From: Luteitalea sp.
GTDB lineage: Bacteria > Acidobacteriota > Vicinamibacteria > Vicinamibacterales > Vicinamibacteraceae
DNA length: 50,170 nucleotides
Reading direction: 5' to 3'
Assembly: GCA_009377605.1 (NCBI GenBank)
Contig: WHTT01000049.1
Location: 1-50,170 of the forward strand
Part shown: positions 1-50,170 of the stretch, one piece after another
How the letters are laid out: every line of letters starts with the position of its first letter
How positions within the stretch are numbered: the first letter of the stretch is position 1
Notes under the pieces: model-generated
Databases searched by the model: none
Seen by the model: the letters and a program-made list of their open reading frames with translations, nothing else
What the model was told of the DNA's origin: nothing
Program-made: the position numbers and the translations under genes

Positions 1-1205
1 AACGGGACGTTCTGAACGGGACGCTCACCCGGCTGAACGATTTCATCGGCGGCCTCCAGTTGCCTGACCCCGGCGTCCAGCAGCGGCTTGCCGCGTACCG
101 CGACTACTACCGGGGCGAATATGTGCCGCGGTTCCGGGAGGGCGCTTCCCGCGAAGTCGGTCGCTATGACCAAACGGGCTACAGCAAAAGGTTCGTCGCC
201 GACGAAGATGTACCTAAAGAGTTCTTCCAGCCGAACAACGTCAGCGGGGCGCGACAGTTCAACCGCCTCTACGGCGAGAACCCGGAGGCGCGGCGGTTGA
301 TGACCGACTACGCGCTGGACGATTTGCGGCAGAAGGCGATCGACCCGGCAACCGGCCAGATAAAGAGGGGCGCGGTGGATGCGTGGTTGAACCGCAACAG
401 CCGCGTGGTCAACGAGATGCCGTGGATCCGCGACGCCGTTTCCGCCCGAGACCCATCCGCGCTTTACGAGCGGCTCGGCAGCCTCAACAGCCGTCGGACG
501 GCCGTAGCGGACAGCACGGTCAGCAAAATGCTCGGCAGCGAGCCCGGCGTGGCGATCGACAAGGCCATGAAGGACTGGCGCGCGGCGCGAGCTCTGAAAA
601 ATTCAGTACGGGGCAATCCGGAAAACGAGGCGGCGTTGACCCGCGCGGTGTGGACGCGCGTGCTCGGCGAGGAAGGCAAGGATGCGCTGTTCAATGTCGA
701 CAAGATCGAGCAGGCGTTGAAGACCAATGCCCGGTCGCTCGACATCCTGCTTACGCCGAAGCACCGCGGCGACATCCAAACAATCATCGACGCCACTCGC
801 ACGCAAGCCCGTGTGCCGCGCCCGGCGGGAGCGGTGCCGGCGCCGCAGGGCTTCTCGGATAAGTTCTCCGAACAGGTCGGGATGCGGCCGGAGACCATCG
901 CGACAACCGTCACGACGCTCTCGCGCGGCCGGTCAAACCCGGTCTACGAAATCCCCCGTATCGTGCTCAATTGGTACAAGAACCTGACTTCGCGCGAGGC
1001 CGAAGCCGCGTGGCGGGCTGCGCTCTACGATCCGAAAGCCGCGGAGAACATGGCGACGGTATCGAAAATCGGGCGGGCGACGAAGATGCAGGCCGAACGG
1101 ATGCAGAGCTATATGGCGCTGGTGCCCGTCTCAGCGGTGCAGCCGGATAGCGGAGCGCCAGGAGAGCCAACGCAGGAAGGCTACAACCCCCGCGATGGTA
1201 AGTAG
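1..1205 (+). CDS. Internal virion (ejection) protein, C-terminal part; start lies beyond the left edge
   Basis: The frame is open from base 3 with no start, so only the last 400 residues are present. They are charged, alpha-helical and rich in Arg, Glu and Ala, with no membrane segment or catalytic motif that I recognise. The stretch around DYYRGEYVPRFREG resembles the C-terminal region of long internal proteins encoded last in podovirus virion clusters. The unfinished gene at 48558-50170 ends in matching helical sequence, so I infer both are one protein of about 940 residues, probably packaged in the capsid and ejected with DNA. Upstream genes (gp14-like and others at the right edge) fit this. 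The stop is TAG. Confidence in virion role is moderate; the precise ejection function is inference. Confidence 0.65.
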   Translation, partial: RDVLNGTLTRLNDFIGGLQLPDPGVQQRLAAYRDYYRGEYVPRFREGASREVGRYDQTGYSKRFVADEDVPKEFFQPNNVSGARQFNRLYGENPEARRLMTDYALDDLRQKAIDPATGQIKRGAVDAWLNRNSRVVNEMPWIRDAVSARDPSALYERLGSLNSRRTAVADSTVSKMLGSEPGVAIDKAMKDWRAARALKNSVRGNPENEAALTRAVWTRVLGEEGKDALFNVDKIEQALKTNARSLDILLTPKHRGDIQTIIDATRTQARVPRPAGAVPAPQGFSDKFSEQVGMRPETIATTVTTLSRGRSNPVYEIPRIVLNWYKNLTSREAEAAWRAALYDPKAAENMATVSKIGRATKMQAERMQSYMALVPVSAVQPDSGAPGEPTQEGYNPRDGK

Positions 1206-1319
1206 GCCGACCGTGCCCCACAGGATGGCGTAGGCCAGAAACAGGAGTATCGGGCCGCCGAAGTTCACGAGCAGCCACAAGATGAACAGGTCAACCGGGA
1301 TGGCAATGAGCCAGAACAT
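1131..1319 (-). CDS. Possible small two-helix membrane protein, antisense to neighbours
   Basis: This 62-residue reading frame starts at ATG 1319 with MFWLIAIPVDLF and contains two strongly hydrophobic stretches (about residues 2-17 and 22-50) followed by a basic tail ending RLHR. It fills the otherwise empty gap 1206-1353 and overlaps the last 75 bases of the ejection-protein gene on the other strand. No clear Shine-Dalgarno sequence precedes the ATG, and a GC-rich antisense frame can look hydrophobic by chance, so I rate it only as possible. If real, it would be an isolated minus-strand gene in a plus-strand late region. Confidence 0.35.
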   Translation of the reverse strand: MFWLIAIPVDLFILWLLVNFGGPILLFLAYAILWGTVGLLTIAGVVAFLRWLSWRSAIRLHR

Positions 1320-1353
1320 GGACGCTAGCCTACCACACGTAACGGAGAAGTAA

Positions 1354-1590
1354 ATGGCTATCTACTCGACCAACCCGGCCGCCAAGTTCGTGCCGGTCAC
1401 CAAGGCCAACAGCGACCTGCCGGGCGGCACTTGCCGCGCACTGCTGGTGGGAACCGCCGGCACCGCCAACCTGATGGACGCGAGCGGCGCGATCCGAACG
1501 GATGTTCCGCTCCAGGCCGGCTACAACCCGCTGGCCTGCCAGCAGGTCCGCACCGGCGGCGACGCCGACGACATCTGGGCGCTCTACTGA
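1354..1590 (+). CDS. Spike base protein, RCAP_rcc01079-like
   Basis: The 78-residue product has the pattern of the small spike-base proteins of alphaproteobacterial phages and gene transfer agents: an N-terminal segment on an initial D-L-P, CRALLVGTAGTANLMD, a G-A-I-R-T-D-V-P-L-QAGYNP strand region, and the terminal DIWALY (usually xIVALY). Members sit at the base of a tail or head spike. It is shorter than the usual roughly 100 residues. ATG 1354 follows a GGAGA ribosome site. The stop TGA overlaps the next ATG (TGATG), so the two are translationally coupled. Family call is from motif memory, not a search. Confidence 0.7.
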   Translation: MAIYSTNPAAKFVPVTKANSDLPGGTCRALLVGTAGTANLMDASGAIRTDVPLQAGYNPLACQQVRTGGDADDIWALY

Positions 1591-2084
1591 TGCTCGGGCT
1601 GGGCTTAGGGTTCACCAGTGTCCCGGGTGTGCTGCCGCAGGGGGGCGGCGCAGAGCCCTACACGGAAAGCACGTCTGATCCGAACCTCGCCAATCAAACG
1701 ACCAGCACCGCGACGATTTTTGCGAGAGCCTTCGCCGTCGACAACGGAGCGACCATCAACTCCATCGGGCTGTATCAGACGAATGCGCGTGAGACGACGA
1801 TCAAGATCGCAATTAGGAACAGCCCCGGGAACTACGACGTCGTGGTGTCGGAGGCTTTCAGCCATCCGGGCGGCGGATGGGTGGATCACACACTCGCTGC
1901 GCCGTACGTGGTGCCCGGCACCGGAGAGTTCCATCCAGGCGCATTCATCACCGGTACGACCGACCGAATAAGCGGTCAGGCAAGGGCCTTCGCCACAGGA
2001 GACCTCACCGGCGAGGACCTTACGCTAAGCGAAACAGCCGGCCCAGGTTACGCATTGCGCGTGACGGGGACCGAACCAGCCTGA
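1590..2084 (+). CDS. Putative virion protein, beta-sandwich-like, 164 aa
   Basis: The start is ATG 1590, which shares its A with the stop of the spike base gene; earlier in-frame codons only read the spike gene out of frame. After a glycine-rich N-terminus (MLGLGLGFTSVPG) the protein alternates short hydrophobic and polar stretches typical of a jelly roll: FARAFAVDNGATINSIGLY, TTIKIAIRNSPGNYDVVVSE, GWVDHTLAAPYVVPGTGEF. Coupling to the spike base protein suggests a spike, fibre or head decoration component. No enzymatic motif is visible. It may bind carbohydrate like other jelly-roll phage proteins, but that is inference. Confidence 0.6.
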   Translation: MLGLGLGFTSVPGVLPQGGGAEPYTESTSDPNLANQTTSTATIFARAFAVDNGATINSIGLYQTNARETTIKIAIRNSPGNYDVVVSEAFSHPGGGWVDHTLAAPYVVPGTGEFHPGAFITGTTDRISGQARAFATGDLTGEDLTLSETAGPGYALRVTGTEPA

Positions 2085-2175
2085 AAGAATCAGATGCAGC
2101 ACGAATTCGCTTGACTGCCATGTCGGAAGATGAGACAAGCGTGGACAACCTGCTGCCTACACGTGGAGTCCGCCC

Positions 2176-2919
2176 GTGAAAGCCAATTTTGGAACCTGCC
2201 TGGCGGAAGTTCTCCGGCATGAGGGGGGATATGCCAATCACCCCCGCGACCCTGGCGGGGAGACGATGTACGGCATCACAATCGCCGTCGCTCGCGCCAA
2301 CGGCTACGCCGGGCCGATGCGTGACATCCCGATGAGCGTGGTGCACCGCGTATACAAAACCCGCTACTGGGACGCGGTTCGCGGCGACAATCTGGCGTCC
2401 GGCGTCGACTACGCGGCGTTCGATTTCGCGGTCAACTCCGGTGTGATGCGGGCCAGAACCTATCTAGCGAAAGCCATCGGCGGGTCGGACGCAGAAACCA
2501 TCGCCCGGCTGTGCGACGCCCGGTTGGCGTTTCTCAAGCGCATCCGGACATGGCCCACGTTCGGCAAGGGGTGGAGCCGGCGCGTCGTGGAAGTGCGGGC
2601 CAAGGCGCTCGCCATGGTTAAGGAGACGCCCGAACCCGTCCCTGAAGAATTGCCGCCCGAAATTCCTCCGTACATGCCACCCGACGTGGAGCCGATCGAA
2701 GCACCAGTCGAGCACGGCGTGTGGGGCTGGATGAAGCGCCGCTGGAAGGGCGCAAGCGGCGTCGGCGGGTTCAGCATTTTCGCGTTTCTGACCGACCCGT
2801 GGGTTTGGGCGGTGCTGATCGGAGGGGCGATCGTGGTGGCGCTGATCGCCCTCGCGATCGCGTTGTTTCTTTTCGGTCGTCAGCGCGTTGCTGCATGGAT
2901 ACGAGGGAAGATCGGATGA
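2176..2919 (+). CDS. Endolysin: GH108 N-acetylmuramidase with C-terminal membrane anchor
   Basis: Residues 10-95 match glycoside hydrolase family 108, which cleaves the muramic acid-glucosamine bond of peptidoglycan: the catalytic glutamate is Glu16 in RHEGGYANHPRDPGG, followed by GETMYGIT and the helix around DYAAFDFAVNSG. Residues 85-150 look like the companion PG_binding_3 domain. A Pro/Glu linker (151-178) leads to a hydrophobic helix at about 209-233 and a basic tail, so the enzyme is probably held in the inner membrane by its C-terminus. The start is GTG 2176 with GGAG eight bases upstream. It is the first gene of the lysis cassette and overlaps the i-spanin start (ATGA). Confidence 0.88.
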   Translation: MKANFGTCLAEVLRHEGGYANHPRDPGGETMYGITIAVARANGYAGPMRDIPMSVVHRVYKTRYWDAVRGDNLASGVDYAAFDFAVNSGVMRARTYLAKAIGGSDAETIARLCDARLAFLKRIRTWPTFGKGWSRRVVEVRAKALAMVKETPEPVPEELPPEIPPYMPPDVEPIEAPVEHGVWGWMKRRWKGASGVGGFSIFAFLTDPWVWAVLIGGAIVVALIALAIALFLFGRQRVAAWIRGKIG

Positions 2920-3260
2920 TTAGTCTTATCCCCTGGTGGGTCAAAGCCGCCGCGGTCGGCGCGCTCGTGCTGGTGGTCTACGGCGCCGGGTGGAAGACCC
3001 GTGACGCATTCTGCGACGCCGCCGCGGCGAAAACCGCTTTGGCCGCCGAGCAGCAAATTGCGGCAGACCTCCGCCGACAACTGACGACATACCAGCAAGC
3101 CGCGGCTGACGACAACCTGCGTGCGTTGGAAGACCAGCAAGAGATCAACAAGCTCAAGGAAGCATCCGATGAAGTCGAAACTCGCATCGTTGACGGTGCT
3201 TGCCTTACTGGCGCTGACACTGGTGAACTGCGCGCCGTCTGGCCCGAAGCCGAACGCTGA
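2916..3260 (+). CDS. i-spanin (Rz-like inner membrane spanin subunit)
   Basis: The 114-residue product has one N-terminal membrane helix (about residues 6-24, LIPWWVKAAAVGALVLVVYG) and then a long Ala/Gln/Glu/Lys-rich periplasmic coiled coil, the standard form of an i-spanin that joins an outer-membrane lipoprotein and fuses the two membranes at lysis. ATG 2916 overlaps the endolysin stop. The next gene starts inside it in another frame, as Rz1 does inside Rz. Identification rests on topology and gene order, since spanins diverge quickly. Confidence 0.8.
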   Translation: MISLIPWWVKAAAVGALVLVVYGAGWKTRDAFCDAAAAKTALAAEQQIAADLRRQLTTYQQAAADDNLRALEDQQEINKLKEASDEVETRIVDGACLTGADTGELRAVWPEAER

Positions 3261-3456
3261 GATTCGGCTGCCGGCCGTGCCGGCTGACGTGCAGACCTGC
3301 TTCAGCCAGTACGTCAAAGCGCCAAAGGGGCCGTTGAGCAAGCGCGCGGTCGTGCGGCTGATCGCCGAGCTCAAGCGGTCCGAAGTCGCCAAGTCGCGCT
3401 GCGGCCGTCGGCTGATCGGCTTCTACAACAGCATCGCGAAGGGATTGGCGCAGTGA
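3169..3456 (+). CDS. o-spanin (Rz1-like outer membrane lipoprotein)
   Basis: The chosen start is ATG 3169 (AAGGA eight bases before), nested in the i-spanin gene by 92 bases. The 95-residue product begins with a lipoprotein signal, MKSKLASLTVLALLALTLVNC, where the Cys would be lipidated; the residue before Cys is Asn instead of the usual Gly, Ala or Ser, a mild deviation. A Pro-rich mature start (APSGPKPNAEIRLPAVP) follows, as in Rz1. The basic C-terminal half (KRAVVRLIAELKRSEVAKSRC) is longer than in lambda Rz1. With the i-spanin it would complete the spanin complex. Confidence 0.72.
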   Translation: MKSKLASLTVLALLALTLVNCAPSGPKPNAEIRLPAVPADVQTCFSQYVKAPKGPLSKRAVVRLIAELKRSEVAKSRCGRRLIGFYNSIAKGLAQ

Positions 3457-3701
3457 TCGAGCCCTTGCGCAAAACCTACTCCAAGACTCGTCCGTACGCC
3501 GTGGATCGCTACGACGAGGACGACGGCTCGATCACCTACGAGATTTGGGATCACCGCCCCGACAGCTATCGGCGTGTATGTCGCGTCAGCGAGGACCCGG
3601 TAGACGACGCCGAGTATTCACCTGATCGCGGTCAAGCGAAACGCGACGCGGAACTGATCGCGCGAGCTCTCAACGCGTTGCTTGAGAGTTCGGAGCAATG
3701 A
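3453..3701 (+). CDS. Hypothetical protein in lysis cassette, 82 aa
   Basis: GTG 3453 overlaps the o-spanin stop (GTGA). The product is soluble and acidic, with an N-terminal beta-rich part (TYEIWDHRPDSYRRVCRVSE) and a C-terminal helix (RDAELIARALNALLES). I see no signal peptide, membrane segment or known motif. It is tightly coupled to the spanin gene before and the holin-like gene after, so it is expressed with the lysis proteins, but nothing in the sequence shows a lysis role. Confidence 0.6.
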   Translation: MIEPLRKTYSKTRPYAVDRYDEDDGSITYEIWDHRPDSYRRVCRVSEDPVDDAEYSPDRGQAKRDAELIARALNALLESSEQ

Positions 3702-3940
3702 CCGACACCCCTGAACCCGTCAACACGTCGTGGCGCATCGCCTTTGCGTGGGCGGCGCTCGCGTTCAACGGCGCGATGGTTTGGTGGTTGCTGCTCTACG
3801 GCAAGGCCGACAACTCGCTGCACGCCAGCGCGCTCTCGTGGGCATTCATGATCTCCGGCGGCGTGCTCGCCGGCGTCGGCTTCGGGGCGATTTCCAATCT
3901 CATTCCGAGTGTCTTCGGAAAAGGGGAGACGAAAGCATGA
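3698..3940 (+). CDS. Holin candidate, two membrane helices, 80 aa
   Basis: Two hydrophobic segments lie at about residues 13-34 (IAFAWAALAFNGAMVWWLLL) and 46-66 (LSWAFMISGGVLAGVGFGAI), separated by a short polar loop, with a charged tail FGKGETKA. Size, topology and position between spanins and other lysis-cassette genes fit a class II-type holin that would release or energise the endolysin. Because the endolysin itself has a membrane anchor, a pinholin role is possible. ATG 3698 overlaps the preceding stop (ATGA). Confidence 0.6.
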   Translation: MTDTPEPVNTSWRIAFAWAALAFNGAMVWWLLLYGKADNSLHASALSWAFMISGGVLAGVGFGAISNLIPSVFGKGETKA

Positions 3941-4128
3941 CGCACGCAACGCTGAAACAACTTCGCGAGTTGACGGCGCTTCAAGCAGAGGACGAAGCCC
4001 TTTGGGCTCCCGCGGTGCACATCGATACGGCGTACACCCAGCAAGCTCTCCGTTATCTCACGCGGGCGATCGAGGGTGAGTGGACGTTCGAGCAGGCGAA
4101 GGACGCCATCACCGGGATAGCGCCATGA
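3937..4128 (+). CDS. Hypothetical small helical protein, 63 aa
   Basis: The start is ATG 3937, overlapping the holin-candidate stop. The product (MTHATLKQLRELTALQAEDE...) is soluble, acidic and mostly helical, with no recognised motif. It couples by ATGA to the exported protein gene that follows. I do not recognise the family. Confidence 0.55.
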   Translation: MTHATLKQLRELTALQAEDEALWAPAVHIDTAYTQQALRYLTRAIEGEWTFEQAKDAITGIAP

Positions 4129-4532
4129 CCATCGCCCGCACGCTGTTCCTGTGGTGGTGCGTCTTCGTCTTCTGGGTGGGGTGGCAGACCGGCACCGCAC
4201 TCTCTGCCGAACAGGAGCCAACCGTCGGCCACGGGCTGTTGTGCGACACCATCCCCCAGGTCGAGCGGTTCGTCGAGCTCTCGCAAGAGATGGGCGCCAA
4301 CCCGGTCACCACCGTGGCGACGATCAACCAGGAAGAAGAAAACCCCACCGCGTGCGCGTTCGCCGCCGTGACGTTCCTGCCGATCGGCGTCGTCAAGCAC
4401 ATCAACTACGACCACAAAGCCTACCTGGTGATCGCCGTCACGGTCACGGGGTTCGCCGGCCCGCAAGGCGTCCAGCCGACTCCGCCGATGGAGCAATTCA
4501 CCGTGGTTCAGATTGAGGAGATGGGAGCATGA
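4125..4532 (+). CDS. Exported hypothetical protein, 135 aa
   Basis: ATG 4125 gives a signal peptide of about 28 residues (MTIARTLFLWWCVFVFWV... ending ALSA), and the mature chain is a small beta-rich domain with two cysteines (LLCDTIP and TACAFAAV) that may form a disulfide. It would act in the periplasm. It belongs to a run of small coupled genes after the lysis proteins; whether it modulates lysis or excludes other phages cannot be told from sequence. Confidence 0.6.
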   Translation: MTIARTLFLWWCVFVFWVGWQTGTALSAEQEPTVGHGLLCDTIPQVERFVELSQEMGANPVTTVATINQEEENPTACAFAAVTFLPIGVVKHINYDHKAYLVIAVTVTGFAGPQGVQPTPPMEQFTVVQIEEMGA

Positions 4533-4849
4533 AGGACATCGAGGTTGGAGACGTGGTGCACGTAAAAGGCGTCGCTGCGTATCAATCAGTAGGTGGAGTG
4601 GGGAACCACACAGCGGGAGTGTGGCTCATCGAATTTGGATATGGCTCACGGGCCGCTGCCCCCCTTTCCGACATCGTCCACGTCGAGCCCCGCCCGCTAC
4701 AGGTCGGTGATCGGGTGCGGTGGTGTAAAACGAGTACGCCCGTATTCGACCTGCGAGCCATCGTTGACGGTAGTATCGCGGTGGTCCGTAGCGAAATCGG
4801 CGCTTACCACGCGATGCACTGTATCGACAGCTTGGAGCGCGTCGAATGA
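4529..4849 (+). CDS. Hypothetical SH3-like beta protein, 106 aa
   Basis: The sequence contains two similar segments, IEVGDVVHVKGV and LQVGDRVRWCKT, each followed by strand-forming residues and an acidic or hydrophobic turn (SDIVHVEP, DSLERVE). This looks like two tandem small beta-barrel (KOW/SH3-like) units, which is a structural guess. ATG 4529 follows a GGAG site and overlaps the previous stop. Cytoplasmic, no known function. Confidence 0.6.
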   Translation: MKDIEVGDVVHVKGVAAYQSVGGVGNHTAGVWLIEFGYGSRAAAPLSDIVHVEPRPLQVGDRVRWCKTSTPVFDLRAIVDGSIAVVRSEIGAYHAMHCIDSLERVE

Positions 4850-5301
4850 TGCGCTTCGACGATTTCTTCTTCGGCGGGATAATCGCCGCAACTGCGCTGG
4901 CCCTTGTGGTTCTCATCGCTGTTGCCTCGGAGCTGGCGGCGCAAGAGCGCCAAGGCATCCCGGACATCTCGCTCTACTACGAGAGCCTGCGCCAGCCCGA
5001 CAACCCGTACGCCTCCTGCTGCGGCGAGGGCGACGCCTACTACGCCGACAAGGTCGAGCAGTGCACCGTGCTTGATGGCCCCGACTGCGCGCTGGTGGCC
5101 ATCGTCACGGACGAGCGGCCCAACACGGTCGTGCTGCCGCACCGGACGATCACGCGCGCCCACATCCCGGCCGGCACCCGAATCCCGATCCCACGGAACA
5201 AGCTGCGGCGTATGCCGAGCGAGAACCCGACCGACCACAACGTGGTGTTCGTGGGTGGTGGGATGTTCGTCCTGTGCTGGGAACCGGTGGGGGGCGTGTG
5301 A
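4846..5301 (+). CDS. Exported cysteine-containing hypothetical protein, 151 aa
   Basis: Residues 9-32 form a hydrophobic signal or anchor (GGIIAATALALVVLIAVASE), followed by the mature sequence beginning QERQGIPDISLYYESLRQPD. A CC pair in ASCCGEGDAYYAD and further cysteines (EQCTV, GPDCAL, VLCWEP) suggest disulfides and a periplasmic location. Similar CCGEGDAYYAD-containing proteins are, to my memory, common in rhizobial genomes and prophages, with unknown function. Coupled to both neighbours by stop/start overlaps. Confidence 0.65.
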   Translation: MMRFDDFFFGGIIAATALALVVLIAVASELAAQERQGIPDISLYYESLRQPDNPYASCCGEGDAYYADKVEQCTVLDGPDCALVAIVTDERPNTVVLPHRTITRAHIPAGTRIPIPRNKLRRMPSENPTDHNVVFVGGGMFVLCWEPVGGV

Positions 5302-5474
5302 TGTGGACACTGGTGCTGACTATTTTTCTCATGTCCGGTCCTAAACTGGAACTAACAGTGCATCAGTTTCCAACTCTGGAAGCGTGCACCACGGCTGAAA
5401 CCAGCTTCACATTGGTCGACCCAGAAATCAGGTGGATCGAGCATGGCTGCCGCCCGACGAGGAGGCGGCCATGA
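5301..5474 (+). CDS. Exported small hypothetical protein, 57 aa
   Basis: ATG 5301 shares its A with the stop of the preceding gene (TGATG). An N-terminal hydrophobic stretch (MWTLVLTIFLMSG) is probably an uncleaved or short signal, followed by HQFPTLEACTTAETSF, a pattern seen in small periplasmic proteins in which a Cys in this helix pairs with a later one (EHGC). No function is known. Confidence 0.5.
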   Translation: MWTLVLTIFLMSGPKLELTVHQFPTLEACTTAETSFTLVDPEIRWIEHGCRPTRRRP

Positions 5475-5644
5475 AAGTCCGCACCTGCCACAAATGCCCA
5501 TACACCGCCGGTGACCTAGGCTCGTACTATGATTCCGGCGCGGCCGACCATTGCTGCCTGGTGTGTGATCTGAAGCCCCCGAAGGCACCCAAGTACCCTG
5601 TAGACCAGCGGAAACCGATTCGCTTACAGTTGTCTACAAATTAA
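5471..5644 (+). CDS. Small zinc-ribbon protein, 57 aa
   Basis: ATG 5471 overlaps the previous stop. The product has CHKCPYT near the N-terminus and CCLVCDL about 30 residues later, a CxxC...CxxC arrangement that should bind one zinc ion, plus a basic, Pro-rich tail. It may bind nucleic acid or another protein. It is the last gene of the lysis-associated run before the lysogeny module. Confidence 0.6.
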   Translation: MKVRTCHKCPYTAGDLGSYYDSGAADHCCLVCDLKPPKAPKYPVDQRKPIRLQLSTN

Positions 5645-5760
5645 ATAGTTCCGTTGCCGTTCTGTACTCTTGGCGTCGTCACAGGTGCGTGATACGTAGC
5701 CCCGTGTAGGATAATGCTGTTCCACCATGAGCCGCTATTTCCTACAGATAACGGGAGACC

Positions 5761-6306
5761 ATGATGACCAGGAAACGCAAAAAGCCACCCAAGACCCGCG
5801 CGAGGAAGGCCGCGCGGACCCCGGAGGTAAAACCCTCCGACAGCAACCGGCACGTAGGCGTGCCGCGCACTCCAGCCTACCAGAATCCCCCGCCGGGGCT
5901 CGTGGCACCACCCCCGTGGGCGCCCATAGAGGCAATCCGGCAGGACTTCGCATCTCACCTGCAAGCGCACATGCTCCGCAAAGGCTGGAACCAGAGTGAA
6001 CTGGCCCGCCAGGCGGGGCTGCACATGCCATCTGGCAAAATGGGCCGTGATGTCGTTTCTGGGTACTTGCGCGGCCGCAACCTACCGGGGCCGCCGCATC
6101 GGAAAGCCATTTGCGCGGCCTTAGGGATCAGTTCGGAAGACCTGGGCCACACCATACTGCCGACCGCCACGGGTGCCAACGCTCCTCCCTTGCTCGTTAC
6201 GAGCGCGGGCGATGGGTATTCGTGGGTGCGGATCAACATGACGCTGCCAGCCGACGTAGGGCTCCGTATCCAACAGTTGGTAGAAAATGCCCGGCCCAAG
6301 AACTAG
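5761..6306 (+). CDS. XRE-family HTH regulator, candidate phage repressor
   Basis: After a very basic, Pro-rich N-terminus (residues 2-50), residues about 62-130 form a lambda-repressor-like helix-turn-helix: FASHLQAHMLRKGWNQSELARQAGL, then DVVSGYLRGRNLPGPPHRKAICAALGI. A C-terminal beta segment (RINMTLPADVGLRIQQLV) could mediate dimerisation or sensing. The GGGAGA site before ATG 5761 (or ATG 5764) supports the start. Position directly before an excisionase-like gene and an integrase suggests it controls lysogeny, but a Cro-like or activator role is possible. The HTH is shifted from the N-terminal location usual for repressors. Confidence 0.75.
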   Translation: MMTRKRKKPPKTRARKAARTPEVKPSDSNRHVGVPRTPAYQNPPPGLVAPPPWAPIEAIRQDFASHLQAHMLRKGWNQSELARQAGLHMPSGKMGRDVVSGYLRGRNLPGPPHRKAICAALGISSEDLGHTILPTATGANAPPLLVTSAGDGYSWVRINMTLPADVGLRIQQLVENARPKN

Positions 6307-6637
6307 CCACGTTGCTGCGCGGCTTGGGGTGTCGCCCCGCACCGTGCAGCGGCACGTCAAGGAGGGCCTGCTGACCCCGGCGTTCAGAACCGCGGGCGGC
6401 CAGGCGAGGTTCACGAGTGAACAAGTAGAGCAACTGTCATGCCACGCAAACTCCGGGAAGTCGCCTACTGCGACAAGATCGACGACGTCTACTACGTCTT
6501 CTGGTACGACAAGGAGACGCGACGCACGAAGCGCAAGTCGCTGGATGCAAGAGACCTTGATGTGGCAGAGGATCGTTTCGCGGAATGGCTCACACACGGG
6601 CGGGCGTTCCGAGAGAAGCGGATCGGGCTCACGGTGA
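6287..6637 (+). CDS. Excisionase-like MerR/HTH_17 DNA-binding protein; 3' half overlaps integrase
   Basis: Residues 4-50 (SHVAARLGVSPRTVQRHVKEG, then AGGQARFTSEQVEQL) form the winged helix-turn-helix typical of excisionases and MerR-like regulators. The frame then continues 199 bases into the integrase gene in a different frame, giving a low-complexity Ser/Arg/Thr tail of about 65 residues that looks non-functional. Either the gene has lost its natural stop near base 6440 or the long overlap is tolerated. It starts at ATG 6287 inside the regulator gene. It would direct excision or integrase control. Confidence 0.65.
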   Translation: MPGPRTSHVAARLGVSPRTVQRHVKEGLLTPAFRTAGGQARFTSEQVEQLSCHANSGKSPTATRSTTSTTSSGTTRRRDARSASRWMQETLMWQRIVSRNGSHTGGRSERSGSGSR

Positions 6638-7512
6638 CGCAGGCGCTCGACGACTACTGGCGCGAGCACGTCGCCGTGAAGGTGGTCGACAAGGACCGGG
6701 CGGAAGACGCCATCACACATCTGAAGGAGTGGTTCGGTGATAATCAATTGGCCGAGGTGGACATACCGGCAAGCCGCGCGTACGCGGGCGCCCGCCGGTC
6801 TGGTAAGGTGGGCGGAGGTGAACGGCGATCCATACGTCAGGGGTCCGATTCCACTATCCGCCGAGAGCTCGTCGTACTTGGAGCGGCTGCTCGCCATGCC
6901 CTCCGTTGGAAGCGCATCACGGCGAACGACCTCCCGCAGATCGAGCTCCCGGCCGAGACGCGCTCGGAAGCGTTAGCGGACGACAAGTACCTGACGCGCG
7001 AGGAATACCGTTGGGCTGTCTCCCAGGCCGACGGCCGGCTGCACGACTTCATGGTGCTGGCCTACGAGACCGCGAGCCGGCGTACCGCCATAGAGACGCT
7101 GACCCGCTTCCAGATCGATCTGCAGAACAACCGGATCAACCTCCGGAACCCCAACGAGACCGACGGCCAGCGGCGATCGACGAAGCGCCGGGTCGTCGTG
7201 CCGCTCACCACAGCAGCTCGGGCGGTGATAGAACCTCGGCTGCTGACGCTGGGGCCCGGGGAAACGTATCTGTTCGGCGATCCGGCGCCCGATCTGTATT
7301 GGCCTTTCAGGAGCCACATGGAAGCCATCGGGCTCGGGCACAAGCGGAACCCCCATATCCTTCGCCACTCCCGCGCTACACACCTGCTGCAAGCCGGCGT
7401 GTCGCTCTGGGACGTGGCGAAGCTCTTGGGCGATACAGTCGCTACGGTGGAGCGGGTGTACGGCCACTTCAGCCCCGGCTTCATGGCGGGGACGTTGGAG
7501 GAGAAGGGATGA
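6439..7512 (+). CDS. int: Tyrosine integrase
   Basis: The 357-residue protein has an N-terminal arm-binding region, a SAM-like core-binding domain (about 60-165) and a catalytic domain with Arg214 (TASRRTAIETL), Lys249 (STKRRVVVPL), His306-x-x-Arg309 (HILRHSRATHLL) and nucleophile Tyr341 (ERVYGHF). The usual LGH motif reads LGD (Asp332), as in some other phage integrases, so the second His/Trp is replaced. It would recombine attP with the bacterial attB. The frame upstream is closed at 6418-6420, so ATG 6439 is the first possible ATG; its ribosome site is weak, suggesting coupling to the HTH gene. Its 3' end is duplicated 340 bp downstream. Confidence 0.9.
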   Translation: MPRKLREVAYCDKIDDVYYVFWYDKETRRTKRKSLDARDLDVAEDRFAEWLTHGRAFREKRIGLTVTQALDDYWREHVAVKVVDKDRAEDAITHLKEWFGDNQLAEVDIPASRAYAGARRSGKVGGGERRSIRQGSDSTIRRELVVLGAAARHALRWKRITANDLPQIELPAETRSEALADDKYLTREEYRWAVSQADGRLHDFMVLAYETASRRTAIETLTRFQIDLQNNRINLRNPNETDGQRRSTKRRVVVPLTTAARAVIEPRLLTLGPGETYLFGDPAPDLYWPFRSHMEAIGLGHKRNPHILRHSRATHLLQAGVSLWDVAKLLGDTVATVERVYGHFSPGFMAGTLEEKG

Positions 7513-7515
7513 GCA
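7468..7515 (+). repeat. 48-bp direct repeat, copy A (integrase 3' end)
   Basis: This copy encodes the integrase C-terminus FSPGFMAGTLEEKG, the stop codon and the first bases after it. The partner at 7808-7855 matches at 46 of 48 positions (two transitions). It also carries the ribosome site for the next small gene. Confidence 0.9.
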
Positions 7516-7740
7516 ATGTGCCGTCGCAAAACCACCCTAATCGATTGGGAATGGGAAACGTTTCGCTATGGCGGGGCGCCTGTGTCCACTGCGGAGCGCG
7601 TACTCCCGCAGAATGATTACTGGAAAGAACTATCAAAAGCGAAGCGCACACGTTGGCGAAAACCCATATACTCCGGCGGGCCGCGAGAGATTTGGATGAG
7701 AAAACTGGCTAAGTGGGACAGGTCCAGGGGCCGCGCGTGA
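7516..7740 (+). CDS. Hypothetical basic protein after integrase, 74 aa
   Basis: ATG 7516 follows GGAGAAGGG within repeat copy A. The product is basic and rich in Trp and Arg (IDWEWETFRYGGAP, KRTRWRKPIYSGG, WMRKLAKWDRSRGR), with no motif I recognise. It lies between two copies of the integrase 3' end, so this gene looks like an insertion or the product of a local duplication. Function unknown. Confidence 0.5.
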   Translation: MCRRKTTLIDWEWETFRYGGAPVSTAERVLPQNDYWKELSKAKRTRWRKPIYSGGPREIWMRKLAKWDRSRGRA

Positions 7741-7807
7741 ATGTCCAGGGCGCAAGCCTAAAGACGCGCGGGCCTCCTTGGGTAATTTACCCCCTGGATC
7801 ATCACGT

Positions 7808-7855
7808 TTCAGCCCCGACTTCATGGCGGGGACATTGGAGGAGAAGGGATGAGCA
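7808..7855 (+). repeat. 48-bp direct repeat, copy B (orphan integrase 3' end)
   Basis: Copy B would read FSPDFMAGTLEEKG and a stop, but no integrase sequence precedes it. It provides the ribosome site and the start codon (ATG 7849) of the next small gene. Homology to copy A stops abruptly on both sides. Confidence 0.9.
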
Positions 7856-8052
7856 GGATCGACGAAGTGTGGAAACGGGTATCCGACCTCGCCGGGGTCG
7901 ACGAGAACGGCAGCATTTTGCCCCCGCCACCTGATTTCAAGATAGATCGATCCCCGGTCTCGTGGTGGCGTAACGCCCAACGTAGCGCCCAAGATGCCGG
8001 TTCGTTCACGGGTCCGGCACCTGTCTCAGTATCCGAGCCAACTGATCCCTAA
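7849..8052 (+). CDS. Hypothetical protein, 67 aa
   Basis: The start ATG 7849 is inside repeat copy B with GGAGAAGG just upstream. The first residues (MSRIDEVWKRVSDLAGVDENG) suggest a helix, followed by a Pro-rich middle and PVSWWRNAQRSAQDA. No family is recognised. The 3' end contains a copy (8023-8034) of the repeated GTCTCAGTATCC element otherwise found in front of minus-strand genes. It is the last plus-strand gene before the convergent early operon. Confidence 0.5.
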   Translation: MSRIDEVWKRVSDLAGVDENGSILPPPPDFKIDRSPVSWWRNAQRSAQDAGSFTGPAPVSVSEPTDP

Positions 8053-8222
8053 CCCAAATTTCTAGCGCGCCCTACGGGACTCGGACCCGCGTTTCCGCCT
8101 GTTTAGGGCTCCGTAGTCTTTTGTAGACCTACATGCCTACATTGATCCTGTTGCGTTTTCGGCGATGTAGGTCTGCAAATGCCGACAAAATGTCTACGCG
8201 GACGGGGCGTTACGCTCAGGGT
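8053..8222. other. Non-coding attP-like region between convergent gene blocks
   Basis: No gene is seen here. It contains a 13-bp inverted repeat, TGTAGACCTACAT (8122-8134) and ATGTAGGTCTGCA (8165-8177), matching at 12 positions, plus further TGCCTAC and TGTCTAC units. On the minus strand 8061-8090 looks like the 3' end of a tRNA gene: a T-arm-like stem with loop TCCGAGT and then an acceptor-like tail. A 6-bp inverted repeat (CTACGG 8072-8077, CCGTAG 8111-8116) surrounds it. Arm-site-like repeats beside a tRNA-like segment just after the integrase genes are what an attP site looks like. This is inference; the core cannot be fixed without the host attB. Confidence 0.45.
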
Positions 8223-8483
8223 TTACACATCAGTCAGGGGGCGAAATTTCGTGCCGTCCGGCATTTTAACCTCACAACGCGTCGCCAAAATATCCGATAG
8301 AATGGCATCCCACACAGAAGCCAATTCTGGCGATCTCTCCAGTATAATTTGCCGGATTTCACGCCGTATGCGCTTCTTAGATTGCCCCGTGGTCCAGCGG
8401 ACCCGTGTTTCCGCGTGCAGCCACTCGGCGAAAGGCCGCGCGTCCACGATCTTTTGAACTTCTTCGGCGGTCAGCTTGCTCAT
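8223..8483 (-). CDS. Hypothetical protein, 86 aa
   Basis: ATG 8483 shares its A with the stop of the gene before it (TGATG), which decides the start over the in-frame ATG at 8489 and TTG at 8498. The product (MSKLTAEEVQKIVDARPFAEWLHAE...) has a basic helix (SKKRIRREIRQIILERS) and a C-terminal beta part. It is the last gene of the minus-strand early operon. Family unknown. Confidence 0.6.
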   Translation of the reverse strand: MSKLTAEEVQKIVDARPFAEWLHAETRVRWTTGQSKKRIRREIRQIILERSPELASVWDAILSDILATRCEVKMPDGTKFRPLTDV

Positions 8484-8626
8484 CACCATATACTCCAAAT
8501 CAGCCCCACATTCGCAGCCGCGTAACCGCCGAACACCACCGCCATCCCGGGCCGCTCGGCATAGAACTCGGACACCGCGACCCCGACGTAGATCAGCGTG
8601 ACGACCGCTATGAGGGGGGTGCTCAT
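8483..8626 (-). CDS. Small membrane protein, 47 aa
   Basis: This short gene fills the gap between its neighbours exactly: ATG 8626 overlaps the upstream stop (ATGA) and its stop overlaps the next start (TGATG). The product has two hydrophobic segments, STPLIAVVTLIYVGVAVSEF and MAVVFGGYAAANVGLIWSIW. The perfect coupling on both sides supports it as a real gene. Function unknown; small membrane proteins in early phage operons sometimes act in superinfection exclusion. Confidence 0.65.
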   Translation of the reverse strand: MSTPLIAVVTLIYVGVAVSEFYAERPGMAVVFGGYAAANVGLIWSIW

Positions 8627-8964
8627 TGACCGTGCCCCCACGTCTGGAGGCTTTGCCTCAACGCGCCCACGTCGGAATACTCACCCACGCCGCGCACAAG
8701 CGCCCAAGACACCTCGACGCGGAGCCATTTCCGGTGGGTGCTGAACACAACAAAGTCATGGCCAAAGAGCCGTCGACGTGTTCCGGCCTTCGGTGCAAAC
8801 CACTCGACGCTATGCATCTGCGCGCCAAAACCGCCGAACCAGCGGTAGAAGCGCCCGCCTCGATAGGCTGGCCCGCCATCATGCAGCCAGTAGAACGCGT
8901 CGTCAAAAAACGGCGATGCCATACCGCAGCCGTTGCCGAACAATTTCCAATCAAGCCAGAACAT
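8623..8964 (-). CDS. Hypothetical Trp/Phe-rich protein, 113 aa
   Basis: ATG 8964 lies a few bases after the DNA polymerase stop with an AAGGGA ribosome site. The chain is unusually aromatic (MFWLDWKLFGNG, FFDDAFYWLHDGG, GGRFYRWFGGF), with a later RRRLFGHDFVVFSTHRKWLRVE segment. No membrane helix is clear. I do not recognise the family; its place directly after the polymerase suggests a replication-associated or early function. Confidence 0.6.
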   Translation of the reverse strand: MFWLDWKLFGNGCGMASPFFDDAFYWLHDGGPAYRGGRFYRWFGGFGAQMHSVEWFAPKAGTRRRLFGHDFVVFSTHRKWLRVEVSWALVRGVGEYSDVGALRQSLQTWGHGQ

Positions 8965-8967
8965 CGC

Positions 8968-10989
8968 TCATCCCTTCCTGTACCGGACGCCAGCCCACGC
9001 CTCGGCGGCGATCGGGAACCCTTCGGCCCAATCCGGCACGACCGACATCAAATGGCGGAAATCAACGACGCTGCCGGAACCCTCCGGCCGCTCGGACACC
9101 ACCTCGTCGTGAACAGAAAGAACGACCGGATAGCCCTCGGCCTCGACCCGCACCATCGCCTCGGCCATCACGTCGCGGGCGATCGCCTGGACGGCGTTCT
9201 CCGTCAAAGAGCCCCCGTACGTCGAAATCCGGCCCCACTTGGGGGTGTCGCTCGGATCCCCGGTGCGGCGCTTCTGGTTGAACGGCGTCAGCACCGACTT
9301 GAAGGTGAGCGCCTGCTTGCGCGAGCCCCACGGGGTATCGACCCACTCGACCCGCGGGTAGGGGTAGCAGAGACAGCGGCCACTCGGCAGCCGCATGAAC
9401 AAGAAGCTGCCCGCCACCTTGAAGGCGAGCCGGCCGCATGGGATCGTTTCCCCTGGAGTGCTGACCGCCCGGATCGCCGCTTCGTCGATATCGTACCAGA
9501 ACTGCTTCGTGCGGGGGTGCTTCTCTCGCCAGGCGGCCTTGATCGCCTCGGCTTCCTCGTCGGTGACCTTGACCCCGTAGGTATGCGCCATCGTCTGGAA
9601 GGCGCCGACGCCGCCCTGAAAGCCCAGCGCGAGCTCCGCGACTTTGCCGTACGGTTGCCGCTCCTCTTTCGTCACATCCTCCGGGGGCTTCCCCAGAATC
9701 CCACCGGCGGTCTTCTCGTAGATGCCGGGGCCAAGCCCTGCGTCATACAGTCGGTACGCTTCTAATTTCCATTCTTCACCCGTAAGCCAATCACGACCGC
9801 GGCCCTCGATCGCCGAGAAGTCCGCGACGTACAAAACGTGCCCCGGCGCGGCCCGCACAGTGGAGCGAACCAGGTCTCCCACCACAGACAGCGGTGGCCC
9901 GAACAGCCACTCCACGGCATCCGTATGGCCTCCCAGGACTAGCTGAATCGCCTGCTCGGTAAGTGCCTCATTCGTAACGATTTCTGGCCGCTTCAAATTC
10001 TGCGGCTGGAACCGGCGCCCCGCCCAGCGGCCAGTCGACGCGGCGTGGAACTGCAGCATCCCCCGGGCGCGGCCATCGCGCGAGCGACCGGCGAGCAGCG
10101 CCTTGATCTTGGTGACCGACGCCTTGCCGGCCTCCTGGCGGAGCTCCAGCACGCGGCGCGCGTCGTCGGGGATAACCTTGCATAAGATCGCGGCGAGTTC
10201 ATCCTTACGAATGGTTTCGGTCTCGATACCGCGCTTGGCGCAGAACGCCGCGATCTCCTGCACGTTCGAGCACGCGCCCACCTCGCCGCCGGAGACTTCG
10301 CGCACCTCGGCGTTCAGCCCGTCAGTCGTTTGCCCGACAATCTTCAGGGCTGCTTGGCAAAGCGCCTCGTCGACGTGGACCCCGCGGTCGTTGATTTCCT
10401 GATCGAGATGCCACAAGGACTGCTCGGACGGCCGGAGCGGCAAGAGGCGCTTATGGATAGCCCGCTCGGTCTCCACGTCCTGGCGGCGGTATAGGCGAAG
10501 CCGCTGTTTGCGGTCTTCGTCGTCCCACCAGATCAGGTTGCCGCCGGCGTCTCGGCCGCGCGGCTTGGCCATGCGCATCATCAGCGCGCGGCCTTTCATA
10601 TCCTTCTGGATGTCGAGACCCAGCGCCGCCGCCAAGTCGCCCAGTGCGCCAGGCAGCGCCATCGCGTAGGCGGCCGCCATCGTGCAGCGCCATTGTTCAA
10701 CCGGAACCTCCGGCCAGCCGTAGCGCCGGGTCTTGATGTACTTCCAGACTGCGCGTTCAAACGCCGCGTTATGGGCGCAGACCAACCCGCCGGATCGGAC
10801 ATGGTCGACGATCTCGGGCGGGCAGAACAGATCTTCAGCTTCCCAGTCCTGCACGGGGTCATCGCCGAAGGCGTACGACATGCCCCACACGTCGGTGGTC
10901 TCATCCTCCGCATAGACGTGAACGCCGGTCTTCCGCAGGTCGACGGCGCTGTGGGTTTCATCGTCGATGTGGAGAATGGAGAGAGCCAC
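8968..10989 (-). CDS. Family A DNA polymerase with 3'-5' exonuclease domain
   Basis: This 673-residue replicative polymerase shows an N-terminal DnaQ-like proofreading domain, with Exo I near HIDDET (residues 8-12), Exo II around CAHNAAFE (71-78) and Exo III YRRQDVETE (167-175), then the polymerase domain: motif A VADFSAIEGR (388-397, catalytic Asp390), motif B RQPYGKVAELALGFQGG (444-460) and motif C SVHDEVV (about 625-631, catalytic Asp628). It has no 5' nuclease domain, as usual for phage enzymes. The start is GTG 10989 with GGAGAGGG upstream. It is co-transcribed with dNMP kinase, ssDNA-binding protein and the Cas4-like nuclease. Confidence 0.95.
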   Translation of the reverse strand: MALSILHIDDETHSAVDLRKTGVHVYAEDETTDVWGMSYAFGDDPVQDWEAEDLFCPPEIVDHVRSGGLVCAHNAAFERAVWKYIKTRRYGWPEVPVEQWRCTMAAAYAMALPGALGDLAAALGLDIQKDMKGRALMMRMAKPRGRDAGGNLIWWDDEDRKQRLRLYRRQDVETERAIHKRLLPLRPSEQSLWHLDQEINDRGVHVDEALCQAALKIVGQTTDGLNAEVREVSGGEVGACSNVQEIAAFCAKRGIETETIRKDELAAILCKVIPDDARRVLELRQEAGKASVTKIKALLAGRSRDGRARGMLQFHAASTGRWAGRRFQPQNLKRPEIVTNEALTEQAIQLVLGGHTDAVEWLFGPPLSVVGDLVRSTVRAAPGHVLYVADFSAIEGRGRDWLTGEEWKLEAYRLYDAGLGPGIYEKTAGGILGKPPEDVTKEERQPYGKVAELALGFQGGVGAFQTMAHTYGVKVTDEEAEAIKAAWREKHPRTKQFWYDIDEAAIRAVSTPGETIPCGRLAFKVAGSFLFMRLPSGRCLCYPYPRVEWVDTPWGSRKQALTFKSVLTPFNQKRRTGDPSDTPKWGRISTYGGSLTENAVQAIARDVMAEAMVRVEAEGYPVVLSVHDEVVSERPEGSGSVVDFRHLMSVVPDWAEGFPIAAEAWAGVRYRKG

Positions 10990-10995
10990 GGGCGG

Positions 10996-11637
10996 TCAGC
11001 CCTCTCCCGGTTGGGACTTCAGGGCGCGGGCTTCTACCCATTCGGCGAACAGAACAAAAGTATTCCGGCCATCCGAGTGCGGCCCATAATGGCCGGCATA
11101 CTCGCGAGCCTTGTCAGCGATGATCTTACGTTCTTCCTCCAGCACCGCATCCCTGGACGGATGCGCGGGGGAAAACGTATCCATAATTACAGTCTCGGCG
11201 CTGAACGTTTCTGCGAAGGGCTTCTTTGGCTCGCCAAGCTCTCCGGTCTTTGCCGGGGCGGGGGTGGGTTGAGTCACGCGACGCGCGAAATCTTGTTTCG
11301 CTGGTGACCAGTCTTTGACCTTTTCTGCGGCCTCTGCCGCGCGGTCGAATAGTTTAGCGTTGTCCTCACTGCCGAGCTTACGCATGACTATCGCTGCCGT
11401 TACAAGGCTCATGCCTGCGCAGGCGACGCTCTCTCGCAACATCTCCCGTTCCGCCCGCTCATCCCTCAGATCAGTCGAGAGCACGCGCTTGGCTTCTTGC
11501 TCTTCGGCGAGGGCTGCGGTGAGGCGGGTGAGTTCGGCGGCGGCTTCGCGCATGCACTTCCCTAAAGGCTCGCCAGAACGCGCATCGCAGTCTGCAAGGG
11601 ATAATAGCCGCTTCACCAGTTCATCCGTCATTGTCAT
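10996..11637 (-). CDS. Hypothetical coiled-coil protein, 213 aa
   Basis: ATG 11637 overlaps the stop of the dNMP kinase gene (ATGA). The first 90 residues are Glu/Arg/Leu-rich and helical (AAELTRLTAALAEEQEAKRVL, DLRDERAEREMLRESV), probably a coiled coil; a Pro/Ala linker follows, and the C-terminal third (EERKIIADKAREYAGHYGPHSDGRNTF) resembles a small conserved segment often seen in modular phage proteins. The architecture suggests a mosaic Ea22-like protein. No function can be assigned. Confidence 0.6.
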   Translation of the reverse strand: MTMTDELVKRLLSLADCDARSGEPLGKCMREAAAELTRLTAALAEEQEAKRVLSTDLRDERAEREMLRESVACAGMSLVTAAIVMRKLGSEDNAKLFDRAAEAAEKVKDWSPAKQDFARRVTQPTPAPAKTGELGEPKKPFAETFSAETVIMDTFSPAHPSRDAVLEEERKIIADKAREYAGHYGPHSDGRNTFVLFAEWVEARALKSQPGEG

Positions 11638-12200
11638 TGCCTCCTCGGAGCAAAAGGATTCGCGATATCAGCGCCGAGCCGCAGCGTGTCTGCGTAAGCC
11701 ACCACGTCGCGTATGAACTCGGAAACCGACCCCGCGTTGTACAGCGTCGCATCCGCCAGGAAGTCCTGCCGCTCACTGGCGTGGCCCACCGCCCCCGCCG
11801 AGTCGCCCCGAACCACCCGCACCACCGCGCCGCCGAGCTCGCGAATCGCGTTCGCTTCATTCTGAAACCGCACGTCGTCGCAAACCAACATACGGTATGG
11901 ATAGTCTTGCACAGCACGCTTAAACGCCCGGATCCAGATGTCGTCACCAATCATCTGCCGGCCCCACTCAGTGCCGATCGTCTGCATGGCGTAACGGGGC
12001 GTCTTGCCGCACAGCAGATCGCACGGCTCCTCCTTCAGGCTGCCGTCCACCTCCTGCTCGGAGAGCCCCAGGCACGCCATCATGGCCTTCAGCGGGCCGG
12101 CGAACCGAACCCGCGTGAAGCCGCGGTTATAGAGCGCCCGCGCGGCCGTGCTCTTGCCGGCGCCGATGCGGCCGGTGAATCCAATCAAGATACGCTTCAC
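11634..12200 (-). CDS. Deoxynucleoside monophosphate kinase
   Basis: The protein opens with a Walker A motif, RILIGFTGRIGAGKSTAARAL, and continues like T4 gp1-type dNMP kinases: FAGPLKAMMACLGLS, DLLCGKTPRYAMQTIGTEWGR, and DDVRFQNEANAIRELGG (Walker B-like and lid region). It would phosphorylate dNMPs for phage DNA synthesis. The start is GTG 12200 (overlapping GTGA with the upstream stop and preceded by AGAGG), not the longer frame upstream, which is the membrane-protein gene read out of frame. Length is 188 residues. Confidence 0.85.
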   Translation of the reverse strand: MKRILIGFTGRIGAGKSTAARALYNRGFTRVRFAGPLKAMMACLGLSEQEVDGSLKEEPCDLLCGKTPRYAMQTIGTEWGRQMIGDDIWIRAFKRAVQDYPYRMLVCDDVRFQNEANAIRELGGAVVRVVRGDSAGAVGHASERQDFLADATLYNAGSVSEFIRDVVAYADTLRLGADIANPFAPRRQ

Positions 12201-12451
12201 TTCACCCACCTCTTGTGAACCAACATAGCGGCCAGCGCGCCTGCGCCTGAACCCAAACCGATCACCAGCACCAGCGGCCACGCCCATCCGTTGCGCGCGA
12301 TGTTGGCGATCACGAACACTTCCGCCCCCGCCATCGCGAGCGAGGTCGGCGCCACCCAACCGTAGTTGTCGAAGGCCACGTTCCGTTGCTGGAACGCCTT
12401 CAGAAAGATGAAGCCGAAGCTGGCCGCGAAGACGAGGGCGTAGGAGATCAT
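12197..12451 (-). CDS. Small membrane protein, three hydrophobic segments, 84 aa
   Basis: ATG 12451 overlaps the upstream stop, which argues against the longer start. Hydrophobic stretches are at about residues 2-20 ([19 protein letters not shown]), 32-52 (APTSLAMAGAEVFVIANIA) and 57-76 (WAWPLVLVIGLGSGAGALAAML), followed by a basic end. It resembles small phage inner-membrane proteins of unknown role within replication operons. Confidence 0.65.
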   Translation of the reverse strand: MISYALVFAASFGFIFLKAFQQRNVAFDNYGWVAPTSLAMAGAEVFVIANIARNGWAWPLVLVIGLGSGAGALAAMLVHKRWVK

Positions 12452-12846
12452 CGACCGCGCGTGCCCGCTACGTCGGGCCACCCCGCGCTATCGCACCCCC
12501 GATCTCCATTTCGTGCCGCCTCAGCGACCTCAGCTTCGGCGTTGGCAACTGCGACTGTTTCGCGAAACCGGTGCAGATTGTCCACGTCGACCACTTGCCG
12601 CAACACGTCGACGAATTGCATCAGGTTCTTCGACTTGCTCCCGCACCAGAACGTGATAGCCGAGCGGTCATCGTCGCGCGGCGGAACGAAATGGAGATCG
12701 GGATGCGATTTGAGATACACCCTCAAACCGTAGTTGGTCATCGGAAGACCAGTGCGGCTGCTGACGTAGTCGGCGGTCACGATTTCGGCGTGGGGGCGCG
12801 GCGTCGTCGCGTCAGCCAGTTCCTCGGTGTAAATGTTGATCCTCAC
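12448..12846 (-). CDS. Hypothetical protein, 132 aa
   Basis: The start is GTG 12846, coupled as GTGA to the stop of the GapR-like gene. N-terminal residues [27 protein letters not shown] and the segment [17 protein letters not shown] look like a conserved phage beta domain that I have seen in proteins of unknown function; [15 protein letters not shown] forms a helix. The C-terminal 30 residues are low complexity. No activity can be named. Confidence 0.6.
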
Positions 12847-13100
12847 AGCAGCCAATCCATTCCGAGCGCATCCAGGTACGTCTCCAAGATCGCCTGGTGC
12901 TCCTTCAGCTTCTCGCGGTCCTGCTTACGCAGTGCCACGACGCGGCGAAGCGCCTTGGTGTCGAAGCCGTTGCCCTTGACTTCTTGGTAGACTTCGCGGA
13001 TGTCGTCCGCGGCTGCCTTCTTTTCCTCCTCCAGCCGTTCGACACGCTCGACGAACGCCTTGATCTGCTCTTTGCTGTTGTGGCCTGCGGTTTCGGTCAT
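12843..13100 (-). CDS. gapR: GapR-like (DUF2312) nucleoid-associated protein
   Basis: The 85-residue sequence matches the alphaproteobacterial GapR/DUF2312 family almost end to end: [41 protein letters not shown] and [14 protein letters not shown]. Known members form tetramers that encircle overtwisted DNA and stimulate type II topoisomerases ahead of replication and transcription; Caulobacter GapR is essential. A phage copy could protect or remodel phage DNA or compete with the host protein. It lies in the replication operon with ATGA couplings. Its presence is the best single pointer to an alphaproteobacterial host. Confidence 0.93.
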
Positions 13101-13396
13101 GGCAGTTGCTCCGTGACGCGGTTGATCGCCAGGTTCATGGAAGTGGTGGACGCCTGGAGGCGCACCGCCGCGTCGGCGATCCTGTCGAACTCGCCCGACG
13201 ACAGTTGATCCTTGCTGGACGACAGCGCGGATGGTTGTACTGACGGGCCAACCAACTGCGCCCCTAAAGACTCAAGACGCGCGCATACCTGCTCGACGTT
13301 GGTGACGGCGCGGTACAGTTCGTCGAACGGGGACGGCTTCTTGTTGGCGGCGACTTGCGCCGACCCACCTTGAAGGGTCACATTATTGATGTTCAC
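13097..13396 (-). CDS. Hypothetical protein, 99 aa
   Basis: GTG 13396 is supported by AAGGAG eight bases upstream and a GTGA overlap with the preceding stop. The sequence has a flexible N-terminus ([19 protein letters not shown]), a helix ([22 protein letters not shown]) and a C-terminal helix ([24 protein letters not shown]). It looks like a small helical oligomerising protein. Unknown function; it directly precedes the GapR gene. Confidence 0.6.
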
Positions 13397-13593
13397 GCTA
13401 CTTTCTCCTTTGGTGGATAGCCGTCCGGCCCGATGTTTGACCGCACAGACCATATGGGAAACTCTGGCGAGCCGAGGTTCAGAACCTTGGGCTTGCAGCC
13501 CGCATAGCCTCGGGCTCGCCAGTACGCGATGATCCGCTGAACGAGCCCGTAGGACTCACCCGCGCTTCCGACGTAGTCGGGTACGTGGTCCAT
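13393..13593 (-). CDS. Hypothetical protein, 66 aa
   Basis: ATG 13593 shares its A with the stop of the ssDNA-binding protein gene (TGATG). The motif YGLVQRIIAYWRARGYAG followed by a short beta segment (FPIWSVRSNIGPDGYPP) looks like a small conserved phage domain in which an amphipathic helix introduces a basic hairpin. I do not recognise a named family. Confidence 0.6.
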   Translation of the reverse strand: MDHVPDYVGSAGESYGLVQRIIAYWRARGYAGCKPKVLNLGSPEFPIWSVRSNIGPDGYPPKEKVA

Positions 13594-14183
13594 CAATCAC
13601 CGAAGATCGAATCAGCCGTCGCGCCGGCGTCGCCACCCGCAACCTCGACCGGCGAGAACTCGTCTTCGGCTTTGGCGCGACCGCCGCCGATCCGCTCGTC
13701 GTGCTCGAGCAGCTGCACGTTCGAGAGGCCGAACGACACGCCGCGGCCGTTCGCGGGGTGATCCCAGCAGTACGCACGCACGCTGAGGCGCGCCCACCGG
13801 CCGGGGTAGACCTCCTCCTCGTCGGTGCAGGGATCGCAGTTAGCAAAAATGATACCCGGCCGCTGCTTGCTGGACGACCGAATCATGATGGGAAACGCTT
13901 TGGCGAGCTCCTCGTCTTCCATCTTCTCGGCCGACTTCAGGAACGGCTTCTTTTTCACCTTCGCGCCGGCGCCCCATTTCTCGGTGACGACCTTGTCGAC
14001 CACCGCGACCGCGAGCTTCAGATCGACACCGGGGGGCAACAGGATCGTGGCGCCGTACATCGCCTTCTCGGCGGGTTCGCCCTTCATGGCGCGAGCCACG
14101 AACAGGTTCGGGTAGGAGAGCCGGCCTTTCGGCAGCAAGAGCGTGCCGGCTTTGGTTTCAACGCAGGTATTGAAGTCAACCAT
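13593..14183 (-). CDS. DUF2815 ssDNA-binding protein
   Basis: The product (196 aa) has the DUF2815 signature: RLSYPNLFVARAM, YGATILLPPGVDLK, KWG..., and YPGRWARLSVRAYCWD with FGLSNVQLLEHDERIGGG. The family has an OB-like fold related to T7 gp2.5. The last residues are acidic and end in SIFGD, like the protein-recruiting tip of SSB proteins. It would coat single-stranded DNA in replication and recombination with the adjacent polymerase and Cas4-like nuclease, a very common trio in phages. The leader contains two copies of the AAACTGAG/AAACTGTAGACA element. Confidence 0.85.
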   Translation of the reverse strand: MVDFNTCVETKAGTLLLPKGRLSYPNLFVARAMKGEPAEKAMYGATILLPPGVDLKLAVAVVDKVVTEKWGAGAKVKKKPFLKSAEKMEDEELAKAFPIMIRSSSKQRPGIIFANCDPCTDEEEVYPGRWARLSVRAYCWDHPANGRGVSFGLSNVQLLEHDERIGGGRAKAEDEFSPVEVAGGDAGATADSIFGD

Positions 14184-14257
14184 TGTCTACAGTTTCCTCA
14201 GTTTCCGACGCGTTCGACAGGATTGTCACGGCAGGTCGGGCTCGCCGGAGAAGTCGG

Positions 14258-14434
14258 TCACGGCCAGGAGGGGATAGCCTCCCACCTTTCCTCGCCAGAT
14301 TCTAAGCAGCGCCACCGGCGCTCCAGCACGCCATCGTCCTTGGTTAGATTCCACCGCAACTCGAAATCTGCCTGCCAAGTTTGCGGCGGTTCCGCGTTGC
14401 CGAGAAAGTATTCGTCTTGGTCCCCAGGTGTCAT
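14258..14434 (-). CDS. Hypothetical small protein, 58 aa
   Basis: ATG 14434 overlaps the upstream Cas4-like gene stop (ATGA), and the reading frame ends at 14258. The product (MTPGDQDEYFLGNAEPPQTW..., WQADFELRWNLTKDDGVLE, ESGEERWEAIPSWP) is acidic and Trp-rich. A competing frame over the same bases gives an Arg/Gly-rich, less natural sequence with no coupling, so I reject that one. Function unknown. Confidence 0.6.
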   Translation of the reverse strand: MTPGDQDEYFLGNAEPPQTWQADFELRWNLTKDDGVLERRWRCLESGEERWEAIPSWP

Positions 14435-15588
14435 GTTCCAAACTCCACACTTGCATCGGCCTTCGCAGCCGGCCTCGGATCGTCGACCGGCGCCAGCGCG
14501 GTGCCGCTCGGCGTCTTGTCGATCAGGGGCTTCAAAGCTGCAGCGGCCTTCTTGCCAACCAGCGAATCGGCCTTGGCGGGCGACACCAGCTTGCGCTCGA
14601 ATATCTCGTCGTCGCCAAGGTCGAAGCCCAGCTTCAGGGCTTGCGCGGCTTTGCCCTCATCAGCCCATCGGCGATTCGCGCGCTTGTAAACGAGCTTCCA
14701 ACCTTCCGGCGTGCGGCCGTCGTTGGCCTCCTGGTGGGCGAACTCGCGAATGCGGCGGCAGCGCGCTTCCACCAAGTCGAGCCCGTGCAGTATCTCGCCG
14801 ACATCGGCGGGCGTGAGCTTCGCGACCTCGGCCGGGTCGTCGAACTCCGCGCGAGCGATCTCCATCGACTTGTCGCGCAACGCCGGACAGATGGCGGCCG
14901 CGGGGCAGAAGCGGCAGTGATCGCCGGCGACGAGCGGAGCGTTCGGGTCGGCGGTGCGCCCGGCGGCTTCCCGGAACTCCTGCTCGAACGCGGCCAGCAC
15001 CTTGGGCGTCGTAGCCCACATGCGCACCGGGCCATCTTTATGCGGCGCCCGCGGCTGCACCACGTGGCACGTCACGAACTCGACGCGGCGATTGTGGTAG
15101 CGTTTCGCCGCACCGGACACGTAGCTTAGGAGCTGCGGATTGTCCTTCGGATCGACCGCGACGCCACGGCCGTGTTTGTATTCGAAAAGGTGCAGGTCGC
15201 CGTCTTTGAAGGCGATCGCGTCACCGGTGCCGAACTGGCCGGGCGAGAGGTGGCCCAGATCGAGCCGCTGTTCGACTTGGATCTCGTAGCCAAGCGATTC
15301 GTAGTGGCGCACCCGGTCGAGGAAGACCTGGACGGCTTCGCCCATCTCTTGGTCGACGGTGAACTCGACGCCGTCGCGGACGGTGATGGTGTCATTTGCG
15401 TACTGGTCCGCGTCGGCATTATTCGTGAGACATCGTTCCGCCAACATATGCGCCGCAGTCCCTTCGTCGGCGTAGACGCTGGACTTGTCCACGATGCCGG
15501 CCGAGAGTCGGATCGAGCCAGGGCACGCGAACCAGCGATGCGCGGCGGACGGCGAGAGCTTGGCGTGGGCGCGGGTGGAGTGGGTCAT
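14431..15588 (-). CDS. DUF2800 Cas4/RecB-like PD-(D/E)XK exonuclease
   Basis: The 385-residue protein shows the DUF2800 layout: WFACPGSIRLS (Cys22), DEGTAAHMLAE (residues 41-51), the nuclease core FGTGDAIAF (Asp123), FEYKHG (Glu136-x-Lys138) and Gln152, then HCRFCPAAAICPALR with Cys225, Cys228 and Cys234. Cys22 plus the three later cysteines probably hold a 4Fe-4S cluster as in Cas4 and AddB. It should act as a 5'-3' exonuclease in recombination, next to the ssDNA-binding protein. ATG 15588 overlaps the preceding small gene; the longer frame upstream is that gene out of frame. Confidence 0.85.
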   Translation of the reverse strand: MTHSTRAHAKLSPSAAHRWFACPGSIRLSAGIVDKSSVYADEGTAAHMLAERCLTNNADADQYANDTITVRDGVEFTVDQEMGEAVQVFLDRVRHYESLGYEIQVEQRLDLGHLSPGQFGTGDAIAFKDGDLHLFEYKHGRGVAVDPKDNPQLLSYVSGAAKRYHNRRVEFVTCHVVQPRAPHKDGPVRMWATTPKVLAAFEQEFREAAGRTADPNAPLVAGDHCRFCPAAAICPALRDKSMEIARAEFDDPAEVAKLTPADVGEILHGLDLVEARCRRIREFAHQEANDGRTPEGWKLVYKRANRRWADEGKAAQALKLGFDLGDDEIFERKLVSPAKADSLVGKKAAAALKPLIDKTPSGTALAPVDDPRPAAKADASVEFGT

Positions 15589-15716
15589 GCGACAACCAGG
15601 CAAACGCCCAGCAGGGCCAGCGCCGCGGCCAGTATGAGACAGAGGCGCAACATGCGATTGTTCTCCTCCGCCTCCATGCACCGGCCGAACCAGTAATCCG
15701 AGCTCTCTTTGAACAT
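15585..15716 (-). CDS. Small single-pass membrane protein, 43 aa
   Basis: This short gene fits exactly between its neighbours: ATG 15716 shares a base with the upstream stop (TGATG) and its stop overlaps the next ATG (ATGA). The product has an acidic N-terminus (MFKESSDYWFGRCMEAEENN) and a C-terminal membrane helix (LRLCLILAAALALLGVCLVVA). The double coupling is strong support. Function unknown. Confidence 0.68.
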   Translation of the reverse strand: MFKESSDYWFGRCMEAEENNRMLRLCLILAAALALLGVCLVVA

Positions 15717-16198
15717 CACGCGGTCGCCTTCACGCGGTCGATCTCGACGTGCGCCGCCTTGATGACCGCGGCGTATTTCTCAGCCGGCACGTCCTTCAGC
15801 TTCGCGGTGCCGCCTTTGTCCTTCAGCAGGTCGATCGCGGTGGTCTCGTCAGCGTGCTTGATGAGTTCCATCAAGGCGGTACGCACGTCACCGATCTCGG
15901 GGGCCTTCTCGGCGGTCGCGTCGATCGTCGGCGCTTCCTTCTTCGGCCGGCCGCGCGTCTTCTTGTCGGGCTCGGGCGGGATGACTTCGCCTTCTTTCGG
16001 CTGTTCGGCTTCTTGCATGGCGGCGAGCGTTTCTGCGTTAGGCGTTTCGGCCTTCGGCTCGCTCGTGTCGGCAGGCTGGTCGTTGGCCGGCGCAGCGGGT
16101 ATCGGCGCCTGCTGCACACTCCGCAGCATCACCAGGAAACCACCGAGGTTCTTCAGGAACTCGGCCGTGTCGTTGCCAGTCACTTCAAGTCGGATCAC
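15716..16198 (-). CDS. Hypothetical protein with AT-hook-like segment, 160 aa
   Basis: The start is GTG 16198 with AGAGGAG upstream. An N-terminal small domain (MIRLEVTGNDTAEFLKNLGGFL) is followed by a long acidic, Ala/Pro/Glu linker, the basic KKTRGRPKKEAP (an AT-hook-like GRP core) and a C-terminal helical domain (VRTALMELIKHADETTAIDLL, KLKDVPAEKYAAVIKAA). The C-terminal domain recurs in phage proteins next to recombination genes. It may bind DNA, but that is inference. The leader contains a clear copy of the repeated AAAACTGAGACA element. Confidence 0.65.
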   Translation of the reverse strand: MIRLEVTGNDTAEFLKNLGGFLVMLRSVQQAPIPAAPANDQPADTSEPKAETPNAETLAAMQEAEQPKEGEVIPPEPDKKTRGRPKKEAPTIDATAEKAPEIGDVRTALMELIKHADETTAIDLLKDKGGTAKLKDVPAEKYAAVIKAAHVEIDRVKATA

Positions 16199-16231
16199 AG
16201 GTAGACTCCTCTTTGTAGGTTGGTGCTTGTC

Positions 16232-16561
16232 TCAGTTTTCGACATGCGGCGCAACAGGCTTCACCGCATCGTGAAGACGTTCGATATGGTAGCGAGCGCC
16301 CCTGCCACCTGGCGCTGCAGTCACGCGCAACCCACGAGGCGCCAAGCGGCTGTTCAGGTTGTTCACCTGGACCCACACGATACGATCGGCTCTATCGGGA
16401 CCGCCGCTCGGGTCGTCGGCGTAGAGAACATCCTGAAGTTCAACACACGTCCGCGGGCGCTTCAGCACCGCCTCAAAAATGAGACGCTGTTGGCGCGGTA
16501 GCCAATAGGATAGATCGACTTGGCCCTTGCCCGCGCAGAGGGGGCAGCATTCCCCTAACAT
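16232..16561 (-). CDS. Winged-helix DNA-binding protein with CxxC motif, 109 aa
   Basis: An N-terminal CCPLCAGKG could bind zinc. The remainder resembles a transcription-regulator-type winged helix: QRLIFEAVLKRPRTCVELQDVLY, then VWVQVNNLNSRLAPRGLRVTA and RGARYHIE. Such proteins occur in alphaproteobacterial phages, perhaps as regulators of the early operon. The stop codon TGA lies within the repeated AAAACTGAGACA element that leads the next gene. Confidence 0.65.
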   Translation of the reverse strand: MLGECCPLCAGKGQVDLSYWLPRQQRLIFEAVLKRPRTCVELQDVLYADDPSGGPDRADRIVWVQVNNLNSRLAPRGLRVTAAPGGRGARYHIERLHDAVKPVAPHVEN

Positions 16562-16827
16562 GAGCGCACCGGCAGAAAGGCCGGGTCAGGTGACACGAGC
16601 GCCGAGCGAATCTGCCCTTTGCACGCGACCAAATCTTTCAAACCTTTCGGCAAGCGACCGGCCGGCCACTCTCGCGCAGCGCGCCACGGATCGTTACGGT
16701 ACCGGCGCCACAGGTACTGCACGACGCGCTTGCCGTTGCGCTGCTGCACCGTGACGCGCACGTGCCACACACAACCGTCGACGAGCACGTTGGGCGATCG
16801 GTAAAGCAGAGGCATCTTCCTATCCAC
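16555..16827 (-). CDS. Hypothetical basic protein, 90 aa
   Basis: The frame can start at GTG 16827 or ATG 16815; the second has its AGGA too close, so I keep the longer form with low certainty. The sequence is basic and Trp-rich (VWHVRVTVQQRNGKRVVQYLWRRY), suggesting nucleic-acid contact. It overlaps both neighbours by a few bases. No family recognised. Confidence 0.5.
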   Translation of the reverse strand: MDRKMPLLYRSPNVLVDGCVWHVRVTVQQRNGKRVVQYLWRRYRNDPWRAAREWPAGRLPKGLKDLVACKGQIRSALVSPDPAFLPVRSC

Positions 16828-17152
16828 CCATCAACCAGGTTCGCAGTTCCACATTCGCCTCCGGCTCAGCCGCCACCCGCCGCGACGCCTGCACCACCCA
16901 TTCGGAGATCACGGCTTGCGCCATGGCCTCGGCCTCGGGGCGGGTGAGCGATCGAAACGGCCGCGACAGGTTCAGCCCCTTCAGGTAGCCGGCCAGCGCC
17001 TTGGCGCAGGCTCGGCGAATCTCTGTGTCACGTACGTCGTCCGGGCTAAGCGGCCGCGGCTCTGGTAGGGGCTTCTTGCGCCGGCGTGGCGGTTCGGCCT
17101 CGTCGAGGGAGAACCAGTCGGGGGTCAGTCCTTCGGCCAAACCGCCACCCAC
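16820..17152 (-). CDS. Hypothetical protein, 110 aa
   Basis: The N-terminal part is a Pro/Arg-rich linker (AEPPRRRKKPLPEPRPLSPDD), followed by a helical region (IRRACAKALAGYLKGLNL, PEAEAMAQAVISEWVVQAS). GTG 17152 gives a 28-base overlap with the preceding gene; an in-frame TTG at 17140 is the alternative. Probably a small helical accessory factor; function unknown. Confidence 0.5.
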   Translation of the reverse strand: MGGGLAEGLTPDWFSLDEAEPPRRRKKPLPEPRPLSPDDVRDTEIRRACAKALAGYLKGLNLSRPFRSLTRPEAEAMAQAVISEWVVQASRRVAAEPEANVELRTWLMGG

Positions 17153-17379
17153 TGTTGCCCGGGCAACGGCACGCGCTTAAGCGCCTCCACGTAGGCGCGG
17201 CCGCGTGCCGTGACCTCGTAGCCGGAAGGAGAATCGTCCACTCGGAGCAACCCGGATCGGATAAGATCGCCCCGTTGGCCCACCACCGCGGGCGAGAACG
17301 CGTGCGCCGGGTCGCGCTCAGCGTACGGTGCCGCAATCGCAAAGTAGTGCAGCATCATTTGAATCTGCAACGGCGTCAT
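17125..17379 (-). CDS. Small winged-helix-like phage protein, 84 aa
   Basis: The sequence MTPLQIQMMLHYFAIAAPY, then FSPAVVGQRGDLIRSGLL and YEVTARGRAYVEALKRVPLP, follows a pattern common in phage early regions and resembles a MarR-like winged helix (helix, helix, wing, helix). It may bind DNA. An AGGAG site precedes ATG 17379, and just upstream lies a GGAAACTGAGACG element. Confidence 0.7.
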   Translation of the reverse strand: MTPLQIQMMLHYFAIAAPYAERDPAHAFSPAVVGQRGDLIRSGLLRVDDSPSGYEVTARGRAYVEALKRVPLPGQQWVAVWPKD

Positions 17380-17406
17380 CTGTCGTTCTCCTATCGTCTC
17401 AGTTTC

Positions 17407-17598
17407 CTACAAATTCGCCTCGTCTCGGGCTATTTTCAACTCAGCCTGTAGCCGGTCGATTTCATCAGCAGCGTCAAGAATGAGTTCAGCGAGATCGACG
17501 GCGCCCCTTGCCGCCGACCTGAGATCGTCGTCTCGATATCCGGAAAGGCATTTCCCAAGGTGCTTGCCGGCCACCAGTAATCGTTCGCTAATATCCAT
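17407..17598 (-). CDS. Hypothetical helical protein, 63 aa
   Basis: The product (MDISERLLVAGKHLGKCL..., AARGAVDLAELILDAADEIDRLQAELK) is entirely helical with a C-terminal heptad-like repeat, suggesting a small coiled coil. ATG 17598 lies one base after the stop of the gene before it. Function unknown. Confidence 0.55.
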   Translation of the reverse strand: MDISERLLVAGKHLGKCLSGYRDDDLRSAARGAVDLAELILDAADEIDRLQAELKIARDEANL

Positions 17599-17599
17599 T

Positions 17600-17722
17600 T
17601 CAAAACCCCATGTCGTCCGTATCGACGCCTTTGATCGGCTTTTCCGTGGGCGGGCCGACGTTGGGGCCGAAGATGTCCGAAATATCGCTAGGTTTTTCGG
17701 ACATTGGGCGCTGGCTCACCAT
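17600..17722 (-). CDS. Hypothetical small acidic protein, 40 aa
   Basis: The frame begins at ATG 17722 (or ATG 17704) and ends two bases before the next gene. The product (SEKPSDISDIFGPNVGPP..., GVDTDDMGF) is acidic and resembles a disordered SSB-tail-like peptide with an SDIFG core. No strong ribosome site is visible. The tight spacing supports it being translated; function unknown. Confidence 0.5.
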   Translation of the reverse strand: MVSQRPMSEKPSDISDIFGPNVGPPTEKPIKGVDTDDMGF

Positions 17723-17724
17723 GA

Positions 17725-17904
17725 CTAGTCAGCCAAATGCGGATAAATGGCGCGCGCGGACCGTTCAAGCCATGGTGCGCGGACAAGGATCACAAGCCAT
17801 CCGACTTGGAATCGCACCGCGTTCGCAAGACGGAACCTCGCAAAAAAGAAATAGCGCCATGACCATTGGAGTGAGATCAGGCGAGCCTTGGGGAGTTCGT
17901 GCAT
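17725..17904 (-). CDS. Hypothetical aromatic/basic protein, 59 aa
   Basis: ATG 17904 shares its A with the upstream stop (TGATG). The product, with RLISLQWSWRYFFFARFRL, NAVRFQVGWLVILVRAPWLERSA in order, is rich in Trp, Phe and Arg. It has no true membrane helix but could be membrane-associated. I do not recognise the family with confidence. Confidence 0.5.
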   Translation of the reverse strand: MHELPKARLISLQWSWRYFFFARFRLANAVRFQVGWLVILVRAPWLERSARAIYPHLAD

Positions 17905-18125
17905 CAACATCTAGAAAAAGCCTTTACGAAATCGGCTTCAGTGAATTTGTTCCGGCCGGCCACCGCGACTGCCGCGTCCAGCAACCTGCCCAGACGCCGG
18001 TGGTCGGTGAATCCGTTTGTACGTTCGTCAACGAGACGACCGACCCGATCCCACGCGTCGGAGCCTATCACCGCGTCGGCCCGTCGCGTCAAAACTCCCG
18101 CGTAGTGCTTCATCCGGATAGCCAT
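17904..18125 (-). CDS. Hypothetical protein, 73 aa
   Basis: The AGGAGGG site nine bases upstream selects ATG 18125 over the ATG at 18130, which is in another frame. The product is basic and helical (MKHYAGVLTRRADAVIGSDAWDRVGRLVDE, RLGRLLDAAVAVAG). Its leader is a 34-bp exact copy of the leader of the gene at 18187-18477. Function unknown. Confidence 0.6.
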   Translation of the reverse strand: MAIRMKHYAGVLTRRADAVIGSDAWDRVGRLVDERTNGFTDHRRLGRLLDAAVAVAGRNKFTEADFVKAFSRC

Positions 18126-18129
18126 TTCA

Positions 18130-18163
18130 TGTCCCTCCTGTTCTCAACTCAGTTTCATGTGTA
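18130..18163 (-). repeat. 34-bp duplicated gene leader, copy A
   Basis: These 34 bases are identical to 18479-18512. On the minus strand the unit contains ATGAAACTGAGTTGA followed by AACAGGAGGGACA, so it carries a ribosome site and a relic of the resolvase stop region (MKLS and stop). Here the relic has no gene of its own in front. Confidence 0.9.
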
Positions 18164-18186
18164 CGCGTCGGGGACCGCCCCATAAA

Positions 18187-18477
18187 TCAGCGCGCGGTGT
18201 GCCAGTCGTAGTCATCGACCGTCATCACAGATTCGAAACCGTCGTCCTTATCAATTTTCCATTTGGTGCCCACCGGGACATCCTCGATGGCCAATCGGGC
18301 GCTCGAAGCGTTCGCCGCCGTACCGAGCTCCTCGACGACCTGGGCCAAAGCCGGGTCGTCGCGTGGAATGCCGTAGTCGCAGTCATCGGGTTCGACGCCC
18401 TTGATCTCTGCGTACCGGCGCATCCCTTCGACGCTCAAACCGAACCTGCCGTAGCAAGAGTTGTACACGACCTTCAT
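18187..18477 (-). CDS. Conserved phage protein of unknown function (MKVVYNSCYG family), 96 aa
   Basis: The opening MKVVYNSCYGRFGLSVEGMRRYAE is a recognisable signature of a small protein found in many environmental phages and some bacteria; the function is unknown. The remainder holds RDDPALAQVVEELG and a beta end (TKWKIDKDDGFESVMT). ATG 18477 is preceded by AGGAGGG in the duplicated leader. Confidence 0.75.
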   Translation of the reverse strand: MKVVYNSCYGRFGLSVEGMRRYAEIKGVEPDDCDYGIPRDDPALAQVVEELGTAANASSARLAIEDVPVGTKWKIDKDDGFESVMTVDDYDWHTAR

Positions 18478-18478
18478 G

Positions 18479-18512
18479 TGTCCCTCCTGTTCTCAACTCA
18501 GTTTCATGTGTA
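18479..18512 (-). repeat. 34-bp duplicated gene leader, copy B
   Basis: This copy spans the resolvase C-terminus (HMKLS and stop), an AACTGAG element and the AGGAGGG site of the next gene. It is identical to 18130-18163 over 34 bases, 349 bp apart. Confidence 0.9.
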
Positions 18513-18942
18513 AAATCGCGATCGCGTCCGCTTCGTTGTCGTCGACCGGTTCGTAGCCCCACCGCCGGGCCATCTCGACCATGAGCTCCTTCGGCGCATT
18601 GCCTTTGCCGGTCCACCACTTCTTGATGGCGCCGACCGGCACACCCTCGTAGGGGATCTTGGGGGTCTGCTCCTCGCAGAACGCCATAAGCTGGCCCCCC
18701 AAAGCGCCGTACAGGTGAGCCGCGTCCGTGCCGAGATGCCGGCGCACTTCCTCGTACCACACAACGTCAATCGGATGCGCGGCGTGGATCTTGGCCAGGT
18801 TCTCGCGGAACTTCAGGATCCGCATCCCGCCGCCGTCGAACCGGCCGGGCTTCATGTCCCAGACACCTGAGACGATGTTGGCGGCCGTCGATGTGGTGAA
18901 CGCGTAGCCGGTTTTAGTTCCCAAATCCACGGCGAGTTTCAT
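18493..18942 (-). CDS. RuvC-like Holliday junction resolvase
   Basis: The 149-residue protein has an RNase H fold with the expected acidic residues: Asp6 in LAVDLGTKTGYA, Glu64/Glu65 in VVWYEEVRRH and Asp134/Asp139 in PVDDNEADAIAI. LYGALGGQLMAFCEE and GAIKKWWTGKGNAPKELM match phage resolvase spacing. It would cut branched DNA before packaging. It is the first gene of the long minus-strand operon, facing the PrimPol gene, so a divergent promoter region lies between (18943-19091). Confidence 0.8.
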   Translation of the reverse strand: MKLAVDLGTKTGYAFTTSTAANIVSGVWDMKPGRFDGGGMRILKFRENLAKIHAAHPIDVVWYEEVRRHLGTDAAHLYGALGGQLMAFCEEQTPKIPYEGVPVGAIKKWWTGKGNAPKELMVEMARRWGYEPVDDNEADAIAILHMKLS

Positions 18943-19015
18943 CGATTATCCCTTGCGTCCCGTTGCCTGTTGTTCATTTTCGGTCGTCAAAGCCCGCTTC
19001 ACCCCGGCGGGTTGT

Positions 19016-19045
19016 TTGACTCAGTACGCCCCCGCGCCGTATGTT
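19016..19045 (+). promoter_or_regulatory. Candidate promoter for PrimPol/helicase genes
   Basis: TTGACT (19016-19021), an 18-base spacer and TATGTT (19040-19045) lie 46 bases before the PrimPol ATG. The same 18-base spacing recurs at the other candidate promoters. A small CCCGC/GCGGG hairpin sits just upstream. Confidence 0.5.
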
Positions 19046-19091
19046 GTCAACTGGAGTCCGACAAAATCCTACACAAAATCGTCGAGGCAAT

Positions 19092-19574
19092 ATGCCGCTC
19101 AAGGATCATGCGCTCGCGTTGGCGCGAAAAGGCTTCCGCGTCTTCCCGTTGATACCAAACGGTAAAACACCAGCGATTACAAATTGGCAGAATCTGGCAA
19201 CGACCGATCAAGCACAAATAGAGACGTGGTGGGGCAACAAGCCGCACGGCCGGAATAGCGACCCGCTAGCGTCGAAAGGCCCGAACTGCAACGTCGGGAT
19301 CGCCACCGGCCGCGGGCTCGTGGTGATCGACTACGACACCAAGCCAGGCAAGCGCGGCGCCGAATCGCTCGCGGTGCACGAGAACATCTGGGGGCTACCG
19401 GACACGATGCGCGTCCGCACGGCCACCGGCGGGCTTCACGTTTATTTGAGGATCGACCGCCCAGTCAGGAACTCCGTGTCGAAAATAGCGGACGATGTAG
19501 ACATACGGGGTGACGGCGGGCTGGTCGTTGGCCCGGGCAGCGTGATCGACGGGGTGGCGTATGAAATTCTCTGA
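19092..19574 (+). CDS. PrimPol-type primase-polymerase domain protein
   Basis: The 160-residue product is the archaeo-eukaryotic primase/polymerase domain of the bifunctional PrimPol family: N-terminal GFRVFPLIPNGKTPAITNWQ, metal-binding Asp80-x-Asp82 (VVIDYDTK), His116 in ATGGLHVYL, and DIRGDGGLVVGPGS. It should make primers for the replisome. I choose ATG 19092 (GAGG upstream) because earlier in-frame sequence is promoter DNA. In most relatives this domain is fused to the helicase that follows; here it stops at TGA 19572-19574, 14 bases into the next gene, so the two are separate but coupled proteins. Confidence 0.85.
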   Translation: MPLKDHALALARKGFRVFPLIPNGKTPAITNWQNLATTDQAQIETWWGNKPHGRNSDPLASKGPNCNVGIATGRGLVVIDYDTKPGKRGAESLAVHENIWGLPDTMRVRTATGGLHVYLRIDRPVRNSVSKIADDVDIRGDGGLVVGPGSVIDGVAYEIL

Positions 19575-21000
19575 ACTGGCGCCGATCCCCGATTGGCTGC
19601 CGTCGAAACTCTCCGCACCGATCGAGCGGCCCGAAGGCGGCGTAGCCCCCATCGGCGAGCTCGACACCGAATCAGCCATCGGGCTTGCCAGCCACTACCT
19701 GCAGCACGACGCCGAGCCGGCGATCGAGAACGCCGGCGGCGACGCCACCACGTTCATGGTCGCAGCTCGCGCTACAGACTTCGGGCTGTCGCCGGGCGTG
19801 TGTCTGAACCTCATGGCGGAACACTACAACCCACGATGCGAGCCACCGTGGGACTTGGAGGATTTGTCACGGAAAGTTGACAACGCGGCGCGCTACAGAA
19901 AGACGCCACCAGGCATCGCCAACCCGGCGAACGAGTTCGAGCCTGTGGTGGCTGCGCGCGCATGGGTCACGTTCGGAGAAGGCCGGCGCCGCGCGCTCAC
20001 CAACACCCGGCCCCTCATAAAGGGACTGCTCGACAGCGCGGCGCTCTCGGTCGTGTTCGGGCAGCCCAACGCAGGCAAATCGTACATCGTGCTCGACTGG
20101 GCGTGGAGGATCGCCACCGGGACACCCTGGATGGGCCGCAAGGTGGCGCAGGGAGTAGCCGTCTACGTGGCGATGGAGGGTGCAAGGGGGCTGTTCAAAC
20201 GCCTCGAAGCCCTCAAGCGCAAGCACGACACCCCCGACGATGTGCCGTTGGTTATCATCCCACAGGCGTTCAACCTGCGAAGCGCGGATGGGGTGAAGAG
20301 GCTCCTCGGTATCCTGAAGGAGATCGAGGCTGAGATCGGGCCGATTGTCTTTTTGGCTATCGACACCTTGGTGGCGGCGTTGGCAGGCGGCAGCGACACC
20401 GATCCTTCGGACATGGGGCTGTATCTCAAACACGCGGCGGCCATCCAGGCGGCTACCGGGGCACACGTGTGCACCGTTCACCACGCGGGTAAGGACATAG
20501 GCCGCGGCGCCCGCGGCTGGTCGGGGCTGCTGGGAACGATCGACACCGAGATCGAGGTGCACGACAACACCGTCAGGGACACCAAGCAACGCGACCTGGA
20601 GAAGGTCACGTCCGCGGGCTTCAAGCTCGAATCGCTCCACCTTGGAGTCGATGCGGACGGCGACCCGGTGACGGCGTGCGTGGTGAATTACGTGACGGCC
20701 CCCGAGTTTGACCTGGAACTGACGCCAGCCGAGGAGGACATGGCGTCCGTCGTGGAGGAAATCGCAGACGGAAAAACCCCAAATCCGGCCGGCGAAACAA
20801 TCGTCACGTTGGACGAAATAAAGGTAGCATGGTATTTAAAAGCGGACAAGAACCTTTGTCCGGTTGTAGGATCAAAAGACGCAATCAGGAAGTTAGCGGA
20901 CAGAAGCGGACAGAAGTTGGGATGGAAAAAACACAAGCGCGGCCAGTATGTTGTGAGAAGCGGACAGAAGCGGACAAAAGCGGACAATTTAGTTGTCTAG
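19561..21000 (+). CDS. RepA-like AAA/RecA-fold replicative helicase
   Basis: The 479-residue product contains a linker region (residues 1-140) that continues the PrimPol-helicase architecture (LAPIPDWLPSKL), a Walker A motif GQPNAGKS (167-174), Walker B FLAIDTL (264-270) and HHAGKDIGRGARGWSG, typical of RSF1010 RepA-like hexameric helicases. It would unwind DNA at the fork. The last 50 residues are encoded by an AGCGGACAR repeat array. ATG 19561 overlaps the PrimPol 3' end. Whether some ribosomes frameshift to make a fused protein is unknown; I see no clear slippery site. Confidence 0.88.
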   Translation: MKFSELAPIPDWLPSKLSAPIERPEGGVAPIGELDTESAIGLASHYLQHDAEPAIENAGGDATTFMVAARATDFGLSPGVCLNLMAEHYNPRCEPPWDLEDLSRKVDNAARYRKTPPGIANPANEFEPVVAARAWVTFGEGRRRALTNTRPLIKGLLDSAALSVVFGQPNAGKSYIVLDWAWRIATGTPWMGRKVAQGVAVYVAMEGARGLFKRLEALKRKHDTPDDVPLVIIPQAFNLRSADGVKRLLGILKEIEAEIGPIVFLAIDTLVAALAGGSDTDPSDMGLYLKHAAAIQAATGAHVCTVHHAGKDIGRGARGWSGLLGTIDTEIEVHDNTVRDTKQRDLEKVTSAGFKLESLHLGVDADGDPVTACVVNYVTAPEFDLELTPAEEDMASVVEEIADGKTPNPAGETIVTLDEIKVAWYLKADKNLCPVVGSKDAIRKLADRSGQKLGWKKHKRGQYVVRSGQKRTKADNLVV

Positions 21001-21010
21001 AAGCGGACAA
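20841..21010 (+). repeat. Iteron-like AGCGGACAA/G array, candidate replication origin
   Basis: Seven exact copies of AGCGGACA(A/G) start at 20841, 20895, 20905, 20959, 20969, 20979 and 21002. Two groups are spaced by exactly 10 bp, one helical turn. Because 10 is not a multiple of three, the copies fall in different frames of the helicase gene, so selection seems to act on DNA and not protein. Inverted partial copies (20859, 21041) are nearby. Arrays of this form beside a replication gene are typical of plasmid and phage origins. Confidence 0.7.
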
Positions 21011-21014
21011 ACCT

Positions 21015-21038
21015 CTCCCCCCCTATATAAAGGGGGAG
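21015..21038. other. AT-centred hairpin beside the iteron array
   Basis: CTCCCCC (21015-21021) and GGGGGAG (21032-21038) form a 7-bp inverted repeat around the AT-rich loop CCTATATAAA. No U-tract follows, so a terminator is unlikely. It could be an easily melted element of the presumed origin. Confidence 0.4.
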
Positions 21039-21072
21039 ATGTCCGTTTGACCGGATAGCAGGAAAGGAAAAG

Positions 21073-21177
21073 ATGATGGTTGGAAAGTTGAACTGGGCTG
21101 CGATTCGTTACCCGCGCAGCAGAGTTGATTGGGCGTTCGGGGACAACGCTTGTGAGTTTGATGTTGGTTCGTGGTGA
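21073..21177 (+). CDS. Small protein of 34 aa, coupled to HTH gene
   Basis: ATG 21073 is preceded by the strong purine-rich site AGGAAAGGAAAAG, and the frame ends in TGA overlapping the next ATG (TGATG at 21175-21179). The product starts MMVGKLNWAAIRYPRSRVDW. It could be a leader peptide that controls the downstream gene or a small functional protein. Confidence 0.5.
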   Translation: MMVGKLNWAAIRYPRSRVDWAFGDNACEFDVGSW

Positions 21178-21710
21178 TGGCTAAAACCCCCGAATGGCGT
21201 TTCGACCAAGAGGCGTGGGACATGATCATGGCGGCCGCGACGGACCGGCGCGTCATGCGGAAAGGCGATCGGCACCGGAAGGAGTCGAATGAGAAGCGGC
21301 AGCGGTCGAGGGACGCCAACCTGGCGCGGCGACAGCGCGAGGCAGTCTCGACCGCAACGGCGGAACGGCACGCGGCTGCTCGGGCGCGGTGGCTCAAAGG
21401 CCGCGACCTGGCCACCAACAACCAGGGGCGCCTTCTGAGGCTGATGGAGCCGGGTGGGTGGTACGGCGCGCGCGACCTGTACGAGGCCGCTGGCATGCTC
21501 AAGGATCAAGCGGCCATAGCGCTGGTGCACATGCGGGAGAAGGGCTGGTTGACCCGCACCCGCAACCCGGCTCACGACGGGGCGCAGCGGACGCCTGGTG
21601 AGATTATGGCGCGGCAGGCGGCTGGCGTAGGGGAGGAGCCGGTGTGGCTGTACGGGCTTCTGGAGGGCGGCATAGCCGCAAAAGAAAAAAGCCGCCAAGG
21701 CGGCGGCTGA
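21177..21710 (+). CDS. Winged-helix domain protein, 177 aa
   Basis: I use ATG 21177, coupled to the small upstream gene, over the in-frame GTGs at 21171 and 21174. The N-terminal half is a highly charged helix (KGDRHRKESNEKRQRSRDAN...). Residues about 85-130 form a winged helix: GRLLRLMEPGGWYGARDLYE, DQAAIALVHMREKGWLTRTR. It likely binds DNA, perhaps near the adjacent iterons. Its 3' end contains the terminator of the opposing operon. Confidence 0.65.
   Translation: MAKTPEWRFDQEAWDMIMAAATDRRVMRKGDRHRKESNEKRQRSRDANLARRQREAVSTATAERHAAARARWLKGRDLATNNQGRLLRLMEPGGWYGARDLYEAAGMLKDQAAIALVHMREKGWLTRTRNPAHDGAQRTPGEIMARQAAGVGEEPVWLYGLLEGGIAAKEKSRQGGG
21680..21704 (-). terminator. Rho-independent terminator of the 21.7-24.2 kb minus-strand operon
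   Basis: On the minus strand GCCGCC (21704-21699) and GGCGGC (21696-21691) form a GC hairpin followed directly by TTTTTTCTTTT (to 21680). It lies inside the 3' end of the convergent plus-strand gene. Confidence 0.8.
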
Positions 21711-21738
21711 GGTAGGGGGGGGGATAGGCGAAGGGGGG

Positions 21739-22008
21739 TTAGGCGGCGGGTTCTCGGTCTTGTTCGTCGGCGCTCGCGAACCACAGATCGACGAATGCGG
21801 CGTACTCCGCCCGGAAGGTTTCGGCCCGTTCCGCGAGTTGGGTTATGCGGCCGTCATTGGCGGTGTTCGGGGACACGACGCACGCGGCGATTTCGGCCCC
21901 AAGAGATTCCGCTTGCTTGTGGGCGTTCGCGCGCATTTGCCCCCAGTCGAGTCCTCGGGATTGAGCCTCGGCGATCATGTCTCGGACTTTGGCGATTGTG
22001 TCTGTCAT
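21739..22008 (-). CDS. Hypothetical helical protein, 89 aa
   Basis: ATG 22008 directly follows the repeated GAAAGTGAGACAGACG element, as the ATGs of neighbouring genes do, so I prefer it over the upstream GTG at 22026. The product (MTDTIAKVRDMIAEAQSRGLDW, AERAETFRAEYAAFVDLWF) is helical and acidic. Unknown function; last gene before the terminator. Confidence 0.6.
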   Translation of the reverse strand: MTDTIAKVRDMIAEAQSRGLDWGQMRANAHKQAESLGAEIAACVVSPNTANDGRITQLAERAETFRAEYAAFVDLWFASADEQDREPAA

Positions 22009-22030
22009 CGTCTGTCTCACTTTCACGCGT

Positions 22031-22222
22031 CTAAGATGCGTAAGGGTGGATCAGGTGAGCCACGCCGTCGGCGGCTTCGGCCCATATGGCTACCCTCCCC
22101 TGTTGGCGGAGGGTCGGTAAGGCGTGATCGAGCTCGGCGGCCAATTGAGCGGCTTGCGTTGCGGGGTCGTATTCGCCGCGGAGGCGGACGGCGCCGTTGA
22201 TTGCGATGGTGATTGTGGTCAT
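22031..22222 (-). CDS. Hypothetical small protein, 63 aa
   Basis: The product begins with an alternating beta strand (MTTITIAINGAVRLRGEYD) followed by a helix (QAAQLAAELDHALPTLRQQG) and a strand (RVAIWAEA), an alpha/beta miniprotein. ATG 22222 overlaps the upstream stop (ATGA) and follows the element CAAACTGAGACAAACCC. Function unknown. Confidence 0.55.
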   Translation of the reverse strand: MTTITIAINGAVRLRGEYDPATQAAQLAAELDHALPTLRQQGRVAIWAEAADGVAHLIHPYAS

Positions 22223-22395
22223 GGGTTTGTCTCAGTTTGCGTCAAGGCGGCGTAGTATTCGCCCCAAAACTTCGATGCGAGGTTCTGGTAGAGGCGGAGG
22301 TTTCCCAGCGCCCATGGCGCTGAAGAAGCCGCCGCTTCGTCACATTTGCGCTCGGCCCAGTCGGCTTTGCGCTTGAGAATATCTGTGCGTGTCAT
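22219..22395 (-). CDS. Hypothetical small protein, 58 aa
   Basis: ATG 22395 (or 22398) follows the repeated GAAACTGAGACAG element; the longer upstream frame reads through the tiny membrane-protein gene. The product MTRTDILKRKADWAERKCDE... ALGNLRLYQNLASKFWGEYY is helical. Its last codons (QTETNP and stop) are themselves made of the repeated element that leads the next gene. Confidence 0.55.
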   Translation of the reverse strand: MTRTDILKRKADWAERKCDEAAASSAPWALGNLRLYQNLASKFWGEYYAALTQTETNP

Positions 22396-22409
22396 CATCT
22401 GTCTCAGTT

Positions 22410-22496
22410 TCACGCGTTGGCGGCATACGCAACCCATGTGGCCATGACGGCGGCCATCATCAGGAGGCGCAGGAGGGCGGAAAGGAGTGTGATCAT
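22410..22496 (-). CDS. Tiny membrane protein, 28 aa
   Basis: ATG 22496 follows immediately after the upstream stop with a GGAGGG ribosome site. The product is one hydrophobic helix (LLSALLRLLMMAAVMATWVA). Its stop TGA is part of the GTGAAACTGAGACAG element. Small size makes this uncertain, but the ribosome site is among the best in the region. Confidence 0.5.
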   Translation of the reverse strand: MITLLSALLRLLMMAAVMATWVAYAANA

Positions 22497-22928
22497 TTAG
22501 CCCTCCTGTGGGTATTTCTCGGCGGTGTTCCAATTGACGTGCGGCCAGTCGTCCGGGCGTCCGGTTTCGTGGCCGCGGTTGTAGTGGTAGCGGTTCTCAT
22601 GGGCGAAGCACGCAATGCAAAGGATTAAATTTCCGCCGGCGCCGAGAGGGTAGACGCGAACCTCGCCGGTTTCAACGCGGCAATGGTCGCCGTCGCAGTT
22701 CGGGTTATGCGGCATCTGTTCTCTCCATTCTGTCTCAGGTAACCGCGCCAGCGTTGCGGCGAGCCAATCGCGGTCGCTGATGTCGTCGACATAGCTGTTG
22801 GCGGCGGCATCCTGTACCGTTTTAGTGGTCTCGGCGCGCGTTTCGTCGTCCAGGCGCAGGCCGTTCTTAGTCCAAATTTCCCAAGCGTGGGTGACGATCG
22901 TGTCGAGGCGCTGGTCATAGGTAAACAT
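22497..22928 (-). CDS. Hypothetical protein, 143 aa, apparently two fused units
   Basis: The N-terminal 65 residues (MFTYDQRLDTIVTHAWEIW..., RDWLAATLARLPETEW) form a helical unit. The C-terminal 72 (MPHNPNCDGDHCRVETGEVRVY, GGNLILCIACFAHENRYH) look like a zinc-binding domain with CDGDHC and CIAC. Between them lies, in frame, a copy of the gene-leader element (CCTGAGACAGAATGGAGAGAACAG) with an ATG after it, encoding LPETEWREQM. The gene therefore looks like two leader-gene units joined in frame, with possible internal translation from ATG 22712. Confidence 0.6.
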   Translation of the reverse strand: MFTYDQRLDTIVTHAWEIWTKNGLRLDDETRAETTKTVQDAAANSYVDDISDRDWLAATLARLPETEWREQMPHNPNCDGDHCRVETGEVRVYPLGAGGNLILCIACFAHENRYHYNRGHETGRPDDWPHVNWNTAEKYPQEG

Positions 22929-22992
22929 CTGTCTCTCCGTTCTGTCTCAAGATGTGCTTTGTAGCACGTTTCGGCTTGGCTCATCAGCGGCC
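22926..22992 (-). repeat. 67-bp leader repeat with hairpin, copy 1
   Basis: It matches 23583-23649 closely over 67 bp. On the minus strand it runs GGCCGCTGA...AAGCCGAAAC, a GTGCTAC/AAAGCAC hairpin, then TTGAGACAGAACGGAGAGACAG and ATG 22928. It supplies the ribosome site of the 143-residue gene. Confidence 0.85.
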
Positions 22993-23035
22993 GGAAGCCA
23001 TCCCGGCCGGACGGCGCTTGGGGCGCCGTTTCGCC
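22929..23035. other. Gene-free spacer with GC hairpin
   Basis: Apart from the leader repeat this stretch holds ACGGCGC (23011-23017) and GCGCCGT (23023-23029), a 7-bp stem with a five-base loop, and CCGGCC repeats. No U-tract follows on either strand, so it could be a leader or weak pause structure. Confidence 0.4.
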
Positions 23036-23188
23036 TCAAATACTGAATTTGTAAGGGAATGGTGGAGCCCAGGGGCAAGCGCGCCCCGAGCGCAGGGCGC
23101 ATATGTTTGCGATCATCCAATGCGCATCATCCCATGTATGCCGCCGCAGATATCGGTTCAGCAGGGCGGTTTGTTCGCGATTCGTCAT
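23036..23188 (-). CDS. Hypothetical small protein, 50 aa
   Basis: ATG 23188 follows a GATAGGAG ribosome site and the GGATACTGAGAC element, so the longer frame upstream is not used. The product is MTNREQTALLNRYLRRHTWDDA..., basic and helical, ending PFPYKFSI. Function unknown. Confidence 0.5.
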   Translation of the reverse strand: MTNREQTALLNRYLRRHTWDDAHWMIANICALRSGRACPWAPPFPYKFSI

Positions 23189-23239
23189 GTGTCTGCTCCT
23201 ATCTGTCTCAGTATCCAACAAGGAAGGCGCGCGGCTAGG

Positions 23240-23428
23240 TTAGGGCGCGTCCACAACGATGATCTCGACGTGACGAAAGCCGTTGTCCCTGACCTCAATC
23301 AGCGTGGCTTGCGTCGAGACTTTGTAGGCGTTCCATGTGGCGACATACTCACGGGCGGCGGTTTCCGATGCGCGGCCGGTGCGCAGCATGTGATTCGCTT
23401 GGTCGTAGGTCATGTCGGTGAGATGCAT
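23240..23428 (-). CDS. Hypothetical protein, 62 aa
   Basis: ATG 23428 has an AAGGGA site upstream and the GAATACTGAGGC element before it. The product has a helix (YDQANHMLRTGRASETAAREYVATW) and C-terminal strands (TQATLIEVRDN, RHVEIIVV). No family recognised. Confidence 0.55.
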   Translation of the reverse strand: MHLTDMTYDQANHMLRTGRASETAAREYVATWNAYKVSTQATLIEVRDNGFRHVEIIVVDAP

Positions 23429-23468
23429 CGTCTTGTCCCTTCATGTCTGCGGTGATTCGCCTCAGTAT

Positions 23469-23528
23469 TCAGCGAGGAAGGCGTGCGGCTATTCGTGATA
23501 TGAGTACTAGGTCTCGGATGGTGGTCAT
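23469..23528 (-). CDS. Micro-ORF of 19 aa with strong ribosome site
   Basis: ATG 23528 is preceded by AGAAGGGACAAGACG, the same site used by the genes starting at 23428 and 24189. It encodes MTTIRDLVLISRIAARLPR. An 11-codon frame (ATG 23585 to TAG 23550) follows the second 67-bp leader just upstream. These may be leader peptides or relics of genes lost from a repeated cassette. Confidence 0.35.
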   Translation of the reverse strand: MTTIRDLVLISRIAARLPR

Positions 23529-23582
23529 CGTCTTGTCCCTTCTGTCTGTCTAGGCCGCGCATCGGCCGGGTGTCGGCGTTGT

Positions 23583-23649
23583 CATCTGTCTCTCCATTCT
23601 GTCTCAAGATGTGCTTTTAGCACGTTTCGGCTTGGCTTCGTCAGCGGCC
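23583..23649 (-). repeat. 67-bp leader repeat with hairpin, copy 2
   Basis: Copy 2 begins at the stop codon of the 23649-23837 gene and ends at ATG 23585, which opens only an 11-codon frame. It keeps the GTGCTAAAAGCAC hairpin and the GGAGAGACAG site, with a few differences from copy 1. Confidence 0.85.
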
Positions 23650-23837
23650 TAGTCGTGGCGGTAGTGGCCAATGGTGTATCCGCTGGGGTGCCTGATCTCC
23701 GTCACGCCATTACCCGTGCGGTTAGCCTCGCGGCCGTACCGATCGCGGAGGCTGCTAATCACGCGCTGGGCGCGCTCGTCGTCGCCGCTGTCGTACTCGC
23801 GGGCCTCGGTAGTGGTGAGCGTGTAGGTGGCTGTCAT
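23649..23837 (-). CDS. Hypothetical protein, 62 aa
   Basis: ATG 23837 has a GGAGAA site; the longer upstream frame lacks coding character. The product (MTATYTLTTTEAREYDSGDDERAQRVI, SLRDRYGREANRTGNGVTEIRHPSGYTIGHY) is beta-helix-beta in pattern and hydrophilic. Upstream (23838-23931) there is AT-rich CATATATACATAC, possibly a promoter. Confidence 0.55.
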   Translation of the reverse strand: MTATYTLTTTEAREYDSGDDERAQRVISSLRDRYGREANRTGNGVTEIRHPSGYTIGHYRHD

Positions 23838-23931
23838 CGTCGTTCTCCGTTGTTGGTGATGTATGTATATATGACATGACGGCGCATCCGGGCTCTGACA
23901 CAGCACCAGATCAAGGGAGGAAGGCGCGCGG

Positions 23932-24189
23932 CTAGGCGACGCGCTTGATCGGCTTAAGCGAACCGTGCCAGCGCTTGCGCGCGTCTTGTTCGGCGACGAC
24001 CTCATAAAATGAGTCGTTGACGCGGCGGTGTTCGCCGGCGAGGGGATGGTCCATTGCGCGAATCTCACTGCCGCGCATGTTGCCAAACCCGGCTTCGATC
24101 AGCGCAGTACAATTCGCCGATACGGCCGCGTAGCGCTTGTCGTACAGCGCTTGAAGCTTGGCGGCGGATAGCTTGGTAAGGTCGGGCAT
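23932..24189 (-). CDS. Hypothetical protein, 85 aa
   Basis: First gene of this minus-strand operon. ATG 24189 follows AAGGGACAAGACG and the ACACTGAGACA element. The product is helical and basic (LSAAKLQALYDKRYAAVSANCTALIEAG, NDSFYEVVAEQDARKRWHG). Function unknown. Confidence 0.6.
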   Translation of the reverse strand: MPDLTKLSAAKLQALYDKRYAAVSANCTALIEAGFGNMRGSEIRAMDHPLAGEHRRVNDSFYEVVAEQDARKRWHGSLKPIKRVA

Positions 24190-24227
24190 CGTCTTGTCCC
24201 TTCGTGTCTCAGTGTGCTAGTGTCGGC

Positions 24228-24257
24228 ATTGTAGGCATACGTCGTGCGGCATGTCTA
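24228..24257 (-). promoter_or_regulatory. Candidate promoter of minus-strand operon, inside an inverted repeat
   Basis: On the minus strand TAGACA (24257-24252), an 18-base spacer and TACAAT (24233-24228) precede the gene at 24189. The site lies within the inverted repeat TTGTAGGCAT / ATGTCTACAA, so a regulator may bind there and also affect the divergent TerS gene. Confidence 0.55.
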
Positions 24258-24289
24258 CAAAATAATGTGATGACGGGAGAAATATTTTA

Positions 24290-24811
24290 GTGGCTGGTGT
24301 TTTGTCGCCGAGACACGGAATCGTGGGTGCCAGCAAGGCGCTTGGACTGACGGAAAAGCAGGCGCAATTCGTTCGCCACTTTTGCTCAGGAAGAGCAAAA
24401 GCCGAGTCTGCCCGACTCGCGGGATACGAATCTGAAAACCTGGATTCTATCTCCAGCACGCTCCTCCGACACCAGGGCGTGCTTGCCGCGATACGGGTCG
24501 AGGTGTCCCGCTTCCTGAGCACCGCGGCGCCCGGTGCGGCGCGAGTGCTCGACGAACTGGCGCACGATGAACGCGTGCCGCCTGCAGTCCGGCGCAACTG
24601 CGCTAGAGACCTGATAGGCCTTGCCGGTTGGGTACCGCCAAAGGCAGAGGGTGCCGAGTCGGCTATCGAGAAGCCTCTGACCGAACGCACGACGCACGAA
24701 CTGCACGAGCTCGTGGCCAAGCTTGAATCAGAGCTCGCCGGCCGCGCAACGCCCGTTAACGCTCAAAACGCCCATGACGCCGACACTAAGCCTTTGGCTT
24801 GGCTAGACTAA
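24290..24811 (+). CDS. terS: Terminase small subunit
   Basis: The start is GTG 24290 with GGGAGAA upstream. Residues 18-75 match the terminase small subunit DNA-binding region: LTEKQAQFVRHFCSGRAKAESARLAGYE, then SSTLLRHQGVLAAIRVEVSRFL. A middle helical oligomerisation part (AARVLDELAHDERVPPAVRRNCARDLIGLAG) and a C-terminal segment (THELHELVAKLESELAG) follow. It would recognise the packaging site and load TerL. It is unusual in being about 9 kb away from terL, with the spike genes between. Confidence 0.8.
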   Translation: MAGVLSPRHGIVGASKALGLTEKQAQFVRHFCSGRAKAESARLAGYESENLDSISSTLLRHQGVLAAIRVEVSRFLSTAAPGAARVLDELAHDERVPPAVRRNCARDLIGLAGWVPPKAEGAESAIEKPLTERTTHELHELVAKLESELAGRATPVNAQNAHDADTKPLAWLD

Positions 24812-24976
24812 CGCCGCCTAGGTTAGGCGGTATCGCGGGGCTAGGTAGCATGTACGCTGCCGTATCAGCGATAAGGTATGCTACACCGGCCCTTCGGAGG
24901 CCGGCCCCGCCCCCCGGCCGGGGGCCGCGCGCGCGTTGATCCAGAGCCCGGGGGCGCTTCCGCTAATTTTGCAAAA

Positions 24977-25076
24977 TTTGAATTTCAAGGCCCATGTGTG
25001 AAAAACGACACTTTCTGTCGAATTACTTTGAATTTCAAGGCCCATGCGCGAAAAACGACACTTTCTGTCGGATTAT
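24977..25076. repeat. Tandem direct repeat, 2 x 50 bp
   Basis: Copy 1 is 24977-25026 and copy 2 is 25027-25076, matching at 46 of 50 positions. Each holds CGACA/TGTCG, a 5-bp stem with a five-base loop. The array ends 11 bp before the -35 box of the first small-RNA promoter, so it could be a regulator-binding site. Confidence 0.9.
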
Positions 25077-25087
25077 GAGTATGACGC

Positions 25088-25117
25088 TTGACAATCCAAC
25101 CTACATCTGCCTACAAA
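25088..25117 (+). promoter_or_regulatory. Candidate promoter of small RNA 1
   Basis: A consensus TTGACA (25088-25093), an 18-base spacer and TACAAA (25112-25117). No gene with a ribosome site starts downstream, so the transcript is probably non-coding. Confidence 0.6.
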
Positions 25118-25123
25118 TCCGAC

Positions 25124-25209
25124 GTTGGGTTAGCCCCGTAAGGGATTCGCCCCCGACGCCGGCCGGGGCGGTACTGTCGCTCAGCGGTTCACTTGCCGCC
25201 CTCTTTTTC
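25124..25209 (+). ncRNA. Candidate small RNA 1, about 86 nt
   Basis: From a likely start near 25124 the transcript would end at GGGCGG (25166-25171) paired with CCGCCC (25196-25201) followed by TCTTTTTC, a rho-independent terminator with an inner CGC/GCG stem. It shares CCCCGACGCCGG and a pyrimidine-TTTTCAG end with small RNA 2. Start and function are inferred. Confidence 0.45.
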
Positions 25210-25461
25210 AGGAATTGGCGAATAGGCCGGACCTGCCTCTGCCACTGATCGGTATGCAATCGGCCGCTCCGACCGGGGAACAAAACCAAGACCGGGAGAG
25301 TTGATCGCCTCCAAGGATGGGACAATGGCCCCGGCCGTTTAGGTCAACGCGTGGCCACGCGGAAATGCTGGCTAACTGGCCCACTGATAGTTCGGTTGAT
25401 GGCGGGTGCTCCGTGAAACCCGGAGAGTATGGACCGAACCCGCGTTGGCTTAATTCTCCGC

Positions 25462-25491
25462 TTGACAACACCCGTCTCAGTATCCTACATT
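25462..25491 (+). promoter_or_regulatory. Candidate promoter of small RNA 2
   Basis: TTGACA (25462-25467), 18 bases, TACATT (25486-25491). The spacer contains a copy of GTCTCAGTATCC (25474-25485), the repeated element seen in gene leaders. Confidence 0.6.
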
Positions 25492-25497
25492 CCGACT

Positions 25498-25608
25498 CGG
25501 GCCTGAAAAGCCCTTCTGTCTAGTCTCAACTGTCTCAGACTTACGGCCCCGACGCCGGTCGCCTGTATGCAATGCGTAGCACCTTGGGCGTTGGGGCCGT
25601 TCCTTTTC
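25498..25608 (+). ncRNA. Candidate small RNA 2, about 110 nt
   Basis: The predicted transcript begins with GGGC...GCCC (25499-25513) and ends with a 14-bp stem, 25543-25556 paired with 25587-25600 (one G-U pair), whose loop holds a further TATGC/GCGTA stem, then TCCTTTTC. This is the strongest hairpin of the region. It has the same order of elements as small RNA 1, suggesting related units. Confidence 0.45.
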
Positions 25609-25739
25609 AGAGATGCACCCTAAGCTCTTTGTAGCCAGTACCCGGCTTATCCGCTTTTTGACGAGCAATCTCCCGCAGCACGCATCGACCAACCAGGGGA
25701 TCGTGATCGTGGGGACTTACGGGAACACTTTCTGGCCGC

Positions 25740-25769
25740 TTGTGCAGCCACTACCGCCCGTGGTATTGT
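25740..25769 (+). promoter_or_regulatory. Candidate promoter giving a near-leaderless mRNA
   Basis: TTGTGC (25740-25745), 18 bases, TATTGT (25764-25769). Transcription would start about 25776, three bases before ATG 25779, which has no Shine-Dalgarno site. Confidence 0.45.
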
Positions 25770-25778
25770 AGGCGCGAC

Positions 25779-26468
25779 ATGCCTACGATTGCCGACATCA
25801 TCCAACAGGCCGCCGCGCAGTACGGGATCCCGCCTGAGTACCTGATGCGGGCGGCGCAGCTTGAATCGGGCATGAACCCGGCTGCCCGGAATCCCAATTC
25901 GAGCGCCGGTGGTCTTTTTCAGCAGATTGACAGCAATTGGAAACAGTATGGCCGAGGCGATAGGTTCGACCCGGTGGCCAGCGCCGACGCGGCTGCCCGG
26001 TTTTGGCGCGATAACCAGGCGGCCTACCGTAAAACCTTCGGCAGCGATCCGACCGGTGATCAATTTTATCTCATGCACCAGCAGGGCGGCCAAGGTGGCA
26101 TTAATCTGCTGCGGAATCCCACTCAGCCGGCGTCAAGCGTCGTCAGTGAAGACGCGATTCGGCTCAACGCCGGCCAACCCGGCATGACGGCCGGGGATTT
26201 CGCCAATTTGTGGACAAAGAAGTTCGGGGCGGGGACTCAGCCCGTGGGCTCGCGAGCCGCGACCGCTCCCGACGCGGCGGGGGCGCCAGGGGTGGCACCT
26301 CTGACCCCCGCCGCTCCAACTGACGGTCTCGGCCCCCTGATGGCGCAGTTGCTCTCCGCGCAACAGCCGCCCGCGGCCGAAAAGCCCCCCGAGGGCGGAA
26401 AAAAGCCGAAACGCAATGACATGGCGTCGATTTTTGCGAATGCGTCGCCGAATTTGGTGTTGGCCTAA
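25779..26468 (+). CDS. Virion-associated lytic transglycosylase-like protein
   Basis: The 229-residue product begins with a lysozyme-like SLT domain: IIQQAAAQYGIPPEYLMRAAQLESGMNP, where Glu in QLESG is the probable catalytic acid, then RNPNSSAGGLFQQIDSNW and ARFWRDNQAAYRK. The remainder is Ala/Pro-rich with a basic end. Such enzymes are carried in the virion to open peptidoglycan during DNA entry. It directly precedes the tailspikes. The start ATG 25779 is the first ATG of the domain; the longer frame is intergenic. The Ser/Gly active-site loop is complete, but activity is inferred. Confidence 0.78.
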   Translation: MPTIADIIQQAAAQYGIPPEYLMRAAQLESGMNPAARNPNSSAGGLFQQIDSNWKQYGRGDRFDPVASADAAARFWRDNQAAYRKTFGSDPTGDQFYLMHQQGGQGGINLLRNPTQPASSVVSEDAIRLNAGQPGMTAGDFANLWTKKFGAGTQPVGSRAATAPDAAGAPGVAPLTPAAPTDGLGPLMAQLLSAQQPPAAEKPPEGGKKPKRNDMASIFANASPNLVLA

Positions 26469-26471
26469 GAC

Positions 26472-29048
26472 ATGGCTCAGCCGACCCCCTACGAACGCGT
26501 AGCCAGTTTCCAGGACATTCAGGCGCTTTCGCCGTCGACTCCAATCCCAGGGCAGTCGCTTGATTCTGAATACAATGCGGTCGTTAACACCTTTAATGAG
26601 ATTCTGGCCAATCTCGCGCTGATCCAGCGTGATGACGGAAAACTGGCGAACGAGAGCGTTGGTTTGGAGCAGCTGGCCGTCGGCGTGCTCGACGGCGTTG
26701 AAGCGGTCACGATCACGGACGCCGGCCGGGCGCTGTTGGACGACGCTACGGTGGCCGAGCAGGTCGAGACGCTGGCCGTGGTCAGCTACGCCGAATCGCA
26801 AGGACTAGGTCAGTCGCAGAGGTTTGAAGCCCGGAAAAACATCGGTTTGCCTGACTTGGCCGCCGACCAGTTCTGGGTCGGGCAGGGTTCGAGCGAGAAC
26901 CCGGTTGCGGTAGCGCCAGAGGCCGCCCGCACAGCCCTGGGTCTCGGCACGATTGCCACCCAGGCCGCGGACGATGTCGCGCTCACGGGCGGGTCTCTCA
27001 CCGATGTAGCGGTCAACGTCAAAGCGCCTGATGACGCAGAAGCCGTGTTCCGCAACCTCGCGGAAATGGTTCACGGCAACGTCATTACGCCGGAAGATTA
27101 CGACATCGAGCCCAACATCACCTACGGGGCGGGGCTGGATGATGCTGCCGCCGGCAGGGTGACGGCAGCGATCCAGAAGGCTATCGACAAGGCGACGGCT
27201 CTCGGCCGCCCGTGCATGTTGATGCTGCGGCCTCAGACGTACCAAGTGTTGAAGGTGTCAGGGCAAGAATTTTGCCTTCAGGGGACGCCAAGTAATTTGT
27301 TTGTGTATGGCTATGGCGCCAAACTGGTGCGTAAGCGCACCCCAGGGATTGTGGAGGACGCGGGGCACGTGTGGGACTGGCGGCCGCTCAGCGAGGTCAC
27401 AGACCGTGGTGTATTCTACTTCACGGGCGGGGGGATTTACGGCCTAGAGGTTGACGGCGGTCTTGGGTTGCAACAGGTCGCGGGTGATCCTGAGCTTACC
27501 GGAACAGCAGGATGGGTCGAAGGCGCAGGCGGTTCCGCAACGACATTCGAGATTTTCCGCGGGGAAGACACGTCTGTTCGGCCGACCAGTTTCAAGGTCA
27601 CCAAGAACGACGCCAGTGGTGCGGTGGTTAATAGAGATTATCGTTATCCTTTTGAGGTGCCTCAGGCAAACATCGACGGCTCGGTGGTTTATCAGATCAC
27701 ATGTCGCGTCACTGATGTGGCGGTTGGCGCCAGCGCACGAGTATTTGTCTCGGATACTCAGACGGGGGCGGCAGTCAGCACGACGGCAATTCTCAGCGCT
27801 GCGGGCGGTGTCAACTTTCAATGGACCCCATCCACGGCGGGGACGTACTACCTCGCGATGCGAGTCCAGTCTGACACACAAGACGATTACGCCATGTTCC
27901 GAGAGGTACGGTGCTGGCCGCTTCTCGGCGAACACGAAGGCGCGGTCATACGCGCGTGGGGTTCACGCGGATGGAGACTGATCGACTGCTACTTCCACGA
28001 TAATCCGCACTACCTGATCGGTCTGCAAGGCGGGGCCATACAGGATTGTCAGATTGTCGGGTTCCACGGCGAAGACAGCCTTTACGACGGCATCGATGTC
28101 AAGGACTACGGTTCGATTAGCTACGGAAACGTCATCGATCGGGCGTGGCTGAGGCGGTGCGGGATCGGCGGGGTTGCATCCACAAGTCCGTCAGCGTCTC
28201 TCGATTTCATGGGTCGTGGGTGGGTTATCAGCAACCCCACCATCCTTGAATTTGGCGCACACGATAAGAACCAGAGCGGGATTCGCGGCAAAAGCACCAA
28301 CACGACGCAGGGGCGCGGCCACGGCCCGCGGCAGAGTTATGTCTACGGCCACCGCCTGATCGCGTCCCCCGGGGCTTCTGGTGTCACGAATACACGCGGT
28401 ATCCACGACCAAGAAGGCGCTTTGTCGATTGGTCCAGGCTATGTAGAGGGGGCAGAACGCGGCGTTCACGCCGCGGGCAATGGGGTGGAGAGCTTGATCG
28501 AGGGGCAGCACATTACGGGGTGCGGCACAGGCATTGAAGTTGCTCTCAACAATTCCCGCGCCATTGTACACGGCAATCGCGTCACCGGGAACGACAAGGG
28601 CATCGTGTCCGCTGCTGACGATGGCGTTTACCGCGATAACATCTGCACCGACAACGACACCTCGGATTTAGAATTTGCCTCTGGTGCCAACAACAACGTG
28701 GTTTGTGGCGGGGAAGTCGAGGTGGTGTCCGATGGCGGGACAGGGAACATCTTCAGCGCCGTAAAGGGGTACAAGACCCAGGCGAAACTGTCTGGGACGT
28801 TTGAACTGGATTCGACCGGCTTAAAGACCGTCACAATCGCTCACGGTCTTGCGAAGACGCCTTTACTCTTGCAGGTTGTGGCGTCTCTGTCCCTGGAAAC
28901 GGCTGTGACTGATTTTGTTGTCGATTTCATGCGTGTCCACAGCGTCGACGCAACCAACGTCGGCCTGCGCGTACAGGTCGGGACGGCCAGCGCTACAGGT
29001 GGCGCGCTCGGGCGCGTGAACGTTCACGTTGACGCGACGGGGCTTTAG
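26472..29048 (+). CDS. Tailspike 1, parallel beta-helix receptor-binding protein
   Basis: The 858-residue protein starts with a virion-anchor domain (MAQPTPYERVASFQDIQALS..., NAVVNTFNEILANLALIQRDD) shared with the next gene. After a linker rich in DAGRALLDDATV-type repeats, residues about 200-780 look like a right-handed beta-helix, with many N/D-G turns, HGNRVTGNDKGI, YRDNICTDND and an inserted jelly-roll-like part (around residues 330-480). The C-terminus forms a beta domain (TVTIAHGLAKTPLLLQVV) that probably trimerises. It should bind or cut host surface polysaccharide. ATG 26472 lies just after the previous stop with a weak ribosome site. Confidence 0.8.
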   Translation: MAQPTPYERVASFQDIQALSPSTPIPGQSLDSEYNAVVNTFNEILANLALIQRDDGKLANESVGLEQLAVGVLDGVEAVTITDAGRALLDDATVAEQVETLAVVSYAESQGLGQSQRFEARKNIGLPDLAADQFWVGQGSSENPVAVAPEAARTALGLGTIATQAADDVALTGGSLTDVAVNVKAPDDAEAVFRNLAEMVHGNVITPEDYDIEPNITYGAGLDDAAAGRVTAAIQKAIDKATALGRPCMLMLRPQTYQVLKVSGQEFCLQGTPSNLFVYGYGAKLVRKRTPGIVEDAGHVWDWRPLSEVTDRGVFYFTGGGIYGLEVDGGLGLQQVAGDPELTGTAGWVEGAGGSATTFEIFRGEDTSVRPTSFKVTKNDASGAVVNRDYRYPFEVPQANIDGSVVYQITCRVTDVAVGASARVFVSDTQTGAAVSTTAILSAAGGVNFQWTPSTAGTYYLAMRVQSDTQDDYAMFREVRCWPLLGEHEGAVIRAWGSRGWRLIDCYFHDNPHYLIGLQGGAIQDCQIVGFHGEDSLYDGIDVKDYGSISYGNVIDRAWLRRCGIGGVASTSPSASLDFMGRGWVISNPTILEFGAHDKNQSGIRGKSTNTTQGRGHGPRQSYVYGHRLIASPGASGVTNTRGIHDQEGALSIGPGYVEGAERGVHAAGNGVESLIEGQHITGCGTGIEVALNNSRAIVHGNRVTGNDKGIVSAADDGVYRDNICTDNDTSDLEFASGANNNVVCGGEVEVVSDGGTGNIFSAVKGYKTQAKLSGTFELDSTGLKTVTIAHGLAKTPLLLQVVASLSLETAVTDFVVDFMRVHSVDATNVGLRVQVGTASATGGALGRVNVHVDATGL

Positions 29049-29056
29049 CGCCCTAC

Positions 29057-29085
29057 TTGCGTCTCATATTCCGACAGTGTAGTAT
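29057..29085 (+). promoter_or_regulatory. Weak candidate promoter for tailspike 2
   Basis: TTGCGT (29057-29062), 17 bases, TAGTAT (29080-29085), in the 91-bp gap between the two spike genes. Confidence 0.3.
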
Positions 29086-29139
29086 CCACTAGGGACGTTC
29101 TGCCGTTTCGCCCACGGCGTTTGACCGCACGGGCGCAAC

Positions 29140-32100
29140 GTGGCACAACCGACTCCCTACGAACGCGTAGCCAATTTCCAGGACCTCCAGGCGCTTTCGC
29201 CGTCGACCCCGCTCCCGGGGCAGACGCTCGACACCGAGCTCAACGCGGTCGTCAACACCTTCAACGAGATTTTGGCCAATCTCGCGCTCATCCAGCGCGA
29301 CGACACCGCGCTCGCCAACCAGTCTGTCGGGTTCGACCAGCTCAAAGCCGAAGTACTGGTCGGCATCAATCCCGCCACCGTCTGGGCGGCCGGCACCGTC
29401 TACGTCGTCGGCGATACGGTCATCAGTTTCACGTCGCTCTACCGCGCCATCGAGTCGCACACGTCCACGGCGGATTTCTCGGAAGACCTGAACACCGGCT
29501 TCTGGGAACTCCTGCTGGACCTGGCCACCGACCCCTTGTCCCTGTCGGGCGACATCACGGTCGACTCCGAAGGGGTCGTAACCATCGCCGACAACGCGGT
29601 GTCGAATGCCAAGTTGGCGCAAGGCTCCGCCCGCTCGGTGGTGGGCGTCACTGGCAACAGCACGGCCAATCGCGCCGATATGCAGGCCGCGGCCTACCAG
29701 GTTCTCCGTGGCAGCGCCGCCGGCGACGCACTGGCGTTCGGTTCGATCGATCTCTCCGAGGCTGCGGCGGTCGGGTCGTCCATCCTGGCGCTCGCCAACG
29801 GTGGCACCGGCGCCGCCGATGCATCTGGCGCCCGCACCGCACTGGAGCTTGGCGCTGCGGCAGTGGCCGGGCTCAGCAATGACGTGACGCTCGGCGACGA
29901 CAGTGAAACCGATCTCGTCACCGAGCACGCCGTCAAGGTGTTCGCCGAGACGCTGTTAGCGACTGGGTTTGTCGATCTCGATCCGGTGCGCGTGGCGACC
30001 GTGGTCGCCGGAACGCTTGCTTCGAGCTTCGAGGATGGCGACACGGTAGACGGCGTAGTGCTCGCCACCGGCGATCGCATCCTCATCAAGAACCAGGCAG
30101 GCGCGACGAACAACGGCGTCTACACGGTCGAGGCGACAGGCACTCCGACTCGCGCGACCGACAACGATGAATCGGACGAGTTCGTCGGCCGGCAAGTGCT
30201 GGTGCTGGAGGGCACCGCGAACGCCGCCACGAAATGGAAATGTTCGAACACCGAAGCCCCGACCGTCGGCTCGACCAATATCACGTGGGTTCAGACCCAG
30301 GCGGCCAATTCATACATGGCCGGTGCCGGCCTTATATTGACAGGCCAGGAGTTCACGCCCGATCCGGCTGTTTTGGCGCATTTGGCGTCGGGCAATACGT
30401 TCGTCAACTCTAACCCACAAATCTTCCAGCGGAATACCGCAGACACGGCTACGACCACCGTAGGCGGCACGCTCACAAACGCGCAGTTGGGCCACTCGGC
30501 CCGAGTATCCAATAACGACGGCACCGGAAACAAGTCAGTCTTGGCGCTTGCTGTGGCCACGGGGGGCGAGCAGTTTACCGCTTCCATACTCGCGGAAAGA
30601 ACAGGGACGCAGACCGGCAAACTTTCGGCGTACCTGCGCCGCGGGTCTACGGCCGGCGTAAAGGTCTGGGAGGTCGACCAACTCGGCAATTTCGAGATTG
30701 AAGGTGCGCTCGACGTTGGCGACGCGCCCGCGACGCTCGCGAACCTCGGCAGCATTCCGCAGTTTTCCACCACGACGGCCGCGGCCGCGGCTGACGTGTC
30801 GGCGTACGACCGGCTCTACGTCCACGGCTATGCGTCGCTCGGCGATGGCGGCCATGGCCACTGGCGCAACGTCAGCACGTCCGAGCCTACCCACACTGCG
30901 AAGTTCCAGGACGCCGGAAACGACTGGTGGGAGCCCGACGAGGAGACCGTCAACACCAAGATGTTCGGGATGCTCCTGGATGACTCTACGGACGACCGCA
31001 CTGCGTGGCTGACCGTCGTCGGGATGCTCAATTCGGATGTATACAAGAAAATCTTCGTCCCCGAGGGCATTTCTCGTGTCTCGGGTGGCGTCCTGGGTGC
31101 AATCACGGCGAGCGATTGGGAAATCCGTGGGGCGCACCAGCAACTGACGATCATCAAAAAAACCGGCACCACAAATACGAACGTTTTCCGAATCGGGGAC
31201 AGTTTAAACATCGCGCGTAGCTGGCATATTTCGCACATCGGGATCGACCACGGGCTGCTCTCCGGCGCTGACGCCGATCTGGTCGGGTCGGCGTTCGATA
31301 TACGAAATGCCCTCCGAAACTGGAAACTCGATGACGTTAAAATTGATCGGTGTGTCGATGGGATCATCCTGGGTAACGTCGCTGATGAGACGAATGCTCG
31401 CCAAGGAAATATGGATCGGATTCGCATCGACCTGATCGCCGCCAGCACGATAGGCGCTCAGGCGGCCTTCAACGACGTGGGAAGCGCAAACATCAAGCTC
31501 ACCAATTCGTTCGTCAGCTCGATTGGAGGAGGCACCAACTTGGGTGGCCGGGGCATCTGGATGCACCCCGGCGAGAACAATCTAGGCGATGCCTGGAAGG
31601 TGGAAAATTGCGAGTTCAACATGACGAACGCCAATATGGGTTTTTCTTTGGACATCTCGGCGACCAGCCGCTTGATCGGGAATCGCGTCTTCACGAATTG
31701 CGTGTTCGACCGCGCCGAGGTCGCGAGCATTCGCCTAGCGATGGGGTCTAGCGGTCCGGCTTCGTTCATCAACGTCGGTTTCAGCAACTGCGTCGCGGAC
31801 GCAGGCAACACCGCTGGCTCAGAGGCCAAGAGTTTGGTTGTGCAAAACGGAAAGACAGACGACAGCTCCGTCCAATTGCGCATGAGCGGCTGCCAGTTGA
31901 CGACCGGAAACGGCAACATGATTACGTTTTCCGGCGCTGGGGTTAAGCAGGTCGCCATCATGGGGACTGAGTTCTTCAGTCGCAACAATACCGTGGTGGA
32001 TCAGTGCATCAGCGGCATAAACAACAGCGTGCGCGGGGCTATCGTCGGATGCTACGTGAAGCAAGGCTTCAACGCAACGGGCAGCGTTCCGACGCAGCCG

Positions 32101-32193
32101 GAGTTTTTCCTGTCGTCAGGCAGCACCGCTAACCTGAACGCCCCTCAGAGCACGAACGACTTCGCGGCGTGCTCGGGTGGGTTTCAGGGGTGA
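29140..32193 (+). CDS. Tailspike 2 / tail fibre, modular receptor-binding protein
   Basis: The 1017-residue product starts at GTG 29140 and repeats the anchor of tailspike 1 over the first ~75 residues (MAQPTPYERVANFQDLQALSP). Then come a chitin-binding-like module (AAGTVYVVGDTVISFTSLYRAIESH), Ala-rich shaft repeats (ANGGTGAADASGARTALELG), a module with GDRILIKNQAGATNNGVYTV typical of phage fibres, and from about residue 540 a parallel beta-helix (HISHIGIDHGLLSGADA, GIILGNVADETNARQGNMDRIRID). The two spikes probably use the same virion socket while recognising different surface sugars. Start GTG has no strong ribosome site. Confidence 0.8.
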   Translation: MAQPTPYERVANFQDLQALSPSTPLPGQTLDTELNAVVNTFNEILANLALIQRDDTALANQSVGFDQLKAEVLVGINPATVWAAGTVYVVGDTVISFTSLYRAIESHTSTADFSEDLNTGFWELLLDLATDPLSLSGDITVDSEGVVTIADNAVSNAKLAQGSARSVVGVTGNSTANRADMQAAAYQVLRGSAAGDALAFGSIDLSEAAAVGSSILALANGGTGAADASGARTALELGAAAVAGLSNDVTLGDDSETDLVTEHAVKVFAETLLATGFVDLDPVRVATVVAGTLASSFEDGDTVDGVVLATGDRILIKNQAGATNNGVYTVEATGTPTRATDNDESDEFVGRQVLVLEGTANAATKWKCSNTEAPTVGSTNITWVQTQAANSYMAGAGLILTGQEFTPDPAVLAHLASGNTFVNSNPQIFQRNTADTATTTVGGTLTNAQLGHSARVSNNDGTGNKSVLALAVATGGEQFTASILAERTGTQTGKLSAYLRRGSTAGVKVWEVDQLGNFEIEGALDVGDAPATLANLGSIPQFSTTTAAAAADVSAYDRLYVHGYASLGDGGHGHWRNVSTSEPTHTAKFQDAGNDWWEPDEETVNTKMFGMLLDDSTDDRTAWLTVVGMLNSDVYKKIFVPEGISRVSGGVLGAITASDWEIRGAHQQLTIIKKTGTTNTNVFRIGDSLNIARSWHISHIGIDHGLLSGADADLVGSAFDIRNALRNWKLDDVKIDRCVDGIILGNVADETNARQGNMDRIRIDLIAASTIGAQAAFNDVGSANIKLTNSFVSSIGGGTNLGGRGIWMHPGENNLGDAWKVENCEFNMTNANMGFSLDISATSRLIGNRVFTNCVFDRAEVASIRLAMGSSGPASFINVGFSNCVADAGNTAGSEAKSLVVQNGKTDDSSVQLRMSGCQLTTGNGNMITFSGAGVKQVAIMGTEFFSRNNTVVDQCISGINNSVRGAIVGCYVKQGFNATGSVPTQPEFFLSSGSTANLNAPQSTNDFAACSGGFQG

Positions 32194-32352
32194 TTACTTC
32201 GGCCCGTACAGTTCGTCCGCTTCGCTCACTTCGTCGGGAGCGTAGTAATCGGGCTCCGGCACCGGGTCGCACTCACACGTCCAGATCCACGCTGGTTCGC
32301 GGGCGACCATACGGGGGAAGTGCCCACAGTGGGGACACGGGAGAGCAACCAT
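32194..32352 (-). CDS. Small zinc-ribbon protein on opposite strand, 52 aa
   Basis: The frame runs from ATG 32352 to TAA 32194, filling the gap after tailspike 2. The product starts MVALPCPHCGHFPRMV and continues with WIWTCECD, a CPHC...CEC zinc-ribbon pattern, and an acidic tail (YYAPDEVSEADELYG). Sensible zinc spacing argues for a real gene, although the ribosome site is weak and it opposes the late genes. Confidence 0.5.
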   Translation of the reverse strand: MVALPCPHCGHFPRMVAREPAWIWTCECDPVPEPDYYAPDEVSEADELYGPK

Positions 32353-32445
32353 GCGGGGCAGTCTAGCGCGCAACCGGGAGGTGACGCAACAGGAAAGTGA
32401 CCGGCTTGACGTAGGACGACAAATGTCGCAGAAACCTACAACGTT

Positions 32446-32739
32446 ATGAGCTCGCTCGACGAAGTGTCTTTCCGGTTGGGCGAGGTTAACAACGCCGTGA
32501 AGACGCTATTGGCGCGCGGCGCCGCCCACGAGGCGAAAACCGAGTCGATTGCAAGGGATCTGATCGACATGAAGACGCAGCTCCCCGCAGTGGTCGAAAA
32601 GGTGGCGGAAATGCACCCGCACGTCGAGGACTACCGGCGAACCAAGCGATTTGGGCTCAAGGTGGTGTCGGTGATGACGTTTGTGCTGGCGGGGGCCGCC
32701 AACATCGCGATCGAGGTTGTGAGGACGTGGTGGCGGTGA
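32446..32739 (+). CDS. Coiled-coil protein with C-terminal membrane anchor, 97 aa
   Basis: The N-terminal 65 residues form a helix with heptads (EVSFRLGEVNNAVKTLLARG, ESIARDLIDMKTQLPAVVEKV), then HPHVEDYRRTKRFGLK and a C-terminal membrane helix (VVSVMTFVLAGAANIAIEVV). The layout resembles small proteins (DUF1515-like) of rhizobial phages. Function unknown; position is between the spikes and packaging genes. Confidence 0.65.
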   Translation: MSSLDEVSFRLGEVNNAVKTLLARGAAHEAKTESIARDLIDMKTQLPAVVEKVAEMHPHVEDYRRTKRFGLKVVSVMTFVLAGAANIAIEVVRTWWR

Positions 32740-32746
32740 CCGACTG

Positions 32747-33985
32747 ATGCCGACGCCCCCGCTGTCAGACGAGGTACTACAGGAGGCGGTTGACGCCCTC
32801 CACACGCACGGTCGCAAGTACTTGGCGGCCAACGCGCTCGGCATTGACCGCCGGACGTTCCATTCCCGGCTCGCGGTAGCGGCGCGGCGGGGGCTGTTGC
32901 TTGATGAACCGCCGGCCATGCCGGGGTTCGAGATAACGAAGGTCACGACCGCCCCGGACGGCAGTCAGCACGTCACACAGAAGCAAGAGCACGGCGAGAG
33001 GTACGAACCGCCGCCGACACACGTACTCGGCAAGATCACCGCACACGTAGACGCCGAAGGGCGCATAGTTCAATCGTGGCCGCGGTACATGCCTGACGCC
33101 GAGCAGCAGGAAGCCGCGATGCGCGCCGTGGTGGCGGCGCTCAAGGAGGAAGTCCCGCGGGCGGAGCCGGTCGCGGCGCCGCTTCGGCCGGGCGACACCG
33201 AGTTGCTCAATCAATTCACCGTCACCGACCTGCATTTTGGCATGCTGGCATGGCCGGAAGAAAACGCCCGCAAAGAAGCGTGGGATTTGAAAGAAGCCGA
33301 GCGGACGTTACTCAATTGGTTCACCGCCGCGATCGAACTGTCACCGCCGGCCGCTACCGCCATCCTGGCGCAGCTCGGCGATTTGCTGCACCACGACTCG
33401 CACCTCAGCGTCACGCCGACGCACGCGCACGTGCTCGACGCGGACAGCCGATTACAGAAAATGATTCGCGTCGTTATCCGGTGTTTGCGCCAGATCGTTG
33501 CGAGGCTGCTGGCCAAACACGAGCGCGTCCACATCGTGATGGCGGACGCCAACCACGACCCCGCCGGCGGCGCGTGGCTGCGCGAGATGTTCGCGGCGTT
33601 CTTCGAGGATGAGCCGCGCGTGACGGTCGACAGTAGCGCCAGTACCTACTACTGCTACGAGCACGGCGAAACGTCGCTGTTCTATCACCACGGCCACAAG
33701 CGCAAAATCGCCGACGTGGATTCGGTGTTCGCCGGTCAGTTCCGCGACGTGTTCGGCCGCACGAAGCACAGCTACGCCCACATAGGGCATCTGCACTCCG
33801 ACGAACTCAAGTCCACCAACCTCATGAAGGTGGAGCGGCACGAGACGTTGTCCGCGCCGGATGCCTACGCGGCGAACGGTGGGTGGCTCGCCGGCCGCTC
33901 AGCCAAGGTCATCACCTACCACAAGAAGTTTGGTGAGGTGTCGCGCGTCGTCATCTCGCCGCAGATGCTGGCGGTGGCGGCATGA
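32747..33985 (+). CDS. Calcineurin-like metallophosphoesterase with N-terminal HTH
   Basis: Residues 8-50 form a helix-turn-helix of the Fis/HTH_8 type (LQEAVDALHTHGRKYLAANALGIDRRTFHSRL). From about 155 the metallophosphoesterase motifs appear in order: TDLHFG (160-165), GDLLHHD (211-217), ANHD (268-271, usually GNHD), HHGHK (314-318) and IGHLH (346-350). It should be a metal-dependent phosphatase or nuclease tethered to DNA. It lies directly before a small gene and TerL, so a role in DNA processing at packaging is possible. Function is unproven; related proteins are known to me near phage terminases. Confidence 0.82.
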   Translation: MPTPPLSDEVLQEAVDALHTHGRKYLAANALGIDRRTFHSRLAVAARRGLLLDEPPAMPGFEITKVTTAPDGSQHVTQKQEHGERYEPPPTHVLGKITAHVDAEGRIVQSWPRYMPDAEQQEAAMRAVVAALKEEVPRAEPVAAPLRPGDTELLNQFTVTDLHFGMLAWPEENARKEAWDLKEAERTLLNWFTAAIELSPPAATAILAQLGDLLHHDSHLSVTPTHAHVLDADSRLQKMIRVVIRCLRQIVARLLAKHERVHIVMADANHDPAGGAWLREMFAAFFEDEPRVTVDSSASTYYCYEHGETSLFYHHGHKRKIADVDSVFAGQFRDVFGRTKHSYAHIGHLHSDELKSTNLMKVERHETLSAPDAYAANGGWLAGRSAKVITYHKKFGEVSRVVISPQMLAVAA

Positions 33986-34098
33986 AACAGGCGCGCACAC
34001 GATCGGCGCGGGTCCCGCCTCACGGTGTGCGGCGGTCGTTCGACGATGTCGAGAGTTGGATGATCGGCTCGGGGCCGGCTGAACGGAAGCGGAAGTGA
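33982..34098 (+). CDS. Small basic protein, 38 aa, upstream of TerL
   Basis: ATG 33982 overlaps the phosphoesterase stop (ATGA) and its own stop overlaps the TerL GTG (GTGA). The product (MKQARTRSARVPPHGVRR..., SWMIGSGPAERKRK) is basic and may bind DNA. Double coupling supports translation. Confidence 0.55.
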   Translation: MKQARTRSARVPPHGVRRSFDDVESWMIGSGPAERKRK

Positions 34099-35741
34099 GC
34101 GCTGACAAACAGGAACTTCTCAGGGCAACGAAACGCCTCATCGCGGTGCGGGAGGCGCACGACGATCTGTTGGCGTTCATGCGCCTGACGATGCCGGACC
34201 CAGAGGATATCGACGACCCGGCGAAGTCGCTTTACCAGGTCACTCCACAGGCGCGGCTGCTCTGCGAGATACTGCATAAGATTGACCGGCGCGAGATACT
34301 GACGAAGACCGGCGCGCGCAATTTCGCGCTGTCGATTGCCCCGCAGACCGGTAAGAGCCAGATCATCAGCCGGGCTTTTCCGGCGTGGCAGATCGGCCGC
34401 AATCCACGAATCAACATGATCCTGGGGAGCTACAACCAGGACATGGCGAACGGCTTTGGCGACGATGTGCGGGCGATCGTCGAGTCGCCGATGTTCCGCC
34501 AGGTCTTCCCCGAGTGCGAACTGCGTACCGGCGGCAAGGCCAAGGACATGCTCATCACCGCCGCCGGCGGTAAGGCCGCGTTCGTGGGCGTCGGCGGTTC
34601 GGGCACCGGCAAGCCCGCCGACATTTTCGTGGTCGACGACCCGATCAAGTCCGACGAGGAGGCGCAGTCCGACATCTACCGACAGCGGTTATGGAATTGG
34701 TTCACGCGCGTCGCGTCCACCCGCATTCACAACGATTCGGCGATGGTGGTGGTCCACACGCGGTGGAACAGCGACGATCTGATCGGCCGTCTCTGCGACC
34801 CTGAGCATCCCGACCGCGACAAAGAGTACGCCGGTATCGCGGATGATTGGATGTCCATCAACATCCCCGCCGTGATTGCTGACCCAGATCTGGCGAAAGC
34901 CCTCGGGCTCACACTGGAGACACCGAAAAACGATCTCGTACGCGCGCAGTTTGGCGATAAGCCGCTTGTCGCGTTGTGGGAAGACCGGCACTCGCTGGAG
35001 CGGCTGGCGCGTGCCAAGCGGCTCGACAAGCGCGGGTTCTCGTCGCTCTACATGGGGCAGCCGTCGCCCGAGGACGGTGACTACTTCCGGGCGGCCGACC
35101 TGGTCGAGTACGATCGGGACGAGCTGCCCAAGAACCTCCGCGTCTACGGCGCCAGCGATCACGCGGTCAGCACCAAGCAGGACCGCGACTTCACCGTCAT
35201 GGGGTGCGTGGGCATTGATGAAAATGATGACATTTGGGTATTGCCTACCCTTGTGCGGGACAGATTTGCAACCGACAGGGCGGTGGACGAACTGCTGATC
35301 CAGTTCAAGAACCACAAGCCGATGCTGTGGTGGATCGAGGACGAGAACATATCGAAGTCGTTTGGGCCGTTTCTGCTCAAGCGGATGCGCGAGGAGCGCG
35401 TGTACGTCGCGCTGGACCCTATCAGCCCGCACAAGACCGACAAGGCGCTTCGCGCCCGGGCGATCCAGGGCCGGATGCGGATGGGGAAGGTGCGGTTTCC
35501 GCGGTTCGCCCCGTGGTGGCAGCAGGCGCGGGGCGAGATGCTGCGTTTCCCGACCGGCGCCCATGACGACTTCGTGGACTGGCTTGCCTACATCGGCTTG
35601 GGCCTGATGAAGGAAATCAGGGCGCCTGTCGAACGACACGAGGCCGAAGGCCCGCCGGTAGGCAGCATCGAGTGGATTTTGAAAAGTTCCAAGGAACGGG
35701 CGGGCGCCGAGAAGCGTGCCGCCGGGTCAGCGGGGTTCTGA
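34095..35741 (+). CDS. terL: Terminase large subunit
   Basis: The 548-residue packaging motor has an ATPase domain with Walker A APQTGKS (82-88) and Walker B IFVVDDP (177-183), coupling motif around HTRWNSDDL (221-229), and a C-terminal RNase H-like nuclease with Asp355 (ASDHAV), Asp416/Asp418-region residues (IEDEN) and the AHDDFVDW end (Asp491/Asp492/Asp495). It cuts and pumps DNA through the portal. GTG 34095 has GGAAG upstream. A headful mechanism would fit the circular permutation suggested by the window ends. Confidence 0.93.
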   Translation: MSADKQELLRATKRLIAVREAHDDLLAFMRLTMPDPEDIDDPAKSLYQVTPQARLLCEILHKIDRREILTKTGARNFALSIAPQTGKSQIISRAFPAWQIGRNPRINMILGSYNQDMANGFGDDVRAIVESPMFRQVFPECELRTGGKAKDMLITAAGGKAAFVGVGGSGTGKPADIFVVDDPIKSDEEAQSDIYRQRLWNWFTRVASTRIHNDSAMVVVHTRWNSDDLIGRLCDPEHPDRDKEYAGIADDWMSINIPAVIADPDLAKALGLTLETPKNDLVRAQFGDKPLVALWEDRHSLERLARAKRLDKRGFSSLYMGQPSPEDGDYFRAADLVEYDRDELPKNLRVYGASDHAVSTKQDRDFTVMGCVGIDENDDIWVLPTLVRDRFATDRAVDELLIQFKNHKPMLWWIEDENISKSFGPFLLKRMREERVYVALDPISPHKTDKALRARAIQGRMRMGKVRFPRFAPWWQQARGEMLRFPTGAHDDFVDWLAYIGLGLMKEIRAPVERHEAEGPPVGSIEWILKSSKERAGAEKRAAGSAGF

Positions 35742-35755
35742 AAGTGGTTGATGTA

Positions 35756-37873
35756 ATGGATCCGGGGGTGAAGGACTCCCCGCAGGCGGAGAACACGTCG
35801 TATGACGGCGTCGGCCCCGAGGTCGAGCCGGCGCGCGCCGCGCTCGTCAAGGAGTGGTTCGAGCGTATCGAATGCGCCAGGAAGCACTGGGACCACGTCT
35901 TCAAGCGCATGGACAAATGCGAGCAGTGGGCGGCGGAGGGCGCCGACAAGAAATGGGTCGACGCCGACAAGTACACGGTGCCGATCATTCCGCGGCACAT
36001 CAACCAGATCGTCGCTGCGCTGTACGCCAAGGATCCTCGCGTACTCGCGAAGCGCCGCAAGCAACTGATGTACCAGGTCTGGGACGGCGATCCGCAGTCG
36101 CTTCAGATGCTCCAGCAGGCGATGGCTATGCAGGCGGAGGCAGCGGAAGCCGGCGTCATGACGCCGCTGCCCCCTGAGATGGACGCGCTGTCGCAGGAAA
36201 TAGTCGCGGTCGACCAATACAACAAGATGGTCGACAAGATTGGCAAGACGCTGGAAATCCTATGGGGCCACTACACCGGCGAGCAGGATTGCGACTTCAA
36301 GGCTGAACTGAAGGCGCTCGTGCGGCGCACGAAGGTGTGTTCGGTTGGCTTCTGTGAGCTTGGCTACCAGCGCATCTTAGAGCCGCGGCCTGATGTGGAC
36401 GCGCAGATTTCCGACGTGACGGCCAAGATCAAGGCCACCGAGGCCGCGATGGGGCAGATGGCCGAGGGCAAACTGGAAGAAGACAGCCCGACCATTGAAG
36501 AATTGCGGCTCAATCTGCAAGACCTGCAGCAGCAAGAGAGCTTGGTCGTTCGCGAGGGGCCGGTGTTCGATTGGCCGAACCCGCGCAACATCATCATCGA
36601 CGAGAACCTGAAGAACCTGAAGACGCTTCGTGGGGCGAATTGGTATTCCCGCTGGTTCGACATGACGCCGAGGCAAGTTGCGGAAACGTACAACGGCGCG
36701 GACGGGAAACCGCTCGATCTGAAGGACGCTTACACGAAGTACAAGAGCGCCGAGAAGCGCAACGGCGACAAGAAAATGACCATGTGCCGGGTCCACAAGG
36801 TTCACGACAAGCGAAACCGGCAGTGCTTCGTGCTGATCGAGGGCTATCCGGATTTCGTCGTCGAGCCGCAGGCGTCTGACGTGAAGCTGGAGCGATTTTT
36901 CCCGCTGTTCCCGCTCGTATTCAACGAGGTGGAGCACGAGAACCAGAAATACCCACAGTCCGACGTGTGGCTGATGCGCCATGCGCAGTTCGACATGAAC
37001 CGCGCCCGGGAGGCGCGGCGGGAACATCGGCACGCGAACCGGCCGAAGTATTTCGCGGGGAAAGGATCGTTGGAAGACGCCGATCTCAAGGGAATGGAGT
37101 CCGCGCCGGCGCACGCCGTCATCGAGGTGAATTTGTCGCCGAACGAGGACATCAACAAGAAGGTCCAGAAGTTCGATCACGTCGGGATCGACCCGAATCA
37201 GTACGAGGTCGAGACGGCGTACCAGGACGCGCTTCGTGCAGTCGGCACCCAGGAGGCCAATCTGGGGTCGCTTTCGGGCGGCACCGCCACCGAATCGTCG
37301 ATCGCCGAGCAGTCGCGCATGTCGTCGATCGCCGACAATATTGACGACCTGGACGAGTTCTTGTCCGCGCTCGCTAAGGCGACTGGCCAGTTGATGCTGC
37401 TGGAAGTCACCAAGGATACCGCTATCGAGATCGCTGGCCCCGGTGCTGTGTGGCCGGATGCGCCGCCGACCCGCGAGGAGATCGCCAAGGACTTGCTGCT
37501 GGAGATCAAGGCGGGGTCGAGCGGCCGGCCGAACCAAGCCGCCGATCTCGCCAACATGGAGCGGGCGCTACCGTACCTGATCCAGCTACCGGGCGTGAAC
37601 CCGCAACCGTTGGCCGAGAAGTACGCCGAATTGCTCGGTATCGACATGGAGGAACTGTACGTTGCCGGGGCGCCGTCGATCACCGCGATGAACGCGATGG
37701 CGTCGAAGCCGATTTCGCCATTCGGGGCCGGCGAGGGCGCTGAGAGCGATCCCGGCCAGCAGGGGCCGGAAGGAGCGAATAACGCCCAAGGGCCGCAGGA
37801 GAACGAGAACGAAGCCGGCGGGCAGCCGGCGTTCCCGGGGCCGATGACCGGTCAGGCGCCGGGGGTGATGTAG
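35756..37873 (+). CDS. Portal protein (podovirus type, 705 aa)
   Basis: I start at ATG 35756 just after terL; upstream in-frame codons overlap it. The large size, N-terminal WFERIECARKHWDHVFKRMD with QWAAEGADKKWVDADKYTVPI, the PRNIIIDENLKNL and WYSRWFDMTPRQVAETYN region, and DVWLMRHAQFDMNRAREARREHRHANRP fit a P22-like portal with wing, stem and clip; the middle coiled part (DVTAKIKATEAAMGQMA) and the Gly/Pro/Gln tail (GGQPAFPGPMTGQAPG) are also usual. It forms the dodecameric DNA channel. No strong ribosome site is visible, suggesting coupling to terL. Confidence 0.85.
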   Translation: MDPGVKDSPQAENTSYDGVGPEVEPARAALVKEWFERIECARKHWDHVFKRMDKCEQWAAEGADKKWVDADKYTVPIIPRHINQIVAALYAKDPRVLAKRRKQLMYQVWDGDPQSLQMLQQAMAMQAEAAEAGVMTPLPPEMDALSQEIVAVDQYNKMVDKIGKTLEILWGHYTGEQDCDFKAELKALVRRTKVCSVGFCELGYQRILEPRPDVDAQISDVTAKIKATEAAMGQMAEGKLEEDSPTIEELRLNLQDLQQQESLVVREGPVFDWPNPRNIIIDENLKNLKTLRGANWYSRWFDMTPRQVAETYNGADGKPLDLKDAYTKYKSAEKRNGDKKMTMCRVHKVHDKRNRQCFVLIEGYPDFVVEPQASDVKLERFFPLFPLVFNEVEHENQKYPQSDVWLMRHAQFDMNRAREARREHRHANRPKYFAGKGSLEDADLKGMESAPAHAVIEVNLSPNEDINKKVQKFDHVGIDPNQYEVETAYQDALRAVGTQEANLGSLSGGTATESSIAEQSRMSSIADNIDDLDEFLSALAKATGQLMLLEVTKDTAIEIAGPGAVWPDAPPTREEIAKDLLLEIKAGSSGRPNQAADLANMERALPYLIQLPGVNPQPLAEKYAELLGIDMEELYVAGAPSITAMNAMASKPISPFGAGEGAESDPGQQGPEGANNAQGPQENENEAGGQPAFPGPMTGQAPGVM

Positions 37874-37887
37874 CCCCTCACGCAGAT

Positions 37888-37927
37888 TTGACAGCCTGTC
37901 GGAATATGTGATAGGTGTAGACCTACA
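37888..37927 (+). promoter_or_regulatory. Candidate promoter/operator before the capsid genes
   Basis: TTGACA (37888-37893), 18 bases and a weak TAGGTG -10 precede TGTAGACCTACA (37916-37927), an imperfect palindrome also found at 8122-8133 in the attP-like region. Binding there would overlap the start site. GGCCT/AGGCC and GGGC/GCCC stems follow in the leader. Confidence 0.4.
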
Positions 37928-37995
37928 GATTGGCATGACGCTTGCCCGAGGGCCTTACGAGGCCTTGGGGCGAGCGCCCTGAAAATGGAGACGTA

Positions 37996-39012
37996 ATGCC
38001 GGATTCGTCCCCGGACGCTGCGGCGCAAGCCGCGGAGAGTACCGTTACCCAGGGTGTAACGCCTGAATCACCCGCAGGCATTTCCGACGCAAAAGCCGAT
38101 TCGTCAGCGGCGAGTGGCGCAGAGCCTACGATCCTCGACAGCGTAAAGGCTGCCTTGGCTCCGAAGGCTGAAGAACCCCCGCCAGGTTCGCAAACCCAGG
38201 AAACGAAGGACAAGCCCGAGGGGGAAGACCCCGACGGCGAGCCACCCGACGTTACCGAAGAGGAGCTGACCGCACTATCCGGCAAGACGAGGCGTCGGAT
38301 CGAGTATCTGGCAAACGAGCGGAAAACGCTGACGGACGAGGTCGCAAGCCTCAAGCCAAAAGCGGCGGAAGCAGACCAGTTACGCGCCTACATGCAGCAG
38401 ACCAATCTGTCTAGCGACGAGTTCAACAACACGTTGCGGATTGTCTCGCTGATAAAGGAAGGCACTGATCCCCACGGGGTGCTTCAAGCACTCGGCCCCA
38501 TCGTCGAGCATTTCCAAAAGCAGGCGGGCGCTGTTCTACCGGCCGACCTGCAAGAGCAAGTTCGTCTTGGGTATGTCACCCAGGAACACGCTCAGGAGAT
38601 GGCTCAGCTTCGCAGTCGTACCCACTTCGCCGATGTTCGTGCCCAGAAGACGGCCGAGCAGACGGAGCAGGACAAACGGCAGCGTGAGCAGGCCGACATA
38701 GTTCGGACGGTTTCTGACACGGCGACTAAGTGGGAAACGGCAAAACGTACTTCGGATCCTGACTGGCACTTGAAGGCTGACCGAGTTCACGAACTGGTCG
38801 AGCTTCATGTTCGTCGGGATGGTTACCCGCGGTCGAATGATGACCTGTCCAAGATGCTGAACGGCATCCACGACAAGGTCACCAAAGAGATCAAGCGGTT
38901 CCGACCGGCGGTCACTGAAGTGAAACCCAACAACTCCGGTGAGACTTCGAACCGCGCGGTCGCGGAGCCAACAAGCGTGCTTGAGGCGATCAAGCAGCGG
39001 CTCGCGTCGTGA
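37996..39012 (+). CDS. Scaffolding protein
   Basis: ATG 37996 has GGAG six bases upstream and is preferred over the TTG at 37942, which lies in the structured leader. The 338-residue product has an acidic, Ser/Ala/Pro-rich N-terminus, a predicted coiled-coil middle (TRRRIEYLANERKTLTDEVASL, TAEQTEQDKRQREQADIVRTV) and a basic C-terminal helix (LEAIKQRLAS). This is the standard form of a phage scaffold that guides capsid assembly; it lies between portal and coat gene. No protease gene is seen, so the scaffold probably exits intact as in P22. Confidence 0.78.
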   Translation: MPDSSPDAAAQAAESTVTQGVTPESPAGISDAKADSSAASGAEPTILDSVKAALAPKAEEPPPGSQTQETKDKPEGEDPDGEPPDVTEEELTALSGKTRRRIEYLANERKTLTDEVASLKPKAAEADQLRAYMQQTNLSSDEFNNTLRIVSLIKEGTDPHGVLQALGPIVEHFQKQAGAVLPADLQEQVRLGYVTQEHAQEMAQLRSRTHFADVRAQKTAEQTEQDKRQREQADIVRTVSDTATKWETAKRTSDPDWHLKADRVHELVELHVRRDGYPRSNDDLSKMLNGIHDKVTKEIKRFRPAVTEVKPNNSGETSNRAVAEPTSVLEAIKQRLAS

Positions 39013-39037
39013 CGGATAACACGAAGGCGTAGAGGAA

Positions 39038-40072
39038 ATGCCGTTTACGGTAGCAGAACTTGAGAATGCGGCCCAGGCCGCGATCGACTTCCACTTCAAG
39101 AAGGGCAAGATCGTCAAGCAGACGATCCAGGATCGCCCGCTGTTCGACAAGCTGATGGGCAAGGAGAAGTCCTTCCCGGGCGCGCTGGAGAACATGACTG
39201 TCCGGGTGAAGGGTATCTACACCACGGACATTCAGGGCTTCGAGCACGACGACGATGTCAGCTACGGCAACCCGGCGAATATCAAGACCGCCGTGTACCC
39301 GTGGAAGCTCGTTCACTGGGGCATCAAGGTCACCAAGCACGAGTTGCTGAAGAACGGCATCTCGATCTCGCCTGGTGAGCAGAGCACCACCGCCCACGAA
39401 GGTGAGATGATTCGCCTTGCCAACCTGCTCGACGACAAGGTCGAGGACATGCAGGAAGGCGGCGAGCGGGGCATGAACAACATGTTTTGGGAAGACGGTT
39501 CCCAGGACGCCAAGGAAGTGCCCGGCCTCACCAGCTTCGTACTCGACGACCCCACCAGCGCGGTGACGGTCGGCGGCATCGACCAGGTGGCCAACGATTG
39601 GTGGCGCAACCGTGCGGCGCTCGCGCTCACGGCGACGACCGCTGCCGATCAGAACGTCGTGCAGACGCTTCAGCGCGAGTTCCGGCAGCTCCGCCGCTTC
39701 GGCGGCCGCCCGGATGTCCTCCTGGCCGGTTCCGACTTCATGGACTGGTTCGAGCAGGAACTTCGCGCGAAGGGCAACTACACGCTCGACGGCTGGGCCA
39801 ACAAGGGCTCGATCGACGCCAGCGTGGCGGACATTGCCTTCAAGGGCAAGCCGATCATGTACGACCCGACGCTCGATGACATGTCGAAGTCGAAGTACCT
39901 GTACGCGCTCGACTCTCGGCACATCTACCCGATGGCGATCGAGGGCGAGTCCATGCAGGACCACAAGCCGGCTCGGCCTGCCGAGAAGTACGTCATGTAT
40001 CGCGCCAAGACGTGGGTTGGTGGCCTGGTCTGTGACCAGCGCAACTGCCACGGCGTGTACTCGATCGCTTAA
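39038..40072 (+). CDS. Major capsid protein, HK97-like fold
   Basis: The 344-residue protein follows the scaffold and has characteristic capsid segments: N-terminal helix (AQAAIDFHFKKGKIVKQ), ENMTVRVKGIYTTDIQGF, YPWKLVHWGIKVTKHELL, DDKVEDMQEGG, and RPDVLLAGSDFMDWFEQELRAKG with FKGKPIMYDPTLDD and DSRHIYPMAIEGE, which match the P-loop/A-domain pattern of phage coats. AGAGGA stands just before ATG 39038. The predicted copy number is several hundred per head. Fold assignment is by pattern and position. Confidence 0.88.
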   Translation: MPFTVAELENAAQAAIDFHFKKGKIVKQTIQDRPLFDKLMGKEKSFPGALENMTVRVKGIYTTDIQGFEHDDDVSYGNPANIKTAVYPWKLVHWGIKVTKHELLKNGISISPGEQSTTAHEGEMIRLANLLDDKVEDMQEGGERGMNNMFWEDGSQDAKEVPGLTSFVLDDPTSAVTVGGIDQVANDWWRNRAALALTATTAADQNVVQTLQREFRQLRRFGGRPDVLLAGSDFMDWFEQELRAKGNYTLDGWANKGSIDASVADIAFKGKPIMYDPTLDDMSKSKYLYALDSRHIYPMAIEGESMQDHKPARPAEKYVMYRAKTWVGGLVCDQRNCHGVYSIA

Positions 40073-40083
40073 GGGGAAAACAG

Positions 40084-40977
40084 ATGACTTTCAAGATCGT
40101 AGAAACCACTGTCTCCTCGGCGGTCGTTACGGCCGGCACGTTCACGGTGGCTTACCCCGAGAACACGTCGTCCGGTACGTTCGCGGGCGGCAACAAACAC
40201 GCTGCTTGGGTTGACACCCATCAGTACCTCTACACGGCGGCGGCCGGCGAGATTTCGCTGTCCTTCGGCGCGTCGGAGATCACCGTCACTTACAATGGGT
40301 CGACCACCATCGCGGCCGGCTCGCGCATCAACGCGCAGCTCGACATTCTCGGGTCCGACGACCAGGCCCCGGGCGCGTTCGAGTTGCCGATCGCGACCGT
40401 CCCGTTGGACGTATACCTGATCGACTTGGGTGCGCCTGTCACGGCGGACCCGAACGGGGTGGCGGAATCCCAAACCGTCACGGGTGTGGGAACGGCGTTC
40501 GACCTGGACGGCATCCTCGTGTCTGGCGGCGAGGCCATCATGGACGCGCCCCGCGCTCTTGTGGGGGCGTGGACCAACACGGCGGTCATCACCATCACGG
40601 GTGAGGACGTTTACGGCAACGTGATGGTCGAGGTTTCGGCCTCTGGTACAGGGCACACCGGCACGAAGGCGTTCAAGAAGGTCACGGAGGTCACGACCTC
40701 GGCGACCATCACGGGGGCTTCGGTCGGTACCTTGGACGTGCTCGGCCTGCCGGCCTACATCGGCAGCGCGGCGTATGTGCTGGCCGAACTCGAAGATGGC
40801 GCAGCGGCGGTTGCCGGCACGCTGGTTCTGGGTGTCAACACCACGCCGACGGGTACGACCGGCGACGTGCGCGGCACCTACGACCCGAACACGGGGGCCG
40901 ACGGCTCCACGTCGTTCAAGCTGCTGGTGGTTCTGCCTGATCCGGCGAACCGCGGCATCGACCAGTTCGCTGGCTAA
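40084..40977 (+). CDS. Capsid decoration or head-associated protein with Ig-like domains
   Basis: AAGGGGA precedes ATG 40084. The 297-residue protein is beta-rich: an N-terminal domain (TVAYPENTSSGTFAGGNKH, ISLSFGASEITVTYNGST) and a C-terminal part with Ig-like strand repeats (AVITITGEDVYGNVMVEVSASG, TTSATITGASVGTLDVLG). Position right after the coat gene and abundance-type ribosome site suggest a decoration protein on the capsid surface or the second major head protein. No known enzymatic motif. Confidence 0.65.
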   Translation: MTFKIVETTVSSAVVTAGTFTVAYPENTSSGTFAGGNKHAAWVDTHQYLYTAAAGEISLSFGASEITVTYNGSTTIAAGSRINAQLDILGSDDQAPGAFELPIATVPLDVYLIDLGAPVTADPNGVAESQTVTGVGTAFDLDGILVSGGEAIMDAPRALVGAWTNTAVITITGEDVYGNVMVEVSASGTGHTGTKAFKKVTEVTTSATITGASVGTLDVLGLPAYIGSAAYVLAELEDGAAAVAGTLVLGVNTTPTGTTGDVRGTYDPNTGADGSTSFKLLVVLPDPANRGIDQFAG

Positions 40978-40987
40978 GTTGAAAACT

Positions 40988-41015
40988 GAGAGAGGTGCAG
41001 AACTGCACCTCTCTC
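40988..41015. other. 13-bp perfect hairpin after decoration gene
   Basis: GAGAGAGGTGCAG (40988-41000) and CTGCACCTCTCTC (41003-41015) are exact inverted repeats around AA. No U-tract follows, so it may stabilise the upstream capsid mRNA, attenuate transcription or be an RNase III site. The left arm overlaps a plus-strand AAAACTGAGAG. Confidence 0.65.
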
Positions 41016-41033
41016 CCCACTAGAAGGTGATCG

Positions 41034-41465
41034 ATGTCTGACCTACGACCCCTCTACGACTGCACCGTGCAGCTTCACGGCTCCAAGGAAAATCAGGTTC
41101 GCAAGACGGTGACAGCAGCCGAGATCCAAGTGCTGCAGAAGATTCACGGCGGCAACGAGCGCGGCAATCCCGGCGTTGTCGATATCGTGCCGACCAAATC
41201 CAAGAAGGCCGCTCGGCGCAACGATGTGCAGGAGCGCGCGTACTTGGCGCGCCGATACACGTCGTCCAAGACTTCCGGCGAAGTGCTGGTGAACAGCATA
41301 TTCGGCATCGGCACCGCGCTGCCGCGCGAAGTCTCCGACATCCAGCTGGCCACCACGGTCACACCGGTCGTGGATGACGAGGGCGAGATCGTTGATCTGG
41401 AAGCCATGAAGGACGTTCGTCGCACCAAGCTCCCCAAGGCAGAGCCGGCGCAGATCGAGGCGTAA
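41034..41465 (+). CDS. Hypothetical head-region protein, 143 aa
   Basis: ATG 41034 follows AAGGTGA. The product has a central basic segment (VPTKSKKAARRNDVQERAYLARRY), a beta-like N-terminus (LYDCTVQLHGSKENQVRKTVT) and an acidic C-terminus. It may be a head completion or connector factor given its position between decoration and adaptor genes; sequence does not show this. Confidence 0.6.
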   Translation: MSDLRPLYDCTVQLHGSKENQVRKTVTAAEIQVLQKIHGGNERGNPGVVDIVPTKSKKAARRNDVQERAYLARRYTSSKTSGEVLVNSIFGIGTALPREVSDIQLATTVTPVVDDEGEIVDLEAMKDVRRTKLPKAEPAQIEA

Positions 41466-41468
41466 CCA

Positions 41469-42185
41469 GTGCGCGGTTCCCAGTTCCTCGAAATGGTCAC
41501 GATGTTACGTGATGAACTGGGCCGCACCAATGACGTAGCGGTCAGCACCGGCGACGTGGCGTCGCTGAAGCGCACGATCAACCGCAACTACGAAGCCCTC
41601 TACGCCGACTACGACTGGCCGCATCTGCGCCAGTTCGCAACCATCCCGCTGCTCCAGGGCGAACGCTACTACGACCCGCCGTCGGTGCCATCCGACCCCG
41701 ACATCCCCGCGCCGATGGACTATGACCGGATCGAGCGGATCGATGTCCGGTGGTCGGGCCTTTCCTACCCGGTCGAGCGAGGCATAGACGCCAACGACTA
41801 TAACTCAATCGACAGCGAAGAAGACGAGCGCAACGGCCCCGTTCTGAAGTGGGATGTGCGGTTCACCGGTGACGCGGAACAGATCGAAGTCTGGCCGATC
41901 CCCGACACGAATGACCAGAAGCTCCACTTCACGGGCTTCCGGAAGTTCACGCGGCTCGTGAACGACAGCGACATTTGCCTGCTCGACGACAATCTCGTGG
42001 TGCTGTTCAGCGCGGCCGAGCTGCTGGCGCGGCAGGAGAGCAAGGACGCCGGCGCCAAGGGGGCGGCCGCGCAGGCGCTCTACACGCGGCTCAAGGGGCG
42101 AAGCAAGGGCGGCAGCCGCACCTACACGCTCGGCGGCCACCTGGAAAAGAAGCCGTTCACGCTGGCGGTGCTGGTGGGGCGGTGA
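41469..42185 (+). CDS. Head-tail adaptor, P22 gp4-like
   Basis: The 238-residue protein (GTG 41469) has the pattern of podovirus portal-adaptor proteins (DUF6682 type): N-terminal helix LEMVTMLRDELGRT, LKRTINRNYEALYADYDWPHLRQFA, then an alternating beta region IERIDVRWSGLSYPVERGID and GDAEQIEVWPIPDTNDQKLHFTGFRKF, and ending in LLARQESKDAGAKGAAAQAL. It would ring the portal and connect the nozzle. Confidence 0.78.
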   Translation: MRGSQFLEMVTMLRDELGRTNDVAVSTGDVASLKRTINRNYEALYADYDWPHLRQFATIPLLQGERYYDPPSVPSDPDIPAPMDYDRIERIDVRWSGLSYPVERGIDANDYNSIDSEEDERNGPVLKWDVRFTGDAEQIEVWPIPDTNDQKLHFTGFRKFTRLVNDSDICLLDDNLVVLFSAAELLARQESKDAGAKGAAAQALYTRLKGRSKGGSRTYTLGGHLEKKPFTLAVLVGR

Positions 42186-42188
42186 CGG

Positions 42189-42491
42189 ATGGAGGAGTTA
42201 TTCCGCCGTCTTGCCGCAATGACACCGCCGATCTGGGAACGGCCGATTGATTGGTCGCGCCCAGTTATTGACAACGGCGATGGCAGTTTCTCAACCGAGA
42301 GAACGATCACCGTCGGCGGCGGCCCGTACACAAACATGCCTTCCATCGTGAACGGCGTGGAGTTGCCCCCCGACGCAGCGGTTCAGATGCACCGGTGGGG
42401 CGTGAACGAGCCCACGGGGCAGTACCCAACGATTTCTCAAGCCATAGCGGCGGCGATGCAGCGTTCGCACGCCAAAGACCGGCCCCAGTAA
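42189..42491 (+). CDS. Small conserved phage protein, 100 aa
   Basis: The core DGSFSTERTITVGGGPYTNMPSIVNGVELPPDAAVQ is a small beta domain that recurs, to my memory, in podovirus virion clusters, often as the C-terminal domain of internal proteins. Here it stands alone between adaptor and nozzle genes. Function unknown. ATG 42189 lies three bases after the adaptor stop. Confidence 0.6.
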   Translation: MEELFRRLAAMTPPIWERPIDWSRPVIDNGDGSFSTERTITVGGGPYTNMPSIVNGVELPPDAAVQMHRWGVNEPTGQYPTISQAIAAAMQRSHAKDRPQ

Positions 42492-44579
42492 ATGGCCCAG
42501 CTCCACATCAAAGACTTCAAATTCGGGCTCGACCGCCGCCGCCCCCGGGTGACGGGTGTTCCCGGTACGCTGTGGGTGCTCAAGAACGCCCACATCACGC
42601 GCGGCGGCGACATCGAGCGCGCCAAGCGGTTCGTCCCTACGTTCACCCTTCCGGCCGGCACGCACAGCATGGCCCGCCTGCGCGAAGACATATACGTGTT
42701 CGGGTCGGAAGACCTCGAAGCGTCCGTGCCCGACGGGGTGAACTACCAGCGGCTCCAGGCGCCCGGCGATCCCGTCATGACGGAAGTTCTGGGTGTCGCG
42801 GCATTTGCGGGCAAGCTGTACGTCGTCGCGGCGTTCGACGACGGCACGACGTACCACTTCTACGACGGCGTACTGGTATCGGACTTCGACCCGGCGTCGG
42901 GCGATTTCACGCAGTTTGCCTCCAACCTGGCGGCCAAGATCGACGAATCGGAAGACGTTTCGGCTACCGCCTCCGGTGCTTCGATCCTGCTCGAAGCGCG
43001 CACCGCCGGCGAGGAAATCACCATCTCGGCGTCGGCCATCAACGGCGCGGGCGGCGTGGACGACCAAACAGCCGTCAACACCGAGACGCAGGCCGCCGTC
43101 GAGGAAGTCGCGGAGGTGCGCGCCGAGGGGCGGGTCACAATCAACGTGCCGGGGAGCGCAACCATTAAGCCGCGCATCGCCCAGATCACGACCAGCAACG
43201 GCGTGCAATTGCTGAAGGCCGCCGCGGAGGTGGCGGTCAACCCCATACCCACGCAGGAAGGCCGGTTGACCGCTGAAACCAAGAGCCAGATCAACGCTAA
43301 GACGGCGGTCCACGGGTACACGGCGACCCGCGACGGCAATCAGATATTCATAAAAGCCCCGGTCGGCGAGGGGACAGCCGCCAACGGGCGTTCGATGTCC
43401 ACCAACCACAACAGCGCGGTAACCGTCAACGAGACCAATTTTTCAGGCGGCGTCAATCACGCTAACGCGAGACGCCAGAAGAACACGATCGCGCTCGGCG
43501 GAACTTACGAGGGCGCCGACCTGTACACCGTCACGGTGGAGGGCACATCGTACTCGCTGACCGGCGATGGCGGCAGCTCGGCGGGTGCGTTTGTGTTCGC
43601 CTACAAGTCCCGCATCTGGGCACTGGCCGAGACGCTGCTGCGCGGGTCCAAGCTCAACGATCCCACCAACTGGACGGATAGCGATGCGTCGTCCGGCGCC
43701 GTCACGATCGACACGTCGAACGAATCGCAAGGGTCCGGCATCCTGGTGGGGGCGGCCGAGTACCAGAACCTCATCGCGCTATTCGCTAAGGATCAGGTCC
43801 GGATGTACGCGATCTTCGCGGACGCCGAGCAGATCAAGCACGAACAGACGCTCGACAACACCGGCACGCACTCGGGGCGGTCGGTTATCACCTACGGCAA
43901 CAACGATGTCTACTATCTCGATTCAAACGGTATTCGGTCGATCCGGGCGCGCGACACCATCAACGCCTCTTTCGTGACGGACATCGGCGCCCCGCTGGAT
44001 ACGTTTATCCAGGATCATCTCGCGGTGTTGGCGTCGACGGTCGCGAGCCAAGCAGTGGCCACCATCGAGCCCAGCGACAGCCGGTTCTGGCTGGCTCTTG
44101 GAGAGAGAGTTTACGTGCTGTCGTTCTTTCCGGCCAGCAAGATAACGGCGTGGAGCTTCTACGAGCCGCCGGTGCCGATCACCGATTTCGTACGCAGAGG
44201 CCGCCGGCTGTACTGCCGTGGTGGGGACATAATCTACCTCTACGGCGGGCAGAGCCATGTGGAGTACCCGGAAGCCGACGAGATGCCCGTGCTGGTGAGC
44301 ACGCCGTTCATGGATGCGGACGCTCCCAACACCGAGAAGCAAATCACCGGGTTCGATATCTCGTGTCAGAACGAATGGCTTGTGAAAGTGCTGGTCAACC
44401 CGAACGACGAAGACGAGAAGGTGGAGATCGGGCGCATCTACAAGAATACGTCGGTCATCCCCCACATCCCGGTGTCGGCCCGAACGGCGCAATTCGCGTT
44501 TGAATTCGAGTGCACCAAGGGCGGGCTTGCGACAATCTCGACGGCGTCGATGCACTTCAAAGGCGATGAATCACGGTGA
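42492..44579 (+). CDS. Tail nozzle / tail stabilisation protein (gp10/gp12-like)
   Basis: The 695-residue protein starts with LHIKDFKFGLDRRRPRVTGVPGTLW, continues with a beta-propeller-like frame (SMARLREDIYVFGSE, FAGKLYVVAAFDDGT, NLIALFAKDQVRMYAIF, VITYGNNDVYYLDSNGIRSI, FWLALGERVYVLSFF) and carries an inserted beta-rich part (about residues 150-360). This matches the nozzle/tail tubular protein B class that forms the distal channel of podovirus tails. It ends in a GTGA overlap with the next gene. Confidence 0.78.
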   Translation: MAQLHIKDFKFGLDRRRPRVTGVPGTLWVLKNAHITRGGDIERAKRFVPTFTLPAGTHSMARLREDIYVFGSEDLEASVPDGVNYQRLQAPGDPVMTEVLGVAAFAGKLYVVAAFDDGTTYHFYDGVLVSDFDPASGDFTQFASNLAAKIDESEDVSATASGASILLEARTAGEEITISASAINGAGGVDDQTAVNTETQAAVEEVAEVRAEGRVTINVPGSATIKPRIAQITTSNGVQLLKAAAEVAVNPIPTQEGRLTAETKSQINAKTAVHGYTATRDGNQIFIKAPVGEGTAANGRSMSTNHNSAVTVNETNFSGGVNHANARRQKNTIALGGTYEGADLYTVTVEGTSYSLTGDGGSSAGAFVFAYKSRIWALAETLLRGSKLNDPTNWTDSDASSGAVTIDTSNESQGSGILVGAAEYQNLIALFAKDQVRMYAIFADAEQIKHEQTLDNTGTHSGRSVITYGNNDVYYLDSNGIRSIRARDTINASFVTDIGAPLDTFIQDHLAVLASTVASQAVATIEPSDSRFWLALGERVYVLSFFPASKITAWSFYEPPVPITDFVRRGRRLYCRGGDIIYLYGGQSHVEYPEADEMPVLVSTPFMDADAPNTEKQITGFDISCQNEWLVKVLVNPNDEDEKVEIGRIYKNTSVIPHIPVSARTAQFAFEFECTKGGLATISTASMHFKGDESR

Positions 44580-45082
44580 AGCCTTTCATCCGCGAGGCCA
44601 CGTTGGCCGACGTTCACGCCGTGATGGCGGATTTGTCGGGAGTATCGGCATCTGAAGTCCTACGGGGCAAGACGTGGTGGCAGGCCCTCCCGCTCACACG
44701 GGAACTGTGCAAGCAAGGGCCGGTCGACGCCCTCATTTGGGGTGGCGAGCCGATCGCTGTTTTGGGGCATATCCCCGCAAACCGCGATCCATACACCCGG
44801 TTCACGTGGACGCGCTACCGTCAGGCGTTCTTCGAGCATGGCTTACGAACCATGTTGATTGCCCGTAAATACATGAAAACATTGCAGCTTTTGTACCCGG
44901 GCGTCAAATTCGACAGTTACACCAACTCCCGGCACCCGGACATAGTTCGGTGGCACAAGCTGTTCGGTTACGAGTTCATGGGGGAATACAACGGCCAAGC
45001 TCTGCTGTTCCGGCTGAAGCCGCTGGAAGCTCCTGCGCCGGTTGTCGAAAAGCGAGACACGGGCTTGCCTACGCCGGCCTAA
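44576..45082 (+). CDS. T7 gp13-like (DUF2833) GNAT-fold protein
   Basis: The 168-residue product begins FIREATLADVHAVMADLSG and contains LTRELCKQGPVDALIWGGEPIAVLGH, TKR-free middle helices and YTNSRHPDIVRWHKLFGYEFMGEY, the order of a GNAT acetyltransferase fold with the degenerate C-terminal WHKLFGYEF motif found in T7 gp13. T7 gp13 is needed for internal virion protein assembly and not known as an enzyme. GTG 44576 overlaps the nozzle stop. Confidence 0.8.
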   Translation: MKPFIREATLADVHAVMADLSGVSASEVLRGKTWWQALPLTRELCKQGPVDALIWGGEPIAVLGHIPANRDPYTRFTWTRYRQAFFEHGLRTMLIARKYMKTLQLLYPGVKFDSYTNSRHPDIVRWHKLFGYEFMGEYNGQALLFRLKPLEAPAPVVEKRDTGLPTPA

Positions 45083-45159
45083 TAGTCTACACTCTAGCCA
45101 CGCGGACGTATGCCCCGGAGATCGCCGCCCCGGTTCCCAAAGTCTGGGCTTGCGATTTC

Positions 45160-45492
45160 GTGTGTGACATTTTCGGTGACTCCGGCGGCCAGTCCACTTC
45201 CGGCAACGTGTGGCAGACGATCGGGCAGGAACGCCCGAAGACGGCTACCGGTTGGCTCGAATTGGGCGAGCGGGGGCTGACCCCCGCGCAGGCGCCGTTC
45301 GACGAGAACCAAGCCAACTACGATCAAGCGGCGAAGCGGCTGCCCCAGGTGGGGCGGTTCCCGGCGCTCAACCCCGCAAACGCTCCGGCGCCGTTCGACG
45401 CAAACCAAGCCAATTACGACCAGGCCGTGAAGGCGCTTCCGCAAATCGGGCGGTTCCCGCTCGGCCAATCCAGGGGGCCATCCCGTGTGTGA
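45160..45492 (+). CDS. Virion-region protein with 32-residue tandem repeat, 110 aa
   Basis: GTG 45160 is chosen because a 27-bp sequence starting there recurs at the GTG of the next gene, where it clearly begins a protein (MCDIFGD). The product contains two copies of APFD(E/A)NQANYDQA..K..LPQ(V/I)GRFP (starting near bases 45292 and 45388, 96 bases apart). It overlaps the next gene by eight bases. A structural or internal protein is likely. A 77-base gap before it (45083-45159) has no feature that I see. Confidence 0.5.
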   Translation: MCDIFGDSGGQSTSGNVWQTIGQERPKTATGWLELGERGLTPAQAPFDENQANYDQAAKRLPQVGRFPALNPANAPAPFDANQANYDQAVKALPQIGRFPLGQSRGPSRV

Positions 45493-46120
45493 CATTTTCG
45501 GTGACCCCGGCGCGGCCTCGCGCCAGCAGGCTGGGCAAGACCGCATTCGGATGCGGCAGGAGGAAAAGGAGCGCCGGGGGGATGTCCGAACCGGCCAGCG
45601 CGAGATCGACCGCAATTTCCGACAGTTCGACGGCCCGTACTACCAGGGTGTCCGGAGCGATTACCTCGGCACCCAGACGCCGCAGATCCAGAGGCAGTAC
45701 GACAAGTCCAGCGGCAAGCTGTCCGCCATGCTGGCGGATCGCGGTGTGCTGAACAGTTCGATCGCCGGCAACGCGTTCGGCGACCTGGAGCGCACGCGCA
45801 CCGAGGCGACTGGCCGGGCCACCAACGAAGCCTTCGACGCCGAGAATGCGTTCCGGGACCGGGTCGAGAAGTCGAAGTCGAATCTCTACTCGCTTAACCA
45901 AGCGGCCGCCGATCCCAAGATGATCGCCGCGCAGGCGCTCGGTCAGACAACCGCGCTGACGCCGCCGCAATCGACTTCACAGCTTGGCGACCTGTTCGGC
46001 AACGTGCTGGCGCCGTTCGCCAACTTCGCTCGCGCCGACGCGTACAACCCGGCCGGCGGGCGCGTCAGGAGCTTCTTTGCGCCGTCTTCGGGCGGTGGCA
46101 GTTCGGCGGTGTATAAGTAA
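45485..46120 (+). CDS. Internal virion-type protein, 211 aa
   Basis: GTG 45485 begins MCDIFGDPGAA, nearly the same as the preceding gene. The rest is helical and charged (QAGQDRIRMRQEEKERRGDV, RTRTEATGRATNEAFDAENAFRDRVEKSKSNLYSLNQAA), with SKLSAMLADRGVLNSSIAG typical of podovirus internal proteins, and a Gly/Ser tail. It probably belongs to the ejected core. Stop overlaps the next start (TAATG). Confidence 0.65.
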   Translation: MCDIFGDPGAASRQQAGQDRIRMRQEEKERRGDVRTGQREIDRNFRQFDGPYYQGVRSDYLGTQTPQIQRQYDKSSGKLSAMLADRGVLNSSIAGNAFGDLERTRTEATGRATNEAFDAENAFRDRVEKSKSNLYSLNQAAADPKMIAAQALGQTTALTPPQSTSQLGDLFGNVLAPFANFARADAYNPAGGRVRSFFAPSSGGGSSAVYK

Positions 46121-46416
46121 TGCCTGATCTTCCCCCGAAATACGCTCCGCTTCCCGGTCGCGAAGGTACGCTCGCTCAGCTTTTGGAGGCGTTGGCCGCC
46201 GCGATGTCCGGCGGGCAGAGCCAGCAAGAGCGTGCGTTTTACAACACGACTCGTGCGGGGCTCGCGAACCCGAACACTCTCCCCGAGGGAGCACGTTCCT
46301 ACGGGGGTTTGGGCATGAGCCTTGGTGATCGCCGAGAAATGCAAGGCTACCAATCTCAAAACATCGCGCACGATGTGCGGTCTTTGTTCCCGCCGGGTAG
46401 CGGGGGTTACCGATAA
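46120..46416 (+). CDS. Hypothetical virion-region protein, 98 aa
   Basis: The product (MPDLPPKYAPLPGREGTLAQLLEALAAAM..., PNTLPEGARSYGGLGMSLGDRREMQGY) has a helix and a low-complexity end (PPGSGGYR). It is coupled by TAATG on both sides to internal-protein genes. Function unknown, perhaps a small head or core factor. Confidence 0.6.
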   Translation: MPDLPPKYAPLPGREGTLAQLLEALAAAMSGGQSQQERAFYNTTRAGLANPNTLPEGARSYGGLGMSLGDRREMQGYQSQNIAHDVRSLFPPGSGGYR

Positions 46417-47147
46417 TGTGCGATCCAATCACAGCCGGCATCATGCTCGCCAGCACCGCGGCGTCCGCCGGCGGCGGCTTGCTCCAGCAAAGTGAAGCCC
46501 AGAGTTCCGCCGCCAACGAGGCCGCAGCCCGCAATCGTGTGCTCGAACAGTACATGGAGCGGCAGCGGAACCTCCACGCGCAGAACCAGGAACAAGCCGC
46601 CAAGGCGCGCGGCGAGCTCGACGAGACGAAGCAAACCGCCAAGCAGGCCGAGAACGTCGAGCAGCGTTCGCAGGCCATCGACACCAACGCGCAGCCGGCC
46701 GACGCCGGCGCGATCCCGCTGTCCGGCAATGCGCCGTCGGTCGTCAAGGGCCAGATCGCCAACCGGATGCTGAGCGCGTTCAACGACGCCACCAACGAGG
46801 CGAAGGCGAAGGGTAAGTTCTCGGCCTACGGCGACACGTGGGGCCAGAACGACCGCGCGATGCTCCAGCCCGGCCGGATGATCGACACGTTCAACAACTT
46901 CTCGCGCGCCAACACCTCGATGCTGCCGCTGGAGCAAGACCTGGTGGGCTACGCAAACCGCAGGCCGCCGTCAGGGCTCGGGGGCATCTTGCAGGGGCTC
47001 GGCTCGCTCGGGGGCGCGGCGGCTGGTGGCTTGAACCCAGCGGTGTTTGGCGCGAGCGCCCCGAAGGCGCTCGGCCATGCGGTGTCGACCGCGGCGCCAG
47101 CCGCTCCGTGGTGGGGCGCATCCACCGCATTCCCGTGGGGCCGCTAA
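46416..47147 (+). CDS. Internal virion protein, gp14-like
   Basis: ATG 46416 begins MCDPITAGIMLASTAASAGG, a hydrophobic glycine/alanine start typical of gp14-type ejection proteins, followed by a long charged helix (SSAANEAAARNRVLEQYMERQRNLHAQNQEQ, LDETKQTAKQAENVEQRSQAI), and a Gly-rich C-terminus (GLGGILQGLGSLGGAAAGG). It probably inserts into the outer membrane or periplasm during DNA ejection. Confidence 0.75.
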   Translation: MCDPITAGIMLASTAASAGGGLLQQSEAQSSAANEAAARNRVLEQYMERQRNLHAQNQEQAAKARGELDETKQTAKQAENVEQRSQAIDTNAQPADAGAIPLSGNAPSVVKGQIANRMLSAFNDATNEAKAKGKFSAYGDTWGQNDRAMLQPGRMIDTFNNFSRANTSMLPLEQDLVGYANRRPPSGLGGILQGLGSLGGAAAGGLNPAVFGASAPKALGHAVSTAAPAAPWWGASTAFPWGR

Positions 47148-47148
47148 C

Positions 47149-48558
47149 GTGCCAACGATCGTAAACTCATACAACACCGACAACCCGCTCGGGAAGGTTC
47201 TCGCCCAACTTGGCGAGACGGCGTTCGGCCCCGGCCAGATGACGGGCGCGCTGGCGCGAGGAAAGTTGCAGGGGCTTCAGCGCGAGAACACCAATATTCC
47301 ACTTTTCGCGGACGCTGCAGCTCGTGGGGCTGACCCTGCTGAGATGACGCGGTTGATGGTGTTGAGCGGCATCGATCCGAAGAAGGGATTCGGCTACAAT
47401 CAAGGCCGCACCGTTCTACAGAACCCGACCGATCCATCGACGTGGACGCCAGCCATGATGGCGGTGCCGGGTACGTCGTTCGGCAGTACGCCTACGGGGG
47501 TGACACAGGCGCTCAACGCAGCGGCCGCTCGCGCGGCAGCGTCGGACACCTCCCGTGAACGTGTCGCGGGGATGAAGCCGACGAACATCTTGGGGCCGAC
47601 GGGGCCGATTATTGCGCCACAGAGCGAAGCTTACGGCCAGACGCCGGTGCTGCCGCGCACCGAGTACCAAGGCGCGTTCGGGCAGCAGTACGGGGCGACC
47701 CCCGAGGCCGTACAGGCGCTCCCGCCAGCCGCGCAATCGGTTATCGGCGGGCAGCCGACCGCGCCTCCCATCGGGCGCCCGATGACTAACCCCCTTACAC
47801 ACGAGGCCGGCATATCTTACGACGGAAACCGCACCGTCACCAAGGCAGACGGCAGCACCGTTCCAGCAACCGGGGGGTGGCTGCCCACCGACCCGCGCGT
47901 CGCCGTCGGGGAGGCACGAACCGAGCAAGAGAACCAAAGGCTGACGCAACCATTGGCAACACCGCCGGCCGAGACGAGCGCCGCCGCCGCGGATGCGTTC
48001 AGTACAACGGGTCCGGTGGCCTTCGGGCAGGCTGAGGCGAACCGGCTGTGGGGCATGATCACCGGAGGGTACGCGGGCGAAGTCGGCGCGAACATCGAGC
48101 GCTCACGCGCCCGCCTCAACCTGATGAACCAGACCATCATGCGCGCGTTCAAAAGCTCGTCGAGGGGCGAGTTCCCGGTAGAGGAGCAGCGGCGCGTTAT
48201 GGCCCTGTTACCCGGAGATGCTTTCCTTAAGAACCCGGTTTCGGAAGCCAACAAGATCGGCACACTGGTCGACCAGCTCTCGACGGAGAACCAGCGTTTG
48301 CGTGAAGTCCTGGTGCGAACCGCGCCGGGGCGCTTGCGCGAGCAGTACCAGGCTGCGCTCAATGACAACGAAAAGGCGCTCGGGATGTTGACCGAGCCGG
48401 CGGATGGCGCTCCTGCGGCTCCGCAAGGTTCAGCGCCCGAAGCGGCTGAACCCCCGCCCGCCGCCATCGAGGCTCTGCGAACGAACCCGCGGTTGCAGTA
48501 CCAGTTCGACCAGAAGTACGGGCCGGGCGCCGCGGATCGTGCGCTCGGGGGCCAGTGA
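47149..48558 (+). CDS. Internal virion (ejection) protein, 469 aa
   Basis: I start at GTG 47149, just after the gp14-like gene, since upstream codons lie inside that gene. The product has helical charged parts (FKSSSRGEFPVEEQRRVMALLPGDAFLKN, EALRTNPRLQYQFDQKYGPG) and Pro/Thr-rich linkers (TEYQGAFGQQYGATPEAVQALPP). It lacks a catalytic motif. It stops in a TGATG overlap with the last gene. By position it is one of the core proteins that leave with DNA. Confidence 0.65.
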   Translation: MPTIVNSYNTDNPLGKVLAQLGETAFGPGQMTGALARGKLQGLQRENTNIPLFADAAARGADPAEMTRLMVLSGIDPKKGFGYNQGRTVLQNPTDPSTWTPAMMAVPGTSFGSTPTGVTQALNAAAARAAASDTSRERVAGMKPTNILGPTGPIIAPQSEAYGQTPVLPRTEYQGAFGQQYGATPEAVQALPPAAQSVIGGQPTAPPIGRPMTNPLTHEAGISYDGNRTVTKADGSTVPATGGWLPTDPRVAVGEARTEQENQRLTQPLATPPAETSAAAADAFSTTGPVAFGQAEANRLWGMITGGYAGEVGANIERSRARLNLMNQTIMRAFKSSSRGEFPVEEQRRVMALLPGDAFLKNPVSEANKIGTLVDQLSTENQRLREVLVRTAPGRLREQYQAALNDNEKALGMLTEPADGAPAAPQGSAPEAAEPPPAAIEALRTNPRLQYQFDQKYGPGAADRALGGQ

Positions 48559-50170
48559 TGGCCAACTTTTTCGACCAGTTCGACGCCCCGGCAGGGGCAC
48601 CGTTGAAACCCACGGCGCGACCGAACTTCTTCGACCAGTTCGACACGCCGGAGGCGGGCATAACCCCTGAGCAGGGGCTGCCGGAGCTGACTCCCACGGA
48701 GCAAGCGCCCAGTTTCCAGCCGCCGGACACCGGCTTCGCGGCGGAAGCGTTGCAGCCGTTCAAGGGGTTCAACACCGCGCTGGCCGAAACGGCGGGCCGC
48801 GCGCTCGACGTGGTTCCGTATTTCGCCAGCAAGGCGCTTGGTGGCGAAGGCGTGCACCCGATCGAGAACCTCATCAAGCAGTACACTGCCGATCCTGTAC
48901 CCGAGCCGCAAACGCCGATCGGCCGCAGTCTGCAAACCGGTGGCCAATTTGTCGGCGAGTCGGTTCCCCTGCTCGCCGGCGGCGCCGGCTTAGCGGGCGC
49001 AGGCGTGCGCGTGGCGGAAAAGGCGGCGCCTACGCTGATGGAGGCGGGCCGCCGCTCCGTCAACTCGATCCTCGAAAGTTTTGCCCAGAAGCCGGTCGCG
49101 ACAACCGCATCGGATGTGGTTAGCAACGTGGGCGCCGGGGCGGGCCAGCAGATCGCCAAGGACAATGACCAAGGTGTTGTGGGGCAAACGCTGGCGGGCG
49201 TGCTCGGCGGCATGGCGCCGGCCACTTACGGCATGGTGTCGCCTACGAGGCTGCTGGCGAAAGCCGCCCCCGCCACCGCGCAAAAGTTCAGTCACCTTTT
49301 CGTACCGGACGAAGCGAAGTTCATCCCGGAAAGCGTCCGCGCTCGCGCCGCCGAGAAACGCGGGCAGCAAGCGGTGAGCGCCGTGGCGGAAGAAGTCGCG
49401 CCGATACTACGGTCCCCGGGTACCCAGCAGGAGATGACCCGGGTCGACGCGCTCAAAGAGCGAATCCCCGGCTTCGAGCCGAGCCTGGCGCAGCGCACGA
49501 ACGACCCGGTGCTGCTCAACAAAGAGGTGGAGATCGGGGGCAAGGCGACCGGCGACCAGCTTCGTACGGCGCAGGCCCGGCACGACCAGAGCGCGGGAGC
49601 GATTCGCGGCTTCGCCGACGAGGTAGCCCCGCCGCCGGCGGGCGCTGTTCCGCCAGAGGACATTGTCGGCCGCGCGGCCAGCCAGCGGGTGAGCGGCGCG
49701 CAAACGGCTGTTGAGCGGGGAATCGCCGGCACCGAAGGGCGGATCCGGGAAATGGGCGAGAGCCTGCCGGAAGTGGATCGCGCTCGTACCGGCGCGGGCC
49801 TCCGCGAAATTCGCGGCACCGAGCAGGCGGCAGCCGATCAACATACGCGCGAACTACGCGCGGCGATCGACCCGACCGACAGCGTGTCGGTGCCGACCGA
49901 GAGCCTGAACGCCGCCATCCGGACCGAACTGAGAAATCAGGGCACCGACCTCACGTCGCCGAATGTGCCGCAATCCATCCGCAACCTGCTCGACCGCACC
50001 GCGACAGAGACGAGGACCAGCGCGATTGTCGACCAGGGTGGAAATCCGATCACAACGGATGTGCCGCAGACCGCGAACATCAACAGCCTGCTGGAGAAGC
50101 ATACCGACGTCCTACAGGACTTGCGTCGGCTCAACAGCGCCGCCGTGCTTACGCCTGAGCAAATCAGCCA
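48558..50170 (+). CDS. Internal virion (ejection) protein, N-terminal part; runs off the right edge
   Basis: ATG 48558 overlaps the previous stop. The first residues repeat (F/N)FFDQFD (MANFFDQFDAP, RPNFFDQFDTP). Residues 90-230 include hydrophobic segments (GESVPLLAGGAGLAGAGVRV, QTLAGVLGGMAPATYGMV) that could enter a membrane, then charged helices (VEIGGKATGDQLRTAQARHDQSA). 537 residues are visible. The protein at 1-1205 looks like its C-terminal part; linked, they give about 940 residues. This is the largest ejection-protein candidate. Confidence 0.7.
   Translation, partial: MANFFDQFDAPAGAPLKPTARPNFFDQFDTPEAGITPEQGLPELTPTEQAPSFQPPDTGFAAEALQPFKGFNTALAETAGRALDVVPYFASKALGGEGVHPIENLIKQYTADPVPEPQTPIGRSLQTGGQFVGESVPLLAGGAGLAGAGVRVAEKAAPTLMEAGRRSVNSILESFAQKPVATTASDVVSNVGAGAGQQIAKDNDQGVVGQTLAGVLGGMAPATYGMVSPTRLLAKAAPATAQKFSHLFVPDEAKFIPESVRARAAEKRGQQAVSAVAEEVAPILRSPGTQQEMTRVDALKERIPGFEPSLAQRTNDPVLLNKEVEIGGKATGDQLRTAQARHDQSAGAIRGFADEVAPPPAGAVPPEDIVGRAASQRVSGAQTAVERGIAGTEGRIREMGESLPEVDRARTGAGLREIRGTEQAAADQHTRELRAAIDPTDSVSVPTESLNAAIRTELRNQGTDLTSPNVPQSIRNLLDRTATETRTSAIVDQGGNPITTDVPQTANINSLLEKHTDVLQDLRRLNSAAVLTPEQIS

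Follow-up and report, generated by a model that had tools for sequence, protein, structure and literature searches.

A putative cos site and tandem promoter–hairpin units ahead of the late genes of a temperate phage

Described late-gene switches and the phage studied here

In phage lambda, transcription from the late promoter pR' by default yields a short RNA that ends at the terminator tR', and the antiterminator Q releases the late operon. The AlpA-controlled promoters of Pseudomonas aeruginosa have terminators 26–54 nt past the start and a control region from −37 to +5 that includes a loading element in the spacer between −35 and −10, and their regulator is predicted to hold a winged helix (PMC7969949). 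In the Caulobacter gene transfer agent (GTA), an alphaproteobacterial phage-type late cluster, GafZ acts similarly to AlpA: the element of the GafY/GafZ system lies between −35 and −10, downstream terminators are bypassed through the antiterminator, and the predicted structure of GafZ is unlike known antiterminators (PMC11150451). Finally, one promoter of the Gifsy-1 prophage gives both the short terminated RNA IsrK and a readthrough mRNA, and IsrK is tied to an antiterminator gene (PMC4825925).

The window analyzed here, a stretch of 50,170 nucleotides, is the whole contig of a temperate phage that encodes an integrase, a DNA polymerase, a primase and a helicase, an exonuclease, an ssDNA-binding protein, terS, a lysozyme-like gene, virion proteins, and terL. 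The sole close relative that we found, IMGVR_UViG_3300037440_000199 (hereafter REL; compared at loci L002, L005, L006, L013, and L014), is a circular permutation of the window with a DNA identity of roughly 80–90% in aligned parts. Distant relatives are prophages in the order of Chelatococcus (TerL identity 58% for L010 and 54% for L050), and two further relatives in that order, G494 and G978, have TerL proteins that are 44–46% identical. Related TerL proteins are absent from the other genomes of the bin's order, and the bin and the Chelatococcus relatives belong to different classes; the contig may have been placed in the wrong bin, or the phage may have a host other than the bin. A tblastx comparison of the entire window returned chance pieces only and was uninformative. 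Rightward genes form a block from 25.6 kb to about 48.5 kb that possibly continues into the first kilobases of the contig, since the contig is circularly permuted relative to REL. The late genes begin with a lysozyme/transglycosylase-like gene (25779–26468, + strand; PHROG matches).

Modules between terS and the lysozyme gene

The interval from terS to the lysozyme gene comprises five modules: a cos-like element (24908–24974), a 49-bp tandem repeat (24977–25075), unit A (25088–25208), a 253-bp segment, and unit B (25462–25609), which is followed by a 52-aa ORF. The first-pass annotation had treated this interval as a 967-bp structured region without a convincing protein gene. Neither part of that description survives: the interval is modular rather than one structured region, a long stretch of it folds like its shuffles, and at its right end lies an ORF that is conserved in frame in REL.

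The cos-like element sits just 3' of terS. Its first part (24908–24933; cosN-like) is a GC palindrome, CCCCCCGGCCGGGGGC, followed by GCGCGCG, and its second part (24950–24974) is GGGGGCGCTTCCGCTAATTTTGCAA, the core of which, GAGCCCGGGGGCGCTTCCGCTAATTTTG, is identical in REL and degenerate in L010. Both parts, CCCCCCGGCCGGGGGC-GCGCGCG and then GGGGGCGCTTCCGCTAATTTTGC, align in REL and, in degenerate form, in the L010 prophage of Chelatococcus; similar GC elements lie past terS in L050 (CCCCCTGGGAGGGGG) and in L055, a more distant prophage (CCCCTGGGTGGGGGG), so that four phages besides this one have a counterpart. Within the 5.4-Mb Chelatococcus genome the palindrome pattern is unique, and a class-wide search with the cos pattern at three mismatches gave, besides the window's own site, no more matches than a reversed control pattern. 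Because terS adjoins, the natural reading of 24908–24974 is a putative cosN with flanking signals. The 14-bp palindrome recorded in the first-pass annotation is present (CCCCCGGCCGGGGG, 24911–24924) and belongs to this site, which had been missed. The temperate phage PaP3 likewise has a GC-rich cos site close to its small terminase gene (PMC3488191); the PaP3 ends, GCCGGCCCCTTTCCGCGTTA, faintly resemble GGGGGCGCTTCCGCTAAT in the window, a likeness that is a lead only.

The next module, two tandem copies of a 49-nt repeat (24977–25075, +; 94% identical, spacing 50, two short dyads per copy), is peculiar to the window phage. REL has no counterpart and instead carries, between its cos-like site and its first unit, a methyltransferase-like ORF (L005 4224-5197) that reads, by eye rather than by a family search, as a DNA cytosine methyltransferase. 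This ORF has its own TACAAATCCGAC element immediately 5' of its ATG, and its mRNA is possibly leaderless. Three units, A1, A2, and B, follow it in tandem in REL, compared with two in the window. In REL, AAGGGTGTTGACAAC and portions of the 20 bases that precede it recur just 5' of both A2 and B, so the units look like tandem duplicates. The segment between units A and B (25209–25461) is also peculiar to the window, with neither a REL counterpart nor structure or coding signal, and the predicted folding of 25208–25461 is as stable as that of shuffled sequence for both strands (z −0.24 and 0.03).

This modularity bears on the proposal, made at first pass, of one large RNA, possibly cut at a processing site. 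A single ornate phage RNA of the GOLLD or ROOL kind, perhaps processed, would suit the late-region location and the many GC stems. However, nothing in the interval matches Rfam, and no such family matches at its gathering score or even with E values as high as 10; the modules are unrelated and the middle folds like shuffles, the unit bodies are 25–41% identical, the left part is replaced in REL by the methyltransferase-like ORF, and we found no conserved fold with many stems that extends across hundreds of bases. We regard such an RNA as highly improbable.

The conserved ORF at the right end (25613–25771, +; 52 aa) is the first gene past unit B, shares 85% amino acid identity with its REL counterpart, in frame, with 8/14 changes at third positions, and is the sole ORF tested within the interval with a positive coding score; it has no family match. 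Other ORFs of the interval, considered as hidden protein genes, were rejected, having no family match and negative coding scores.

On the other side of terS, the adjoining leftward cassette region contains a type II hammerhead ribozyme (22969–23036, −; Rfam RF02276, 56.4 bits) in a stretch that is 87% identical in REL; hammerheads are known between prophage genes (PMC3088659). At 23190–24293, the leftward small genes have a repeated leader (..AAGGGACAAGACGATG) and a promoter stretch in common, parts of which are repeated four to five times in REL, as if single-gene cassettes were swapped in and out. A divergent promoter beside terS (TAGACA-18-TACAAT, 24228–24257, −) lies within an inverted repeat, TGTAGRCAT..ATGYCTACA, that looks like a repressor operator, and at 19050 (−) there is a TTGACA promoter-like site 5' of the leftward gene block, as there is in REL.

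Promoters and hairpins of units A and B

P_A (TTGACA-18-TACAAA, 25088–25117, +) and P_B (TTGACA-18-TACATT, 25462–25491, +), the two TTGACA-18-TACAWW elements noted at first pass, are the only near-consensus rightward promoters in the window. With at least 10/12 consensus positions, they and the divergent promoter at 24257(−) are the only promoters on both strands of the 50-kb window, and REL has the same set plus that of one additional A unit. When the 967 bp were dinucleotide-shuffled 300 times, no TTGACA promoter arose. The P_A core is 92.5% identical to that of REL A1 and 80% to that of REL A2, while the P_B core is 82.5% identical in REL and has a like layout in L050 at 9517; the −35/−10 spacers are conserved along with the cores. 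P_A and P_B have the features of sigma-70-type promoters directly 5' of the late operon.

With transcription starts placed from the −10 elements, unit A would give a short RNA of 25124–25207 (+), in which a variable leader precedes hairpin A (25165–25202; conserved 20-nt loop and CTTTTTC tail), and unit B would give a leader or short RNA of 25498–25609 (+) with hairpin B (25543–25600), whose stem of 14 bp, including one G-U pair as originally described, carries a 30-nt loop and is followed by the T-rich tail TCCTTTTC. In both the window and REL, the hairpins begin about 40–45 nt past these starts and all copies have a T run behind them; A and B are the strongest long-loop T-tailed hairpins of the window, as their counterparts are in REL. 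Shuffling reached the 14-bp stem of hairpin B in 0/300 and 0/500 cases. Hairpin A has a 9-bp stem in the window, whereas the two REL copies have 13-bp stems and a T run; alone, the window hairpin A is not beyond chance (121/500 shuffles). The two promoter-plus-hairpin units of the first-pass annotation are nevertheless real: their anatomy is well supported and REL keeps them as a module. CCCCGACGCCGG, which had been listed as shared by both, is present in the variable leader of unit A and in the stem of unit B and is missing from the REL A units.

Conservation alternates along the units. Between orthologous units of the window and REL, promoter cores are 80–92% and hairpins 89–94% identical, whereas the intervening leaders are 25–41% identical and unequal in length; for unit A, the hairpin is 94% identical to both REL copies and the leader 25–39%. 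The three copies of loop A are identical, and loop B keeps half of its sequence (CCTGT and the 16 nt AATGCGTAGCACCTTG). A common A/B loop motif, CTGT...CACYTTG, found no support in shuffling (p 0.6–0.97). Exact-pattern scans of viral contigs gave 17 matches of the loop B 16-mer outside REL and one further A match, which we take as chance because they are without flanking stems, and the combined promoter and loop pattern had no match there. A covariance model (R1) built from two sequences was over-specific and missed L050.

It is in L050 that a distant counterpart of unit B occurs. The order there is terS, a cos-like CACCCCCTGGGAGGGGGCC, a promoter-driven ORF, TTGACA-18-TACATT, a hairpin about 40 nt past this promoter, a short hydrophobic ORF, and a tail gene. 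The hairpin has a 12-bp stem, in which 6/12 pairs differ from the window stem on both sides yet still pair, and a 32-nt loop similar to loop B (CCTGT..TGCGTA; TCCTGTT-TGTAATGCGTA aligned with TCCTGTTCGGTATTGCGTA; L050 shuffle p = 6.5e-4 against REL and 0.07 against the window copy). In L010, a TTGACA promoter is followed by a 14-bp long-loop stem 5' of a small ORF, with a dissimilar loop. In shuffles, stems of such length are rare in the first 125 nt past the start (0/500, 3/500, and 0/500). Because of the compensatory L050 stem, the similar loop, and the rarity of such stems in shuffles, we take hairpin B to be, very probably, a genuine RNA element that late leaders of these phages carry; the compensatory changes are good but not strong evidence, as they come from three sequences aligned by hand from the outer pair. 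In the more distant prophage L055 (reverse strand), hairpins with 14- and 22-bp stems lie at about 12452–12497 and 12910–12992, just 5' of ORFs in the stretch from terS to the tail gene, and leaders with long hairpins may be widespread among these phages.

The L050 hairpin lacks a T run, suggesting that hairpin B is a conserved leader element that is not always a simple terminator. The hairpins could then be 5'-leader elements of late mRNAs that affect mRNA stability, cleavage by RNase III, or translation of the small ORF, as the long hairpins of L010 and L055 just 5' of small ORFs and the compensatory stem with its similar loop would also allow. Yet the T run behind each copy in the window and REL, and the lack of an ORF directly after unit A in the window, speak against that function, which we consider unlikely.

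Possible late-gene control by antitermination

The explanation we prefer, and to which we give about an even chance, is that the interval is a packaging and late-gene control segment in which a cos site is followed by two promoter/short-leader/terminator modules that gate the late genes via antitermination. Built on the anatomy of the units, their conservation pattern, and the compensatory stem change, this model would have the host RNA polymerase initiate constitutively at P_A and P_B and halt at hairpins A and B, releasing short RNAs of about 85 and 110 nt. Once lytic growth begins, loading of a phage factor at the promoter would allow the polymerase to read through into the late genes, as modeled on the Caulobacter GTA promoter, lambda pR'-tR', and the promoters that AlpA controls. 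In agreement with this model, the only near-consensus rightward promoters of both phages are those of the units, an intrinsic-terminator-like hairpin lies shortly after the start and before the first gene in the window and REL, and in the two distant prophages L010 and L050 a long-loop stem follows a promoter and precedes a small ORF and late genes. Against it, termination does not depend on loop conservation, but loop A does not vary at all and loop B varies only in one half; moreover, the L050 hairpin has no T run, there is a single close relative, and the window hairpin A is within chance.

Could the units instead be independent genes for trans-acting sRNAs (regulators, sponges, or protein decoys), in which the variable 5' part picks the target and the conserved 3' hairpin serves as scaffold and terminator? 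Phage-derived sRNAs are known (PMC12197685), each unit has its own promoter and terminator-like end, the units are tandem paralogs with divergent bodies, and the loops are conserved as noted above. However, no seed or body is conserved, and no target complementarity emerged within the phage sequence: antisense 12-mers to the phage were within chance, except one within the two units themselves. In addition, the units sit at the head of the late operon, and the L050 counterpart of hairpin B lies 5' of an ORF without a T run. We hold this alternative to be unlikely. The conserved–variable–conserved pattern, standing as it does before a long late operon that runs rightward (the 52-aa ORF, lysozyme, virion genes, and terL), fits a gate of the lambda pR'-tR', AlpA, or GafZ type better than sRNAs acting in trans, and it weighs heavily against a single ornate RNA. 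Thus, the "new phage ncRNAs" of the first-pass annotation are conserved units, but to call them free-standing ncRNA genes goes too far; their position and conservation favor terminated leaders of the late operon.

A gate of this type needs a factor. Among the phage proteins, a search for antiterminator families gave no recognizable match, either to GafZ or as a Q-like gene; this failed profile search is weak evidence, since the predicted structure of GafZ resembles no known antiterminator. A candidate late regulator of 177 aa with a predicted winged-helix domain is encoded at 21177–21710 (+), 5' of the late genes. It is 80% identical in REL and 31–35% identical to a protein near terS in a Chelatococcus prophage, it has weak MarR-like fold matches (best E 2e-3), and it may be the antitermination factor.

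The likeness to the described systems is partial. The locus shares with lambda pR'-tR' a strong promoter, a short leader, an intrinsic-terminator-like hairpin, and a late operon next to it, and differs in having two or three tandem units rather than one and conserved long-loop hairpins. Like the AlpA promoters, it has a terminator-like element near the start and a candidate regulator with a predicted winged helix; unlike them, it has conserved loops, and no AlpA homolog was recognized. In the GafY/GafZ system the terminator consists of three 150-bp repeats and comes after the first gene (PMC11150451), whereas here the hairpins precede it. IsrK targets, in trans, the long transcript from its own promoter (PMC4825925), whereas no such pairing is conserved in the window units.

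Given the absence of a T run in L050 and the conserved loops, the units may also represent an element that acts as RNA, a leader that is processed, or short RNAs that work in trans. The HK022 put RNA provides a precedent for a leader RNA that acts on transcription, although it is unrelated in sequence to hairpin B. As a long shot, we speculate that alphaproteobacterial phages have an undescribed leader RNA motif, of which hairpin B is an instance, with a variable long stem and the conserved loop CCUGU...UGCGUA, and that this motif controls late transcription in put-like fashion by acting on a phage factor or on RNA polymerase.

If the gating model is true, the interval would provide a compact late-gene switch together with a cos site, and a named candidate regulator, for little-studied temperate phages related to alphaproteobacterial prophages. 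Conserved promoter-plus-hairpin units 5' of late operons are easily misread as ncRNA genes in their own right, and their conserved loops suggest that terminated leader RNAs may do more than halt the polymerase.
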